A stretch of DNA of 64,000 nucleotides from positions 1,922,001 through 1,986,000 of the forward strand of contig NC_015726.1 in the NCBI RefSeq assembly GCF_000219215.1. The letters are read 5' to 3'. Position 1 is the first letter of the stretch. Every line of letters begins with the position of its first letter. The DNA comes from Cupriavidus necator N-1. GTDB taxonomy: Bacteria > Pseudomonadota > Gammaproteobacteria > Burkholderiales > Burkholderiaceae. Under the pieces are notes generated by a model. The model had not been told where the DNA came from. It worked only from the letters and a program-made list of their open reading frames with translations, and made no database searches. Of this stretch, positions 1 through 64,000 are shown one piece after another. Made by a program: the position numbers and the translations under genes.

Positions 1-1503
<1,503 letters not shown>

Positions 1504-1825
1504 GCGCCCCCCTCAGCCGTTGCCCGGGATCACGGCCGGCCTGTGCCGGCCGTCGATGCGCCGGGCGGCAAGCCGGGCCGATGGTGCTTGTCTTGCAAAT
1601 GGGGCGGTGGTCATGGGCCAGGTCCTCTATGCGGGCAGTCTTGCCCCCTACTTTCCGGATTCTGCCGGCATTGCGCAAGTCATGCTTGCCTTATTACGCG
1701 GCGCACGAAAGAATTCATCGCTTTGCTGGAAGAATCTGAATACGCGCGGCGATGGCGCGTGCTGCGCAGCAGCGAGGGCGCGTAGTACCCGTACCCTTCG
1801 ACAATGCATGGCTGACAGGACACCC
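1504..1825. other. Divergent intergenic region
   Basis: This stretch of 322 bases separates the leftward antiporter gene from the rightward EAL gene and must hold both promoters. I see no gene, terminator or strong palindrome in it. An open frame runs through it into the EAL gene, but that part has no family resemblance and the EAL protein has a better start with a signal-anchor at 1826. Confidence 0.5.
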
Positions 1826-3400
1826 ATGAAGCGGCCTTTGTTCCTTGCGATGGCAGTGATACTCGCGTTTGCCGCGGCCGTCTTGCCGATTGCGGCCAGC
1901 ATGCGCGTGGCCGAAGAGGAGGTCGCCCGGCGCGAGGTGGCGCAACTGCAGATGTTTGCCAATGCTGCCGTCGCCCGCATGGAGATGGTCATGGCAGACG
2001 CCACTGGCGCGCTGCACGAAATGGAAGGCCTGCCCGACGCGCCCTGCTCCGACGGCAACCTGGCCAGCCTGCGGCGCATCACCTTCACCTTCCACCACCT
2101 GCGCGATACCGGGCGCTATGCCGGCAATTACCGCTTGTGCTCGGCACTGCTGGGCGACGTCTTCCGGCGGCATATGACATTGCCCGAGCCGGACTGGCGC
2201 GACACTCATGGCTTCGAATACTGGTTCGACCTCGACAACCCGTTTGGCGCGCCCGGCCCTTCCATGCTGGTAGGGCGCCACGGCCATTACGTATCGGTCG
2301 ACCCCAAGTCATTCGTCGACATCGTCGAGCTCGATGGCCGGCACATCGGCGCAGTCAATACTGCCACGGGCGTCTTCATCGCCACCACCACCGGCTCCGA
2401 CGTGGCGCAGATGGCGCGCGAATACCAGCGCAATGCCAACGGCGCCGACGAACTCGACAATCCCGGCAGTTCCGTGCGCCGTTCCCCCCGGATTCCGTTC
2501 GCGGCCGTGGCCCTGGCACCGCCCACCGGGCTGCTGGCCACCTGGCCGATGCTGGTTGGCTCTTTCGTCGTGGCGGGGCTGGCGATCGGCGTGCTGCTGG
2601 CCGCGCTGGTGTTTCGCGCCATGTCGCGCCGCCTGACCATGGAGGGCGCGCTGCGCAACGCCGTGCGCCGCCGCCGGCTGGAGGTGCACTACCAGCCGAT
2701 CGTCGCGCTGGAAGATGGCCGCTGCGTGGGCGCGGAGGCGCTGCTGCGCTGGAAGCGCGACGGCCAGCCGGTGCCGCCCGACCTGCTGATCACGCTGGCG
2801 GAGCAGACCGGGCTGATGCCGCAGATCACTGACCACGTGCTCGACCGCGCCATCGCGGAGCTGGGCCCGCTGCTGCGCGCCCGGCCCGGCTTCTATGTGT
2901 CGATCAATGTTTGCGCGGACGATGTCAGCTCGCCGCGTTTTCTCGACGTGCTTACCGCGCGCCTGCAGGGCACCGGGATCGCGCCCCGGCAGATCCGCAT
3001 CGAGATCACTGAACGCAGCTTCCTGCACGCCGAGACCGCGCTCGAAGTGATCCAGGCCTTCCGCGATGCCGGGCATCCGATCTACATCGACGACTTCGGC
3101 ACCGGCTACTCCAGCCTGTCCTACCTGCAGGTATTCAAGGTCGATGTGTTGAAGATCGACAAGTCCTTCATCGACACCATCGGCCGCGAGGCAGCATCCA
3201 GCACCGTGGCGCCGCACATCATCGCCATGGCCGAGGCGCTGGGCTTCGAGGTCGTGGCCGAGGGCATCGAGCATGAAGACCAGGCGCGCTTCCTGCACGA
3301 GCGCGGCGCGCAGTTCGGCCAGGGGTGGCTGTATTCACGCGCCTTGCCGGCAGACGGCCTGCAGGCGTACCTGGCATCCCGGCGTGCCCCTGAGCGGTGA
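1826..3400 (+). CDS. CSS-motif EAL-domain cyclic-di-GMP phosphodiesterase
   Basis: A 524-residue inner-membrane protein predicted to hydrolyse c-di-GMP. It begins with a transmembrane segment (residues 1-25). A periplasmic domain follows with a C-S pair near residue 73 and another near residue 104, which fits the CSS-motif sensor of redox-controlled phosphodiesterases. A second transmembrane segment spans about 240-262 and the EAL domain about 275-515. The catalytic signature is intact: EALLRW near 303, DDFGTGYSS near 421 and VVAEGIE further on. Start 1826 (MKRPLF) is chosen because an AGGA box precedes it and the signal-anchor follows directly; MADRTP at 1808 is an alternative. It stands alone between divergent neighbours. 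Confidence 0.88.
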   Translation: MKRPLFLAMAVILAFAAAVLPIAASMRVAEEEVARREVAQLQMFANAAVARMEMVMADATGALHEMEGLPDAPCSDGNLASLRRITFTFHHLRDTGRYAGNYRLCSALLGDVFRRHMTLPEPDWRDTHGFEYWFDLDNPFGAPGPSMLVGRHGHYVSVDPKSFVDIVELDGRHIGAVNTATGVFIATTTGSDVAQMAREYQRNANGADELDNPGSSVRRSPRIPFAAVALAPPTGLLATWPMLVGSFVVAGLAIGVLLAALVFRAMSRRLTMEGALRNAVRRRRLEVHYQPIVALEDGRCVGAEALLRWKRDGQPVPPDLLITLAEQTGLMPQITDHVLDRAIAELGPLLRARPGFYVSINVCADDVSSPRFLDVLTARLQGTGIAPRQIRIEITERSFLHAETALEVIQAFRDAGHPIYIDDFGTGYSSLSYLQVFKVDVLKIDKSFIDTIGREAASSTVAPHIIAMAEALGFEVVAEGIEHEDQARFLHERGAQFGQGWLYSRALPADGLQAYLASRRAPER

Positions 3401-3584
3401 CGCGCCGCGAGACGACGGCAGTGCATCCCTGATGCTTGCCGAACGCTTCCTCGCCGATGGCACCTCGCGGCGATAATCCCCGCGTGCCCGGGCCGGTTGT
3501 AATATGCCTGTTCCAGCTTATCGCCATCACGCCTGCGCGCGCCGAAGCCGGCACGCGCAGCCATCTTCAGGAGACGCCCGTCCA

Positions 3585-5036
3585 ATGAGCGAAGCGCTTT
3601 GTCTTGCCAGCGCCGCCGAGCTGCAGCAGCGCATCCGGCGCAAGGAAATCTCGCCGGTGGAACTGACCGCCGCGGTGCTGGCGCGCGCCGAGCGGCTGCA
3701 GCCGGTGCTGAACTGCTTTATCACGCTGTGCGCGGACGAGGCCATGGCCGCGGCGCGCGCGGCGGAAGCGGAAGTGATGTCCGGCCGGCCGCTGCCCCCG
3801 CTGCATGGCATTCCTTTCACCGCCAAGGACATCGTCAACACGCGCGGCGTGCGCACCACCTTTGGCGCCGTGCCGATGCGAGACAACGTGCCGGCCGAAG
3901 ACGCCGTGGCGGTGGCGCGGCTGCGCGCGCAGGGGGCGATCCTGGTCGGCAAGACCACCACGCCGGAATTCGGCTCCAAATGCCTGACCGATTCGCCGCT
4001 ATTCGGGCGCACCCGCAATGCCTGGCACGCCGCACGCACCAGTGGCGGCTCCAGCGGCGGCGCCGCGGTGGCGGTGGCCAGCGGCATCGCGCCGCTGGCG
4101 GTGGCAACCGATGGCGGCGGCTCCACGCGCATTCCTGCCGCCTGCAATGGCGTGGTGGGCATCAAGCAGAGCCAGGGGGTGATTCCGCACAGCCAGGCGC
4201 AGGATCTGTTCGGCAACCAGACCTACGTGACGCCGACCACGCGCACGGTGGCCGACACCGGCCTGATGCTGCAGGCCATGGCCGGCGAGCATGCGTGCGA
4301 CCCGTGGTCGATCGGCGTGCCCGCCGCCGACTACGTGGCCGCCGCGCAGCCGCAGGGCGACTTGCGTGGCCGGCGCATCCTGTATTGCCTGGCGACGCCG
4401 GGCCGCCCAGTGTCGGCGGACGTGGCGCGCGCGTTCGAGGCCAGCCTGGACAAGCTGCGCGCGCTAGGCGCCGAACTGGTGCCGTTCGGCGGCGAAGGGT
4501 TCGACGTCGAACCCATCTGGCGTGCGATCAACCACACGGTCTGGCGCACGCGCTTTGCGCCGATCGTGGCGCAGCACCGCGAGGCGCTGAGCCCGACCTT
4601 CGTGCGCCAGGTGGAATCGGCCGCCGCCTTCACCGCCGTGGAATACCAGCAGGCGATGTTCGAGCGCTCGCAGCTGTTCCTGCGCGTGCAGGCGCTGCTG
4701 GGGCGCGCCGACCTGCTCGCCATGCCCACCATCACACGCACCGCACTGCCACTGGAGCAAGACCTGTTCGGCCAGATCGAAATCGATGGCCAGGACTATC
4801 CCGATGTGCGCGCGAACTGGTTCCCCTGGACCATGCCGTTCAATATGACGGGACATCCGGCCATCAGCCTGCCCTGCGGCTTTGGCAGCGACGGGCTGCC
4901 GATCGGGCTGCAGCTGGTCGGGCAGTTCCGCGGTGACGCGCAGCTGCTGCGTGCGGCGGCCTTGTACGAATCGGTCCATGACCTCACGGGCCAGTGGCCC
5001 ACCCTGCCCAGACACCCTCTCAACATCGTTCCCTGA
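3585..5036 (+). CDS. Amidase signature family hydrolase
   Basis: A 483-residue cytoplasmic amidase of the Ser-cisSer-Lys family. The catalytic lysine lies in PFTAKDIVN (K81). The Gly/Ser-rich stretch GGSSGGAAVAVASG spans about 154-167, and the presumed nucleophile is S180 in DGGGSTRIPA. Length is normal for the family. The start follows a CAGGAG box. The next gene on the same strand, a damaged Bug receptor, begins six bases after the stop, so the pair probably formed an uptake-and-hydrolysis unit. The substrate cannot be told from sequence; members act on amides, allophanate or Glu-tRNA(Gln), and no gatB/gatC partner is present here. Confidence 0.85.
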   Translation: MSEALCLASAAELQQRIRRKEISPVELTAAVLARAERLQPVLNCFITLCADEAMAAARAAEAEVMSGRPLPPLHGIPFTAKDIVNTRGVRTTFGAVPMRDNVPAEDAVAVARLRAQGAILVGKTTTPEFGSKCLTDSPLFGRTRNAWHAARTSGGSSGGAAVAVASGIAPLAVATDGGGSTRIPAACNGVVGIKQSQGVIPHSQAQDLFGNQTYVTPTTRTVADTGLMLQAMAGEHACDPWSIGVPAADYVAAAQPQGDLRGRRILYCLATPGRPVSADVARAFEASLDKLRALGAELVPFGGEGFDVEPIWRAINHTVWRTRFAPIVAQHREALSPTFVRQVESAAAFTAVEYQQAMFERSQLFLRVQALLGRADLLAMPTITRTALPLEQDLFGQIEIDGQDYPDVRANWFPWTMPFNMTGHPAISLPCGFGSDGLPIGLQLVGQFRGDAQLLRAAALYESVHDLTGQWPTLPRHPLNIVP

Positions 5037-5041
5037 CTGCC

Positions 5042-6030
5042 ATGACTCATCAAGTCCGATTGACGCGCCGGCTGCTGGCCATGACCGCTGTCGCCGCCGC
5101 CACCTTCGCCATGACCGCGCCGGCCGGCGCAGCCGATGCCGAGCCGATGCATATCATTGTCGGCTACGCCCCGGGCGGCGCCGCCGACAGCCTGGCGCGC
5201 CTGTAAAGCAACTGCGCCAGGACGGCCACGGCACGGTGGTGGTCGAAAACCGCCCCGGAGCCTCGGCGCGCCTGGCGCTCGACTACGTGAAGCGTGCCAG
5301 GCCCGATGGCAAGACCGTGTTCATCGGCCCCTCGCCCCTGTTCACAATCTTTCCGCTGACCTACAAGAAGCTGTCATACGACGCCGACAAGGACCTGGTG
5401 CCCGCGGCGGTGCTGACCGATGTGCCGACCGCGGTCGCGACCGGCGTGCAGCAGCCTTACCAGAACATGAAGGAATACGTGAGCTGGGCCAGGCGCAACC
5501 CGGGCGGCGCCAGCCTGGGCCTGGCCACCATCGGCAGCGCCGGCCACCTGGGCACGGTGGCACTGGGCAAGGCCGAAGGCATCGCCATCACGCCCGCGCC
5601 GTATCGCGGCGCGTCGCCGATGCTGGTGGATGTGGTCAGCGGCAATGTGTCGATCGGCTGGGATGCCGTAGCCAGCATGATGCCGCTGTACAAGGGCGGC
5701 AAGCTGCGCTTCCTTGGGGTGAGCGGTACGCGCCGCGCCAAGGCGCTGCCCGAAGTGCCCACCATGAAGGAACAGGGCTTCAGCCAGTATGACCACGCCA
5801 CCAGCTGGTACGGCGTGTTCGTGCCTGCTGGCACGCAGCCTGACGTGGTGGCGCAGGTGGAAAAGATGTTCCTCGCCGCCTCGGCCAACGCCGCCACCGT
5901 GGCCAAGCTGGAAGCGCTGGGCCTGGAAGTGGTGGCGCGCCCCGGCCAGGAAGGCCGCCGCCGCATCCAGCTGGAACGCGCCGCGTGGAAGCCGATCGTG
6001 GAGGCGACCGGCTTCCAGGCCGAGGACTGA
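5042..6030 (+). pseudogene. Bug/TctC-type tripartite tricarboxylate receptor, frameshifted
   Basis: A periplasmic binding protein gene of about 329 codons broken by a single frameshift. The first 54 codons give a signal peptide and the start of the mature domain (IIVGYAPGGAADSLARL), then hit TAA at 5204-5206. The rest of the family sequence (VKQLRQDGHGTVVVENRPGA and on to the C-terminus) continues in another frame to 6030. Reading CTG-GTA-AAG in place of CTG-TAA-AG restores one frame, so one G seems to be missing at about 5203. Either the gene is recently dead or the base was lost in sequencing. It follows the amidase gene by six bases. Confidence 0.8.
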
Positions 6031-6034
6031 GGCC

Positions 6035-6060
6035 CGGCCCAGCCCTCAGGGCTTGGGCCG
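6035..6060. terminator. Hairpin between convergent genes
   Basis: CGGCCCAGCCCT is followed after two bases by GGGC-T-TGGGCCG, an almost perfect stem with one bulged base. It overlaps the stop codon of the leftward dehydrogenase gene and follows the stop of the rightward receptor gene. No run of T follows on either strand, so termination is possible but not assured. Confidence 0.35.
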
Positions 6061-8205
6061 CACCGCGTCAGCGGTTCCCTGGATAAAGGCCTTGATCTTC
6101 TCGACGTCGTCCGGCGTCAGCTTGCCGGTAAAGTCCGGCATGCCGCGCGCCATCGCCGGCCCCTTGAAGACCACCTTGTCCAGGTTCTCGATATAGGCCG
6201 CATCAATATAGCCCAGGTTAGGGATATTGCCGCCGCGGTCCACGCCGGGCACGCCGTGGCACAGGGCGCAGTTGCTGACGTACAGGCCGGTGCCCGCCTT
6301 GACCTGCGCCGGGTCATATTTCACGCCCTGCAGCAGCCTGGCGGCGCGGTACTCGGCAAAGGCCGGCAGCGGCGCCTTGCCGCCGAGGGCGAAGGTGTAG
6401 ACCGTGCCCGGCCCCTGCCGGTTGGTGGCGCGCTGGGCCTGCCCGTAGACCCCGCCCCAACCCACTGCCACCGACACATACTGCTTGCCGTTCAACTCGA
6501 AGCTGACCGGCGCCGCCACCACGCCGGTGCCGGTGGGCGACTCCCACAGCTTGTCGCCGCTGCGCGCGTCATAGGCGACAAAGCGGCCGTCGGCGGTGCC
6601 CTGGAACACCAGGTTGCCGGCGGTGGTCAGCGTGCCGCCGTTCCACGGCGACACATGCTCCTGCGTCCACGCCGCCTTCTGCTGCACCGGATCCCAGGCG
6701 ATCAGCCGGCCAAAGGGCTTGCTCTTGGGCGGCTCGGCGTTCAGGAACTTGGCGGTGTTCCAGCCCACGTTGCCATGCGGGGTGCCGGGCTTGCCTTCAT
6801 TGAAGTTCCAGGTCTTGTCGTCCATCAGGTTGATCGGCACGTTCTGCGCCGGCAGGTAGACCAGCCCGGTCTGCGGGTTGAACGACATCGGATGCCAGTT
6901 GTGCGCGCCGTACGGCCCGGGGACCGAGTCATAGGGCTTGTCGGTGGCGCGCGCCTCGGGCCGCTCGATGGGGCGGCCATTGGCGTCATAGCCGGTGGCC
7001 CAGTTCACGTCGACAAAGTTCTTTGCCGAGATGAACTTGCCGTTGGTGCGGTCGATGACGAAGAAGAAGCCGTTCTTGGGCGCGTGCAGGATGACCTTGC
7101 GCATCTGCCCGTCGAGCTTCAGGTCGGCCAGGATCATCGGCTGCGCCGAGGTGTAGTCCCAGTTGTCGCCCGGGGTCTCCTGGTAGTGCCAGACATACTT
7201 GCCGGTATCCGGGTTGAGCGCGACGATCGAGGCCAGGTACAGGTTGTCGCCGCCGGCCGGACTGCGCTTGCTGTGCGACCACGGCGCGCCGTTGCCGGTG
7301 CCCACGTACATCAGGTTCAGTTCGGGGTCGAAGGCCAGCGTGTCCCAGGCCGTGCCGCCGCCGCCCGCCTCCCAGTACTTGCCGCTGGGGTCCCAGGTCT
7401 TGGCCGCCGCGGCCATCGACTCATCCTCGAACGGCCTGGAGGGGTCGCCCGGCACCGTGAACCAGCGCCACTTCTGCTCGCCGGTGCCGGCGTCATAGGC
7501 GGTGATGTAGCCGCGCACGCCGTATTCGGCGCCGCCGTTGCCGATGATGACCTTGCCCTTGAACACGCGCGGCGCGCCGGTGATGGTGTACGAGTACTTG
7601 CGGTCGATGATGGTGTCCTTCTCCCACTGCTTGCGGCCACTGGCGGCATCCAGCGCGATCAGCCGGCCATCGTAGGCGGCCACGAACACCTTGCCCTGGT
7701 ACAGCGCCACGCCGCGGTTGACCACGTCGCAGCAGCCGCGATAGCCGAGCGAGCGGTCCACCTTGGGGTCGAAAGTCCAGAGCCGCTTGCCGGTGCGCGC
7801 ATCGACCGCATGCACCACGCTCCATGACGCGGTGACGTACATCACGCCGTCCACCACCAGCGGGGTTGCCTCCACGCCGCGGGTCGACTCCAGGTTGTAG
7901 GTCCACACCAGGCCCAGGTCGCGCACGTTCGCGGCATCGATCTGCCTGAGCCGGCTGAAGCGGGTCTCGGCATAGTCCAGGCCATGGCTGGGCCAGTCGC
8001 GGGCGGTGCTGGCGTTGGCACTGATGAAGGCGCCGTCAACCTTGGCTGCCGCATTGCGCGGCGCCGCGGCGCCGGCGGGCAAGACCTGCACCACCAGCGC
8101 CAGGGCCGCTGCCAGGAGGCCTGTGGCGCGCCTCATGGTGCGGCGGGTGTGCATTGCAACATCGGGGGCAACGGGGTCCGTCGCCTGCTTCAACGCATGG
8201 CTCAT
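6046..8205 (-). CDS. PQQ-dependent quinohaemoprotein alcohol dehydrogenase
   Basis: A 719-residue periplasmic dehydrogenase of the methanol/ethanol (type II) family with a fused cytochrome c domain. The N-terminus has an arginine-rich start and a hydrophobic segment ending near residue 48, a signal peptide. The beta-propeller domain carries the vicinal disulfide cysteines CC (158-159) and the presumed catalytic aspartate D350 in GDNWDYTS. The C-terminal domain has one haem site, CALCH, near residue 648. The residue two places after D350 is Thr, not the Asp typical of lanthanide-dependent XoxF enzymes, so Ca2+ is the likelier cofactor metal. The start is preceded by AGGAG. Electrons would pass from PQQ to haem and then to the respiratory chain. 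Confidence 0.88.
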   Translation of the reverse strand: MSHALKQATDPVAPDVAMHTRRTMRRATGLLAAALALVVQVLPAGAAAPRNAAAKVDGAFISANASTARDWPSHGLDYAETRFSRLRQIDAANVRDLGLVWTYNLESTRGVEATPLVVDGVMYVTASWSVVHAVDARTGKRLWTFDPKVDRSLGYRGCCDVVNRGVALYQGKVFVAAYDGRLIALDAASGRKQWEKDTIIDRKYSYTITGAPRVFKGKVIIGNGGAEYGVRGYITAYDAGTGEQKWRWFTVPGDPSRPFEDESMAAAAKTWDPSGKYWEAGGGGTAWDTLAFDPELNLMYVGTGNGAPWSHSKRSPAGGDNLYLASIVALNPDTGKYVWHYQETPGDNWDYTSAQPMILADLKLDGQMRKVILHAPKNGFFFVIDRTNGKFISAKNFVDVNWATGYDANGRPIERPEARATDKPYDSVPGPYGAHNWHPMSFNPQTGLVYLPAQNVPINLMDDKTWNFNEGKPGTPHGNVGWNTAKFLNAEPPKSKPFGRLIAWDPVQQKAAWTQEHVSPWNGGTLTTAGNLVFQGTADGRFVAYDARSGDKLWESPTGTGVVAAPVSFELNGKQYVSVAVGWGGVYGQAQRATNRQGPGTVYTFALGGKAPLPAFAEYRAARLLQGVKYDPAQVKAGTGLYVSNCALCHGVPGVDRGGNIPNLGYIDAAYIENLDKVVFKGPAMARGMPDFTGKLTPDDVEKIKAFIQGTADAVRPKP

Positions 8206-8504
8206 GTCGTCTCCTGTAGAGCATTCTTGTTGGAATTCGGGACTGCAGGATTACGGAACTGCGCGATGCCGGTCGGTGGCCGGGGCCTATAGATAATCGG
8301 TGAGCGATTCGATTATGGGTACAGGGATTACCCGCGGAAAGTCGTGCAGCCGGCGCAAGGCGGCTGGCGTCCCGAGACTGTCGGGCGATATGTGCCGGAT
8401 ATTACTGATGAAGAAATGAATATTGGACGGTGTAGGCACGCCTCGCTTAGCCTTGGCGCCAAGGCAGCCAGCCAGCCCACATCCCCGTATCCGGAGACAC
8501 CACC
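8206..8504. other. Divergent promoter region of dehydrogenase and crotonase genes
   Basis: A stretch of 299 bases between the leftward PQQ dehydrogenase and the rightward crotonase gene. Apart from the perfect 16-base palindrome at 8450-8465, described separately, I see no gene or other clear signal. Confidence 0.45.
8450..8465. promoter_or_regulatory. Perfect 16-base palindrome, candidate operator
   Basis: GCCTTGGCGCCAAGGC is its own reverse complement over all 16 bases. It ends 39 bases before the start codon of the crotonase gene at 8505, a typical place for a repressor site. The binding protein is unknown. Confidence 0.4.
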
Positions 8505-9302
8505 ATGAGCAACTTCCTTCTCTACGAGCAGCAGGACCACATCGTCACGCTGACGATGAACGAGCCCGAGCGCCGCAACCCGCTGACCGGCAATACCGCC
8601 GTGGCGGAGTTCCTGGCCGCGATCGACCGCATCCACGGCGACCGCAGCGTGCGCGCGGTGGTCATTACCGGCGCGGGCACGGCGTTCTCGTCGGGCGGCA
8701 ATATCAAGGACATGGAGCGCCAGGCCTCCGGCGCAGTGCCGGGCATGGAAATCCGGCAGGACTACCGCTGCGGCATCCAGCGGCTGCCGCTGGCGCTGTT
8801 CAACCTGGAAGTGCCGGTCATCGCCGCGGTCAATGGCGCGGCCATGGGCGCGGGGCTGGACCTGGCCTGCATGTGCGACATCCGCATTGCCTCGGAGCGC
8901 GCGCAGTTTGCCGAGTCCTTCGTCAAGCTCGGCATCATCCCCGGCGATGGCGGCGCGTGGCTGCTGCCGCGCGTGATCGGCCTGTCGCGGGCGGCCGAGA
9001 TGACCTTCACCGGCCAGCCGATCGATGCCAGGCTGGCGCTGGAATGGAACCTGGTGTCGCGCGTGGTCGCGCCCGAGGCGCTGCTGTCCACTGCCTATGA
9101 GCTGGCCGGCCGCATCGCCGCCAACCCGCCGCACGCGGTGCGACTGGCCAAGCGCCTGATGCGCGAGGCCATGCATACCCGCCTGGATACGCTGCTGGAA
9201 CTGTCCGCCGGCTTCCAGGCGCTGTCGCACCAGACTGCCGACCACCGTGAGGCGGTGCAAGCGTTCCTGGATAAGCGCACGCCGGTTTTCACGGGGAACT
9301 GA
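8505..9302 (+). CDS. Crotonase-superfamily enzyme (enoyl-CoA hydratase/isomerase family)
   Basis: A 265-residue protein with the crotonase fold. Oxyanion-hole segments are AFSSGGNIKDM (about 60-70) and NGAAMGAGLDLA (110-121). The two glutamates that catalyse hydration in classical enoyl-CoA hydratase are absent: the first position is D119, the second F139. A different acid, D148 in IPGDGGAWLLPR, lies where PaaG-like isomerases carry their aspartate. The enzyme is therefore more likely an isomerase or another crotonase activity than a plain hydratase. A GGAG box precedes the start. It converges with the iclR-type gene and may belong to the same acyl-CoA pathway as the cluster at 10366-14280. 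Confidence 0.8.
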   Translation: MSNFLLYEQQDHIVTLTMNEPERRNPLTGNTAVAEFLAAIDRIHGDRSVRAVVITGAGTAFSSGGNIKDMERQASGAVPGMEIRQDYRCGIQRLPLALFNLEVPVIAAVNGAAMGAGLDLACMCDIRIASERAQFAESFVKLGIIPGDGGAWLLPRVIGLSRAAEMTFTGQPIDARLALEWNLVSRVVAPEALLSTAYELAGRIAANPPHAVRLAKRLMREAMHTRLDTLLELSAGFQALSHQTADHREAVQAFLDKRTPVFTGN

Positions 9303-9333
9303 GCTGCAGCAGCCAGGCAGACTGCTGTGCCGC

Positions 9334-10149
9334 TCAGCCTGCCACGCCCAGCGCTCCCTCTACATTGCGCACCAGGCTCACCAGGCGCGGGCCGATGTCC
9401 TCCTCCATCTGCTTGCTCTGCTGGCTGAACACCGGCACCGAGGCGGCAAAGATCCACGCCTCGCCGTCGCGGCGGGTGCGCATCGGTACGGCAACCGATT
9501 CCACCTCGCGGTGCAGGTCGCGGTGGCCGCGGCAGAAGCCGTGTTCTTGTAGGTCGCGGGCGGCGTCAGCCAGGCGCTCCTGCAGCCAGTCAGCGCGCTG
9601 CGGATCGGCGGCGCGGAGCTGGGCGAGATAGGCCTCGCGCTCGGCCTCGCTCAACAGCATCAGGTAGCCGCGTCCGGACCCTGTGCGCGAGACCGACACG
9701 CGCGTGCCGACCTCGGGCCGGAACACATGGCTGCCCACGCCCTGGGCGATCTCGACGTAGGTCAGCGCATTGCCGCTGCCGACGATCAGCTCGACCTGCC
9801 CGGCGATATGGTCGGCCAGCTCCTGCATGGCCGGCCGCGCCAGCTGGCGGATCGTCATGCGTGCCAGCGCGGGCGCGGCCAGGTTGATCAGCCCGACCCC
9901 GGGCACGTAGCGCGACAGGCGCTCTGAATAATGCAGCAGGCCCAGCTCGCACAGGGTATCGAGCAGCCGGAACAGGGTCGGCTTGGCCAGGCCGGTGCGC
10001 TCCATCAGCTCGCGGCTGCTCAACTCCTGCACCGTTGGGGAAAAGCAGTTGAGGATCGAAATGCCACGCGCCAGCGCGCTGACAAGGCGCGCTTCGCCGT
10101 CGGCATCGGCGGGCGGCGGGGCCAGGGAGCCGTGTGGTGCATTCGTCAT
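9334..10149 (-). CDS. IclR-family transcriptional regulator
   Basis: A 271-residue regulator. The N-terminal winged helix-turn-helix (about 25-90) includes SSRELMERTGLAKPTLFRLL, followed by the IclR effector domain with VGSGNALTYVEIAQG and a conserved C-terminal SVPVFSQQ region. The start at 10149 (MTNAPHG) is chosen because 26 further upstream codons look non-coding and would overlap the operator region. It is divergent from the thiolase gene, and two similar operator-like sequences lie between them, so it probably controls the thiolase cluster and itself. Confidence 0.85.
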   Translation of the reverse strand: MTNAPHGSLAPPPADADGEARLVSALARGISILNCFSPTVQELSSRELMERTGLAKPTLFRLLDTLCELGLLHYSERLSRYVPGVGLINLAAPALARMTIRQLARPAMQELADHIAGQVELIVGSGNALTYVEIAQGVGSHVFRPEVGTRVSVSRTGSGRGYLMLLSEAEREAYLAQLRAADPQRADWLQERLADAARDLQEHGFCRGHRDLHREVESVAVPMRTRRDGEAWIFAASVPVFSQQSKQMEEDIGPRLVSLVRNVEGALGVAG

Positions 10150-10173
10150 GTTATTGCCTGAATTAAAGGTTTT

Positions 10174-10191
10174 TTGATACGAGCGTCTCAA
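10174..10191. promoter_or_regulatory. Candidate IclR operator 1
   Basis: TTGATACG-AG-CGTCTCAA is an inverted repeat with seven of eight positions matching. It lies 25 bases ahead of the iclR-type start codon. A related sequence with the same right half-site occurs at 10301-10318. IclR regulators commonly bind such short palindromes in divergent regions. Confidence 0.5.
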
Positions 10192-10300
10192 AACCCGGAT
10201 GTTGCCCTTCGTTTTTTCCAAAGTCAAACCGGGTTATTTGGGTTTACACGACGCTTTTCCGAAGACAGAATCCCAATTCATCGTATTGGACGATCACATT

Positions 10301-10318
10301 TCGGTACGGACGTCTCAA
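10301..10318. promoter_or_regulatory. Candidate IclR operator 2
   Basis: TCGGTACG-GA-CGTCTCAA shares the right half CGTCTCAA and the TACG of the left half with the site at 10174-10191. The two centres are 127 bases apart. This copy lies 48 bases before the thiolase start codon and is the weaker palindrome. Confidence 0.45.
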
Positions 10319-10365
10319 TATCCCAGCCACGACTCGCAACGCTCAGCTTTTTCAGGAGACACCCC

Positions 10366-11544
10366 ATGCAACAAGCCGTCATCGTCGACGCCATCCGCAG
10401 CCCGATGGGCCGCTCCAAGCCAGGCTCGGCCTTCACCGAACTCCATGCCACCGAGTTGCTGGCGCAGGTGCTCAAGGGCCTGGTCGAGCGCAACAAACTG
10501 GACCCGGGTTTGGTCGACGACGTCATCACCGGCTGCGTGACCCAGGCGGGCGAACAATCCGCCGGCCCGGGCCGGGTGGCGTGGCTGGCGGCAGGCTTTC
10601 CTGACCACGTGCCGGCCACCACCATCGACCGCAAGTGCGGCTCCAGCCAGCAGGCGGTGCATTTCGCCGCGCAGGGCATCATGGCCGGCGCCTATGACAT
10701 CGTCATCGCCTGCGGTATCGAGTCGATGAGCCGCGTGCCAATGGGCTCGGCCCGCATTGGGCAGAACCCGTACGGCCCGTCGATGGAAGCGCGCTATGCG
10801 CCGGGGCTGGTCTCGCAGGGCGTCGCGGCCGAGTTGGTGGCCGCCAAGTACGAACTGTCGCGCCACGACATGGACAGCTACTCGGCCCGCTCGCACGAGC
10901 TGGCCGCAGCCGCGCGCGAAAGCGGCGCCTTCCGCCGCGAGATCCTGGGCATCAGCACGCCCAACGGGCTGGTCGAGCAGGATGAAACCATCCGCTCGGG
11001 CACCTCGGTGGAGAAACTGGGCACGCTGCAGGCCTCGTTCCGCAACGACGAACTCAGCGTGCGCTTCCCGCAAATCGGCTGGAACGTGACCGCGGGCAAT
11101 GCCTCGCAGATCAGTGACGGCGCCTCCGCCATGCTGCTGATGAGCGAGTCGATGGCGCAGCGCCTGGGCCTGAAGCCGCGTGCGCGCTTTGTCGCTTTCG
11201 ACGTGTGCGGCGACGATCCGGTCATGATGCTGACCGCCCCGATCCCCGCCAGCCAGCGCGCGATCAAGAAGAGCGGCCTGAAGCTCGACCAGATCGACCA
11301 CTACGAGATCAACGAAGCCTTTGCCTGCGTGCCGCTGGCCTGGCAGCGCGCGCTCGGCGCCGACCCGGCACGCCTGAACCCGCGCGGCGGCGCCATTGCG
11401 CTGGGCCATCCGCTGGGTGCCTCCGGCGTGCGGCTGATGACCACCATGCTGCATGCACTGGAAGACAGCGGCCAGCGCTATGGCCTGCAGTCGATGTGCG
11501 AGGCCGGCGGCATGGCCAACGCCACCATCATCGAGCGCCTGTAA
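10366..11544 (+). CDS. Thiolase family acetyl-CoA C-acyltransferase
   Basis: A 392-residue thiolase. The acyl-accepting cysteine is C91 in DRKCGSSQQAVHF, the active-site histidine is H348 in GHPLGASG and the second cysteine is C378 in MCEAGG. All three catalytic residues are present. The start follows CAGGAG. It is the first gene of a rightward set (thiolase, SDR, hydratase, Bug receptor) facing the IclR regulator. Together these give three beta-oxidation-type steps plus a solute receptor, which suggests catabolism of an imported acid through CoA esters. The specific substrate is not deducible. Confidence 0.88.
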   Translation: MQQAVIVDAIRSPMGRSKPGSAFTELHATELLAQVLKGLVERNKLDPGLVDDVITGCVTQAGEQSAGPGRVAWLAAGFPDHVPATTIDRKCGSSQQAVHFAAQGIMAGAYDIVIACGIESMSRVPMGSARIGQNPYGPSMEARYAPGLVSQGVAAELVAAKYELSRHDMDSYSARSHELAAAARESGAFRREILGISTPNGLVEQDETIRSGTSVEKLGTLQASFRNDELSVRFPQIGWNVTAGNASQISDGASAMLLMSESMAQRLGLKPRARFVAFDVCGDDPVMMLTAPIPASQRAIKKSGLKLDQIDHYEINEAFACVPLAWQRALGADPARLNPRGGAIALGHPLGASGVRLMTTMLHALEDSGQRYGLQSMCEAGGMANATIIERL

Positions 11545-11589
11545 GCGGCGCCTCCTACCGAACAACGTATCCAGTCAAGGAGACAAAGC

Positions 11590-12354
11590 ATGAAACTGAC
11601 CAATATGTCCGCCGTCGTGACCGGCGGCGCTTCCGGCCTGGGCCTGGCCTGCGTGCGGCGCCTGGTGGAACGCGGCGTCGACGTCGTGATCGCCGACCTG
11701 TCGGAAGAGCGCGGCAATGCCGCCGTCGACGAGTTCGGCGGCAAGGTCCGCTTCCTCAAGGCCGACGTGACCGACACCGACCAGATGAACGCCGTCTATG
11801 ACGCCGCCGAAGCCATTGCCCCGCTGCGCGCGCTGATCCATTGCGCCGGCCTGGGCGGCCCGGTGCGCGTGGTCGAGAAGGACGGCTCGCCGGGGTCGCT
11901 GGAAAAATATGAGTCGATCGTGCGCATCAACCTGATCGGCACCTTCAACGCGCTGCGCCTGGGTGCCGCGCGCATGGCTAAGAACGAACTGATCGACGGT
12001 GAGCGCGGCGCGTGCGTACTGACCGCGTCTGTGGCCGCCTACGAAGGCCAGATCGGCCAGATCCCTTATGCATCGGCCAAGGCCGGTATCGTCGGCATGA
12101 CCCTGGTGGCTGCACGCGACCTGGCACAGCGCGCGATACGCGTTTGCACCATCGCCCCGGGGCTGTTCGACACCCCGCTGCTGGCCAAGCTGCCGGAGAA
12201 CGTGCGCGCCTCGCTCGGCGCCATGGTGCCGCATCCGCCCCGCCTGGGCGCACCGGATGAATACGCGTCCACCGCGCTGCACATCCTGGAGAACCCCATG
12301 CTCAACGGCGAAACCATCCGCCTGGACGGCGCCATCCGCATGGCACCGCGCTGA
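11590..12354 (+). CDS. SDR-family 3-hydroxyacyl-CoA dehydrogenase-like enzyme
   Basis: A 254-residue short-chain dehydrogenase. The cofactor motif TGGASGLG is at 11-18, NCAG-type HCAG near 84, and the catalytic S147, Y160 and K164 (YASAK) are present. The C-terminal GLFDTPLLAKLP and RLGAPDEYA segments resemble the type-2 (HSD17B10-like) 3-hydroxyacyl-CoA dehydrogenases. It starts 45 bases after the thiolase gene with an AAGGAG box, and supplies the step between hydratase and thiolase in a beta-oxidation cycle. NAD preference is inferred from D36 following the second strand. Confidence 0.82.
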   Translation: MKLTNMSAVVTGGASGLGLACVRRLVERGVDVVIADLSEERGNAAVDEFGGKVRFLKADVTDTDQMNAVYDAAEAIAPLRALIHCAGLGGPVRVVEKDGSPGSLEKYESIVRINLIGTFNALRLGAARMAKNELIDGERGACVLTASVAAYEGQIGQIPYASAKAGIVGMTLVAARDLAQRAIRVCTIAPGLFDTPLLAKLPENVRASLGAMVPHPPRLGAPDEYASTALHILENPMLNGETIRLDGAIRMAPR

Positions 12355-12396
12355 GCCGTGCGCTGCACCGATACCGACTTCTGACAAGGAAACCGC

Positions 12397-13161
12397 ATGA
12401 ACGACACGCTGCAACTGGAAACCCGCGGCAATACGCTGCTGATCACCATGAACCGGCCCCAGGCGAAAAATGCCATGGACTTTGAGACCGCGACCGCGCT
12501 GGCTGCCGCCATCGACCAGCTGGAAAGCCGCGACGACCTGAGCGTGGCCATCCTGACCGGCGCGGGCGGCACCTTCTGCTCGGGCATGGACCTGAAGGGC
12601 TTCCTGGAAGGCAAGCGCCCCAGCCTGCCTGGCCGCGGCTTTGGCGGGCTGACCGAGAAGCCGCCGCGCAAGGTGCTGATCGCCGCGGTGGAAGGCTATG
12701 CGCTGGCCGGCGGCTTCGAGCTGGCGCTGGCGTGCGACCTGATCGTGTCGTCGAAGGCGGCCAAGTTCGGCCTGCCTGAAGTCAAGCGGGGGCTGGTGGC
12801 CGGCGCCGGCGGCCTGATGCGCCTGCCGCGCCGCGTGCCGTACCACATCGCCATGGAATACGCGCTGACCGGCAATATGCTGGGCGCCGAGCAGGCTCAC
12901 GCCTATGGGCTGATCAACCGCCTGACCGAAGCGGGCCAGGCGCTGGCAGGCGCGCTGGCGCTGGCCGACGAGATCGGCGCCAACGGCCCGCTGGCGGTTG
13001 CGGTCAGCAAGCAGATCGTGGCCGAGTCCGCCGACTGGAGCGCCGAGGAGATGTTCGAGCGCCAGCGCCCGCTGCTGGCGCCGGTGTTCACCTCGGCCGA
13101 TGCCCGCGAGGGTGCCGCCGCATTCGCCGAGAAGCGCAAGCCGGTGTGGACGGGCAAGTGA
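12397..13161 (+). CDS. Enoyl-CoA hydratase
   Basis: A 254-residue crotonase. The oxyanion-hole motif is TFCSGMDLKGF (about 59-69). Both classical catalytic glutamates are present: E108 in AGGFELALACD and E128 in FGLPEVKRG, exactly 20 apart as in the rat enzyme. It is therefore a better candidate for true hydratase activity than the crotonase at 8505. An AAGGAAA box precedes the start, 42 bases after the SDR stop, consistent with one transcript. Confidence 0.87.
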   Translation: MNDTLQLETRGNTLLITMNRPQAKNAMDFETATALAAAIDQLESRDDLSVAILTGAGGTFCSGMDLKGFLEGKRPSLPGRGFGGLTEKPPRKVLIAAVEGYALAGGFELALACDLIVSSKAAKFGLPEVKRGLVAGAGGLMRLPRRVPYHIAMEYALTGNMLGAEQAHAYGLINRLTEAGQALAGALALADEIGANGPLAVAVSKQIVAESADWSAEEMFERQRPLLAPVFTSADAREGAAAFAEKRKPVWTGK

Positions 13162-13217
13162 TGGCGCACGCCAGGCGGAGGGCATCGATGTCATCCGTCC
13201 TGCGCTAGTGGACTACA

Positions 13218-13244
13218 GAACGGCCGGCCGCAAGCCGGCCGTTC
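13218..13244. other. Intercistronic GC-rich hairpin
   Basis: GAACGGCCGGC and GCCGGCCGTTC form a perfect 11-base-pair stem around a five-base loop (CGCAA). It sits between the hydratase and Bug receptor genes and has no T-run, so mRNA stabilisation or processing is more likely than termination. Confidence 0.55.
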
Positions 13245-13287
13245 GCACATTCCAAGCAGCACGCAGACCAGAACATGGAGGAGACCC

Positions 13288-14280
13288 ATGAAACACAAGC
13301 TGCCAGAATCGCTGTTCAACACGTCCGCGGCCCTGCTGCTGGCAACCGCCGCCGCCATGCTGCCGCTGGCGGCCAGCGCCGCGGCCTGGCCTGAGCGCCC
13401 CATCACCATCATCGTGCCCGGCGCGCCGGGGGGCACCACCGATATTCCGACACGGCTGGTGGCGCAGAAGCTGTCGGCCATCCTGGGCCAGCCGGTGGTG
13501 GTCGACAACAAGCCCGGCAGCGGCGGCATCATCGGCACGCAGGCCTTCATGCGCGCGGCGCCGGACGGCTACACGCTGCTGGTCGGCAATACCGGCTCGC
13601 ACGCGATCAACTACAGCGCCTACAAGCAGTTGTCCTACCAGCCGCAGGACTTCCTGCCGCTGACGGACCTGATCTCGTTTGCCAACGTGCTGGTGGTCGG
13701 CGCGCAGTCGCCGGTACGCAGCGTGGCCGAGCTGATGGCGCAACTCAAGCAGTCCCCGGGCAAATATTCCTATGCTTCGGCCGGCATCGGGCAGACCACG
13801 CACCTGACGGCGGAGCTATTCCGGCTGCGCACGGGCACCGAAGTGATTCACGTGCCGTACAAGGGGTCGACACCAGCCACGACCTCCGTGCTGGCGGGCG
13901 AAACCACCTTCATGTTCGACAACCTGACGCAGGCGCTGCCGCAAATCCGCGCCGGCAAGCTGCGCGCGCTTGCGGTGACCAGCGCCGAGCGCCTGCCGGC
14001 CCTGCCGGACGTGCCGACGATGGCGCAGGCCGGCGTGAAGGATTTCGTGGTAATGGGCTGGCTGGGCTTCTTTGCGCCGGCCAAGACCCCGCCGGCCATT
14101 GCCGCCACCCTGCAGGAAGCGCTGGGCAAGGCCATGCGCGACCCCGAGGTGGTGGCCAGGTTCCGCGACATGGGCGGCATTCCGGGCGGCGAACCGCAGC
14201 CGAAGTTCGCCGCGCTGGTCAGCGGCGACATCAAGCGCTGGGGCGAGACCATCCGGGCATCCAAGGTCAGCCTGGACTAG
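13288..14280 (+). CDS. Bug/TctC-type periplasmic solute-binding protein
   Basis: A 330-residue extracytoplasmic receptor of the tripartite tricarboxylate transporter family. A signal peptide ends near residue 31 (LPLAASAAA). The mature protein shows PITIIVPGAPGGTTDIPTR, a PGSGG loop and HVPYKGS, all family marks. A GGAGGAG box precedes the start. No TctA or TctB membrane genes lie nearby, which is usual for the many orphan Bug receptors of this group. Its place at the end of the thiolase cluster suggests it binds the acid degraded by that pathway. Confidence 0.87.
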   Translation: MKHKLPESLFNTSAALLLATAAAMLPLAASAAAWPERPITIIVPGAPGGTTDIPTRLVAQKLSAILGQPVVVDNKPGSGGIIGTQAFMRAAPDGYTLLVGNTGSHAINYSAYKQLSYQPQDFLPLTDLISFANVLVVGAQSPVRSVAELMAQLKQSPGKYSYASAGIGQTTHLTAELFRLRTGTEVIHVPYKGSTPATTSVLAGETTFMFDNLTQALPQIRAGKLRALAVTSAERLPALPDVPTMAQAGVKDFVVMGWLGFFAPAKTPPAIAATLQEALGKAMRDPEVVARFRDMGGIPGGEPQPKFAALVSGDIKRWGETIRASKVSLD

Positions 14281-14461
14281 CCAGGCGCGGGGCCGCCTTT
14301 GGCAAAGCGGAAGGCGGACCCGCCCAAAGCCAAATTGACACGGTGGGACCTGGGGCATACCCTCGCCCTACCCTGCGGTATATTCAGCGCACGCTTAAAT
14401 GTAAAGACATGGAAAGCGCCCCGGGCGCTCACAACGATAACGACAACGACGAGACCACACC

Positions 14462-15706
14462 GTGCCCACCCCCACCGCGCCTTCCCGCTACGAAGCCCTG
14501 CGCCCGGCCTTGCCGATCCTGATCGGCGCCTCCTTGATGCTCAGCCTGGCCATGGGCCTGCGCCAGAGCCTTGGCATCTTCATGCCGCCGCTGACGCGGG
14601 ACCTCGGCATCTCGGTATCGGATTTCACCTTCGCCATCGCGGTACAGAACCTGGCGTGGGGCCTGCTGCAGCCGCTGGCCGGGGCCTGGGCCACGCGGAT
14701 CGGCTTCCGGCCGCTGATGCTGGCCGGCTCGCTGCTCTATGTGACCGGACTGGTGCTGCTGGCGACCGCGCACAGCATGGTCGGCGTCACGCTGGGCGCG
14801 GGCGTGGCCATTGGCGCATCGATGGCCTGCACCGGCAGCGCCCTGGCGATGGCGGTGGCGGCGCGGCCGGTGTCGGCGGCGCTGCGCAGCACGGTGCTGG
14901 GGCTGGTGTCTGGCGCGGGCTCGCTGGGTGCGCTGCTGGCGGCGCCGATCGGGCAGATGGTGACGCAGGCCTACGGCTGGCGCACCGGGCTGGCAGCGTT
15001 CGTGCTGCTGGCGCTGGTGATGCTGCCCGCGGCGTGGTTTGCCGGGCGCGTGGACCGGCTGCCGCTGGTGTCGCCCGCAGGGCGCGGCCAGGACAGCGCG
15101 CGTGAAGCGCTGGGCACCGCGCTGCGGCATGCGCCGTTCGTGGTGATGGCGCTGGCGTATTTCGTCTGCGGCATGCAACTGGTGTTCCTGACCACGCACC
15201 TGCCATCGTATCTGGACGTATGCGGCATGGACCCAATGCTCAGCGCGCAGGCGTTGGGCGTGATCGGCGGCTTCAACGTGCTGGGCAGCATCTTCTTCGG
15301 CTGGGCCGGCGGCCGCTTCAACAAGCTGATGCTGCTGGGCGGCATCTATACGATTCGCTCGCTGGCGCTGACCTGGTACTTCTCGTCGGCGCCCACGCCG
15401 CAAAGCACGCTGGTGTTCGCCGCGGTGATGGGCTTCCTGTGGCTGGGCGTGGCGCCGCTGGTATCGGGCTGGATCGCCGAGACCTTCGGCCTGCGCTGGC
15501 AGGCCATGCTGGGCGGCGTGGCGTTCTTCAGCCACCAGATCGGCAGCTTTCTCGGCGCCTTCGGCGGTGGGCTGGTCTACGACGCGCTGGGTTCCTACAC
15601 CGTGGCGTGGCAGGTCGGCGTGACCCTGGGGCTGGCCGCGGGTCTGGCGCAAATTGCATTTGCCGTGGCCACGCGGCGGCAGCCGCCGCTGATGGCCACG
15701 TCCTGA
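14462..15706 (+). CDS. Major facilitator superfamily transporter
   Basis: A 414-residue inner-membrane carrier with about twelve hydrophobic segments. The N-terminal block SLAMGLRQSLGIFMPPLTRDLG and the cytoplasmic-loop segment ATRIGFRPLML fit the monocarboxylate or oxalate/formate type of MFS carrier. The start is a GTG at 14462. It follows the Bug receptor gene by 181 bases and is closed by a good terminator at 15809-15830. Substrate unknown. Confidence 0.8.
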   Translation: MPTPTAPSRYEALRPALPILIGASLMLSLAMGLRQSLGIFMPPLTRDLGISVSDFTFAIAVQNLAWGLLQPLAGAWATRIGFRPLMLAGSLLYVTGLVLLATAHSMVGVTLGAGVAIGASMACTGSALAMAVAARPVSAALRSTVLGLVSGAGSLGALLAAPIGQMVTQAYGWRTGLAAFVLLALVMLPAAWFAGRVDRLPLVSPAGRGQDSAREALGTALRHAPFVVMALAYFVCGMQLVFLTTHLPSYLDVCGMDPMLSAQALGVIGGFNVLGSIFFGWAGGRFNKLMLLGGIYTIRSLALTWYFSSAPTPQSTLVFAAVMGFLWLGVAPLVSGWIAETFGLRWQAMLGGVAFFSHQIGSFLGAFGGGLVYDALGSYTVAWQVGVTLGLAAGLAQIAFAVATRRQPPLMATS

Positions 15707-15769
15707 AACACTGTGCCGGGCCGCCCCGAACGGGGGATGCGGAGGGCGCGCTTAGCACCTAGCATGGAT

Positions 15770-15798
15770 CCTGAGTGGTCCGGTCTTGGATCCTCAGG
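15770..15798. other. Inverted repeat with duplicated GGATCC
   Basis: CCTGAG at 15770-15775 and CTCAGG at 15793-15798 are inverted copies. Both arms belong to the near-duplicates GGATCCTGAG and GGATCCTCAG. The repeat lies just before the MFS terminator and upstream of purT, and could form an alternative stem with it. Function is unknown. Confidence 0.3.
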
Positions 15799-15808
15799 CC
15801 TTTTCAAG

Positions 15809-15830
15809 CCCGCCCCGCGCGGGTCTTTTT
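15809..15830 (+). terminator. Rho-independent terminator after the MFS gene
   Basis: CCCGC, a five-base loop and GCGGG are followed at once by TCTTTTT. It lies about 100 bases after the MFS stop and about 135 bases before purT, so it separates the two transcripts. Confidence 0.75.
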
Positions 15831-15965
15831 ATGGTGCTTCGCTGAATTGGGTGGCACGCGCGCCAAGCCCTTCCCCGGCCCATACCAATATGCGCCCTCC
15901 GCCGGCGCCACAGACAGCCCCCAACACGTACAATCTCGGCTTTCCTTCCCGTCCCACCCGCTGCC

Positions 15966-17171
15966 ATGACCACCCTCGGAACGCCTCTCTCCCCCTCTGC
16001 CACCAAAGTGATGCTGCTCGGCTCCGGCGAGCTGGGCAAGGAAGTGCTGATTGCACTGCAGCGCCTGGGTGTGGAAACCATCGCCGTCGACCGCTATGAC
16101 AATGCACCCGGCCAGCAGGTAGCCCACCACGCGCGCACCATCGCCATGAGCGACCCGGACCAGCTCAAGGCGCTGATCGAGGCGGAAAAGCCGCACCTGG
16201 TCGTGCCCGAGATCGAGGCCATCGCCACGCCCATGCTCGAAACCTTGGAAGCCGCCGGCACCGTGCGCGTGATCCCTACCGCCCGCGCCGCGCGCCTGAC
16301 CATGGACCGCGAAGGCATCCGCCGCCTGGCCGCCGAATCGCTCGGCCTGCCGACCAGCCCGTACAAGTTCTGCGATTCGCTGGATGAACTGCAGGCTGCC
16401 ATCGACGGCGGCATCGGCTACCCGTGCGTGGTCAAGCCGGTGATGAGCAGCTCCGGCAAGGGCCAGAGCAAGATCGACGGTCCCGATGGCGTCAAGGCGG
16501 CCTGGGACTACGCCATGGCCGGCGGCCGCGTCAGCCACGGCCGCGTGATCGTGGAAGGCTTTATCGATTTCGACTACGAGATCACGCTGCTGACCGTGCG
16601 CGCCATGGGCGCCAGCGGCCAGGTGGAAACGCAGTTCTGCGCCCCGATTGGCCACGTCCAGGTCAGCGGCGACTACGTCGAGAGCTGGCAGCCGCAGCCG
16701 ATGCACCCCGCCGCGCTGGAAACCGCCCAGCGCATTGCGCAGGCGGTCACGGCAGACTTGGGCGGCATGGGCCTGTTCGGCGTGGAGCTGTTCGTCAAGG
16801 GTGAGCAGGTCTGGTTCAGCGAGGTCAGCCCGCGTCCGCACGACACCGGCATGGTCACCATGGCCACGCAATGGCAGAACGAGTTCGAACTGCATGCCCG
16901 CGCCATCCTGGGCCTGCCGGTCGACACCACGCTGCGCAGCCCCGGCGCCAGCGCCGTGATCTACGGCGGCGTGGATGCCCAGGGGGTGGTCTTCGATGGC
17001 GTGGACCAGGCACTAAGCGTGCCTCAGACCGAGGTGCGCCTGTTCGGCAAGCCCGAGAGCTTCATCAAGCGCCGCATGGGTGTGGCGCTGGCCTACGCGG
17101 ACGATGTCGACACCGCCCGCACCCGCGCCAAGGAAGCCGCCAGCCGCGTGCGTCCGCGCGCGGTCGGCTGA
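15966..17171 (+). CDS. purT: Formate-dependent phosphoribosylglycinamide formyltransferase (GAR transformylase 2)
   Basis: A 401-residue cytoplasmic enzyme of purine synthesis that uses formate and ATP to formylate GAR. It is an ATP-grasp protein. The N-terminal [13 protein letters not shown] and [15 protein letters not shown] segments bind nucleotide, [12 protein letters not shown] is the ATP-grasp loop, and [13 protein letters not shown] is a strongly conserved PurT block. Length is that of the E. coli enzyme. It appears to be a single-gene unit. Confidence 0.95.
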
Positions 17172-17185
17172 GCGTCAGGCGCAGC

Positions 17186-18517
17186 TCAGATCGGATGGCT
17201 GCCCGCGGCGGCGCCGTGGGCAGGGGCATGATGGACGGTGGCCTGTGCCGCCGCCACCTGCGCCGCGGCCAGCACCGGCGAGATGCGCACGCCGGTCAGA
17301 TCCGCGCCTGACGGCGCCTGGTACAGGCGCAGGCCCAGCTCGGGCAGGATCGCCAGCAGGTGGTCGAAGACATCGCCCTGGATGCGCTCATAGTCCATCC
17401 ACGCAGTCAACGCGGTAAAGCAGTAGATCTCCACCGGGATGCCCTGCGAATCGGGCTCCATCATGCGCACGTTCAGCAGCAGGTCGTGGTGGATCTCCGG
17501 GTGCGCCTTCAGGTAGGCAATGCCGTAGGCGCGGAAGGTGCCGACATTGGTCAGCCGGCGCCGGTTGACCGGGTCATTGCCGGCGGCAATCAGCAGGCGG
17601 TTGGCCTCGTCGACCTCGGCCTGCTTCTCCTCCAGGTAGTCGTGCAGCAGCCGGAAGCGCATCAGCGCCTGCACTTCCCGGTCCTCCAGAAAGCGCACGC
17701 TGCCCGCATCCAGCCGCAACGTGCGCTTGATGCGCCGCGCGCCGGATTCGAACATCTGCCGGTAGTTGCGGTAGCTCTCGGAGAACAGCTTGTAGGTCGG
17801 CACCGTGGTCACGGTGTTGTCCCAGTTCTGCACCTTGACCGTATGCAGGGCGATGTCCTTGACGTAGCCGTCGGCATTGCACTGGGGCATCTCGATCCAG
17901 TCGCCGATGCGCAGCATGTCGTTCGAGGTCAGCTGGGTACTGGCCACCAGCGACAACAGCGTGTCCTTGAACACCAGCAGCAGCACCGCCGACAGCGCAC
18001 CCAGGCCGGACAGCATCCACAGCGGCGAGCGGTTGATCAGGATCGACAGCACCAGCACCGAGCACACCAGCCCCAGCCCGAGCCGCCCCACCTGGATATA
18101 GCCCTTGATCGAGCGCGTCTGTGCCTCGCGGCTGCTGGCGTATACGTCCTGCCAGGCGCTCAGCACGCCGCCTAGCATCAGGAAAAAGCAGATCCACAGG
18201 CCGGCATGGGCCAGGCGCTCGATGGCCAGCGCATAGCGGCCCATGTGCGGCACTTCGCCAATGCCGACGGTGATCACCGCGAACCCGACCGCATAGCCGA
18301 AGCGCCGATAGGCACGATAACGCGTCAGCGCCTTGCTCCAGGGGGCCTTGCCCCATACCGTCAGCAAGCGATGGGCGATACGCGACATCACGTGGCCGAA
18401 CAGCCACTGAGCCACCACGGCGATCAGCACCAGCACCAGCAGGTACGAGGCAATCTGGGCCCATGGATGGGCTGGAATACGTTGCTGGAACAGCGCCAGC
18501 AGGACATCGAAACTCAT
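17186..18517 (-). CDS. MscS-family mechanosensitive channel (YbdG-like)
   Basis: A 443-residue inner-membrane protein with about five transmembrane segments in the first 190 residues, then the MscS pore and beta domain. The stretch NWDNTVTTVPTYKLF followed by RNYRQMFESGARRIKR matches the YbdG type more than MscS itself. It would gate under membrane tension in hypo-osmotic shock. It converges with purT, with 14 bases between the stops. The final 20 residues are Ala/His-rich and poorly conserved. Confidence 0.83.
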   Translation of the reverse strand: MSFDVLLALFQQRIPAHPWAQIASYLLVLVLIAVVAQWLFGHVMSRIAHRLLTVWGKAPWSKALTRYRAYRRFGYAVGFAVITVGIGEVPHMGRYALAIERLAHAGLWICFFLMLGGVLSAWQDVYASSREAQTRSIKGYIQVGRLGLGLVCSVLVLSILINRSPLWMLSGLGALSAVLLLVFKDTLLSLVASTQLTSNDMLRIGDWIEMPQCNADGYVKDIALHTVKVQNWDNTVTTVPTYKLFSESYRNYRQMFESGARRIKRTLRLDAGSVRFLEDREVQALMRFRLLHDYLEEKQAEVDEANRLLIAAGNDPVNRRRLTNVGTFRAYGIAYLKAHPEIHHDLLLNVRMMEPDSQGIPVEIYCFTALTAWMDYERIQGDVFDHLLAILPELGLRLYQAPSGADLTGVRISPVLAAAQVAAAQATVHHAPAHGAAAGSHPI

Positions 18518-18609
18518 GGAGGGGCGACTTTATAGCCAGTGGCTTGGCCAGATAGTGTACAGAACGTGTCCGCCACACCCCGAATCCGAAACGGATTCCC
18601 CCCAAGGTC

Positions 18610-18942
18610 CTACGCCGGCAGCAGCTTCAGCCCGCCAATCCCGACACAGATCAGCCCGATCAACACCAGCCGCATCGGCGCCGCGCTTTCGCCCAGGAAC
18701 AGGATGCCGATCACCGTCACCCCGATCGCCCCGATCCCGGTCCAGATTGCGTAAGCCGTCCCGACCGGCAAGTGCCGCAGCGCCGCGCTGAGCAGGAAGA
18801 TACTGGCCAGCGCCGCCCCGATGCCCAGTGCTGTCGGCCCGGGCCGCGTCCAGCCGTCGGTATGTTTGAGCGCCAGCGCCATCACGATCTCGATCAGGCC
18901 CGCCAGCACCAGCAGCATCCACGCCATTGCCATGTCTTTCAT
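18610..18942 (-). CDS. sugE: SMR-family guanidinium/quaternary-ammonium exporter (SugE/Gdx)
   Basis: A 110-residue protein with four transmembrane segments, the usual size of small multidrug resistance proteins. HLPVGTAYAIWTGIGAIG and FLGESAAPMRL match the SugE/Gdx subgroup, which exports guanidinium in exchange for protons, rather than EmrE. The membrane glutamate is in the first helix (GLIEIVMAL). Start 18942 (MKDMAMAW) is chosen; 18933 (MAMAW) is equally possible. It is divergent from a LysR regulator 103 bases away. Confidence 0.87.
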   Translation of the reverse strand: MKDMAMAWMLLVLAGLIEIVMALALKHTDGWTRPGPTALGIGAALASIFLLSAALRHLPVGTAYAIWTGIGAIGVTVIGILFLGESAAPMRLVLIGLICVGIGGLKLLPA

Positions 18943-19045
18943 CCAGGTGTGCCGCCCGGACACCCATTGCCGGGCACGCGACGCCACTGTAGGCTGTGCA
19001 GATCAGCACGAAAACTGGCGAATTCTGCAAAGGGGCTATGCAAAC

Positions 19046-19954
19046 ATGCAGGAAGCAGACTGGGACGACCTGAAGTATTTCCTTGCCGTGGGCCAGTCCG
19101 GCTCGCTCGCAGGCGCCGCGCGCGCCCTGCACGTCAACCATTCCACAGTCCTGCGCCGGCTGGCGCGGCTGGAAGAGACCCTGGGCACCCTGCTGTTCGA
19201 ACGCCATGCCACCGGCTACGCCATGACCGCCGCAGGCGAGGCCCTGGCGCACCGGCTGGCCGGCGTCGGCGAGCAGATCGATGCTGCCCAGCGCCAGCTG
19301 TCCGGCCTCGACAGCCAGCTGAGCGGGCCATTGCGCGTGACCACGACCGACACGCTGCTGGGTGGACTGCTGATGCCCTTGTTTGCAGAATTCCGGTCGA
19401 TGCACCCGCGCATCCAGCTGCAGATCGTCATCAACAACAGCTTCCTGAGCCTGAGCCGGCGCGAGGCCGATGTGGCGATCCGGCCGGCGAATGCGCCGCC
19501 GGAGTACCTGGTGGGCCGCCGTATCGGGCGGCTGCAGACGGCGCCGTATGCGGCACGGCGCTACCTGCAGCAACTCGGCCTGCCAACGGAAGCCGACCAT
19601 CCGCGGCTGGCGGACTGGTCGGCCTATGACTGGGTCGTGCCGGACGATGCGCTATCCCACCTTGCCCAGGCGCGCTGGATACGCGATAACGTGCCGGAAC
19701 CCCGCCGCGCCGTCAGTGCCGACAGCCTGGTGGCCATGGCGGATGCCGTACGGCACGGCATGGGCGCCGGCATGCTGCTGTGCCTGCTGGCCGGGGCTGA
19801 CCCAGACCTGGTGCGGCTGGCGCCAGTCGATGAAGCCATGGATACCGATTTGTGGGTGCTGACGCATCCGGATCTCAGGCACAGCGCGCGCGTGCGGGTG
19901 TTGGGCGATTTCCTGTATGAGCGGCTGAGACAAGGGGAATGGGTGGCGGGCTGA
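19046..19954 (+). CDS. LysR-family transcriptional regulator
   Basis: A 302-residue regulator. The helix-turn-helix (residues 3-62) reads DDLKYFLAVGQSGSLAGAAR with NHSTVLRRLARLEE, followed by a substrate domain with GPLRVTTTDTLL. Start 19046 gives the normal LysR length and has AGGGG upstream. It is divergent from sugE, so it may control it, though no link between this LysR subgroup and SugE is established. Confidence 0.87.
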   Translation: MQEADWDDLKYFLAVGQSGSLAGAARALHVNHSTVLRRLARLEETLGTLLFERHATGYAMTAAGEALAHRLAGVGEQIDAAQRQLSGLDSQLSGPLRVTTTDTLLGGLLMPLFAEFRSMHPRIQLQIVINNSFLSLSRREADVAIRPANAPPEYLVGRRIGRLQTAPYAARRYLQQLGLPTEADHPRLADWSAYDWVVPDDALSHLAQARWIRDNVPEPRRAVSADSLVAMADAVRHGMGAGMLLCLLAGADPDLVRLAPVDEAMDTDLWVLTHPDLRHSARVRVLGDFLYERLRQGEWVAG

Positions 19955-19970
19955 AGACTTGCCCCCCGGT

Positions 19971-21194
19971 TCAGGCCGCCGCCGCATACATCTCCATCAG
20001 CTGCTCATCCGCATACCCCCAGTCAGCGGCATTCTCGAACGCCACCACCGTCTCGTCGCTGTGGCGCAGGTCGATCAGTTCGGTGGGGACGGGCCTGGAC
20101 TGCGATACGGAATAGAACGCCATCACCTTCGGCCGCAGCGGATCGGCCTCGTTCTGCGCGCAGACCACCGCCAGCCGGTTCGAACGCAGCCGCAGCACGG
20201 TGCCGAGCGGATAGATGCCGACGGTGCGGGTGAAGGCCTTGAACACGCGCCGGTCGAACAGCGTGTCGACACGCACGGCCATGTATTCCATGGCGCGGGC
20301 CGGCGACCACGGCCGGTGGCCCGGGCGGCTGGAAGTGAGCGAATCATAGGCATCGCAGATCGCGCCGATCTTGGCGTGCACGCTCAGTTCGTTCCCCGCC
20401 AGGCCGTAGGGGAAGCCGCGCCCGTCCACGCGTTCGTGATGGTGGACGCAGACATCGAGCGGGATGTTCGAATAGAGCCGGGCCTCGTTCAGGATGCGGT
20501 AGCCAGCCGACGGATGCCGGCGGTAGATCTCCTCTTCCTCGGGCGTGCGTTCGCTGGCCTTGTGGACCGGGGCCGCGGGCAGCGTCAGCTTGCCGATGTC
20601 GTGGACCAGGCCGGCCAGGCCGAGTTCGCGCACCTCGTCGTCGGGCAGGCCCAGCGTGCGGCCGACGGCGATCATCAGCGCGCAGACGGCGAAGGCGTGC
20701 AGGTAGTTGTCGTCGCCACGCGCCTTGAGCCGCGCCAGCGCCAGCAACGCCTGCCCATGGCGCGACAGCGAGCGCGAGGCGGAATCGACCAGCAGCAGCG
20801 CGCCGCTGACCTCCAGCGCCCGGCCCATGCGGATGTCGGCGAACATCGAGCCGATCACGGCCTTGCCGGATTGCAGCAGCTCGCGCGCGCGGACGATCTC
20901 GGCATCAAGCGTGGCGGCGGGTGGCGGCACGGTGGCCGGGTCCATGGGGTCGGGTGTCGACTCCGGGGCCGGGACGGGTCCGGGTATTTCCGGCGTGTCC
21001 GGCGCCGGTACGTTGCGGCCCTTCAGGATATCGATCCAGACCTCCTGCACCCCTGCCGACTGTATCTGCCGGACCTGGTCCTCAGTGGCGACCAGGAACT
21101 TTGCGCGCCAGAACGGATGGTTGATCCACGGGCCGCCAAGCCTGGCGACAAACATCCCGACCTGCAGTTGTTCCGACCGTATGCGTCTCAACAT
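19971..21194 (-). CDS. HD-GYP-type cyclic-di-GMP phosphodiesterase with DUF3391
   Basis: A 407-residue soluble protein. The N-terminal 60 residues (SEQLQVGMFVARLGGPW) fit the DUF3391 domain that often precedes HD-GYP. A Pro-rich linker spans about 62-95. The HD-GYP domain has the metal pair H198-D199 in LVHDIGKL and the signature HHHERVDGRGFP (251-262), where GFP replaces GYP. With the EAL protein at 1826 it is the second c-di-GMP phosphodiesterase in the window. It stands alone and converges with the LysR gene. Confidence 0.86.
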   Translation of the reverse strand: MLRRIRSEQLQVGMFVARLGGPWINHPFWRAKFLVATEDQVRQIQSAGVQEVWIDILKGRNVPAPDTPEIPGPVPAPESTPDPMDPATVPPPAATLDAEIVRARELLQSGKAVIGSMFADIRMGRALEVSGALLLVDSASRSLSRHGQALLALARLKARGDDNYLHAFAVCALMIAVGRTLGLPDDEVRELGLAGLVHDIGKLTLPAAPVHKASERTPEEEEIYRRHPSAGYRILNEARLYSNIPLDVCVHHHERVDGRGFPYGLAGNELSVHAKIGAICDAYDSLTSSRPGHRPWSPARAMEYMAVRVDTLFDRRVFKAFTRTVGIYPLGTVLRLRSNRLAVVCAQNEADPLRPKVMAFYSVSQSRPVPTELIDLRHSDETVVAFENAADWGYADEQLMEMYAAAA

Positions 21195-21418
21195 GCGTTA
21201 CCCCCTCGGATGATGGTTTTCTTGTTGTCGATCCGTTTATCGGCGGCCGCCGGCAGGACTTTAGCCCCCATTGCGGGGAGGAACCGTGCCGCCGCCCTTG
21301 TCAAGCGCCGCCCGAATGCCCGGACGGCGTCCTCGGGCATTGCCGGGGGGCGGTACCACCGGCGCTACAATGGCCTGCCCAGTGCTCACAGACGCCAGCC
21401 AGTCGCCCCCGTTCACCC

Positions 21419-21712
21419 ATGTCCGGAACGTACACGCTAGTCGGCATCGCCCGTGCCAAGACCCACCGCCGCGAGGCGCTGGTATCCCAGCTCACCAAGC
21501 TGCGCTCGCGCGGGCTGACCGAGCCCGGCTGCCTGGACTACCACGTCGGGCAAGACGCCGAGGATGCGCGGGTCTTTGTGATCTACATGGTCTGGGACTC
21601 CAAGCGCGCGCTCGAATCGCACCTGAACCGGCCCTATATGCGCGATTTCCACGCCTCGCGCGCGGATTTCGTCGAAGGCGATTTCAGTTTCCGCTGGCTC
21701 AACGCCGCCTGA
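21419..21712 (+). CDS. Antibiotic biosynthesis monooxygenase (ABM) domain protein
   Basis: A 97-residue single-domain protein. The ferredoxin-like ABM pattern is visible: YTLVGIARAKTHRREALVSQL, EPGCLDYHVGQDAEDARVFVIYMVWDS and SHLNRPYMRDF. Such proteins are small dimeric monooxygenases or quinol-linked enzymes, or have no known substrate. No partner gene is near. Confidence 0.75.
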   Translation: MSGTYTLVGIARAKTHRREALVSQLTKLRSRGLTEPGCLDYHVGQDAEDARVFVIYMVWDSKRALESHLNRPYMRDFHASRADFVEGDFSFRWLNAA

Positions 21713-21827
21713 TCCGCCTGGCCACGGGCAATCCCGGTCACTTCTGGCCGTCCCCCTGCTTGTCATTCCCGCCGCCCCGATCTATCACTCAATGTGACGC
21801 CCGGAGCGGGCACGGCAGGAGTGCACC

Positions 21828-22829
21828 ATGGAAGTCAGGGATGGATTTGCCGGCACCATCGGCCACACCCCGCTGATCCGGCTGGCCGGCCTGAGCGCCG
21901 AAACCGGCTGCGATATCTACGGCAAGGCGGAATTCCTCAATCCAGGCGGCTCGGTCAAGGACCGCGCGGCACTCTACATCATCCGTGATGCCGAACGGCG
22001 CGGGCTGCTGACGCCCGGCGGCACGGTCATCGAAGGCACCGCCGGCAATACCGGCATCGGCCTGGCCCACCTGTGCGCGGCGCGTGGCTACCGCTGCATC
22101 GTCGTGATACCTGACACGCAGTCGCCCGAGAAAATGGAGCGGCTGCGCATGCTCGGCGCCGAGGTCCGCGCGGTGCCCGCCAAGCCTTACGCCGATCCGG
22201 ACAACTACCAGAAGATTGCCGGCCGGCTGGCCGACCAGACCGACAACGCGATCTGGGCCAACCAGTTCGACAACCTGGCCAACCGCCAGGCCCACTACGA
22301 GACCACCGGGCCCGAGATCTGGCACGCCACCGGCGGGCACATCGATGCCTTCACCTGCTCCACCGGCACCGGCGGCTCGCTGGCCGGCATCGCGCGCTGC
22401 CTGAAAGAGCACAAGCCCGGCGTGCGCATCGTGCTGGCCGACCCGCACGGCAGCGGCCTGTACCACTTCGTCAAGCACCGCGAGGTCAAGGTCGAAGGCA
22501 GCTCGATCACCGAAGGCATCGGCTCCAGCCGGGTGACCGCCAACCTGCAGGACACGCCCATCGACGACGCGGTGCGCATCGACGACCAGACCTGCGTGGA
22601 CATGGTCTACCGCCTGCTGCGCGAGGAGGGCTTGTTCGTGGGCGGGTCGTCGGGAATCAACGTCGGCGCCGCGGTGGCGCTGGCGCGCGAGATGGGGCCG
22701 GGCCATACCATCGTCACGCTGCTATGTGACCGCGGCGACCTGTACATGGCACGGCTGTTCAATGAAGCCTGGCTGGAGGGCAAGGGGCTGCAGCCGATTC
22801 CGTTCCGGCGTGCCGGCCCCGCCGGGTAA
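21828..22829 (+). CDS. Cysteine synthase-like PLP enzyme
   Basis: A 333-residue fold-type II PLP enzyme. The Schiff-base lysine is K44 in NPGGSVKDRAAL. EGTAGNTGIGLAHLC is the substrate loop and CSTGTGGSLAG binds the PLP phosphate. The overall pattern fits O-acetylserine sulfhydrylase-type enzymes. The long QSPEKMERLRMLGAEV segment also occurs in cystathionine beta-synthase-like members, so the sulfur donor and substrate are uncertain. A GGAG box precedes the start. It converges with prpR, with 13 bases between the stops. Confidence 0.8.
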   Translation: MEVRDGFAGTIGHTPLIRLAGLSAETGCDIYGKAEFLNPGGSVKDRAALYIIRDAERRGLLTPGGTVIEGTAGNTGIGLAHLCAARGYRCIVVIPDTQSPEKMERLRMLGAEVRAVPAKPYADPDNYQKIAGRLADQTDNAIWANQFDNLANRQAHYETTGPEIWHATGGHIDAFTCSTGTGGSLAGIARCLKEHKPGVRIVLADPHGSGLYHFVKHREVKVEGSSITEGIGSSRVTANLQDTPIDDAVRIDDQTCVDMVYRLLREEGLFVGGSSGINVGAAVALAREMGPGHTIVTLLCDRGDLYMARLFNEAWLEGKGLQPIPFRRAGPAG

Positions 22830-22842
22830 ATGCCTGCGCGGC

Positions 22843-24807
22843 TCACGCCGCCTTGAGCCGCCGCCACAGCGTGGTCGGGCTGATGCCAAGGATATGGCAG
22901 GCCGCGGCGCGGTCGCCGCCGCACTCGGCCAGCACGCGCCGGATATGCTCGACTTCGCTGGACTGCTTCACGCCAGCCAGGGAACGGCGCGGGCGTGTTG
23001 CCGGCGCGGCGTGCTCAGCGTCGGCCTCGGCCGGCGCCAGCATGCCATCGCCAAACAGCTCCGGCACGGCTGCCTGCAGCTCGCGCTGCAGCGCGTCGCT
23101 GTCCAGCCGGCGCCCGGCCACCAGCACGGCGATCCGTTCGGTCACGTTTTCCAGCTCGCGGATATTGCCCGGCCAGCGGTAGCGCGCCAGCCGCGCGCGG
23201 GCCGCGGCGGGCAGGCGCTGCGGCCGGTCCATGCCCAGGCGCTCCTGGGCGCGCCGGTACAGCAGCTCGGCCAACTCCTGCAGGTCTTCGGAGCGGTCGC
23301 GCAGCGGCGGCATCTCGATGCGCAGGATATTGAGGCGGTAGTACAGGTCCTGCCGGAATGAGCCATCGCGCACCATCGCGGCCAGGTCACGGTGAGTGGC
23401 GCCGATCACGCGCACGTTGACCGGTACGGCGTCGAGGCCGCCGATCGGCAGCACCTGCTTTTCCTGCAGCACGCGCAGCAGGCGCGTCTGCAGCGCGGAC
23501 GGCATGTCGCCCACCTCGTCGAGGAACAGCGTGCCGTTGTGGGCCGACTCGAACAGGCCGGCCTTGCCGCCACGGCGCGCACCGGTGAAGGCGCCCTCTT
23601 CATAGCCGAACAGCTCGCTCTCCAGCAGCGCCTCGGGGAAGGCCGCGCAATTGACCGCCACGAACGGGAAGGCGCGGCGCGGGCTGGCGTCGTGCATGCC
23701 CTGCGCCAGCACCTCCTTGCCGGTGCCGCTCTCGCCGCCGATCAGCACGGTGGAATCCACCGCCGCGTAGCGCCGCGCCAGTTCGCGCAGCTCGGTCATG
23801 GCCGCGGAGGTGCCGGCCAGGTCGTCCAGGCTGTAGCGCACCCCGGCCGGCCGCGTGCGGGCGCGCGAGCGCAGGTTGCGGTCCACGCGCTGGATCGCGC
23901 TGGCGTCCTGGATGGTCAGCACGGCGCCGGTGGTGCCGGCTTCGCCGATGATGGGGATGCGGTTGACCACCACCATCTTGTCGCCGAGCTTGTGGATCGC
24001 CTCCAGTTCCTTGTCACCGCTCTGCATCACGCCTTCGAGCGCCAGGTTTGGCGCCAGCGTCTGCAGCTTGCGCCCGACCGCGGCGGCGACGGAAGTGCCG
24101 AGAAAGCGCTCCATCGCCGGGTTGAACGACTGGATGCGCCCTTCGGCATCCACCGCCGCCACGCCCTCGTTCAGGTGCGCCAGGATGGTGTTGACGTAGT
24201 CGCGCCGGGTGGCCTCGATGCGGCGCAGGCGCGCGGCCTCGATCGCGTCTTCCAGCGCCATGCGCACCGAGTTGCCGGAGTACAGGAACACGCCGGTCAG
24301 GCCATAGCGGTCGGCCAGGTCGGTCACCAGGCCGGGGCCGACCACGACCTGGATGCCCTCCTGCTTGAGCGCCTTTACGCGTGCGACGGCATCGTCCTCG
24401 GTCAGGTAGGTATAGGCCGGGACCAACAGCGAGAACGCGCGCACGAATTCATCCACCTCGGCATACGTCGACGCGTGCGTGACCAGCGCCACCCGCGGCG
24501 AGATGCGCCGCGCGGTGGCCAACGCGCTCATCACGTCAAAGCCCGTGACCTTGACCAGCACCACCGGCACATCCACGTGCTGGCGCAGGTAGGCGCCGTT
24601 GGAGCCGCCCGCCACCACCACGTCGAGCCGGCCCTCGCGCGCCTCGCGCGCCACGGCGCTGGCGGCGGCCTCGAAACCCTTGCCGACGATGCGGAATTCG
24701 GCCCGGTCGGCGTAGGCCGGAATCAGGTCGGCGAAGGCGCGTGCCAGTCGGCTGATGCCGATGGCCCAGATGCGCGGACGGGCTTGCGTGGAAACGGGAG
24801 AAGCCAT
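22843..24807 (-). CDS. prpR: Sigma-54-dependent propionate catabolism activator PrpR
   Basis: A 654-residue enhancer-binding protein. The N-terminal PrpR sensor domain (about 10-190) would bind 2-methylcitrate. A PAS-like region (about 195-310) follows, then an AAA+ domain with Walker A GGESGTGKEVL (near 355) and the sigma-54 contact loop GAFTGA (near 405). A Fis-type helix-turn-helix ends the protein (ECGGDRAAACHILGISPTTL). The start at 24807 (MASPVSTQ) begins the conserved domain; 30 further upstream codons are unsupported. It is divergent from prpB, which has a fitting sigma-54 promoter. Confidence 0.94.
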   Translation of the reverse strand: MASPVSTQARPRIWAIGISRLARAFADLIPAYADRAEFRIVGKGFEAAASAVAREAREGRLDVVVAGGSNGAYLRQHVDVPVVLVKVTGFDVMSALATARRISPRVALVTHASTYAEVDEFVRAFSLLVPAYTYLTEDDAVARVKALKQEGIQVVVGPGLVTDLADRYGLTGVFLYSGNSVRMALEDAIEAARLRRIEATRRDYVNTILAHLNEGVAAVDAEGRIQSFNPAMERFLGTSVAAAVGRKLQTLAPNLALEGVMQSGDKELEAIHKLGDKMVVVNRIPIIGEAGTTGAVLTIQDASAIQRVDRNLRSRARTRPAGVRYSLDDLAGTSAAMTELRELARRYAAVDSTVLIGGESGTGKEVLAQGMHDASPRRAFPFVAVNCAAFPEALLESELFGYEEGAFTGARRGGKAGLFESAHNGTLFLDEVGDMPSALQTRLLRVLQEKQVLPIGGLDAVPVNVRVIGATHRDLAAMVRDGSFRQDLYYRLNILRIEMPPLRDRSEDLQELAELLYRRAQERLGMDRPQRLPAAARARLARYRWPGNIRELENVTERIAVLVAGRRLDSDALQRELQAAVPELFGDGMLAPAEADAEHAAPATRPRRSLAGVKQSSEVEHIRRVLAECGGDRAAACHILGISPTTLWRRLKAA

Positions 24808-24892
24808 GGTGCAATGCGGAAAGAATGCGTGGTGAAACCCGGGACGAACAGGCGTACAGTGCTGGCACATTGTCCGCCACGCAGCCCGCGAT

Positions 24893-24931
24893 TTCAACTT
24901 TGAATTCCAAACTTGTGATTTTGAAATTCAA
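24893..24931. promoter_or_regulatory. Candidate PrpR upstream activator sites
   Basis: Two short palindromes lie in an AT-rich patch: TTCAACTTTGAA at 24893-24904 and TTGAAATTCAA at 24921-24931. TTGAATT and AATTCAA also pair across the whole patch. They are about 110-150 bases upstream of the prpB -24/-12 box, the usual place for an enhancer bound by a sigma-54 activator. Confidence 0.5.
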
Positions 24932-25036
24932 TTGTGCTGAAAGGATGACATGAAATCGGCGGCGAGGCCAGCCGCCCTGCCCGCCAGCCCAGCGCTGACA
25001 AAGGCTGGCGGATTTCCCGCGGGCCCGCCCAAGGGC

Positions 25037-25053
25037 TTGGCACACCCCTTGCA
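25037..25053 (+). promoter_or_regulatory. Sigma-54 promoter of the prp operon
   Basis: TTGGCACACCCCTTGCA has the -24 GG and -12 GC with exactly ten bases between them. It lies 36 bases before the prpB start codon. It fits the presence of the sigma-54 activator gene prpR on the other side. Confidence 0.85.
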
Positions 25054-25088
25054 GTATTAGGCCCGTCCTGTTCACCAACGCATACGCC

Positions 25089-25997
25089 ATGACCTACTCC
25101 GCTTCCGACCTCGCGCGCTCCGCTGGCGCCCGCTTCCGCCAGGCGCTTGCCGACGAGCATCCGCTGCAGGTAGTCGGCACCATCAATGCCAACCACGCCC
25201 TGCTGGCCAAGCGCGCCGGCTACCGGGCCATCTACCTGTCGGGCGGCGGCGTTGCGGCCGGCTCGCTGGGCCTGCCGGACCTGGGCATCTCGAACCTGGA
25301 CGACGTGCTGACCGATATCCGCCGCATCACCGACGTGTGCGACACGCCGCTGCTGGTGGACGTCGACACCGGCTTCGGCGCCTCGGCCTTCAACGTGGCC
25401 CGCACCACCAAGTCGCTGATCAAGTTTGGCGCGGCGGCCATGCATATCGAAGACCAGGTCGGCGCCAAGCGCTGCGGCCACCGCCCCAACAAGGAAATCG
25501 TCACGCAGGGTGAAATGGTCGACCGCATCAGGGCCGCCGTCGACGCCCGCACCGACGAGAATTTCGTCATCATGGCCCGCACCGACGCGCTCGCCGTCGA
25601 AGGCCTGGACAAGGCCATCGAGCGCGCCGTCGCGTGCGTGGAAGCCGGCGCCGACGCCATCTTCCCGGAAGCCATGACCGACCTGGCCATGTACCGCAAG
25701 TTTGTCGATGCGGTGAAGGTGCCGGTGCTGGCCAATATCACCGAATTCGGCGCCACTCCGCTGTTCACCACCGAGGAACTCGGCGGCGCCGGCGTGTCGA
25801 TGGTGCTGTACCCGCTGTCGGCCTTCCGCGCCATGAACAAGGCGGCGGAGAACGTCTACGCGGCCATCCGCCGCGACGGCACGCAGAAGAACGTGGTCGA
25901 TACCATGCAGACCCGCGCCGAGCTCTACGAGAGCATCGGCTACCATGACTTCGAGCAGAAGCTGGACGCGCTCTTCGCACAAGGCAAGGGCAAGTAA
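25089..25997 (+). CDS. prpB: 2-methylisocitrate lyase
   Basis: A 302-residue enzyme of the isocitrate lyase/PEP mutase family that splits 2-methylisocitrate into pyruvate and succinate, the last step of the methylcitrate cycle. The family signature KRCGH (127-131) carries the catalytic cysteine C129. The metal-binding VDVDTGFG and [14 protein letters not shown] are present. It is the first gene after the sigma-54 promoter. Confidence 0.95.
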
Positions 25998-26010
25998 GTA
26001 AGACTCACGC

Positions 26011-26034
26011 GCGGCCGGGCTTTGTCCCGGCCGC
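26011..26034. other. Hairpin between prpB and prpC
   Basis: GCGGCCGGG, a six-base loop and CCCGGCCGC give a perfect nine-base-pair stem just after the prpB stop. No T-run follows, so it probably affects mRNA stability or processing. Confidence 0.6.
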
Positions 26035-26084
26035 TTGCACGACAACAGACAGGCAATACCAGGCATCACACAAAGGAGACCCAG

Positions 26085-27242
26085 ATGTCCGAAGCGCAAC
26101 CGCTCGTCACTCCCAAGCCCAAGAAATCCGTCGCCCTGTCGGGCGTGACCGCCGGCAATACCGCGCTGTGCACCGTCGGCCGCACCGGCAACGACCTGCA
26201 CTACCGCGGCTACGACATCCTCGACATCGCCGAGACCTGCGAGTTCGAGGAGATCGCCCACCTGCTGGTGCACGGCAAGCTGCCGACCAAATCCGAACTG
26301 GCCGCCTACAAGGCCAAGCTCAAGAGCCTGCGCGGCCTGCCCGCCAATGTGAAGGCCGCGCTCGAATGGGTGCCCGCCAGCGCCCACCCGATGGACGTGA
26401 TGCGCACCGGCGTGTCGGTGCTGGGCACCGTGCTGCCGGAGAAGGAAGACCACAACACCCCGGGCGCGCGCGACATCGCCGACCGCCTGATGGCCAGCCT
26501 GGGCTCGATGCTGCTGTACTGGTATCACTACAGCCACAATGGCCGCCGTATCGAGGTGGAAACCGACGATGACTCCATCGGCGGCCATTTCCTGCACCTG
26601 CTGCACGGCGAGAAGCCGTCGGCACTGTGGGAGCGCGCCATGAACACCTCGCTGAACCTGTACGCCGAGCACGAGTTCAACGCCTCGACCTTCGCCGCCC
26701 GCGTGATCGCCGGCACCGGTTCGGACATGTATTCGTCGATCAGCGGCGCCATCGGCGCGCTGCGCGGCCCCAAGCACGGCGGCGCCAACGAGGTCGCGTT
26801 CGAGATCCAGAAGCGCTACGACAACCCGGATGAGGCCCAGGCCGACATCACCCGCCGCGTCGAGAACAAGGAAGTCGTGATCGGCTTCGGCCACCCGGTG
26901 TACACCATCAGCGACCCGCGCAACCAGGTGATCAAGGACGTGGCGAAGAGGCTGTCGAAGGACGCCGGCTCGATGAAGATGTTCGACATCGCCGAGCGCC
27001 TGGAAACGGTGATGGGAGACATCAAGAAGATGTTCCCGAACCTGGACTGGTTCAGCGCGGTGAGCTACCACATGATGGGCGTGCCGACGGCGATGTTCAC
27101 GCCGCTGTTTGTGATCGCGCGCACCTCGGGCTGGGCCGCGCACATCATCGAGCAGCGTATCGACAACAAGATCATCCGCCCGAGTGCCAACTACACCGGC
27201 CCGGAGAACCTGAAGTTCGTGCCGCTGAAGGATCGCAAGTAA
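26085..27242 (+). CDS. prpC: 2-methylcitrate synthase
   Basis: A 385-residue citrate synthase family enzyme that condenses propionyl-CoA with oxaloacetate. The active-site blocks are GPKHGGANE (near 229) and [13 protein letters not shown] (near 267). The short N-terminus, without the long extension of housekeeping citrate synthase, and the setting between prpB and acnD identify it as PrpC. Start 26085 has an AAAGGAG box eight bases upstream. Confidence 0.94.
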
Positions 27243-27297
27243 GACCGGCTGCCGGTTTGCTCCGCGTCGGGTTGCATTGATCCGGGCCTGCGGGCAA

Positions 27298-27338
27298 GGG
27301 GGTAGTTGGTCGCTGACATGGGACCACTACCCCTTTTT
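27298..27338 (+). terminator. Terminator-like hairpin inside the prp operon (prpC-acnD gap)
   Basis: GGGGGTAGTTGGTC and GGACCACTACCCC pair with one bulge around a nine-base loop and are followed directly by TTTTT. By structure it is a good Rho-independent terminator, yet it lies between prpC and acnD, 27 bases before the acnD start. It would lower expression of acnD, prpF and prpD relative to prpB and prpC, or serve as an attenuator. Confidence 0.72.
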
Positions 27339-27364
27339 CATACCTATATTGATTTCCCTACACC

Positions 27365-29977
27365 ATGAATTCTGCAAACCGCAAACCGCTACCGGGCACC
27401 AAGCTGGATTACTTTGACGCGCGCGCCGCGGTCGAGGCAATCCAGCCGGGTGCCTACGACAAGCTGCCGTACACGTCGCGCGTGCTGGCAGAAAACCTGG
27501 TGCGCCGCTGCGATCCCGCCACGCTGACGGATTCGCTGAAGCAGCTGATCGGGCGCAAGCGCGACCTCGATTTCCCGTGGTTCCCGGCGCGCGTGGTGTG
27601 CCATGACATCCTGGGCCAGACCGCGCTGGTGGACCTAGCCGGCCTGCGCGACGCCATTGCCGACCAGGGCGGCGACCCCGCCAAGGTCAACCCGGTGGTG
27701 CCGGTGCAACTGATCGTCGATCACTCGCTGGCGGTGGAGTGCGGCGGCTTCGATCCCGATGCCTTCGCCAAGAACCGCGCCATCGAAGACCGCCGCAACG
27801 AAGACCGCTTCCATTTCATCGACTGGACCAAGCAGGCGTTCAAGAACGTCGATGTGATCCCGCCGGGCAACGGCATCATGCACCAGATCAACCTGGAGAA
27901 GATGTCGCCGGTGATCCACGCTGATAGTGGCGTGGCCTACCCCGATACCTGCGTCGGCACCGACAGCCACACCCCGCACGTGGATGCGCTGGGCGTGATC
28001 GCCATCGGCGTGGGCGGCCTGGAAGCCGAGAACGTGATGCTCGGCCGCGCCTCGTGGATGCGCCTGCCCGATATCGTCGGCGTGGAGCTGACCGGCAAGC
28101 GCCAGCCCGGCATTACCGCCACCGACATCGTGCTGGCCCTGACTGAATTCCTGCGCAAGGAAAAAGTTGTCGGCGCCTATCTGGAGTTCCGTGGCGAAGG
28201 CGCCTCCAGCCTGACGCTCGGCGACCGTGCGACTATTTCCAACATGGCCCCGGAATATGGCGCCACTGCCGCGATGTTCTTCATCGACGAGCAGACCATT
28301 GACTACCTGCGCCTGACCGGCCGCACCGACGAGCAGCTCAAGCTGGTCGAAACGTACGCCAAGACTGCCGGCCTGTGGGCGGATTCGCTGAAGAACGCCG
28401 AGTACGAGCGCGTGCTGAAGTTCGACCTGTCGAGCGTGGTGCGCAATATGGCCGGCCCGTCCAACCCGCACAAGCGCCTGCCGACCTCCGCGCTGGCCGA
28501 GCGCGGCATCGCCGTCGGCCTGGACAAGGCCCGCGCGCAGGAAGCCGAAGGCCTGATGCCGGACGGCGCCGTGATCATCGCCGCCATCACCAGCTGCACC
28601 AACACCAGCAACCCGCGTAATGTGATTGCCGCCGCGCTGCTGGCGCGCAACGCCAATGCGCGCGGACTGGCGCGCAAGCCGTGGGTCAAGTCGTCGCTGG
28701 CGCCCGGCTCCAAGGCGGTCGAACTGTACCTGGAAGAAGCGAACCTGCTGCCGGACCTGGAGAAGCTCGGCTTCGGCATCGTCGCCTTTGCCTGCACCAC
28801 GTGCAACGGCATGTCGGGCGCCTTGGATCCCAAGATCCAGCAGGAAATCATCGACCGCGACCTGTACGCCACGGCAGTGCTGTCCGGCAACCGCAATTTC
28901 GACGGCCGCATCCACCCGTACGCCAAGCAGGCCTTCCTTGCCTCGCCGCCGCTGGTGGTGGCCTATGCCATCGCTGGCACCATCCGCTTCGATATCGAAA
29001 AGGACGTGCTGGGCACGGACCAGGATGGCAAGCCGGTGTACCTGAAGGACATCTGGCCGAGCGACGAAGAGATCGACGCGATCGTGGCAAAGAGCGTCAA
29101 GCCCGAGCAGTTCCGCAAGGTCTACGAGCCGATGTTCGCCATCACCGCGGCCAGCGGCGAGTCCGTCAGCCCGCTGTACGACTGGCGTCCGCAGAGCACC
29201 TATATCCGCCGCCCGCCCTACTGGGAAGGTGCGCTGGCCGGCGAGCGTACGCTCAAGGCGCTGCGTCCGCTGGCGGTGCTGGGCGACAACATCACCACTG
29301 ATCACCTGTCGCCGTCCAACGCGATCATGCTCAACAGCGCCGCGGGTGAATACCTGGCCAAGATGGGCCTGCCGGAAGAGGACTTCAACTCGTACGCGAC
29401 CCACCGCGGCGACCACCTGACCGCGCAGCGCGCCACCTTTGCCAACCCCACCCTGATCAACGAGATGGCCGTAGTCGATGGCCAGGTCAAGAAGGGTTCG
29501 CTGGCGCGCATCGAGCCCGAAGGCAAGGTCGTGCGCATGTGGGAGGCCATCGAGACCTACATGGACCGTAAGCAGCCGCTGATCATCATCGCCGGCGCGG
29601 ACTATGGCCAGGGCTCGTCGCGCGACTGGGCCGCCAAGGGCGTGCGCCTGGCCGGCGTGGAAGTCATCGTCGCCGAGGGCTTCGAGCGCATCCACCGCAC
29701 CAACCTGATCGGCATGGGCGTGCTGCCGCTGGAGTTCAAGCCGGGCGTGAACCGCCTGACGCTGGGCCTGGACGGCACCGAGACCTATGACGTGATCGGC
29801 GAGCGCCAGCCGCGTGCCACGTTGACGCTGGTGGTGAACCGCAAGAACGGCGAGCGCGTCGAGGTGCCGGTGACCTGTCGCCTCGACAGCGACGAGGAAG
29901 TGTCGATCTACGAAGCCGGCGGCGTGCTGCAGCGCTTCGCGCAGGACTTCCTTGAGTCGTCGCGGGCAACTGCATAA
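27365..29977 (+). CDS. acnD: Fe-S-dependent 2-methylcitrate dehydratase AcnD
   Basis: An 870-residue aconitase-family enzyme, called AcnM in Ralstonia eutropha, that dehydrates 2-methylcitrate to 2-methylaconitate and works with PrpF. The [4Fe-4S] ligands are C411 in SCTNTSNP and C477 and C480 in CTTCNGMSG. The swivelling domain ends with GSSRDWAAKG and RTNLIGMGVLPL. Position between prpC and prpF separates it from housekeeping AcnA. It begins 122 bases after prpC, behind the terminator-like hairpin. Confidence 0.94.
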   Translation: MNSANRKPLPGTKLDYFDARAAVEAIQPGAYDKLPYTSRVLAENLVRRCDPATLTDSLKQLIGRKRDLDFPWFPARVVCHDILGQTALVDLAGLRDAIADQGGDPAKVNPVVPVQLIVDHSLAVECGGFDPDAFAKNRAIEDRRNEDRFHFIDWTKQAFKNVDVIPPGNGIMHQINLEKMSPVIHADSGVAYPDTCVGTDSHTPHVDALGVIAIGVGGLEAENVMLGRASWMRLPDIVGVELTGKRQPGITATDIVLALTEFLRKEKVVGAYLEFRGEGASSLTLGDRATISNMAPEYGATAAMFFIDEQTIDYLRLTGRTDEQLKLVETYAKTAGLWADSLKNAEYERVLKFDLSSVVRNMAGPSNPHKRLPTSALAERGIAVGLDKARAQEAEGLMPDGAVIIAAITSCTNTSNPRNVIAAALLARNANARGLARKPWVKSSLAPGSKAVELYLEEANLLPDLEKLGFGIVAFACTTCNGMSGALDPKIQQEIIDRDLYATAVLSGNRNFDGRIHPYAKQAFLASPPLVVAYAIAGTIRFDIEKDVLGTDQDGKPVYLKDIWPSDEEIDAIVAKSVKPEQFRKVYEPMFAITAASGESVSPLYDWRPQSTYIRRPPYWEGALAGERTLKALRPLAVLGDNITTDHLSPSNAIMLNSAAGEYLAKMGLPEEDFNSYATHRGDHLTAQRATFANPTLINEMAVVDGQVKKGSLARIEPEGKVVRMWEAIETYMDRKQPLIIIAGADYGQGSSRDWAAKGVRLAGVEVIVAEGFERIHRTNLIGMGVLPLEFKPGVNRLTLGLDGTETYDVIGERQPRATLTLVVNRKNGERVEVPVTCRLDSDEEVSIYEAGGVLQRFAQDFLESSRATA

Positions 29978-29988
29978 GCTGTGACAAA

Positions 29989-30018
29989 GGCCCGGGCGGC
30001 ACGCATGCCGCCCGGGCC
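29989..30018. other. Perfect 12-base-pair hairpin between acnD and prpF
   Basis: GGCCCGGGCGGC and GCCGCCCGGGCC flank a six-base loop (ACGCAT). The stem is perfect and very stable. It starts 11 bases after the acnD stop and ends 19 bases before the prpF start, with no T-run on this strand. Confidence 0.65.
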
Positions 30019-30037
30019 AACCAGGACAAAGATTTCC

Positions 30038-31228
30038 ATGGCTCACGTACCCCAGATCAAGATTCCCGCCACCTATATCCGTGGCGGCACCAGCAAAGGC
30101 GTGTTCTTCCGCCTGCAGGATTTGCCGGAAACGGCACAAGTGCCCGGCCCGGCGCGCGACGCGCTGCTGATGCGCGTGATCGGCAGTCCCGACCCCTATG
30201 GCAAGCAGATCGACGGCATGGGCGCGGCCACGTCCAGCACCAGCAAGACGGTGATCGTGTCCAAGAGCAGCCGGCCCGACCACGATGTCGACTACCTGTT
30301 CGGCCAGGTCTCGATCGACCAGCCCTTTGTCGACTGGAGCGGCAACTGCGGCAACCTGTCGGCAGCGGTCGGTCCCTTTGCCATCAGCGCCGGCCTGGTC
30401 GATGCCAGCCGCATCCCGCGCAACGGCGTGGCCGTGGTGCGCATCTGGCAGGCCAATATCGGCAAGACCATCATCGGCCATGTGCCCGTCACCAACGGCG
30501 AAGTGCAGGAAACCGGCGATTTCGAGCTGGATGGCGTGACCTTCCCGGCCGCTGAAGTGCAGCTTGAGTTCATGGACCCGGCCGCCGAGGAAGAAGGCGC
30601 CGGAGGCGCGATGTTCCCCACCGGCAACGTGGTCGACGACCTCGAAGTGCCGGGCGTGGGCACGCTCAAGGCCACCATGATCAACGCCGGCATCCCGACC
30701 ATCTTCGTCAACGCCGAGAGCATCGGCTACACAGGCACCGAGCTGCAGGACGCCATCAACAGCGACACCAAGGCGCTGGCGATGTTCGAGACCATCCGTG
30801 CCTATGGCGCGCTGCGCATGGGCCTGATCAAGAACGTGGACGAGGCCGCCAAGCGCCAGCACACGCCCAAGGTGGCCTTTGTCGCCAAGCCGGTCGACTA
30901 CGTCGCCTCCAGCGGCAAGAAGGTGGCCGCGGCCGATGTGGACCTGCTGGTGCGCGCGCTGTCGATGGGCAAGCTGCACCACGCCATGATGGGCACGGCA
31001 GCGGTGGCGATCGGCACCGCCGCGGCCATCCCCGGCACGCTGGTCAACCTGGCCGCCGGCGGCGGCGAGCGCAACGCGGTGCGTTTCGGGCATCCGTCCG
31101 GCACGCTGCGCGTGGGCGCCGAGGCGCAGCAGGTCGATGGCGAATGGGCGGTCAAAAAGGCCATCATGAGCCGCAGCGCGCGCGTGCTGATGGAAGGCTG
31201 GGTGCGCGTTCCCGGCGACGCGTTCTGA
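30038..31228 (+). CDS. prpF: 2-methylaconitate cis-trans isomerase PrpF
   Basis: A 396-residue protein of the diaminopimelate-epimerase-like fold that isomerises the AcnD product for the next hydration step. The N-terminal ATYIRGGTSKGVFF block and the DWSGNCGNLSAAVGPFA block are characteristic. Start 30038 (MAHVPQIK) begins the conserved region; an in-frame upstream extension crosses the hairpin and is not credible. Confidence 0.93.
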   Translation: MAHVPQIKIPATYIRGGTSKGVFFRLQDLPETAQVPGPARDALLMRVIGSPDPYGKQIDGMGAATSSTSKTVIVSKSSRPDHDVDYLFGQVSIDQPFVDWSGNCGNLSAAVGPFAISAGLVDASRIPRNGVAVVRIWQANIGKTIIGHVPVTNGEVQETGDFELDGVTFPAAEVQLEFMDPAAEEEGAGGAMFPTGNVVDDLEVPGVGTLKATMINAGIPTIFVNAESIGYTGTELQDAINSDTKALAMFETIRAYGALRMGLIKNVDEAAKRQHTPKVAFVAKPVDYVASSGKKVAAADVDLLVRALSMGKLHHAMMGTAAVAIGTAAAIPGTLVNLAAGGGERNAVRFGHPSGTLRVGAEAQQVDGEWAVKKAIMSRSARVLMEGWVRVPGDAF

Positions 31229-31254
31229 GCTGAGCCGCACCCGCGAGGCCGTTC

Positions 31255-32709
31255 ATGTCCACCGACACACCGTCCGCGCAACGCCCCGATCCGGACCAGG
31301 TGCTGGTCGACATCGTCGACTATGTCACCCGGTACGAGATCAAAAGCGGCCTCGCCTACGACACCGCCCGCAACTGCCTGATCGACACGCTCGGTTGCGG
31401 GCTCGAAGCCCTCTCCTACCCGGCCTGCACCAAGCTGCTGGGTCCCATCGTTCCGGGCACGATCGTGCCCAACGGCGCGCGCGTGCCGGGCACCCAGTTC
31501 CAGCTCGATCCGGTCCAGGCCGCGTTCAGTATCGGGACGATGATCCGCTGGCTGGACTTCAACGACACCTGGCTCGCGGCCGAATGGGGTCATCCGTCGG
31601 ACAATCTCGGCGGCATCCTGGCCACCGCTGACTGGATCTCGCGCAACCACATCGCCGCCGGGCGCAAGCCGCTGACGATGAAGACGGTGCTGGCGGCGAT
31701 GATCAAGGCGCACGAAATCCAGGGCTGCATCGCGCTGGAGAATTCGTTCAACCAGGTCGGGCTGGATCACGTGGTGCTGGTCAAGGTGGCTTCCACCGCC
31801 GTGGTCGCGCAGATGCTCGGCCTCACGCGCGACGAGATCCTCAATGCCGTGTCGCTGGCCTGGGTCGACGGCCAGAGCCTGCGCACCTACCGCCACGCCC
31901 CCAACACCGGCAGCCGCAAGAGCTGGGCCGCCGGCGACGCCACCAGCCGCGCAGTGCGGCTGGCGCTGATCGCCCGCACCGGCGAGATGGGCTATCCGTC
32001 GGCGTTGACGGCAAAGACCTGGGGCTTCTACGACGTGCTGTTCAAGGGGCAGCCGTTCCGCTTCCAGCGGCCGTACGGGTCGTATGTGATGGAGAACATC
32101 CTGTTCAAGATCTCGTACCCGGCTGAATTCCACGCGCAGTCCGCGGTGGAGGCAGCGATGCAGCTGCACGGTGCGCTGGCGCTCGCGGGGCGCAGCGCGG
32201 CGGATATCGCCGCCATCACCATCCGCACCCACGAGGCCTGCCTGCGCATCATCGACAAGCAGGGTCCGCTCAGCAATCCGGCGGATCGCGACCACTGCAT
32301 CCAGTACATGGTGGCCGTGCCGCTGCTGTTCGGCCGCCTGACCGCCGCCGACTACGAAGACAAGGTTGCAGCCGACCCGCGCATCGACGCGCTGCGCGGC
32401 AAGATCACCTGCGTGGAAGACCCCGCACTGACGCGCGACTACCACGACCCCGGCAAGCGCTCGATCGCCAACGCGCTGACCGTGACGCTGGCAGACGGCA
32501 CCGTGCTGGACGAGGTGCTGGTCGAATACCCGCTCGGCCACAAGCGCCGCCGCGCCGAGGGCGTCCCGCTGCTGGTGGAAAAATTCCGCACCAACCTCGC
32601 CCGCCGCTTCCCGCCGAAACAGCAGCAGGCCATCCTGGCCGCGTCGCTGGACCAGGCGCGGCTGGAGGCCATCCCGGTCAATGAGTACCTCGATATGTAT
32701 GCAATTTGA
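31255..32709 (+). CDS. prpD: 2-methylcitrate dehydratase PrpD
   Basis: A 484-residue MmgE/PrpD-family enzyme, the iron-sulfur-independent 2-methylcitrate dehydratase. Family blocks include [31 protein letters not shown] and [16 protein letters not shown]. It starts 26 bases after prpF and ends the operon, so this cluster encodes both the AcnD/PrpF route and PrpD. Confidence 0.93.
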
Positions 32710-32729
32710 GTTATCGCCCAGGCATTTTC

Positions 32730-32754
32730 ATGCCGAATCGGCATAACCCTTGCA
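32730..32754 (+). promoter_or_regulatory. Possible sigma-54 promoter and palindrome upstream of the asparaginase gene
   Basis: TCGGCATAACCCTTGCA (32738-32754) keeps the GG and GC elements ten bases apart and the TTGCA of the -12 box; the -24 box is weaker than the prp one. A near-perfect palindrome, ATGCCGAATCGGCAT (32730-32744), overlaps the -24 element. The asparaginase start codon is about 180 bases downstream. Confidence 0.4.
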
Positions 32755-32936
32755 GCGCCCCTCCCGCGCCAAATTCTCCTCACGTATAGTCACTGCCGCT
32801 GCCTGAACGGGCCCTGCACCACAGGCCCCGCTGCCGGCAGCCACCGACTGAACACGGACGGCACCATTCCACCCATAAGGTATGTCGTGCCGATTCCAGT
32901 ACGGGCCACACGTTCGTATAAATACCGAGGAGAAAC

Positions 32937-34061
32937 ATGAAACACTTCGCCCGCGTCACCACGCTGGCCGCCGCCCTGCTGTCGGCGAGCCTGATCACCG
33001 GCACTGCCCACGCGCAGCTCGCACCCGCCGCACAACCAGGCGTCGCACCCGCCACGGCCCAGGCCGAAGCCCGCAAGGCCAATATCGTCATCATCGGCAC
33101 CGGCGGCACCATTGCCGGCGCCGGCGCATCGGCGACCAACACCGCGGCCTACCAGTCCGCCGTGGTGCCGGTCGACAAGATCATCGCCTCGGTGCCCGAG
33201 ATCTCCAAGGTGGCCAACGTCAAGGGTGAGCAGATTTTCCAGATCGGTTCGGAGAGCTTCAATAACGAACGCCTGCTGAAGCTGGCCAAGCGCGTATCGG
33301 AACTGCTCAAGCAGCCGGACGTGGACGGCATCGTCATTACGCACGGCACCGATACCATCGAGGAAACCGCTTACTTCCTGAACCTGACGCTCAAGAGCGA
33401 CAAGCCGGTGGTGGTGGTGGGCTCGATGCGCCCGGGCACCGCGCTGGGCGCCGATGGCGCGCTCAACCTGTACGACGCCGTGCTGGTCGCGTCCAACCCT
33501 GCCTCCAAGGGCAAGGGCACGCTGGCCGTGCTGAACGACGAGATCCACACCGGCCGCGACGTCACCAAGAGCAACACCTTCAAGACCGAGACCTTCCGCT
33601 CGCCGTTCGGCCCGCTGGGCTACGTGGTCGAAGGCCGCACGCTGTTCTATCGCCTGCCGGCGCGTCCGCACACGCAGCAGACGCAGTGGGACATCGACAA
33701 GATCGACAAGCTGCCTGAAGTGGCAGTGCTGTACGCCTACGGCAACGCCAATCCGGCCGCGGTCGACGCCGCGGTGAAGAGCGGTGCCAAGGCCATCATC
33801 TATGCCGCCACCGGCAACGGCAGCGTCGGCGACTACATGGTCGAGTCGCTCAAGGCCGCGCGCGCCAAGGGCGTGCAGATCGTGCGCGCCTCGCGCACCG
33901 GCAGCGGCGTGGTGGTGCGCAATGCCGAGCAGCCGGACGACAAGTACGACTGGATCGTCACCGACGACCAGCTGCCGCAGAAGGCACGCATCCTGATGGC
34001 GCTGGCGCTGACGCAGACTAACGACTCCAAGGCACTGCAGCAGGTCTTCTGGAAGTACTGA
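32937..34061 (+). CDS. ansB: Periplasmic type II L-asparaginase/glutaminase
   Basis: A 374-residue hydrolase releasing ammonia from asparagine and probably glutamine. A signal peptide ends near residue 26 (GTAHA-QL). The two catalytic threonine regions are present: T55 in GTGGTIAG and T138-D139 in HGTDTIEETA. SMRPGTALGADG is also conserved. A GAGGAG box precedes the start. It stands alone after the prp operon and may have its own nitrogen-responsive promoter. Confidence 0.92.
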   Translation: MKHFARVTTLAAALLSASLITGTAHAQLAPAAQPGVAPATAQAEARKANIVIIGTGGTIAGAGASATNTAAYQSAVVPVDKIIASVPEISKVANVKGEQIFQIGSESFNNERLLKLAKRVSELLKQPDVDGIVITHGTDTIEETAYFLNLTLKSDKPVVVVGSMRPGTALGADGALNLYDAVLVASNPASKGKGTLAVLNDEIHTGRDVTKSNTFKTETFRSPFGPLGYVVEGRTLFYRLPARPHTQQTQWDIDKIDKLPEVAVLYAYGNANPAAVDAAVKSGAKAIIYAATGNGSVGDYMVESLKAARAKGVQIVRASRTGSGVVVRNAEQPDDKYDWIVTDDQLPQKARILMALALTQTNDSKALQQVFWKY

Positions 34062-34089
34062 TGGGGTCGTGGAGCAAGCGGTATCGCCG

Positions 34090-34545
34090 CTAGACGCTCC
34101 TGCCCTCTCCCCCCGCCCCTCTCCCGCACGCGGGAGAGGGAAGCAAACCGGCGGCTGCATCGGCTGGCACCAGTTTCCCGGCCTCCTCCCCTGCGTTTTC
34201 CCCTTCTTCCCGTTCCAGCCATTGCCTTGGCGATTGGCCCATCCGTGCCGTAAACGCGCGCGACAGCGCCGACGCATTGGCATAGCCCAGCTCCAGCGCC
34301 ACGGATTTAACCGGGCGGCCCAGCCGCAGTTGCGCCTGCGCCAGCGTCAGGCGCCAGTCGGTCAGGTAGTCGGCCGGCGGCTGCCCCACAATGCGCCGGA
34401 AGCTCGCGGCAAAGGCGCTGCGCGACATGCCTGCGCGCGCCGCCATGCGCGGCAGGTCCCACGGCTCGCCCGGCGCCTCGTGCAGCGCCACCAGCGCACG
34501 TGCCAGGCGCGGGTCGGACAGCCCGGCTGACTGGACCGCGGGGTC
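34090..34545 (-). pseudogene. AraC-family regulator, C-terminal DNA-binding half only
   Basis: The AraC double helix-turn-helix is intact: DLPRMAARAGMSRSAFAASF and SVALELGYANASALSRAF, with DYLTDWRLTLAQ between. The N-terminal cupin half that members of this family carry is missing. At about 34545 the sequence changes in frame into the remnant of a cation efflux protein, so a deletion joined two genes. The open frame is 170 codons from a GTG at 34602. The last 15 residues (SPACGRGAGGEG) come from a dispersed repeat rather than from AraC. A truncated DNA-binding protein could still be made. Confidence 0.72.
34117..34140. repeat. Dispersed intergenic repeat element
   Basis: CCCTCTCCCG and CGGGAGAGGG pair perfectly around CACG. 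Together with the preceding CCCTCTCCCCCCG it matches the pattern of a short repeat seen between genes in many beta- and gamma-proteobacteria. Translated leftward it gives the tail PSPACGRGAGGEG of the AraC fragment. Confidence 0.6.
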
Positions 34546-34953
34546 GTCCAGCACGATCTGGCGCATCGCCACCGCCATCGCCTTGTCGATTCCCTCACCC
34601 ACCAGCAGGCAGGATCAGCAGCGTGGCCACGCCCGCCAGCAGCAGCCCGATCAGCAGTGATGGCGCCCCATCCAACACCGGCATCTTGAGCCGATGGCTC
34701 ACATACACCCCCAGTGCGGCGATCACCAGGCCGGCCAGCGCCGTGGCGTCCTCGGCCAGCACGGTCACCGTGGTCGGATCCTTACTATTGCGCACTGCCC
34801 GCCAGAACGGCACATCACGCTTTTCCTGCAGGAACGCGCGCAGCGCAATGCTGAAGCTGATGCTTTCGAACACCAGCGCAAAGCCCAGCGCGATGTAGTT
34901 CCAGTACGGCTCATAAGCCGAGATGCCGCCGCCGTTTCAGGCCCATGCTGCAT
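34546..34953 (-). pseudogene. Cation diffusion facilitator (CDF) remnant
   Basis: Reading leftward, NGGGISAYEPYWNYIALG to GVATLLI (34936-34612) is the middle of a CDF metal-ion exporter, with ESISFSIALRAF and KDPTTVTVLAEDATALAG. The N-terminal membrane part is missing: a TGA precedes it at 34937-34939. A further frame change leads to LLVGEGIDKAMAVAMRQIV, which is the next CDF segment, then the reading passes into AraC sequence. A GGAGG box and ATG at about 34953 may be the original start region. At least three lesions are visible. Confidence 0.7.
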
Positions 34954-35099
34954 CGCTTTCCTCCAGGAAGCTGCCCCTTTGCATTGGAAGCAGTTCGCGC
35001 CAGCGTACTGGCGCGCTTGGGTGTGAAGGTGAAAATACGGCGGTTAATTGCGTTTTATGGACTGGAAAAAAACGGACCTCCGATGCATCCACTCCGGAA

Positions 35100-35570
35100 T
35101 CAGAACATGGCGCTGCTCATCAATGCCTTGGCCACCAGAACGCCCTCGTCCGGGGCTTGCGCATAGACCGACACGTCCGTGACCACCTGCCGGCGCCCAC
35201 GCCGCACCACCATCGCCACCGCGCGCAGCGCCGCTCCCTGTGCCGGGGCCAGGTACTGGATAGACAGCGAACTGGTCGCCCCGCCCTTCACGTCGTCGGC
35301 ACTGGCGCCAGAAGCTGCCGCCGCGGCGCCGGCGATATCGATCAGCGTGGCAATGACGCCGCCATGGACGATGCTGCCGTGGGTCACGTTGGTCGGCAGG
35401 AACGGCATTTCCAGCTCGACATGATCGGGCGCCAGGCTGGCCAGCCGCACGCCGAGGGCGCGCGCCACCGGGGAGCCTATCAGGACGTTGTCGATCATGG
35501 CGCGCATGCGGGGGGCAACGGAGGCTTGGCGATCACATTGGCGAGGGAAGCTGGCAAGGGCTTGGGACAT
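35100..35570 (-). CDS. PaaI-type hotdog-fold thioesterase
   Basis: A 156-residue acyl-CoA thioesterase of the hotdog fold. THGSIVHGGVIATLIDIAGA is the central helix motif with the conserved HGG, and SLSIQYLAPAQG forms a sheet strand. The chain is of the usual length. A palindromic operator-like sequence lies 51 bases upstream of the start. The substrate is probably an aromatic or medium-chain acyl-CoA, but this is inference. Confidence 0.82.
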   Translation of the reverse strand: MSQALASFPRQCDRQASVAPRMRAMIDNVLIGSPVARALGVRLASLAPDHVELEMPFLPTNVTHGSIVHGGVIATLIDIAGAAAAASGASADDVKGGATSSLSIQYLAPAQGAALRAVAMVVRRGRRQVVTDVSVYAQAPDEGVLVAKALMSSAMF

Positions 35571-35620
35571 GGCTGGGCTCCTGGTTCAGGGTGGAGCGTA
35601 GCGAGTGAGAGGAACTCGCT

Positions 35621-35641
35621 CAATTACGTAAGACGTAGTTG
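35621..35641. promoter_or_regulatory. Candidate operator upstream of the thioesterase gene
   Basis: CAATTACGT-AAG-ACGTAGTTG is an inverted repeat with eight of nine positions matching. A second inverted repeat, AGCGAGT and ACTCGCT, lies beside it at 35600-35620. Both are in the promoter region of the leftward thioesterase gene. Confidence 0.4.
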
Positions 35642-35781
35642 TCCGTCCATGCATGCCAGCCGTTGGCAGCTCTCACCACATAGACGACGGGACATTGCGG
35701 GCGCAGTAGCGACCCCAGAGAGCCGCCCCCTTCCGACCCCGTATAATATCCCCCCGTTTCACCCCAATCCCTCCCGCCATC

Positions 35782-36033
35782 ATGCCGTCGCCCTCAGAAT
35801 CCGCCCCGCTCCGCTCTGAACCGGATCACGGCACCACGGATTCCACGCTGTCCGAGCGCCCGGACAGCCCCTGCATCGGCATCTGCTCGACGCTGTTCGA
35901 CGATATCTGCCAGGGCTGCGGCCGCACCGCGGCCGAGGTCAGCAACTGGGTGTTCTTCAGCGAAGAGGAAAAGCAGGTGGTCTGGGAGCGCATTACGCGC
36001 GAAGGCACCGGGAAGCGATTCCGCCAGGGCTGA
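35782..36033 (+). CDS. DUF1289 domain protein
   Basis: An 83-residue protein with the DUF1289 cysteine pattern SPCIGICSTLFDDICQGCGRT (CxxxC then CxxC), suggesting a small metal-binding domain, followed by a conserved VSNWVFFSEEEK segment. A TATAAT box at 35742-35747 lies 34 bases before the start. The function of the family is unknown. Confidence 0.83.
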   Translation: MPSPSESAPLRSEPDHGTTDSTLSERPDSPCIGICSTLFDDICQGCGRTAAEVSNWVFFSEEEKQVVWERITREGTGKRFRQG

Positions 36034-36050
36034 GGCTGCGGCGCTCAGCC
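36028..36050. terminator. Hairpin between convergent genes
   Basis: GGCTGAG and CTCAGCC pair perfectly across a nine-base loop, covering the stops of the DUF1289 and MOSC genes. There is no T-run; it may help end both transcripts. Confidence 0.3.
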
Positions 36051-36764
36051 GCCCGCCAGCCGCCGCTCCATATCTTCGATTTCGCGCCGTTCCACGCGCT
36101 GCCGCGCAAGCTTGCGCCAGTTCTCGGCCAGCGGTGCCAGCTCTGACATTTCCGCGAGCGCGGCATAGTCCAGCCGGTCGACATACAGCACCTGCAGCAG
36201 GCGCTGCAGCGACCATCGCGGACAGGGGCGCCCCACCAGTTCCAGCGTATCGCCCGCTGCCACGTCGCCAGTCTCCAGTACACGGTAGTACCAGCCGGTG
36301 CGCAGGCTTTGCTGCACGGCGCGCGACATGCCTGCATAGCCGAATCGATGATTGAGCTTCCAGCACGGCTGGCGTGCCTGCGATACCTCCACCAGCGCCG
36401 TGCCCAGACGGAAGCAGTCGCCGATGCAGACGGCGCCCTCGGTCAGCCCGGTGGTGCTAAGGTTTTCGCCGAAGGCGCCCGGGACATCGAGCACACCGTT
36501 GCCTTGCGCACCCTGCGCAGCCAGTTCCTCGCGCCACGCCGGGTAATGATCGAAGGCGTAGTGGTGCAGTGCCTTTTCCGGGCCACCGTGATGGCGCGGA
36601 TCGCCCTGCCCATCGCCTTCAAGTCCAAGCGCAGTCACGCGAATCCGATCGAATGCCGCGGTCTTGGCGATGCCGCTGGGCACGCCCTTGGGCCCGAACG
36701 GGCGCACCTGTCCCATCAGCACAGCGCCGATCACCGCGCGCACGGGCGATGCCGGCTGGCTCAT
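36045..36764 (-). CDS. MOSC domain protein
   Basis: A 239-residue protein of the MOSC (molybdenum cofactor sulfurase C-terminal) group, related to YiiM. GDPRHHGGPEKALHHY and VSQARQPCWKLNHRFG carry the conserved residues, including the cysteine proposed to handle sulfur. The start ATG overlaps the stop of the upstream GATase gene as ATGA (36761-36764), so translation is coupled. Members detoxify N-hydroxylated compounds or bind MoCo; the exact role is unknown. Confidence 0.85.
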   Translation of the reverse strand: MSQPASPVRAVIGAVLMGQVRPFGPKGVPSGIAKTAAFDRIRVTALGLEGDGQGDPRHHGGPEKALHHYAFDHYPAWREELAAQGAQGNGVLDVPGAFGENLSTTGLTEGAVCIGDCFRLGTALVEVSQARQPCWKLNHRFGYAGMSRAVQQSLRTGWYYRVLETGDVAAGDTLELVGRPCPRWSLQRLLQVLYVDRLDYAALAEMSELAPLAENWRKLARQRVERREIEDMERRLAGG

Positions 36765-37468
36765 AGCCCGGCTTCCTCCAGCCAGCGCGCGAACATGCGC
36801 TCGCCCGCGGCCGCCACGGTGGCGCCGACTTCGGCAGTACGCGCGCGGATGGTGCGCGGATCGACGCCGGCCTTGGCCAGCTCGACGGTATGGCCGATCA
36901 GCCAGGCCTCGATATCGCGCGGCATGACCTCGGGGTGGAATTGCAGCGCCAGCACCTGGTTGCCGATGGCATAGGCCTGGTTCTGTACCGCGGCGGTGGA
37001 CGCCAGCAGTTGCGCGCCGGGAGGCAGCTCGAAGGTATCGCCATGCCAGTGCAGCACCTCCCAGTGGGCGCTGGCCAGTTCGGCCAGCGCGGAATCCTGT
37101 CCCGCCGGCGTGGGCAAAATCGGCGCCCAGCCGATCTCGCGCGTGCCCGCGTAGACCCGCGCGCCGGCAGCACGCGCGATCAGCTGCGCGCCCAGGCAAA
37201 CCCCGATCATCTTGCCGCCAGCCGCCAGGCGTTGGCGGATCAGGGCGATCTCGGCCTCCAGCCAGGGATAGGCATCGGTTTCATAGACACCGATGGGGCC
37301 GCCGAGGATCAGCAGCAGGTCGGCCGGATTATCCGCGATGGGTGCCAGGTCATCGACACCGGCCTGAAACACCTGCAACGTGTGCCCGCGCGCGCGCAAG
37401 GCATTGCCGATCACGCCCGCATGTTCGAATGCGACGTGCTGGATCACATGAGTGGTACGCGTTGCCAT
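36761..37468 (-). CDS. Class I glutamine amidotransferase-like protein
   Basis: A 235-residue stand-alone GATase domain. The nucleophile is in GVCLGAQLIA, and the histidine of the triad is in QFHPEV. The LILGGPIGVYE start is typical of the GMP-synthase-like group. Start 37468 (MATRTTHV) matches the family. It is coupled by a four-base overlap to the MOSC gene. No synthetase partner is near, so it may act as a gamma-glutamyl hydrolase; this is inference. Confidence 0.83.
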   Translation of the reverse strand: MATRTTHVIQHVAFEHAGVIGNALRARGHTLQVFQAGVDDLAPIADNPADLLLILGGPIGVYETDAYPWLEAEIALIRQRLAAGGKMIGVCLGAQLIARAAGARVYAGTREIGWAPILPTPAGQDSALAELASAHWEVLHWHGDTFELPPGAQLLASTAAVQNQAYAIGNQVLALQFHPEVMPRDIEAWLIGHTVELAKAGVDPRTIRARTAEVGATVAAAGERMFARWLEEAGL

Positions 37469-37589
37469 CCGGGACTCCTGCCGGTCGAAAGGGGTCCCCA
37501 TGGTAGCGTCAATTGCTGCGCCCCGCGAAGACCATGGCAGGATCTCGCCTATTTGCGAGCATTCTCAGCACGGCATGTCATGCCCTGCG

Positions 37590-40052
37590 CTATTTTTTCG
37601 CAGCCGGCACCAGGATCAGCGTATCCGGCGCAGCCTGCTGCGGCAGCGATGGCACGGGCGGGATGGTCACGTACTCGACCGCCGCCCATTTTCCGGTCCA
37701 GTCGCGGTAGCGCGGCAACAGCGCGTTGCCTGACTGCCCGGTGGAGTCCATGAACCGCGACGCCTCCAGGTTCGCCAGGTCATAGAGCGCACGCACGCTG
37801 GCCGCGTGGGTGTTCTCGAACGGCGCCTTGTCGTCGCGCAGGTTATGCCGGCCGACATTGACCGTATAGGTATCGCCGCCGGTCGGCACGCGCAGGTTGA
37901 ACAGCGGCGACAGGTGCGCGATCTTGCCGAAGGGCTTGTGCTCGGAGCGGGCCGTGTGCGCCTCGCCCCAGCGCCAGCGGGCGGCGTCGTCGCCGTAGCG
38001 GCGCGACAGGTCCGCCATGGCCTGGGTCCAGGCGTCTGCGATGGCGTCGTCGCAGGTCTCGGCCGGGCGCGTATGCTGTCGGTCGCACCAGAACGCGCCC
38101 AGTGTGCGCGGATCGCGCAGGATGTTGAGCATGGGCTGCTGGACGTTACGCTGCTCCCACAGGCGGACAAAAATCGCCTCGCCCGCTTTCTCCTCGAACA
38201 GCCGCCGCGACAGCTCGCGCAGCCAAGCGGTGACCACCAGCGGCTCGGCGCGCGCCGGGTCCATGGTGCCGTCCCACTTGCGCAGCGCTTCCAGCAAGGC
38301 GCGTTCGCGCTCGGGCCGCGCTGCGTCCCGGCCGACGGGCGCGGCCAGCAGCAGCGGCAAGGCATCGCGCACGGCCAGCGAGACTACGTCTTTCTGGATC
38401 GCCGCAAAGCTGTCGAAGCTGTGCCTGGGCGTGGCCGCCAGCAGCGACTGGATCCGGTCAAAGCGATACGGCACGGTCCATTCGCTGGTGATGAAGTACG
38501 GGTAGTCCGGCGCAACGATGCGCTGGTTGGCCGTCACGATCACGCCGTCGGCCGGGTTGTAGCGGTGCGGCAGTGCCTCGAACGGAATAAAGCCGGTCCA
38601 GTCGTAGCGCGCATCCCAGCCGGGCGCCGGAGCCAGCCCCTTGAGGTCGTTGTCGGCACGGCGCAGCGGCACGCGTCCGGGCGCATAGAAGCCGATGTTG
38701 CCGTCGACATCGGCATAGACAATGTTCTGCTGCGGCGAATGGAAGTCGCGCAGCGCCGCGGTGAAGCCGGCCCAGTCGCGCGCTTCGTTCATGCGTAGTC
38801 CGGCCTGGAAGGTGCGGTCGTCCGGGCGCAGCGCGGTCCACTGGAAGGCCACCACATACTGTGCGCCCAGCGGTCCTGCGGCAGCCGAAAGCGGCTCGGC
38901 CACATCGGAAATCACCGGGCCGTGGCGCGTGGCGCGGACCTTCAGCACCACGTCCGGGGCGCCCTTGACGCGGATGGTCTCGGTGCGGGTCTCGAATGCA
39001 GCCCAGCCGTCCGGGGTCTGGTACTGCGTGTCGTTGCCGGGGCGCAGCCGTTCGATATACAGGTCCTGCACGTCGGGCGCGGTATTGGTCAGCCCCCAGG
39101 CGATGCGGTCGTTGTGGCCCAGCACCACCAGCGGCATGCCGGGCAGCGTGGCGCCGGTCACGTCCAGGCCGGGCGCCGTCATCCTGGCGAAGTACCACAG
39201 CGCGGGCGCCTGCAGCCCCAGGTGCGGGTCATTGGCCAGCATCGGCTTGCCCGATTGCGTATGCGCGCCCGACACCACCCAGTTGTTCGAGCCCATGCCC
39301 TCGACATAACCCGGCGGCGCCTTGTCGCCGACGCTGGCCATGGCATTCGCCAGCGGTGCCAGTTGCTTGTAAAGGTGGCCGTAATCCATGGTGCGCACCG
39401 GCTGCTCGCCCGGATACGGCGCCAGCAACTCGCTGATGCGGGCCACCGGCAGCACTTGCGCCAGCCGCATGCGCAGGGTTTCCTGGGTCCAGTTGCCGCC
39501 CAGGTCCCAGGCCATCATGGTCTGCCAGCCCAGCGTATCGGCCGGCTCCCAGCGCTCGGGCTGCGCGCGCAGCAGCAGGAATTCAGGCGGCAGCGGGCCC
39601 TTGCGATGGTCGATCCAGGCATTGACGCCGTCGGCATAGGCCTGCAACGCGGCACGGGTCTCGGGCGAGGCCTGCGCCAGGATGGCCTCGGCATTGCGCC
39701 GCACGCCCAGCGTTCGCAGGAACTTGTCGGTATCGAGCGCGGACGGCCCCAGGATCTCCGCGAGCCGGCCTGCCACGACGCGCTTGTTCATCTGCATCTG
39801 CCACAGCCGGTCCTGGGCATGGACGTAGCCCAGCGCAAACCAGGCGTCCGCCTTGCTGGCGGCGCGGATATGCGGCACGCCATGGCCGTCGCGCACGACC
39901 GCGACCTGGCCGCGCAAACCCGCCAGCGCTTCCTGGCCGGAAGCCGGCGGCTGGGCCGCATGGCGATACCAGACCAGGGCCCCGACGGCGCCGGCCACCG
40001 CCAGCACCAGCAGCCCCACCACAAACCTGGCCAGCCGACCAAACCAGCGCAT
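37590..40052 (-). CDS. Penicillin acylase family N-terminal nucleophile hydrolase
   Basis: An 820-residue exported precursor. A signal-anchor covers residues 8-29. After a pro-region the maturation site G254-S255 (EGMGSNNWVVSG) would give the new N-terminal serine nucleophile of the beta chain. ANDPHLGLQAPALWY and GVIVTANQRIV are further family segments. Members cleave beta-lactams, N-acyl-homoserine lactones or other amides; the sequence does not decide which. It stands in its own unit. Confidence 0.87.
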   Translation of the reverse strand: MRWFGRLARFVVGLLVLAVAGAVGALVWYRHAAQPPASGQEALAGLRGQVAVVRDGHGVPHIRAASKADAWFALGYVHAQDRLWQMQMNKRVVAGRLAEILGPSALDTDKFLRTLGVRRNAEAILAQASPETRAALQAYADGVNAWIDHRKGPLPPEFLLLRAQPERWEPADTLGWQTMMAWDLGGNWTQETLRMRLAQVLPVARISELLAPYPGEQPVRTMDYGHLYKQLAPLANAMASVGDKAPPGYVEGMGSNNWVVSGAHTQSGKPMLANDPHLGLQAPALWYFARMTAPGLDVTGATLPGMPLVVLGHNDRIAWGLTNTAPDVQDLYIERLRPGNDTQYQTPDGWAAFETRTETIRVKGAPDVVLKVRATRHGPVISDVAEPLSAAAGPLGAQYVVAFQWTALRPDDRTFQAGLRMNEARDWAGFTAALRDFHSPQQNIVYADVDGNIGFYAPGRVPLRRADNDLKGLAPAPGWDARYDWTGFIPFEALPHRYNPADGVIVTANQRIVAPDYPYFITSEWTVPYRFDRIQSLLAATPRHSFDSFAAIQKDVVSLAVRDALPLLLAAPVGRDAARPERERALLEALRKWDGTMDPARAEPLVVTAWLRELSRRLFEEKAGEAIFVRLWEQRNVQQPMLNILRDPRTLGAFWCDRQHTRPAETCDDAIADAWTQAMADLSRRYGDDAARWRWGEAHTARSEHKPFGKIAHLSPLFNLRVPTGGDTYTVNVGRHNLRDDKAPFENTHAASVRALYDLANLEASRFMDSTGQSGNALLPRYRDWTGKWAAVEYVTIPPVPSLPQQAAPDTLILVPAAKK

Positions 40053-40114
40053 CGTTGCTCCCCCAATGACTTTTGTCGTTATGTTTTGCGTGTTTTCCGC
40101 GCATTATCCGCACG

Positions 40115-40142
40115 AAAAAATGCCCGGACCAGCCGGGCATTT
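40115..40142 (-). terminator. Rho-independent terminator of the aldehyde dehydrogenase gene
   Basis: On the minus strand AAATGCCCGG, a five-base loop and CCGGGCATTT are followed by a run of T. The stem is perfect over ten base pairs. It lies 32 bases past the dehydrogenase stop and before the acylase gene. Confidence 0.82.
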
Positions 40143-40173
40143 CCCATATTGCATCAACGCGCTCAGCGCCGCA

Positions 40174-41607
40174 TCAGGCTGCCGGCTTCTTCAGCTGCAG
40201 CGACTTGTACTCCAGGAATTCCTCCAGGCCGTACTTGCCCGCTTCGCGCCCGTTGCCGGACTGCTTGTAGCCGCCGAACGGCGCCTGCATATTGAACGGA
40301 CCGCCGTTGATATCGACCTGGCCGGTGCGGATACGGCGCGCCACGCGGATCGCGCGTGCCTCGTCACCGGACCAGACCCCGCCGCCCAGGCCATAGATGC
40401 TGTCATTGGCGATGCGCACCGCGTCTTCCTCGGTGTCATAGCAGATGATCGACAGCACCGGCCCGAAGATCTCTTCCTGCGCCACGGTGGCACGCGGCTC
40501 CACGTTGCCGAGCACGGTCGGCTTGACGTAGAAGCCCTTGTCCAGCCCTTCCGGGGTGTCCGGACCGCCAGCCACCAGTTCGGCACCCTCGTCCAGGCCC
40601 CGGCGGATATAGCCGGTCACACGGTCCTTCTGCACCGCGGAAATCAGCGGTCCCAGCTTGCTGGTTTCCTGCAGCGGATCGCCCACGGTAAAGCCCGCGA
40701 CCACCTTCTGCGCGATCGCCTTCACTTCATCGTAACGGGCCCGCGGCACCAGCATGCGGGTATGCGCCGAACAGGTCTGGCCGGAATTCAGGAAGCAGGC
40801 ATTGATGGTGCCCTTCACCGCCGACGGCAGGTCGGCGTCGTCCAGGATCACCGAAGCGGACTTGCCGCCCAGCTCCAGCGCCACGCGCTTGACGGTCTGC
40901 GAGCCCAGTTCCGAGACGCGCTTGCCGGCGCGGGTCGAACCCGTGAACGACACCATGTCGACTTCCGGATGGCTGGCCAGCACCTCGCCCACCACCGGGC
41001 CATAGCCGGTCACCAGGTTGAACACGCCCGGCGGCAGGCCGGCGGCCTCGATCACCTCGGCCAGCACGAAGGCATTGAGCGGCGCCACCTCGGAGGGCTT
41101 GAGCACCACGGTGCAGCCGGCGGCCAGGGCCGGCGCCACTTTCAGCGTGATCTGGTTGAGCGGGTAGTTCCACGGAGTAATGGCACCCACCACGCCCACG
41201 GGCTCGCGCACCACCAGGGAGTTGCCGACCTCTTCCTCGAAGCGGAAACCGTCCAGCAGCTTGGCGGCCTGGCCCCAGTTGTAGACCGGGCCGCCCACCT
41301 GGATCGCGCGCGCCAGCTTGATCGGCATGCCGACTTCGCCGGCAATCAGCTGGGCCAGCTCTTCGCTGCGCGCCTTTAGGCCTTCGGCGATCTTGGCGAT
41401 ATAGCCGGCACGCACCGCCGGCGGCGTGGCCGACCAGCCGTCGAAGGCCGCGCGGGCCGCCTGGATGGCATCCTCGGCGTCGCGCGCCGAGCCTTCGGGG
41501 ATGGTGCCCATCACCGCCTCGGTGGCGGAGTGGATGACGTCGATCTTGCCGTTGCCGTGGGGAGCGACCCACTTGCCGTTAATAAAGAGTTTGTCTCGTT
41601 GTTGCAT
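40174..41607 (-). CDS. NAD(P)-dependent aldehyde dehydrogenase
   Basis: A 477-residue aldehyde dehydrogenase superfamily enzyme. The general base is in ALELGGKSA and the catalytic cysteine in [20 protein letters not shown] binds the cofactor, and the C-terminal [15 protein letters not shown] is conserved. Start 41607 (MQQRDKL) gives normal length; a longer upstream reading is not supported. Aldehyde specificity is unknown. Confidence 0.9.
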
Positions 41608-41813
41608 GGCCACAGTTCTCGGTTTGGTGAATTGGCGATTGCAATTTTTTGTTACTTTTATGGTGCACGCACATTGTAGAGCGGATTCGGGACTATGTTT
41701 TTGCGCCGCGGAAAGCCGCGCATACCGCTCTGGACAAGAAGATGGCGATAATCGGCCGCAGCACCTGACGGGGACTCTCGCCAAAGGCGGCCGGACATAA
41801 CAAGGGGTGAGAC

Positions 41814-42440
41814 ATGGTCGATCCGATCTACCGCAAGACGGATGCGGGACAGGACGAGATCCGGACGCGTGCACGCAAGCTTGACCACAAGCTGCGCGCG
41901 CTGCTGCTGATGGTCAACGGTGAGCGCCGCGGGCAGGAATTGCTGGCGCAGGTAGCCGGCATGGGGGTGGCCCCCGAGGCCATGGACGCACTGGTGGCAC
42001 AAGGCCTGGTCGAAGCCGTCCCGGAGCCGGCACGACCGCCCGCTGCCGTGGCGCAGGCACCGGCGCGTGCCGTCACGCCTGCTGCCGACACCAATATGTT
42101 CTCCGTATATGCAATGCGGCACGCGCCCGCCACCGAGGTGCCGGAAGCGCCGCAACCGGCCGAGACCGCGGCACATTCGCCCGCGGACATCGCGGCCTTC
42201 GAGAGCCTGTATCACTTCTATACCGACGTGATCGGGCAGCATCTCGGCCTGCGCGGCTACATGCTACAGGTGAAGGTCGAAAAGGCCACCGACCTGCCCG
42301 CGCTGCTGGCGCTGCGCGAACCGCTGCATGCGGCGCTGCTCAAGGCCAAGGGCGACATCACCGCGCGTGCCATCACGAGCCAGCTCGACCAGATCGCCGA
42401 TCGCATCGCCGCCGGCTGGCATTCCGGCGCAGCAATGTAA
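41814..42440 (+). CDS. Conserved hypothetical protein
   Basis: A 208-residue soluble protein that I do not recognise. The N-terminal 65 residues ([20 protein letters not shown]) look like a compact helical domain. A Pro/Ala-rich linker spans about 68-120. The C-terminal 85 residues are helical, with [19 protein letters not shown] and a basic segment. There is no signal peptide. The codon use is like that of the neighbours, and a strong terminator follows the stop, which supports a real gene. Confidence 0.7.
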
Positions 42441-42442
42441 AA

Positions 42443-42465
42443 GGCCGCCCGGAGGCGGCCTTCTT
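42443..42465. terminator. Bidirectional Rho-independent terminator
   Basis: GGCCGCC-CGGA-GGCGGCC is followed by TTCTT on the plus strand and by TTTTT on the minus strand. It lies between the convergent hypothetical gene and ybiT and can serve both. Confidence 0.85.
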
Positions 42466-42486
42466 GCATCATCAAGGTCCCGACGC

Positions 42487-44109
<1,623 letters not shown>

Positions 44110-44383
44110 GTCTTGAACCTTGTCTGGAGATTGTGGCGCCGCGGCGCTGGCCGCGGCTTGCCGGTTTTGCACACGAGGCGCACCCCATGCCGCTCAGGGA
44201 CGGGCCTTGCCGGAGATGCATCGCGCTGGCTCGGAGTATTCCGGCGGCCATGGCTGGCGATGCGGCACGGGCCGCGCCCGGTTCATGTGAGAACCCGGCA
44301 GGAAGTCAGGAAATAACCGCACATTCTATCATCCGGACGCATTCCTTGCGACCCGGATGCGCGGCATCGGACGATGCGGCCGG
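44110..44383. other. Gap between ldcA and ybiT
   Basis: A gap of 274 bases behind ldcA and ahead of ybiT. It should hold the ybiT promoter. I see no gene or clear terminator in it. Confidence 0.4.
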
Positions 44384-45951
<1,568 letters not shown>

Positions 45952-46428
45952 TCAGTCCTGCGCCGGCAGCACGGCGGGCGCGCTCACTTCCGCCCAGCAG
46001 TTGGGCGTTTCGAACAGCACCAGCCTGGTCAGCTGCAGCTGGTGGCCGAAGCAGTCCTTGAACACCGGCGCCAGGATGTCGAACGCGACCTGGGCCAGGT
46101 TCTCGACCGTCGGGATCGCGTCCAGCACCACGGTCTTGTGCCCTTCCATCGATTGCAGGAAGTTCAGCAGCGCGGTGTCGCCACGGTAGATCAGGAAGGC
46201 GTGGTCCCACTTGTTGACCAAGTGCTCGTTGGCCAGCGCCTTGATGTCGCCGAAGTCCAGGATCATGCCGTCATCCGACGCGCCCTCGCGGTGCAGGACC
46301 TCGCCCGACAGCGTCAGGTCCAGCCGGTAGCGGTGGCCGTGGATATTGCGGCACTGGCCGCAGTGGTTCGGGATGCGGTGGCCGGAGTCAAACTCCAGCC
46401 GGCGGGTAATGGAAACTTGTTTGCTCAT
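45952..46428 (-). CDS. queD: 6-carboxytetrahydropterin synthase
   Basis: A 158-residue enzyme of queuosine synthesis in the PTPS family. Zinc ligands are H17, H30 and H32, and C26 in CGQCRNIHGH is the catalytic cysteine. It follows queE by 123 bases and is followed closely by tadA, so a group of tRNA-modification genes is read leftward. Confidence 0.92.
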   Translation of the reverse strand: MSKQVSITRRLEFDSGHRIPNHCGQCRNIHGHRYRLDLTLSGEVLHREGASDDGMILDFGDIKALANEHLVNKWDHAFLIYRGDTALLNFLQSMEGHKTVVLDAIPTVENLAQVAFDILAPVFKDCFGHQLQLTRLVLFETPNCWAEVSAPAVLPAQD

Positions 46429-46551
46429 GTGTACCGGCGCCGGTGCCGGCCGCCTGCGTTGGAACGGACGCTGCGCGCGCGTCCGAAGCCTGTATTGTGT
46501 ACGTTTTGCCGCCCCTTGGGCGACCTGTCGATACCGTCGATGCCGCGCCGC

Positions 46552-47187
46552 TCAGCGGATGCCCAGCAGCTTGTGGGTCTGCAGCGACAGCCGCCAGCGC
46601 GGATGGCGCTGGCAGAACGCCACCGCGGCGGCGGTATTTTCCCTCGCCAGCGGGCCATCCATGGCCTGCACCAGGAAATGGCGGAAATCAAGCTGCTCGT
46701 ATGCGGCAAAGTCCTGGCCCTCCTGCGGGATCACGACTTTCAGCTCGTCACCACGCGTGACCACCAGTTCCGAGCCCATCTTGGGGCTGACGCAGACCCA
46801 GTCGACCCCCGGCGGCACGGCGATGGTGCCGTTGGTTTCGATCGCGATCTCGAAGCCCTGCGCATGCAGCGCGTCGATCAGCGGCGCGTCGAGCTGCAGC
46901 AGCGGCTCGCCCCCGGTGCAGACCACCAGCGGCTGGCCGCCGGCGCCCTGCGGCCATTCCGACGCGACCACCGCGGCCAACTCTTCGGCCGTGCGGTACT
47001 TGCCGCCGCGGGTGCCATCGGTGCCGACGAAATCCGTATCGCAGAACTGGCACACCGCGCTGGCGCGGTCGTCTTCGCGGCCGCTCCACAGGTTGCAGCC
47101 CGCAAAGCGGCAGAACACCGCGGCGCGGCCGGCGTTGGCGCCTTCGCCCTGCAGCGTATAGAAGATTTCCTTGACGGCGTAAGTCAT
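46552..47187 (-). CDS. queE: 7-carboxy-7-deazaguanine synthase
   Basis: A 211-residue radical-SAM enzyme making the 7-deazaguanine core for queuosine. The cluster cysteines are C31, C46 and C49 (GCNLW, then CQFCDTDF), the altered spacing typical of QueE. ICTGGEP-like VVCTGGEPLLQLD binds SAM. An array of three tandem 11-base repeats stands just upstream of its start. Confidence 0.92.
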   Translation of the reverse strand: MTYAVKEIFYTLQGEGANAGRAAVFCRFAGCNLWSGREDDRASAVCQFCDTDFVGTDGTRGGKYRTAEELAAVVASEWPQGAGGQPLVVCTGGEPLLQLDAPLIDALHAQGFEIAIETNGTIAVPPGVDWVCVSPKMGSELVVTRGDELKVVIPQEGQDFAAYEQLDFRHFLVQAMDGPLARENTAAAVAFCQRHPRWRLSLQTHKLLGIR

Positions 47188-47473
47188 GCGTGGGGGTCTC
47201 TCTGGGACCGTTCTGGGACCGTTTTTGGACCGTTAACGGGCATTCGGCCGCCCTTGGGCTGGCCGGGGTTTCAACAGGTATTGGGCAAAGGCCGGATAAC
47301 AAGTATCACGGATCCGGGCTCGGGCTCCCGGATCGGCGCCGCAGGGCTGGCAGCGCGGGCGGTGTGCACCGGGTTTTCCGTGCAGGGCTCCGGGCACTGC
47401 CGGAGGAACCGCCTGAGGCCTGTCGCAGGCTGCGTCCGGCCGGTCCGGACGTAGCGCAAGTATACCAGAGGGG
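47188..47473. other. queE upstream region
   Basis: This stretch of 286 bases ahead of queE holds the tandem repeats at 47202-47234 and an inverted repeat, GATCCGGG and CCCGGATC (47311-47334). I could not recognise a preQ1 riboswitch or any gene in it. Confidence 0.4.
47202..47234. repeat. Three tandem 11-base repeats upstream of queE
   Basis: CTGGGACCGTT occurs twice in a row, then TTTGGACCGTT. All three units share GGACCGTT, and the period is exactly 11 bases, about one helical turn. They lie 15-47 bases before the queE start codon on the minus strand. Confidence 0.7.
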
Positions 47474-47722
47474 TCAGGGTTTTCGCTTAGAGGCTGGCGG
47501 GATGCGGTCCCCACCGTCGGCCAGGGCCAGGTGGCGCAGGGTTTCGCCGCTGGGTGCCGCCAGATGTGGCCGGATCGGCAGCTCCAGGCCGTCGTCGGTA
47601 CGCAAGGGCAGCGGTTGAGCCCCTCCGGCTAGGTAAAGCCCAGCAGCGCATGCAGCGTTGAATCGCGCAGCCTGCCGATGCGGATGGCGACATCGGTGCG
47701 GTGCTCGATCAGGCATGGTCAG
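47474..47722 (-). pseudogene. LysR-family regulator remnant
   Basis: Two pieces of a LysR substrate-binding domain remain. LIEHRTDVAIRIGRLRDSTLHA (first 20 residues suffice to see the family pattern) ends at a TAG. After a frame change, GLELPIRPHLAAPSGETLRH matches the late part of the same domain. The helix-turn-helix and most of the effector domain are gone. It is divergent from the intact MFS gene at 47850, which it probably once controlled. Confidence 0.65.
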
Positions 47723-47849
47723 CTTCATTCTTGAATTTTAGTCAAATATCTTCTGCAGATCACCGGGTTTTTCTGCAAAAGCATCCCAGGCACACTCCGC
47801 CCTGTTCCTGGCTCCTTTTGCCATTGTTGCCCTTACCGGAGGCTGCATC

Positions 47850-49058
47850 ATGCCCATTGCCCTGTTCGCGCTGACCATCAGCGCCTTTGCCATCGGCACG
47901 ACCGAGTTCGTGATCGTTGGCCTGATTCCCACCATTGCCGCCGACCTGCATGTTTCCCTGCCATCGGCCGGGCTGCTGGTCAGCCTGTATGCGCTAGGTG
48001 TCGCCATCGGCGCCCCGGTGCTGACCGCGCTGACCGGCCGGCTGCCGCGCAAGCTGCTGCTGTTGTCGCTGATGGCGCTGTTCACCCTCGGCAACCTGCT
48101 GGCGTGGAAGGCGCCCGGCTATGAATCGCTGGTGCTGGCGCGCGTGCTGACCGGCCTGGCCCACGGTGTGTTCTTTTCGATCGGTTCGACCATCGCCACC
48201 GGGCTGGTGCCGCGCGAGAAGGCCGCCAGTGCCATCGCCATCATGTTCACCGGCCTGACCGTGGCGCTGGTGACCGGCGTGCCGCTTGGTACCTTCATCG
48301 GCCAGCACTTCGGCTGGCGCGAGACCTTCCTGGCCGTCTCGGCGCTGGGCGCGGTGGCCTTTGTCGGCAGCCTGCTGTTCGTGCCGCGCACCATCGCGCA
48401 TACGCCGCCGGCGTCGCTGCTGCAGCAGGCGCGCGTGCTGGCCGAGCCGCGGCTGCTGCTGGTCTACGCCAAGACCGCGATCGGCTATGGCGGTTCGTTC
48501 ATCCCTTTCACCTTCCTCGCCCCGATCCTGCAGGACGTGTCCGGCTTTGACGCCGGCGCGGTCGGCCTGGTGATGCTGGTGTATGGTGTCTCGGTCGCCG
48601 CCGGCAACATCTGGGGCGGCCGCCTGGCCGACCGCCACGGGCCGATCCCGGCGCTGAAGCTGGTGTTCCTGCTGCTGGCCCTGGTGCTGTTCGTGCTGAC
48701 CTTCACCGCGCCGCATCGCTGGCTGGTGGTGGCGACCGTGCTGGCCTGGGGTGCCGTGGCCTTCGGCAACGTGCCCGGCCTGCAGGTCTATGTGGTCAAG
48801 CAGGCGGAGCGCTTCACGCCTGACGCCGTGGACGTGGCTTCGGGCCTGAATATTGCCGCCTTCAATCTCGGCATTGCCGGCGCGGCATGGGCCGGCGGGC
48901 TGATCGTGACCCACCTGGGGCTGATGCAGACCCCGTGGATTGGCGCGCTGGTCGTGCTGGTGGCACTGGCCCTGACCGAGCTGAGCGGGCGCCTGGACCG
49001 CGCCGCCGGCTTCGATGCCCGCAGCGGCGGCGTTCCGGCCAGTGCCATGACGCACTGA
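47850..49058 (+). CDS. MFS transporter of the DHA1 (AraJ-like) type
   Basis: A 402-residue drug- or sugar-type exporter with twelve predicted membrane segments. FAIGTTEFVIVGLIPTIA opens the protein, and the loop motifs GRLPRKLLL and GGRLADRHG are in place. A GGAGG box precedes the start. It is intact although its neighbours on both sides are gene remnants. Confidence 0.85.
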   Translation: MPIALFALTISAFAIGTTEFVIVGLIPTIAADLHVSLPSAGLLVSLYALGVAIGAPVLTALTGRLPRKLLLLSLMALFTLGNLLAWKAPGYESLVLARVLTGLAHGVFFSIGSTIATGLVPREKAASAIAIMFTGLTVALVTGVPLGTFIGQHFGWRETFLAVSALGAVAFVGSLLFVPRTIAHTPPASLLQQARVLAEPRLLLVYAKTAIGYGGSFIPFTFLAPILQDVSGFDAGAVGLVMLVYGVSVAAGNIWGGRLADRHGPIPALKLVFLLLALVLFVLTFTAPHRWLVVATVLAWGAVAFGNVPGLQVYVVKQAERFTPDAVDVASGLNIAAFNLGIAGAAWAGGLIVTHLGLMQTPWIGALVVLVALALTELSGRLDRAAGFDARSGGVPASAMTH

Positions 49059-49063
49059 TAGCA

Positions 49064-49358
49064 GATCGAAATGCCCCCGTTCCTGCAGAACCGCAAGCTT
49101 GCCGACTTCACCCGCGCGCAAGGCATCCACATCACCGCATACATGCCGCTGGCCTACGGCAAGGTGATGCACGACCCGGTGCTGCAGCGGATTGCACTGG
49201 CGCACGACGCATCTCCCGCGCAGGTCGCGCTGGCCTGGCTGCTGCAGCAGGGCTGTGCGGTGATTCCGTCGTCGACCAGGCGCGCCAAACTGGAGAGCAA
49301 CTGCCGGGGTTCGCGCCCCCGCGGGGTGGGGCATTGTCAATGCTTTGCAAGCGCATGA
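49064..49358 (+). pseudogene. Aldo/keto reductase remnant
   Basis: The fragment begins QIEMPPFLQNRKLADF right after the MFS stop and runs through ITAYMPLAYGK and SPAQVALAWLLQQGCAVIPS, which is the C-terminal third of an aldo/keto reductase. The N-terminal two thirds, with the catalytic tyrosine and lysine, are missing. The end diverges after SSTRRAKLESN and then leaves family sequence. A deletion appears to have fused it to the MFS 3' end. Confidence 0.7.
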
Positions 49359-49578
49359 TGCGCTGTCGAATGTACTTCGCGTCGACACCAGTGGGCTGGG
49401 TCAACCTCCGGCAAATTCTGGCCGTTACCCCGATGGGAGCATGACGATTTGTGCTCGGTCGCACATTCCGCATGCATCAATACAGCGCCCTGGAGGCGCA
49501 TGGAGGGGGCGATTCTGACAATTGTTGGGCGCTCTAGGAATGCTGCGACAGACAAGAACCGGGGTAATGGAGGGGGAC

Positions 49579-49806
49579 ATGAAAAGCACAAATGAGCAGT
49601 CACTGCGCTTTCAGGTCGATAAATGGCTCGCGCCTAGCCCAACGTCGTCCATCCACGTAGTCGAATTCAGTCGCACCCTATCGGGCCGGCGACGCTACGT
49701 ATGCGTTGAGACCGTGCATCCGGCCGGTTTGCGCGCGTTGTTCTTCTTTAGGCACGATGACGGCTGCTGGCACGTGTTTCCGCCTGCAGTCGATGCCTGC
49801 CAATGA
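49579..49806 (+). CDS. Small conserved hypothetical protein
   Basis: A 75-residue protein: MKSTNEQSLRFQVDKWLAP at the start, then a compact beta-rich core with VEFSRT, RRRYVCVETVHPAG, RALFFFRHDDGCWHVFPP. A GGAGGGGG box precedes the ATG. I associate such proteins with Cupriavidus and Ralstonia, where they occur in many copies, but no function is known. It sits in a stretch of lower GC content than its surroundings. Confidence 0.65.
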   Translation: MKSTNEQSLRFQVDKWLAPSPTSSIHVVEFSRTLSGRRRYVCVETVHPAGLRALFFFRHDDGCWHVFPPAVDACQ

Positions 49807-50043
49807 GTACTGACATTGTGCCGTTGTGAGCAGCCATTGCCAGTTCGTTTCAAATAGTCCGCCTCTGGTCGGCCGAATTGCCGCGCGGCAACTCGTACTG
49901 GACCGGGGCATGGTTGCGCACCACATCAAGGTCTCCCTCAGCTGGCTCGACGGGCGTACAGCTTGCTTGCGCCAATCCAGGTGCGCGAGAAATTCCTATG
50001 CTTGAAGCGTCCCCTCTAGTCTCGTTCACTTTGGCAGGACAAT

Positions 50044-50175
50044 ATGAAGCCGACAATTCACTATTTCCATACGCATCCACCCCATCACGGTGCACGGTAC
50101 TACTTGACGCTAGCAGCTTGTCTTCTGATGCCCGCCGCTATCTACGCGCTCGTGGCGCTTTGGTCAAAGCTCTAA
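50044..50175 (+). CDS. Putative 43-residue membrane peptide
   Basis: A short frame from an ATG with an AGGA box four bases upstream. The N-terminal 17 residues are His-rich (HYFHTHPPHHG). Residues 20-40 form one hydrophobic segment (YLTLAACLLMPAAIYALVAL) ending in WSKL. The stop is TAA. The shape, basic/His head then one membrane helix, is that of small membrane proteins of bacteria. No homologue is known to me, and chance cannot be excluded. Confidence 0.45.
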   Translation: MKPTIHYFHTHPPHHGARYYLTLAACLLMPAAIYALVALWSKL

Positions 50176-50323
50176 CGGGCTTCCACGCTGGAATCACCAG
50201 GCACCGGGTTCACATCTGAACCGATACGCGCCTCGCGGACGGGAGAATGCCATCGGCCCTACAACCTGATCTCAGCGTTGGTTGGCCGTGCCGGCCGGGC
50301 GCTCAGCGCGCTGTGGATAGCCA

Positions 50324-50809
50324 TCAGTGGTGCATGCCGCCGCCATGAAAGCCACCATGCGAGCCACCATGCGAGCCACCTCCACCCCCACCGTGGAACC
50401 CCCTATGGAAACCGCCATGGGAGCCGGAATGAAAGCCGCCATGGAAACCACCACGAACGATCACGCCCGGCCTGCGGACGAACACATGGTGCATATGGTG
50501 GAAGTGATGGAAGCGGTCAACAAAGATCACGCTGGCACCAAAGCCCACGCCGACCGGCGCCCAGTACCAGGGATCATAGTAATAGGCCGGGGCCGCATAG
50601 GTGACCACCCCGCTTGCTCCGTCGACCAACTGCCACGTCCCGTCCGGCTGCAAGCAAGCCACCCCCGAGATCACCTGCAGCACGCCGTCAATCTCGGCCT
50701 GTCCAACCACTTGCTGGCAGGGCGCCGACACCAGTTCCTCGGCCGGCGCCGCCACGCCAAAGCTGAGGCCTGCGCACACGGCCGCTGCGGCCGCCAAAAC
50801 CTTGCCCAT
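50324..50809 (-). CDS. Exported Gly/His-rich protein
   Basis: A 161-residue protein with a signal peptide ending near residue 22. The middle region (CQQVVGQAEIDGVLQVISGVACLQPDGTW) recalls the CxxPDGxW pattern of small bacterial surface proteins. The tail is rich in FHGG, SHGG and HH, with about 25 histidines, and could bind metal. The DNA of the tail is a run of degenerate repeats. Start 50809 (MGKVLAAA) begins the signal peptide. A copy of the same promoter-like element that precedes the sigma gene operon lies at 50895-50926. Confidence 0.75.
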   Translation of the reverse strand: MGKVLAAAAAVCAGLSFGVAAPAEELVSAPCQQVVGQAEIDGVLQVISGVACLQPDGTWQLVDGASGVVTYAAPAYYYDPWYWAPVGVGFGASVIFVDRFHHFHHMHHVFVRRPGVIVRGGFHGGFHSGSHGGFHRGFHGGGGGGSHGGSHGGFHGGGMHH

Positions 50810-50894
50810 GATTGTCACCCTGACCTCAAAGTCCCGACGTATGTCCTCGCGGAGCGCATGGCACATCGGTTTGCCGCCGGCCCGCACTGCATGA

Positions 50895-50926
50895 AGTAAA
50901 CGGATTAGCGGCACGTTTTATTCCAC
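50895..50926 (-). promoter_or_regulatory. ECF-type promoter element, copy 2
   Basis: On the minus strand GTGGAATAAA, 15 bases, GTTTACT. The element is identical in both boxes and in spacing to the one at 52531-52562. It lies 86 bases ahead of the Gly/His-rich protein start codon. GGAATA and GTTTAC as -35 and -10 elements with a 17-base spacer are plausible for an ECF sigma factor. Confidence 0.65.
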
Positions 50927-50944
50927 AGGCGGTGAGGTTGCGCC

Positions 50945-51718
50945 TCACTGCCATCCCTGCGGATTTCCGCCCACGCTGCTGCAGACGTCCATCGCGATCT
51001 CGCGCAGGCGCGGCTCGCTGCGCTGGCCCGAGAGCGCGTAACCGGCACCCGCGCTGGCCCAATAGAACGTGCGCCGGTCCTCCTGGCGCAGCAAACGGAA
51101 GGAGGCGTGCTGCGGCGCAGCCTCGGTGATATACAGCGTGAGGCGCCTGCCCGCCTGGTTCTGATACATCAGCTGTGCCGCCGGGCCGGCCGCGCCGGGC
51201 AAGAGCCGCCCACCCATCAGCGTGTAGCCGTATTCGTTCAGCGCTGGAATCGTCAGCGTGCGCGCCAGCCGGCGCGACAGCCACTCCACCAGGTGCGCCT
51301 GATCGGTGGCAGCCACTTCTACCGGGTGGCGCTGCTCCGGCGCGTAGACCGCGTAGGCAAGGTCGGCATGGCGGGAGAAAGCCCAGGGATCGGCCTCGCG
51401 CGCCGACAGCCACACGCCGCCGGTGCCGAGGATCATCCCCGCGCCGGCCCAGGCCAGCGCAGCCGACACGCGCCGCCACCACGTACGGCGCGGCAGCACC
51501 AGTACATAGCGCACATCCGTCGGCAACGGAAACAACGACCTGAGTGCGGCACCCTGACGCCGGTAATCCTCCACACGTGCGGAGGCCTGTACATCGTGCG
51601 CCAGCGCGGCCGCGACCTCGGCCTGCTCGTGCGGCGCAAGCTCGCCATCGACCAGAGCCGAGAGCCGCTCCAACTCCGGGCCTGTCGTCAGCGCGGTGGA
51701 ACTTCGATCATCAGTCAT
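50945..51718 (-). CDS. Anti-sigma factor (RsiW-like, membrane-anchored)
   Basis: A 257-residue protein. The N-terminal 80 residues (ELERLSALVDGELAPHEQAEVAAAL) form the sigma-binding anti-sigma domain. One transmembrane segment follows (about 95-112, ALAWAGAGMILGTGGVWL), then a periplasmic part of 140 residues with PAAQLMYQNQAGRRLTLYI. Its start overlaps the sigma gene stop as ATGA (51715-51718). It should hold the sigma factor at the membrane until a signal arrives. Confidence 0.85.
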   Translation of the reverse strand: MTDDRSSTALTTGPELERLSALVDGELAPHEQAEVAAALAHDVQASARVEDYRRQGAALRSLFPLPTDVRYVLVLPRRTWWRRVSAALAWAGAGMILGTGGVWLSAREADPWAFSRHADLAYAVYAPEQRHPVEVAATDQAHLVEWLSRRLARTLTIPALNEYGYTLMGGRLLPGAAGPAAQLMYQNQAGRRLTLYITEAAPQHASFRLLRQEDRRTFYWASAGAGYALSGQRSEPRLREIAMDVCSSVGGNPQGWQ

Positions 51719-52236
51719 GGCCTCTGCCTCACGACTTTGAAAATCCCGGGCCGGCTTCCAGCATCGCTGCCGAGCAGCACGCGCAGGTGCTCGCGTGCCC
51801 GCGACAGCCGCGACATCACCGTCCCCACCGGCACCTGCAGGATGGCGGCAGCTTCCCGGTAGCTCAGCTGCTCCAGCGTCACCAGCAGTAGCACGTCGCG
51901 CTGCTCCAGCGGCAGGCGGTACAGCGCGCGCTGCAAATCGAGCAGCAGCAGCCCACCGACCTCCCCGACCGGCGCTTCCAGCCTCTGCCACACAGGGTCA
52001 TCGGCATCAAGCGCTAGCTCGCGGTGCTTGCGCAACTGATCGATATAGAGGTGACGCAGTATGGTCATCAACCAGGCGCGCGTATTGCTGTGGGCGCGCA
52101 GCATCGAGGTGCGCGCGAGCGCGCGCTCGAGCGTGTCCTGCACCAGGTCATCCGCCCATGCGGCATCACCCGTCAGCGCGCGCGCGTAACGGCGCAGCTG
52201 CGGCAGGCAGGCGGCGAGGTCGTCGCGCAAGCTCAC
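51715..52236 (-). CDS. ECF-type RNA polymerase sigma factor
   Basis: A 173-residue extracytoplasmic-function sigma factor. Region 2 reads LPQLRRYARALTGD to LVQDTLERAL and NTRAWLMTILRHLYID. Region 4 reads LPLEQRDVLLLVTLEQLSYREAA and VPVGTVMSRLSRARE. The start is taken as the GTG at 52236, with GAGGAG 11 bases upstream; the longer in-frame reading would overlap the lipoprotein gene. It is translationally coupled to its anti-sigma factor. Confidence 0.88.
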   Translation of the reverse strand: MSLRDDLAACLPQLRRYARALTGDAAWADDLVQDTLERALARTSMLRAHSNTRAWLMTILRHLYIDQLRKHRELALDADDPVWQRLEAPVGEVGGLLLLDLQRALYRLPLEQRDVLLLVTLEQLSYREAAAILQVPVGTVMSRLSRAREHLRVLLGSDAGSRPGIFKVVRQRP

Positions 52237-52273
52237 CGGGATGGATACTCCTCGGGCTGGCGGCCAGGACCAA

Positions 52274-52432
52274 TTAGTAGCCGCCGCGATACATTGCGCC
52301 GCCAGAGCTCCGGCTACTGCCACTGCGAGATGAGGACGAACCGCCCGCCGGATCCGTGCCACTGTCGGTGGAGCACGCCGCCACCGCCATCATGGCAAGC
52401 AGCAGGCCAGAAATCAGATGGGGCACTTTCAT
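52274..52432 (-). CDS. Small lipoprotein, 52 residues
   Basis: The peptide begins MKVPHLISGLLLAMMAVAAC. This is a signal peptide with the lipobox VAAC, so C20 would be lipidated. The mature part is 33 residues, rich in Ser and Gly, and ends AMYRGGY. A GGAG box lies six bases before the ATG. It is the first gene after the ECF-type promoter element and ends 38 bases before the sigma gene. Its role may be sensing or simply to be an output of the sigma factor; nothing in the sequence decides. Confidence 0.7.
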   Translation of the reverse strand: MKVPHLISGLLLAMMAVAACSTDSGTDPAGGSSSSRSGSSRSSGGAMYRGGY

Positions 52433-52530
52433 TTCAGTCTCCAGGAGGCAGGCCGCGGCGCAGCATTCTCCACGTCGGGAACGCCGCGCCCGGGCAGCGC
52501 GATGTTGCTGCCGCCGGAGCCTGTCAACTG

Positions 52531-52562
52531 AGTAAACGCGCCGCGGCGGCGCTTTATTCCAC
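52531..52562 (-). promoter_or_regulatory. ECF-type promoter element, copy 1
   Basis: On the minus strand GTGGAATAAA, 15 bases, GTTTACT, identical in both boxes and in spacing to 50895-50926. It lies about 100 bases ahead of the lipoprotein start and would drive lipoprotein, sigma and anti-sigma genes. Autoregulation by the encoded sigma factor is the simplest reading. Confidence 0.65.
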
Positions 52563-52643
52563 TGTCATGGATTTTGTCCCACAAGCCCCGCCGCGTGGGA
52601 GGCTTCGCGCCCGGCATTTTTCCTACTGGCCCTGCTCGGCTTC

Positions 52644-53150
52644 TTACTTCAGCCCCAGATAGTCGCGCTTGCCGATCTGCACACCCTTATGGCGCAGGAT
52701 GTCGTAGGCCGTGGTCACGTGGAAGTAGAAATTGGGCAGCGCAAAGCCCAGCAGGTAGGACTTGCCGTCGAACGTCATCGGCCCCTGGCGCAGCTTCAGC
52801 TCGATCGCGCGCTGCTCGCTGCCTTCCAGCTGCTCGGGCGCGATCTGCTCCAGGAACACGATGGTGCGGGCGATGCGGTCCTGCAGTTCGGCAAAGGTGG
52901 TTTCGGTATCGGCGAACGACGGCACCTCGATGCCTGCCAGCCGCGCGGCACAGCCCTTGGCGGCGTCGCTGGCGCGCTGCACCTGTGCCGGCAGCGCATC
53001 CATGTCGGCGATCAGGCGGGTCTGGATCAGGTCGGCCGGGTCCATGCCCTGCGCCTGGGCGTGGGCCGCGCCCTTGTCCAGGATCTCGGCCAGGTTGGCG
53101 AGTGCGCGGATGAACGGGGGAATCGAAACGTCGTACATCGAGAGTGCCAT
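52644..53150 (-). CDS. DUF1993 family protein
   Basis: A 168-residue helical protein that matches the DUF1993 pattern: SMYDVSIPPFIRALANLAEIL, DMDALPAQVQRASDAAKG, TFAELQDRIARTI and FALPNFYFHVTTAYDILRHKG. The histidines suggest a DinB-like four-helix fold, but the function is unknown. Start 53150 gives the family N-terminus. Confidence 0.85.
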   Translation of the reverse strand: MALSMYDVSIPPFIRALANLAEILDKGAAHAQAQGMDPADLIQTRLIADMDALPAQVQRASDAAKGCAARLAGIEVPSFADTETTFAELQDRIARTIVFLEQIAPEQLEGSEQRAIELKLRQGPMTFDGKSYLLGFALPNFYFHVTTAYDILRHKGVQIGKRDYLGLK

Positions 53151-53253
53151 GGGGGATCTCCTGTGCAGGCCTTGGTTGGAAATTCTCATCGTCGGGGGCC
53201 GTCGGGCCGCACCGCTGCCGCGAGCATAGACCGGATCGGCATTTGCTGCCGGA

Positions 53254-54195
53254 CTACCCCTGCGCACACGCGGCAGGCGGCTGGATGTCGCGCAGCACCT
53301 TGCCGACCGCGGCCAGGAAGCGGCGCCCCGCCAACGGCAACGGCGCCAGGCTGAAATGGGTCGCCCAGATTTCCAGGCCGACCGCGGGCAACACCGGCCG
53401 CACCGCCAGGGCCGCGCGCATGGCTGGCGTCACGCTCCACGCATCCACCAGCGCCAGCCCCAGGCCCTGCTGCACAAAGGCGCATGCCGTGACCGGGGAA
53501 TGCACCTCGATGGCGGGCGCGCCGCTGTCGCTGTCGCCGAAGAAGCCGGCCAGCGCACGGCCCAGCGGCGTGTCGGGCGGATAGCCGATCCACGCGCTGC
53601 CGGCGAAATCCTCCGGCGTCACCGCCTCGCGGCCTGCCAGCGGATGGTCCGGCGGCAGGACACACAGCATCGGCTGGCGCCCGAGCAGCGTGGACGACAG
53701 CGTCAGATGCCCGGCCGGCACCATCGACACGCCGACATCGGCCCGACCGCTCAGGAAAATGCCGACCAGTTCGTCGAAGGTGACGCTGCGGTAGTCAATG
53801 CGCGTGGGCACGCCGCCCGCGCGCAGCTGCGCCAGCGCACGCGGCACCAGCTGCTGCGCGAACGCGGCGCTGGCCACTACGCGCAGCGTGCCGGCGCCTT
53901 CGCGGTGCAACGCCGCAGCCAGCTCGTTGACGCGCCGTACGCCGCTGTAGACCTGCTCGACCTCGGCAAACAGGCGCCGCGCTTCAGGCGTCGGCAACAG
54001 CTTGCCGCGCGCGCTCGAACAAGGGTAGCCGAGCCGGCTTTCGGTCAGCGCCAGCACCCGGCTGACCGCGGGCTGCGACACAAGCAGCATGCGTCCGGCA
54101 CCGCTGACCGAGCCCGCCAGCATGATGGCCTGGAACACCTCGATCTGGCGCAAGTTGAGCGGCCGGCCCGATGGCGCAGCCACCCCTGCTCCCAT
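53254..54195 (-). CDS. LysR-family transcriptional regulator
   Basis: A 313-residue regulator with the helix-turn-helix LNLRQIEVFQAIMLAGSVSG and SQPAVSRVLALTE. After it, where the family reads YPLFERARGKLL, this protein reads YPCSSARGKLL, as if a one-base and a two-base deletion cancelled each other. The effector domain is intact. It is divergent from the remnant of a Bug receptor gene at 54253, a common pairing in this group. Confidence 0.82.
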   Translation of the reverse strand: MGAGVAAPSGRPLNLRQIEVFQAIMLAGSVSGAGRMLLVSQPAVSRVLALTESRLGYPCSSARGKLLPTPEARRLFAEVEQVYSGVRRVNELAAALHREGAGTLRVVASAAFAQQLVPRALAQLRAGGVPTRIDYRSVTFDELVGIFLSGRADVGVSMVPAGHLTLSSTLLGRQPMLCVLPPDHPLAGREAVTPEDFAGSAWIGYPPDTPLGRALAGFFGDSDSGAPAIEVHSPVTACAFVQQGLGLALVDAWSVTPAMRAALAVRPVLPAVGLEIWATHFSLAPLPLAGRRFLAAVGKVLRDIQPPAACAQG

Positions 54196-54252
54196 GCACT
54201 CGCCTGTGCCTGCCACTGCGTCCGACCGTCCGCGCTGCCTCATGCCAGCCCT

Positions 54253-54423
54253 AACGCCGCGCTGCAAGCTGCGCTGCAGGCATCGGACGTGCGCAAGGGC
54301 CTGGCGGCGCTGGGCGCCGAGCCGGCCGGCGGCTCGCCCGCGCAGTTCCGGAAGCTGATCGATGCCGAGACCGCCAAATGGCGTGCCCTGATTAAGTCGG
54401 CCTATATAGAGCAGCTGGACTGA
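54253..54423 (+). pseudogene. Bug/TctC receptor, C-terminal remnant
   Basis: Fifty-seven codons including the stop remain: NAALQAALQASDVRKGLAAL, then EPAGGSPAQFRKLI and AETAKWRALIKSAYI. This is the C-terminal sixth of a Bug receptor. No start or signal peptide precedes it. The rest was probably lost in a deletion next to the divergent LysR gene. Confidence 0.72.
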
Positions 54424-54591
54424 ACCATGCCCGCGCGGCCAGGCCAGGTGCCGCGGCCGGGGACCTGAGGGGCGCCTGAGGGGCGGCGGGCAAGATGGCG
54501 CACCCGCAGCGGGCAACCGGCGACCGGCAACCTGAATTAACATATCCGGTCATCGTCCCCGCTATCTTGCGGCCTTGTGGCCGCGCCCCAC

Positions 54592-54993
54592 ATGAATGCG
54601 CCGCTCCCTCTTCGCACGGAATGCCCGCCCGGCGCCTGCATCTGCGGGCGCGAAGCCTTGCTGAGTGACCCCAACGCCGACTTGCGCGTGCTGCGGCTCA
54701 CCCGCGCCGAGGAAAAGCGGCTGGTCGAACGGCTTGAGAGCCTGACCAGCCTGGCGGAATTGCAGCGCATGGAAAGCCTGATGCAGGCCCAGCTGGGCAT
54801 CGTGCTGACCATCACCCCCAGCGCCCGCGGCGTGCGCACAGTGCGCGGCATCAGCATCCAGGTGCAGGAGCAGCCCGGCCTGTGCCGCAAGATCCGCCAG
54901 TCGATCCCCGCCGCCATCCGCCGCAGCATGGAAGAGCATCCCGAGATCGCCTATGCGATCGTGGATGCGCATGACCTGCTGGGCGGCATCTGA
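54592..54993 (+). CDS. Conserved hypothetical protein with ECPPGACICGRE motif
   Basis: A 133-residue protein that I cannot assign. It opens with a Cys cluster, ECPPGACICGRE (residues 10-21), that may bind metal, then LLSDPNADLRVLRLTRAEEK, a helical middle, and the conserved-looking VRTVRGISIQVQEQPGLCRK and SIPAAIRRSMEEHPEIAYAI. No signal peptide is seen. Start 54592 (MNAPLP) is preferred over the ATG at 54577. Confidence 0.65.
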   Translation: MNAPLPLRTECPPGACICGREALLSDPNADLRVLRLTRAEEKRLVERLESLTSLAELQRMESLMQAQLGIVLTITPSARGVRTVRGISIQVQEQPGLCRKIRQSIPAAIRRSMEEHPEIAYAIVDAHDLLGGI

Positions 54994-55011
54994 ACGGGAC
55001 CGCGCAGCCGT

Positions 55012-55632
55012 TCAGGCGTTGCTGTCCGCAAGGCGCATCACGTGCTCGCGGATATCCACCGGCCATGTCTCGAGCCGCTGCGCAAAGCCCGCCACATCGC
55101 CCGCGAACAAGGCCCGCGTAGCTTCCTCGAAGCCGGGCAGATCTCCCGCCATCACCACCATGAAGTGGTAGGCGCGTTCGCTGGCGCGGCGGCCGCGGTC
55201 CTTGTCCGCATTGTCCCGGCGCGCCTGCTCGACCAGCTTGCGCAGGGCCACGGATGCCCCGCCTGGCTGGGCGGCCAGCCATTCCCAATGGCGCGGCAGC
55301 AGCGTCACCTCGCGCGATACCACGCCAAGCTTCGGGCGCCCTCGGCCCCGCGGCTCGGCCACATCCGCTGCTTCGTCGTTGTCGCCGGCTGGCTGCCGCG
55401 GGGATTCGAGCTGCGCGGCGCGCTCGGCAGTCCGCTCAAGAAAGGCGGCCTCCGTCCCGCTCGTATCCAGGTCGATCGAGCGCCCGCTGCTGTCGTCGAA
55501 AACCAGCACGGGTCCGCCCGCGCCGGCTTCCAGCGCGCGCTTGAGCGCCAGCGCATTGGCTTGCAGCGAGCCCGTGGCGATACGCCGGTGGCCGTCGAAG
55601 GTGGTGTAGTTGTGAAGCGTTGCGTTGGTCAT
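55012..55632 (-). CDS. DUF2239 family protein
   Basis: A 206-residue protein with the DUF2239 pattern: YTTFDGHRRIATGSL, PVLVFDDSSGRSIDLD, RGRGRPKLGVVSREVTLLPRHWEWL and HFMVVMAGDLPGFEEATRAL. The basic RGRGRPK segment and the following HWEWLAAQPGG recall DNA-binding ribbon-helix-helix proteins. A near-consensus promoter and paired operator-like repeats stand directly upstream. Confidence 0.83.
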   Translation of the reverse strand: MTNATLHNYTTFDGHRRIATGSLQANALALKRALEAGAGGPVLVFDDSSGRSIDLDTSGTEAAFLERTAERAAQLESPRQPAGDNDEAADVAEPRGRGRPKLGVVSREVTLLPRHWEWLAAQPGGASVALRKLVEQARRDNADKDRGRRASERAYHFMVVMAGDLPGFEEATRALFAGDVAGFAQRLETWPVDIREHVMRLADSNA

Positions 55633-55660
55633 GGGGATGTCCCTTGGAGACGATTCCCGA

Positions 55661-55701
55661 ATATTACCCGGATAAAATAAGATGTCAATATCATCCGGGT
55701 A
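55661..55701 (-). promoter_or_regulatory. Promoter and paired operator half-sites of the DUF2239 gene
   Basis: On the minus strand TTGACA (55683-55688) and TAATAT (55661-55666) are 16 bases apart, close to the sigma-70 consensus. TACCCGGAT at 55665-55673 and its exact inverse ATCCGGGTA at 55693-55701 flank the -35 box. A repressor bound to both would block this promoter. The patch is AT-rich against its surroundings. Confidence 0.6.
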
Positions 55702-55726
55702 TAAATAAAACCACCCCGCTGTCGGG

Positions 55727-57340
55727 TCACCAGGGTTCCAGGTTCCAACCATCCGACGTAGCCGCCAGGCGATGGGTCAGCCCCAGGCTGCCCATGAACA
55801 CATCGTCGTGGGACACCACCACCAGTGTGCCCTGATAGCCGCGCAGCATCGTTTCCACTGCCTGCACAGACGCCAGGTCCAGGTGGTTGCTGGGCTCATC
55901 GAACAACAGCAGCTGTGCCGGCGGATCGGCATACAAGGTACAAGCCAGCGCGGCCTTCAGGCGCTCGCCGCCACTGAGCAGGCCGCTGGGTGCGGTGACC
56001 TTCTGCGCATCGAGATCCAGCAGCGCAAGCCGCGTGCGCAAGGCCGCCTCCCCGGCGGTGTGGTTGGCGGCCAGCATCTGTTCGATGGCTGAGCGCTGCG
56101 GCAGCAGGCCGGCCAGCTGCTGGTCGAGGTAGGCGTTTTCGACATGCACCGCGCAGCGGCCAGCCAGCGGCTGCAACTGGCCGGCAAGCAGCTTGAGCAA
56201 GGTAGATTTGCCGCAACCGTTGGGGCCGACGACGCCCACGCGCTGCTGGCCAGTCAGCACCAGGCTGATGCGGCGCGTGGCGGCCGGCACGAACGGCAGA
56301 TCGACCTCCTCCAGTTCAGCTACGCGGCGTTGCGCGGTCTGGCTGACAGGCAAGGCGAGCAATACGATCGCGGCATCGTCCTCCACCTGTTGCGCGGCGT
56401 CGCGCACGCGCGCATCGAGCGCTTCGCGCGTGGCGGCTTGCTGCAGGCGCAGCCTGCCTGCCGATGCCTGGCTGCGCTCCTTCTGCCGGCCCAGCAGGAT
56501 GCTGGCCTGGTTGGCATCGTGCGCCTGCCGGTTGCCACGGGCCTGCCGCCGCTCCTGGCGTTCACGCTGCGCACGCAGCGACTGTTCTTCCCGCTTGCGT
56601 TCGAGCTTGCGCTGGTCCAGCTGCCGCAAGGCGTTCTCTCGCTCCTGCGCCTTGCATTGCGTATAGAACGAATAGCCGCCGCCATAGCTGCGCAACCCGA
56701 GCGACGACAGCTCGACGATGCGCGCCATGCCCTCCAGCAACCGCCGGTCATGGCTGACCACCAGCAGGCCGCGCTGCCAGCGTTGCAGTTGCGCGATCAG
56801 CGCCAGCCGGTTCGGCCGGTCCAGATGATTGCTGGGTTCGTCGAGGACCAGGAAATCGGCATCCGACAGCAACGCGCCGATCAGTGCCACGCGCATGGCT
56901 TCGCCGCCGCTCAGGGTGCTCGCCGGGGTATCCGCCTGCAGGTGGCCCAGGCCATTGCGTTCCAGCTCCTGCCGCAGCCGTTGCGGCATGTTCCAGTGCT
57001 CGCCGACGTCATCGAAGTCTTGTGCCGCGGTGCTGCCGGCCTCAAGGCGTTGCAGCGCATCCAGCACCGGTTGCACGCCAGCCAGCCCCGCCACCGACGT
57101 CTGCACGGCATGCGCAGCCTGCTGGGACAGGTAATGCAAGCTGCCCGACCGCACGCAACGCCCCGCGGAGGGCTCAAGCTCCCCGCCCAGGATGCGTGCC
57201 AGCACGGACTTGCCGATACCGTTGCGCCCGACCAGGCCGGTGGGGCGAACATCGAATTGTTCGGACAGTTCAGAGAAGAGCGTCCGGCCGTCGGGCAGGA
57301 CATAGGAAACGCTTTCCAGCGTCAGCTTGGGATTTGACAT
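55727..57340 (-). CDS. ABC-F family ATPase
   Basis: A 537-residue protein with two ABC ATPase domains and no membrane segments. Walker A motifs are GRNGIGKSV and GPNGCGKST. Signatures are LSGGEAMRV and LSGGERLKA. The linker between the domains is long, basic and Gln/Arg-rich (RAQRERQERRQARGNRQAHD). This shape fits ABC-F factors acting on the ribosome. It is clearly distinct from YbiT at 42487; whether it protects against antibiotics is unknown. Confidence 0.85.
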   Translation of the reverse strand: MSNPKLTLESVSYVLPDGRTLFSELSEQFDVRPTGLVGRNGIGKSVLARILGGELEPSAGRCVRSGSLHYLSQQAAHAVQTSVAGLAGVQPVLDALQRLEAGSTAAQDFDDVGEHWNMPQRLRQELERNGLGHLQADTPASTLSGGEAMRVALIGALLSDADFLVLDEPSNHLDRPNRLALIAQLQRWQRGLLVVSHDRRLLEGMARIVELSSLGLRSYGGGYSFYTQCKAQERENALRQLDQRKLERKREEQSLRAQRERQERRQARGNRQAHDANQASILLGRQKERSQASAGRLRLQQAATREALDARVRDAAQQVEDDAAIVLLALPVSQTAQRRVAELEEVDLPFVPAATRRISLVLTGQQRVGVVGPNGCGKSTLLKLLAGQLQPLAGRCAVHVENAYLDQQLAGLLPQRSAIEQMLAANHTAGEAALRTRLALLDLDAQKVTAPSGLLSGGERLKAALACTLYADPPAQLLLFDEPSNHLDLASVQAVETMLRGYQGTLVVVSHDDVFMGSLGLTHRLAATSDGWNLEPW

Positions 57341-57366
57341 GCAAGATTCCAGGGATGCCAGGAACT

Positions 57367-57382
57367 CCCCCTGCTTTGGGGG
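57367..57382. other. Leader hairpin ahead of the ABC-F gene
   Basis: CCCCC and GGGGG pair around a six-base loop 27 bases before the ABC-F start. On the minus strand further upstream a GGAGG box precedes a three-codon frame (ATG CGC CAT TGA). Antibiotic-inducible ABC-F genes are known to use leader peptides, so the arrangement is noted, but it may be chance. Confidence 0.25.
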
Positions 57383-57522
57383 CGGTGGAGACTGGCCGTC
57401 ATGCAGACGGCGGCATCAATGGCGCATGGCAGGAATCCTCCGCGGATGGGGTTTGAATCGGCGAGGCATGGGGACGCATGCCTGAGTACGTCGCCCCGCC
57501 CTACTCTCTGACTCGGCTAAAA

Positions 57523-59295
57523 CTATAAGTTCACCGGATCGGTAGCCAGCAGGTGATTGGAGAATGCTGCCTTGGTCTCGCACCGCCACGTCGCCCACAG
57601 CTTGCAGCCGTTCGGGTTGTCCGTGCCCCGGTCCAGCTCAATGGCAAGCCAGTTCCTGGCCGGCATCACGTACCGGTTGGATCCGGGAAAGAGCATCATT
57701 TCCGCAGACAGGTTGACATCCAGCGCCTGCTTCGACTGGGCAACGTTGTTCAGCACATGGAAGAACAGACGCTCCATGACCCCGACCAGCGAGGGATGCA
57801 CCACGGCAGTACTGGTCAGCTGCTGTATCTGCGCCCAGTTGTCCTTCGGCCCCACGTCTTTCCTGTAGGCGACACCCCAGGCCGCGACATGGACATCACC
57901 AGAGATGATCGTCACGCGCAGCTGCTTCTGGCTGGCTGTCTTGAGCAACGTCTCTACCAGGCGCTTCCTCTCGCCCTCGTGATCGTCGTGGGTCCAGTGG
58001 TCCTTCAGGTCATCGGCACTGCTGTCGAGCACATGATCCTGGCCAAAGTTGTCCAGGAAGGCTTCGGCCAGCGACAGCTTGGGATGGACCACCGGCACGG
58101 AGGACAGCAGCAGCAGATGCTGGCAATTGATGCCGCCAGGGTTGACGGCGTGGCCCGATTCGACACCCGACAGCCACCGCTGCAGTGCGCCCCAGGTACC
58201 GGGTCCAAGCACCTGCTCCTGGGATCGTTCGGTCCTCAGGTCAGCAACGATCAGACTGACTGGGCCAGCCGAATGCGTGAACGTGAACCCCGGCTGCTCG
58301 TCCAGCAACGGCAGCGCAAGCTTGTCACCGGACAGCACCTGAGACCACTTGACCGGTTCGAACAATGGATCGTCAGACCGGACCCTGACGTCAGTGCGCG
58401 GCACCAGGTCGGGAAGCTGTTCGACAGCATGCTGCATCTGGAAGACCCAGAACGCCCGGCGCGCATGGAAGAACAGCCGCTGGAACAATGGACTGCGCTG
58501 CATCTCGGGGCTATAGGAACCCCAGCCGTCGAAGATGTCATGGTCATCCCACATCATCACCGTGGGGATCCGTGCCATGGCCTGGGCAGCGTCGAGCGGC
58601 TTCTCTGCACTACCCCACCCTGACCTGGCATGAGGCAGCCAGCGCTCGCTGTAGAGCTTGAAATAGTAGTCCTCGATTTCTTTCTCGAGGTCAGCGTCCA
58701 CCGGGTACTGCAGCTGCTCCTCCCGCGTCAACCCGATCCAGCGCTTCAGCAGCTTGATGTCTTCCCAGATCGAATCGAAGTAGATCTGGTCGCCGCCCAT
58801 CAGCATCAGATGGAAGCGCTGATTGCCCTGGTCATGGGTACGCGCCTCGTGCCAGAGCTGCTCCTTGTCCAGCTCATAGCCTGGCGGACGGATTTCCTTG
58901 TCGTGGTTGCACAGCAAGTCCGCCCATACCGCGTTCTCGGCCTTGACCAGCTTGCGCATGCCGCCCGGGTCGGAGAATCCGTTGCACGAAACATAGGCCA
59001 TGCGCGGCGCGTAGCCCTTGCCGGGCACGGTAAAGTGCCACGCCTCCCCGACACCTTCGATGCTGTACGGTACCCGCCGTTCGTTCTTGCGCAGCTTGCA
59101 GGACAGGTCGTAGCGCAGATAGGTGCGGCCCGCATGCTGCAGCAGGGTCACCGGCTTGCCGGCCTTGCGGCCTTCCACGGTGACCTGAGGAACCCTGGCT
59201 TGATCTTCTATGCCAACGAGCGCCGTCACCTTCCATGAGCCATCCGTTCCGAGGCCACGAAACGACAGCACGGGTCCGAGCAGTAGCTTGCTCAT
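57523..59295 (-). CDS. PhoD-like metallophosphatase family protein
   Basis: A 590-residue protein with PhoD-type metal-binding blocks: LMLMGGDQIYFDSIW, VMMWDDHDIFDGWGSY and IISGDVHVAAWG. No signal peptide is visible at the chosen start 59295 (MSKLLLGPV), so it may be cytoplasmic, unlike secreted PhoD. Upstream codons do not supply one. The C-terminal 90 residues (SAEMMLFPGSNRYV) are less conserved. It faces away from other genes; the substrate is unknown. Confidence 0.78.
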   Translation of the reverse strand: MSKLLLGPVLSFRGLGTDGSWKVTALVGIEDQARVPQVTVEGRKAGKPVTLLQHAGRTYLRYDLSCKLRKNERRVPYSIEGVGEAWHFTVPGKGYAPRMAYVSCNGFSDPGGMRKLVKAENAVWADLLCNHDKEIRPPGYELDKEQLWHEARTHDQGNQRFHLMLMGGDQIYFDSIWEDIKLLKRWIGLTREEQLQYPVDADLEKEIEDYYFKLYSERWLPHARSGWGSAEKPLDAAQAMARIPTVMMWDDHDIFDGWGSYSPEMQRSPLFQRLFFHARRAFWVFQMQHAVEQLPDLVPRTDVRVRSDDPLFEPVKWSQVLSGDKLALPLLDEQPGFTFTHSAGPVSLIVADLRTERSQEQVLGPGTWGALQRWLSGVESGHAVNPGGINCQHLLLLSSVPVVHPKLSLAEAFLDNFGQDHVLDSSADDLKDHWTHDDHEGERKRLVETLLKTASQKQLRVTIISGDVHVAAWGVAYRKDVGPKDNWAQIQQLTSTAVVHPSLVGVMERLFFHVLNNVAQSKQALDVNLSAEMMLFPGSNRYVMPARNWLAIELDRGTDNPNGCKLWATWRCETKAAFSNHLLATDPVNL

Positions 59296-59474
59296 TTGTG
59301 ATGGTCTCCCTTTGGTCACCTTTTGTTGTTCGCCCGCGGGCTGCGCTGGCGCGATCGCCGCGAAAGGCCTGGCGCCGGCAATGGGACGCCTGGCCATCCA
59401 TGCCGGGGACATAAGGTGAACGAAGAGAGAATGCGCGTCAAGCGCCACCTGCTGGCTCGCCAGGGGCCTGTGCT

Positions 59475-60416
59475 TCAGGCACCCCGCCCTGTGAGCCGCG
59501 CCAGCGTCTGTTCCAGCTCGCGACGATCCGCCTGCCGCTTGGCTGGCGAGCGCTGGGCCAGGTTATGCAACTTGCGCCGTATGCCCGGCAACTCAACTGC
59601 GTGAGGAAGCCCGATGAGCCCGAAATCCGGCTTTTCATCCTCCACGGATCCAAGAAACGCACGGGATGGCTCATCCAGCCACTCCGCCACTCGCGCCAGC
59701 AGGCGCTCGCGGCTTTCCAGCAGCGCTTCCGCACTGACAGGCTCGGCAGTCATCCCTTTGAAATGCGCGTCGAACGTTGCCGCGAAATCCGCCGGCGCGC
59801 GAGGGGCCAGCATCTCCCAGGCAGGTTTGGGGCTGCAGGTCAGGTACACCAGGAAAGTCCGCCAAAGCCTCTCATCCGCGCGTTCGTCCTCCAGCAGCAG
59901 ACTGACATCAAACAGATCGCGCGGATGCTGCCTCGACAACGCTGCGGCCAGCTTGCCGGCATAAAGATCGGCGAAATCAAGCACCTGCACGGAGGCGAAG
60001 CCAAAAGCCTCCTCCACCTTCGGCCTGACCACCATGCTGCGCACCGGATGCACTGTGCCGCGCATGACCGGTGTTGTCTCGACCTGCACGCGCGCGCGGC
60101 CACGGCTGGCCACCAATCGCGTCACCGACCGCGTACCCTCGCCCGCCGACGACTGCACCTGCAGTTGTAGCGGGCGGGCGCGCAGTGCATCGGCCAGTTG
60201 CTCCAATGCCGCAGCAATCGAGGCCGCATCCTCGGCGAAGTCATGCACGGGCAACCAGGCCAGGTCGATGTCCACCGACAACCGCGGAAGGTCATGCTCG
60301 AACAGGTTGATCGCCGTGCCCCCTTTAAGTGCGAAGCGCGGCTCTTTCGCCAGGACCGGCAGGATCTCGACCAGCAATTGCACCCGGTCGGTATAGCGCT
60401 TATCCCAGATGCTCAT
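59475..60416 (-). CDS. AbiEii-type nucleotidyltransferase toxin
   Basis: A 313-residue nucleotidyltransferase. The active-site motif reads LKGGTAINLFEHDLPRLSVD with D49 and D51 (the G-[GS]...D-x-D pattern). FADLYAGKLAAALSRQHPRD is a further AbiEii block. As the toxin of a type IV toxin-antitoxin or abortive-infection system it would transfer nucleotides to a cellular RNA. Its start lies 17 bases inside the upstream antitoxin gene, so translation is coupled. Confidence 0.85.
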   Translation of the reverse strand: MSIWDKRYTDRVQLLVEILPVLAKEPRFALKGGTAINLFEHDLPRLSVDIDLAWLPVHDFAEDAASIAAALEQLADALRARPLQLQVQSSAGEGTRSVTRLVASRGRARVQVETTPVMRGTVHPVRSMVVRPKVEEAFGFASVQVLDFADLYAGKLAAALSRQHPRDLFDVSLLLEDERADERLWRTFLVYLTCSPKPAWEMLAPRAPADFAATFDAHFKGMTAEPVSAEALLESRERLLARVAEWLDEPSRAFLGSVEDEKPDFGLIGLPHAVELPGIRRKLHNLAQRSPAKRQADRRELEQTLARLTGRGA

Positions 60417-61221
60417 CCAGGTCTCCAGGCAAAGTAATCTGGTAGGTCGGATGCAGGCGTCCACCGGGCACCAGCGCGCGCTTGCCCCGGCCCAGATCGA
60501 CGCCATCGAGTGGCACATGCGCTAGCCATGCATGCCGGTGGCGTTCGGCCAGCGCCAGGAACAGGCGCTTGGCCTTGATGCTGCGGCAATGGCGCAGCAT
60601 CATGCCGACCCGTTGCGGCCGCAGCGTCGTCATCGCCTGCATCAGCGCATCGACCTCATAGACCAGGGCCGCATTTGCCACGCCATCGCACAGTTCCAGC
60701 ATGGCCCGCTCCGGCGTGGAACAGGCCAGGGCATCGGTGCCTGGGCTGACCTCGTGCCATGTCAATCCCTGATCGAGCAACGCCTTTTCCGGCAGCTCGG
60801 GCATGAAGTGCAACGCAGTCAGTTCGAAAGGCCCCTTGCCGTGAAACTCGAAGTGTTCGTTCAATGGCAGCTTGCCCACCCAGCCTGGCAGCCGTTGTGG
60901 CCCGTAAAGCGTGATCGTGCCCGCTTCGCCCAGGCGCAGGTAGTGCTCATGCCCCTGCATGGCCAGCGCAAAGCGCCCACCGACGTGCACAGCCAATGCC
61001 TCGTTGGCCTGAAGGGAATGGACCACGCCTTGCCACTGCAGGCGCCCGCCCTGCCTCATGTAGACACCACGCGCTGGCGAAACCAGCCAGCCACTGGCCA
61101 CATAGCGTGCGACAAGGCTGTTGGAATACCCATGCGCGCGCAGCCATCGGCTGGATACCAAGGTGGTATCACCAAGCCTTACCAGAAGCTGGTTTAGTTT
61201 TCCGTGATTTTGATCACTCAT
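60400..61221 (-). CDS. AbiEi-type antitoxin
   Basis: A 273-residue protein with an N-terminal winged helix (VSSRWLRAHGYSNSLVARYV then GWLVSPARGVYM) and a C-terminal domain of the AbiEi family. It would repress the operon and neutralise AbiEii without direct contact, as known for type IV systems. Start 61221 (MSDQNHG) is an ATG; an earlier TTG adds three codons. Inverted repeats lie just upstream. Confidence 0.83.
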   Translation of the reverse strand: MSDQNHGKLNQLLVRLGDTTLVSSRWLRAHGYSNSLVARYVASGWLVSPARGVYMRQGGRLQWQGVVHSLQANEALAVHVGGRFALAMQGHEHYLRLGEAGTITLYGPQRLPGWVGKLPLNEHFEFHGKGPFELTALHFMPELPEKALLDQGLTWHEVSPGTDALACSTPERAMLELCDGVANAALVYEVDALMQAMTTLRPQRVGMMLRHCRSIKAKRLFLALAERHRHAWLAHVPLDGVDLGRGKRALVPGGRLHPTYQITLPGDLDEHLG

Positions 61222-61244
61222 GGTGTTCAAAATACACGCTTAGC

Positions 61245-61300
61245 AAACCCTTGCCAACGAAAGGTTTATCCCGATACCGATTTGAGCACTATAAGTGATC
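61245..61300. promoter_or_regulatory. Inverted repeats upstream of the abiE genes
   Basis: AAACC (61245-61249) and GGTTT (61263-61267) are inverted copies within a short AT-rich stretch. AGTGATC at 61294-61300 is the inverse of GATCACT at 61212-61218, which lies in the first codons of the antitoxin gene. AbiEi proteins are known to bind inverted repeats in their promoters. Confidence 0.4.
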
Positions 61301-61338
61301 TTTTTTCAACAATTATAAACCAGCGTCGTTGTGCAATG

Positions 61339-61479
61339 TCAGCCACCATGGCCAAAATCAAGCAGCACCTTGCAGCATTCGCCCGGATTGCCCTCGGCCA
61401 GTGCAAACGCGCCGGCAACATCGCGAAAATCGACGTGGTGCGTGACAATTTGCCCGGGATTGACCAGGCCTTTCGCGAT
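61339..61479 (-). pseudogene. Zinc-type alcohol dehydrogenase (MDR) C-terminal remnant
   Basis: Forty-six codons read leftward: IAKGLVNPGQIVTHHVDFRD, then VAGAFALAEGNPGECCKVLL and DFGHGG with stop TGA. This is the final helix and strand of a medium-chain dehydrogenase. A TAG stands directly before it, and the DctP remnant of the other strand begins there. The piece is too short to function. Confidence 0.65.
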
Positions 61480-61483
61480 CTAG

Positions 61484-62131
61484 TCAATCACCGTCGGGAA
61501 CATCGCGCAGTTCAGCCGCGAGGCCGGCAGTCTCGCGCTCGCATTGCCGGTGCGCCATGGCTTTGCCCAGGCTGCCAGCATCCGGCTCAAATACGGCACG
61601 GCATTTCTGGCGGACCACCCTGGCACGTTGCGCATCAAGGAAGCCGCGGAAGCCATCCGCAAGGACACCGGCGGCAAGGTGGATCTCCAGGTATATACCG
61701 CCAGCCAGTTGGGCACCGAGCCCGACATGATCTCGCAGACCCGCGCCGGGGCCATGGATTTCATGTCCACCGCCGGTACCAACCTGCAGACACTGGTGCC
61801 GACCGCCGGCATCAACGGCGTTGCCTTTGCCTTCAAGGACTACGACACAGTCTGGGCGGCCATGGATGGTGACGTCGGCGCGCACGTGCGGGCAGCGCTG
61901 GGCAAGGTCAACCTGCACGTGTTCGACAAGTGCCTGGACAACGGCTACCGCAATATCACCTCGGCCAGCCGGCCGGTTCAGACACCTGCGGACCTGAAGG
62001 GCTTCAAGATCCGCGTGCCCGGCATCCCGCTCTGGATCTCGATGTTCAAGGCGCTTGGCGCCTCGCCGACCGCCATTGCGTTCGGCGAGCTCTACTCCGC
62101 GCTGCAGGCGTCTATCGCCACCCACTTCTAG
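61484..62131 (+). pseudogene. TRAP transporter DctP-type receptor, truncated
   Basis: The frame gives a degraded signal peptide (REAGSLALALPVRHGFAQAA), then IRLKYGTAFLADHPG, YTASQLGTEPDMISQTRAGA and LKGFKIRVPGIPLWISMF. It ends after AFGELYSALQ with SIATHF and a stop, where intact receptors continue GVVDGQ and about 100 more residues. No start codon is evident: a TAG at 61481-61483 abuts the remnant on the other strand. Both ends are therefore lost. Confidence 0.78.
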
Positions 62132-62268
62132 GGATTGGCTGTGAGGCCTTACCGTCACTCTTACCGCCAACTGCACTGAGGATTTGCTGGCGCGGGAGGT
62201 GGCGCGATTTGCGGGGCGACGACTCCTGGACGCATGACGGAGGCGCTTGCCCACCGAACGCGCCGGTG
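62132..62268. other. Gap after the DctP remnant
   Basis: This stretch of 137 bases between the truncated receptor and the mutase gene shows no gene or terminator that I can support. It may hold further decayed sequence. Confidence 0.4.

Positions 62269-64000
<1,732 letters not shown>

Follow-up and report, generated by a model that had tools for sequence, protein, structure and literature searches.

The regulators closest to the locus described here are the ECF26 sigma factors of S. meliloti. RpoE6 belongs to this group, and the activation mechanism of the S. meliloti ECF26 sigma factors is termed hypothetical in the part of PMC6180224 that was available. A table in the same part gives GGAATAAA-N15-GTCTTA as the promoter of the SMc01418-rpoE1-ecfR1 operon. 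According to the available part of PMC3511301, SMc01418 carries a 'lipoprotein 15' motif and may take part in the control of RpoE1, and the promoter use of RpoE1 and RpoE4 overlaps. Activation by sulfite-generating compounds is a trait of the rpoE1/rpoE4-type ECF26 systems.

The window analysed here, a 64-kb stretch of the Cupriavidus necator N-1 genome, carries on its minus strand four genes in the order lipoprotein (52 aa), ECF sigma factor, anti-sigma factor and Gly/His-rich protein (161 aa), accompanied by two copies of one element. The features of this module are:

52531..52562 (core 52533-52560), minus strand: element 1, predicted ECF26-type promoter of the lipopeptide-sigma-anti-sigma operon (exact match; conservation)
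52274..52432, minus strand: tiny predicted lipoprotein of 52 aa (open reading frame; lipobox-like Cys at residue 20, Ser/Gly-rich tail, Gly-Gly-Tyr end)
51715..52236, minus strand: ECF sigma factor of 173 aa with a GTG start and regions 2 and 4 (Pfam PhyR_sigma2, Sigma70_r2, Sigma70_r4_2)
50945..51718, minus strand: membrane anti-sigma factor of 257 aa (N-terminal anti-sigma domain, one TM-like helix, periplasmic domain)
50895..50926 (core 50897-50924), minus strand: element 2, predicted ECF26-type promoter of the Gly/His-rich gene (exact match; conservation)
50324..50809, minus strand: likely exported Gly/His-rich protein of 161 aa (signal-peptide-like start, 37-member alignment)

A longer, GTG-started reading frame for the last gene (50324-50914) would overlap element 2, and a signal-peptide-like stretch follows the ATG at 50809, so that this ATG is the likelier start. 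A DUF1993 gene (52644-53150, minus strand; PF09351, E 2.7e-64) immediately precedes element 1 on that strand. No DUF1993 match was seen among the displayed parts of the relatives' loci, and the gene is probably outside the module.

The element, GTGGAATAAA-N15-GTTTACT, occurs twice as an exact match on the minus strand, at 50895-50926 and 52531-52562. Both copies agree at 17 box positions and in the 15-base spacing, and their spacer sequences are unlike, which confirms the pair as it had originally been reported, and 100 shuffles returned 0 matches. Element 1 ends 98 bases ahead of the lipopeptide ATG, and element 2 starts 18 bases past the anti-sigma gene and ends 85 bases ahead of the ATG of the Gly/His gene. 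The core GGAATAA-N16-GTWTA has three sites in the whole 8.48 Mb genome, against about 0.12 expected from the base composition of the window and none for the reversed pattern. All three are at ECF26 loci, namely elements 1 and 2 and a third site, on the same contig, before a paralogous operon. A chance repeat or a simple duplication of the element was rejected on the grounds of the shuffles, the differing spacers and the core being kept in relatives.

Assignment of the module to ECF26 draws on the sigma factor, the promoter and the gene order. The only sigma regions with a Pfam match in the protein are sigma2 and sigma4. In a quick tree, in which the genome's own ECF sigma factors were limited to those passing a filter (30 loci looked at), the module sigma, its paralog, S. 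meliloti RpoE6 (taken to be this sigma from its divergent S8 peptidase gene), a Sulfitobacter RpoE4-type sigma (linked to sulfite oxidase) and two plasmid sigmas formed one set with an SH-aLRT of 98. Seven other ECF sigma factors of the genome fell outside this set, and a third own ECF sigma was its sister at 86. Both module elements match the ECF26 promoter type GGAATAAA-N15-GT with equal spacing. Like SMc01418-rpoE1-ecfR1, as far as the available text on that operon goes, the module combines an exported first gene, a sigma factor and an RsiW/COG5662-like anti-sigma factor with an autoregulated promoter and a small regulon, these last two being predictions for the module. Together, the tree, the promoter and the gene order identify the module as an rpoE1-type ECF26 operon whose first gene is different and which has a Gly/His target in addition. 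SMc01418 is a Lipoprotein_15 repeat protein, whereas the first gene of the module encodes a tiny tyrosine-tailed lipopeptide, and the RpoE1 targets given in the available parts of PMC6180224 and PMC3511301 include no Gly/His-rich protein, unlike the module. The original prediction had known of no described system with this gene set. That holds for the Gly/His-rich target and the tiny lipopeptide, which were not found in the available text of the papers searched, but not for the order of exported-protein gene, sigma gene and anti-sigma gene or for the promoter type, both of which the available parts of PMC6180224 and PMC3511301 describe for ECF26. PMC9045368 makes no mention of RpoL, RpoM, RpoQ or the element motif, and Brucella BcrS was set aside as a counterpart because its -35 and -10 boxes differ in the available part of PMC8315932.

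The paralogous ECF26 operon lies outside the window (C3:3539334-3542361) and consists of a Lipoprotein_15 gene, a sigma gene and an anti-sigma gene behind the third copy of the element. Its sigma factor is 53% identical to that of the module over 154 residues and its anti-sigma factor 36% identical. The two operons share the element and its spacing, but the paralogous one begins with Lipoprotein_15 (PF03640, E 2e-36) and has no neighbouring Gly/His gene, none being found in the 8 kb around it. By map order, we take this operon (C3:3540k) to be probably of the type named rpoL in C. metallidurans. The module had originally been called self-contained, a description that does not stand, since a second ECF26 operon bearing the same element makes cross-talk likely, and the two sigma factors probably cross-activate. 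In the same genome, a third and more distant ECF operon near C3 1878660 is preceded by GGAATAAA-N15-GTTTT, with GGAATAAA-N15-GTCTT about 1.3 kb beyond, a two-element layout similar to that of the module.

Conservation was assessed in 81 loci, comprising the window and the best 80 of 186 named relatives of the sigma clade found with two peptide patterns. As the original prediction would have it, the element is kept in relatives: the 1.2 kb upstream of the sigma gene contain GGAATAN-N16-GT in 79/81 loci (the misses being L200 and L207), compared with 1/81 for the reversed pattern and 0/81 for the opposite strand. A Gly/His gene is adjacent downstream in 32 of the 81 loci and missing from that place in 46 of the 78 that could be assessed. 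The element stands between the anti-sigma and Gly/His genes in 27 of these 32, and the reversed-pattern and opposite-strand controls each gave 0/32. In the five without an element of their own, the Gly/His match begins 54-197 bp past the anti-sigma match. Gly/His adjacency occurs on both sides of the deepest split of the midpoint-rooted tree, as does the full layout. What relatives keep of the element is chiefly GGAATA and, in the -10 box, the GT, after which T/A is usual; the outer GT and the final CT are not kept. Many loci of Paraburkholderia have GGAATAA..GTTAA or GTTAT as the operon element and GGAATAG..GTTTA as the Gly/His element, so recognition of the two may be unequal and vary by lineage.

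A second set of 148 genomes, partly overlapping with the first, was examined for the Gly/His gene itself. The gene is present in 22 genomes, N-1 included, and is preceded by the element in 19 when the best match per genome is taken (the misses being L065, L067 and L070; two weaker extra matches, L071 and L072, both without the element, are uncounted). For 13 of the 21 copies in relatives, no module-like sigma gene lies within about 5 kb in either direction; 12 of these unlinked copies have nevertheless retained the element, several with a GTATA -10 box. One further copy (L074) sits at a contig edge with part of an anti-sigma gene and also has the element. The persistence of the element after unlinking is, within these sequence comparisons, the strongest sign of trans regulation of the Gly/His gene. 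Three of the 13 genomes have a module-type sigma elsewhere (63-88% identical). In the remaining 10 the only sigmas are 42-55% identical to that of the module, and another ECF26 sigma factor, most simply of the paralog type, is thus the likelier activator there.

Across 18 genomes of a Cupriavidus-genus set, the core has 87 sites compared with 3 for the reversed-pattern control. Downstream genes were read by eye for 28 of the 87 sites and comprised this Gly/His family (5), a second Gly/His-rich family (5), a YceI-like gene (5), another sigma gene (4), the Lipoprotein_15 operon (3) and other or unclear cases (6). The second Gly/His-rich family, unrelated-looking and with a signal-like start, is preceded by the element in its 5 congener loci; its homolog in N-1, at C3:580642, lacks both the element and a His-rich stretch. 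The YceI-like lipocalin genes also lie behind the element in 5 congener loci (one was checked: PF04264, E 3e-27), and the available part of PMC9113575 connects a YceI lipocalin of B. cenocepacia with defence against lipid peroxyl radicals. In the 4 congener loci with another ECF sigma gene, the element has a GTATA box, which hints at a sigma cascade.

Judging from these patterns, both elements very likely serve as promoters recognised by the ECF26-group sigma factor whose gene lies between them, and this factor would transcribe its own operon and the Gly/His gene. That one ECF sigma drives both, as originally proposed, is supported as a prediction by the 79/81, 27/32 and 12/13 counts. A possibility that we take seriously while tending against it is that one or both elements respond chiefly to the paralogous sigma factor (C3:3540k, of the Lipoprotein_15-type operon) and not to the module's own, or that the two sigma factors share them. 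Its own operon has the same core with the same spacing, the promoter use of RpoE1 and RpoE4 overlaps in S. meliloti (PMC3511301, available part), and, among the 13 genomes with an unlinked Gly/His gene, the 10 that lack a module-type sigma have only ECF sigmas with 42-55% identity to it. Nine of these 10 carry a core element some 0.5-1 kb away from a sigma gene of the paralog type (50-55% identical). In the module, however, the two elements flank its own sigma gene, and the clade keeps this full layout on either side of its midpoint split.

The genes of the module are all on one strand, and expression of the Gly/His gene could come mainly by read-through from the sigma operon, leaving element 2 as a minor or relict promoter, an arrangement with which the five of 32 closely following Gly/His matches lacking their own element agree. 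We consider it improbable, as element 2 is kept in the other 27 and read-through cannot account for the element at 12 of the 13 unlinked copies. It is more improbable still, to a degree that makes it a very remote candidate, that a repressor or activator binds the elements and that they are not sigma-factor promoters. Their bipartite form and their conservation would fit such binding, but their -35/-10 layout and 15-base spacing equal those of the S. meliloti ECF26 promoter (PMC6180224, available part) and the element accompanies ECF26 operons at 79 of the 81 loci. Two promoters read by the sigma factor encoded between them is the reading retained below.

The AF2 model of the anti-sigma factor has helices at residues 13-62, a TM-like helix at 80-100 and a periplasmic domain at about 140-250, the layout of ECF26-type anti-sigma factors (N-terminal anti-sigma domain, one TM helix, periplasmic C-terminal domain). 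The protein is 26-36% identical to three alphaproteobacterial anti-sigma factors and one from Acidovorax. A zinc-binding anti-sigma factor was considered and not adopted, the zf-HC2 matches being weak (22 of 24 anti-sigmas at E up to 1). For the periplasmic domain, a fold resembling the C-terminal domain of RseB/MucB is predicted (RseB residues ~211-315). This likeness comes from the predicted fold: a genome search with PF17188 (RseB C-terminal) left the anti-sigma gene unmatched, the 24 anti-sigmas gave no match to it either, hhalign returned nothing between the anti-sigma factor and the genome's own RseB, which is encoded by a separate gene at C3:2528554, and a search of its profile against solved structures gave none that convinced, with one weak, unrelated-looking match. 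In having a membrane anti-sigma factor and, by the model, an RseB-like periplasmic fold, the module resembles E. coli sigmaE and P. aeruginosa AlgU with their RseA-RseB and MucA-MucB pairs. It differs in that its sigma factor belongs to another ECF group and that the RseB-like domain would be fused to the anti-sigma factor itself.

The Gly/His-rich protein comprises a short two-Cys beta domain, a Tyr/Trp stretch, a His cluster and a Gly/His tail, and all 16 of its His residues are within the last 66 positions. An alignment of 37 members (the protein of the window and 36 of the 120 listed homologs) showed invariant C31 and C52 as well as conserved YYYDPWYW, FVDRFHHFHHM and Gly/His tail. By source name, the homologs, 120 of 250 being listed, come from Cupriavidus, Ralstonia, Paraburkholderia, Caballeronia and Trinickia. 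The family shares a short two-Cys stretch and a QPDG(T/S)W motif with the 17 kDa outer-membrane surface antigen family (PF16998), but adds the His cluster and the Gly/His tail. PF16998 matches weakly in 13 of the 37 members at E up to 1 (best E 2.8e-4) and gave no match for the module's own protein. A fold search with the model (pLDDT 56) yielded no match at E 0.001, and the family profile none that convinced among solved structures. From its composition, the protein would likely buffer metal ions or oxidants.

The tiny, predicted tyrosine-ended lipopeptide is what appears to be new in the module. Lipopeptide genes were sought by a signal-like start and a Ser/Gly-rich end, tyrosine not being required, and one such reading frame was found in each of 67 of the 81 loci, with predicted lengths of 43-64 residues. 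All 67 end in tyrosine (GGY 56, GSY 10, SGY 1); the Ser/Gly filter removed three other reading frames, in loci that also have a tyrosine-ended one. The Tyr codon in the 56 GGY genes is TAC in 42 and TAT in 14, and, as the codons for the Gly-Gly-Tyr end and the stop codon vary among loci, the constraint is on the protein. A loose lipobox pattern matches 66 of the 67. Six of these 66 (L182, L183, L195, L198, L199, L211) have lost the Cys from its usual position and show an AxA-like site there, which makes their lipidation unsure. None was found in the other 14 loci, suggesting that the lipopeptide is not universally needed.

The first gene of the module has no Pfam match to Lipoprotein_15. A Lipoprotein_15 gene, recognised by motif with two Pfam-checked, occurs in 24 of the 81 loci, beside the lipopeptide in 11 and alone in 13, and one locus (L180) has neither. 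On the midpoint-rooted tree the lipopeptide and Lipoprotein_15 labels need four changes. The lipopeptide is present on either side of the deepest split, and the 24 loci with Lipoprotein_15, most of them from Caballeronia, group together as one set. Descent of the lipopeptide from a decayed Lipoprotein_15 gene was discarded because both genes adjoin in 11 of the 81 loci.

The C-termini of outer-membrane proteins bind the PDZ domain of DegS. Additionally, Muc/Rse PDZ proteases have been assayed with a YVF peptide agonist, as stated in the available part of the source. By analogy, the C-terminal tyrosine suggests, as a speculation, that the lipopeptide may be read by a protein that binds free C-termini. 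Taken as a whole, a fuller joint reading is doubtful, in which the Gly-Gly-Tyr end, carried on a lipid-anchored Ser/Gly tether, would bind the PDZ domain of a site-1 protease or the RseB-like domain of the anti-sigma factor, so that the operon would encode its own trigger or brake of the envelope-stress response, with the anti-sigma factor as a one-protein RseA-RseB and the Gly/His-rich protein as a surface or periplasmic sink and dedicated output.

What is directly seen is that the repeats are exact and conserved in many relatives, together with the gene order and the phylogeny of the sigma factor; from this we infer how the module may work. In unstressed cells, the sigma factor would be held at the membrane by the anti-sigma factor, whose RseB-C-terminal-like periplasmic domain would sense envelope stress. 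The anti-sigma factor would then be removed, probably via regulated intramembrane proteolysis, and the released sigma factor would transcribe from both elements, amplifying itself and yielding the Gly/His protein, a likely buffer of metal ions or oxidants located in the periplasm or else on the outer membrane. The lipopeptide, as the first product of the operon, would likely feed back on the anti-sigma factor or its protease through its C-terminal tyrosine. For the proposal as a whole, including two promoters, one sigma factor and the steps of stress release, we estimate a probability of about 0.82.

The type of regulator is already known as ECF26, and a lipopeptide-first operon with a Gly/His target is a new version of it and not a new kind. 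The module is compact, occurs in many Burkholderiaceae and represents a predicted two-promoter regulon. It offers two handles on the activation of ECF26 sigma factors, the fixed C-terminal tyrosine of the lipopeptide and the putative sensor domain, RseB-like in its predicted fold, that would be fused to the anti-sigma factor. Additionally, it puts forward uncharacterised Gly/His-rich proteins as a recurring output of ECF26 regulation.
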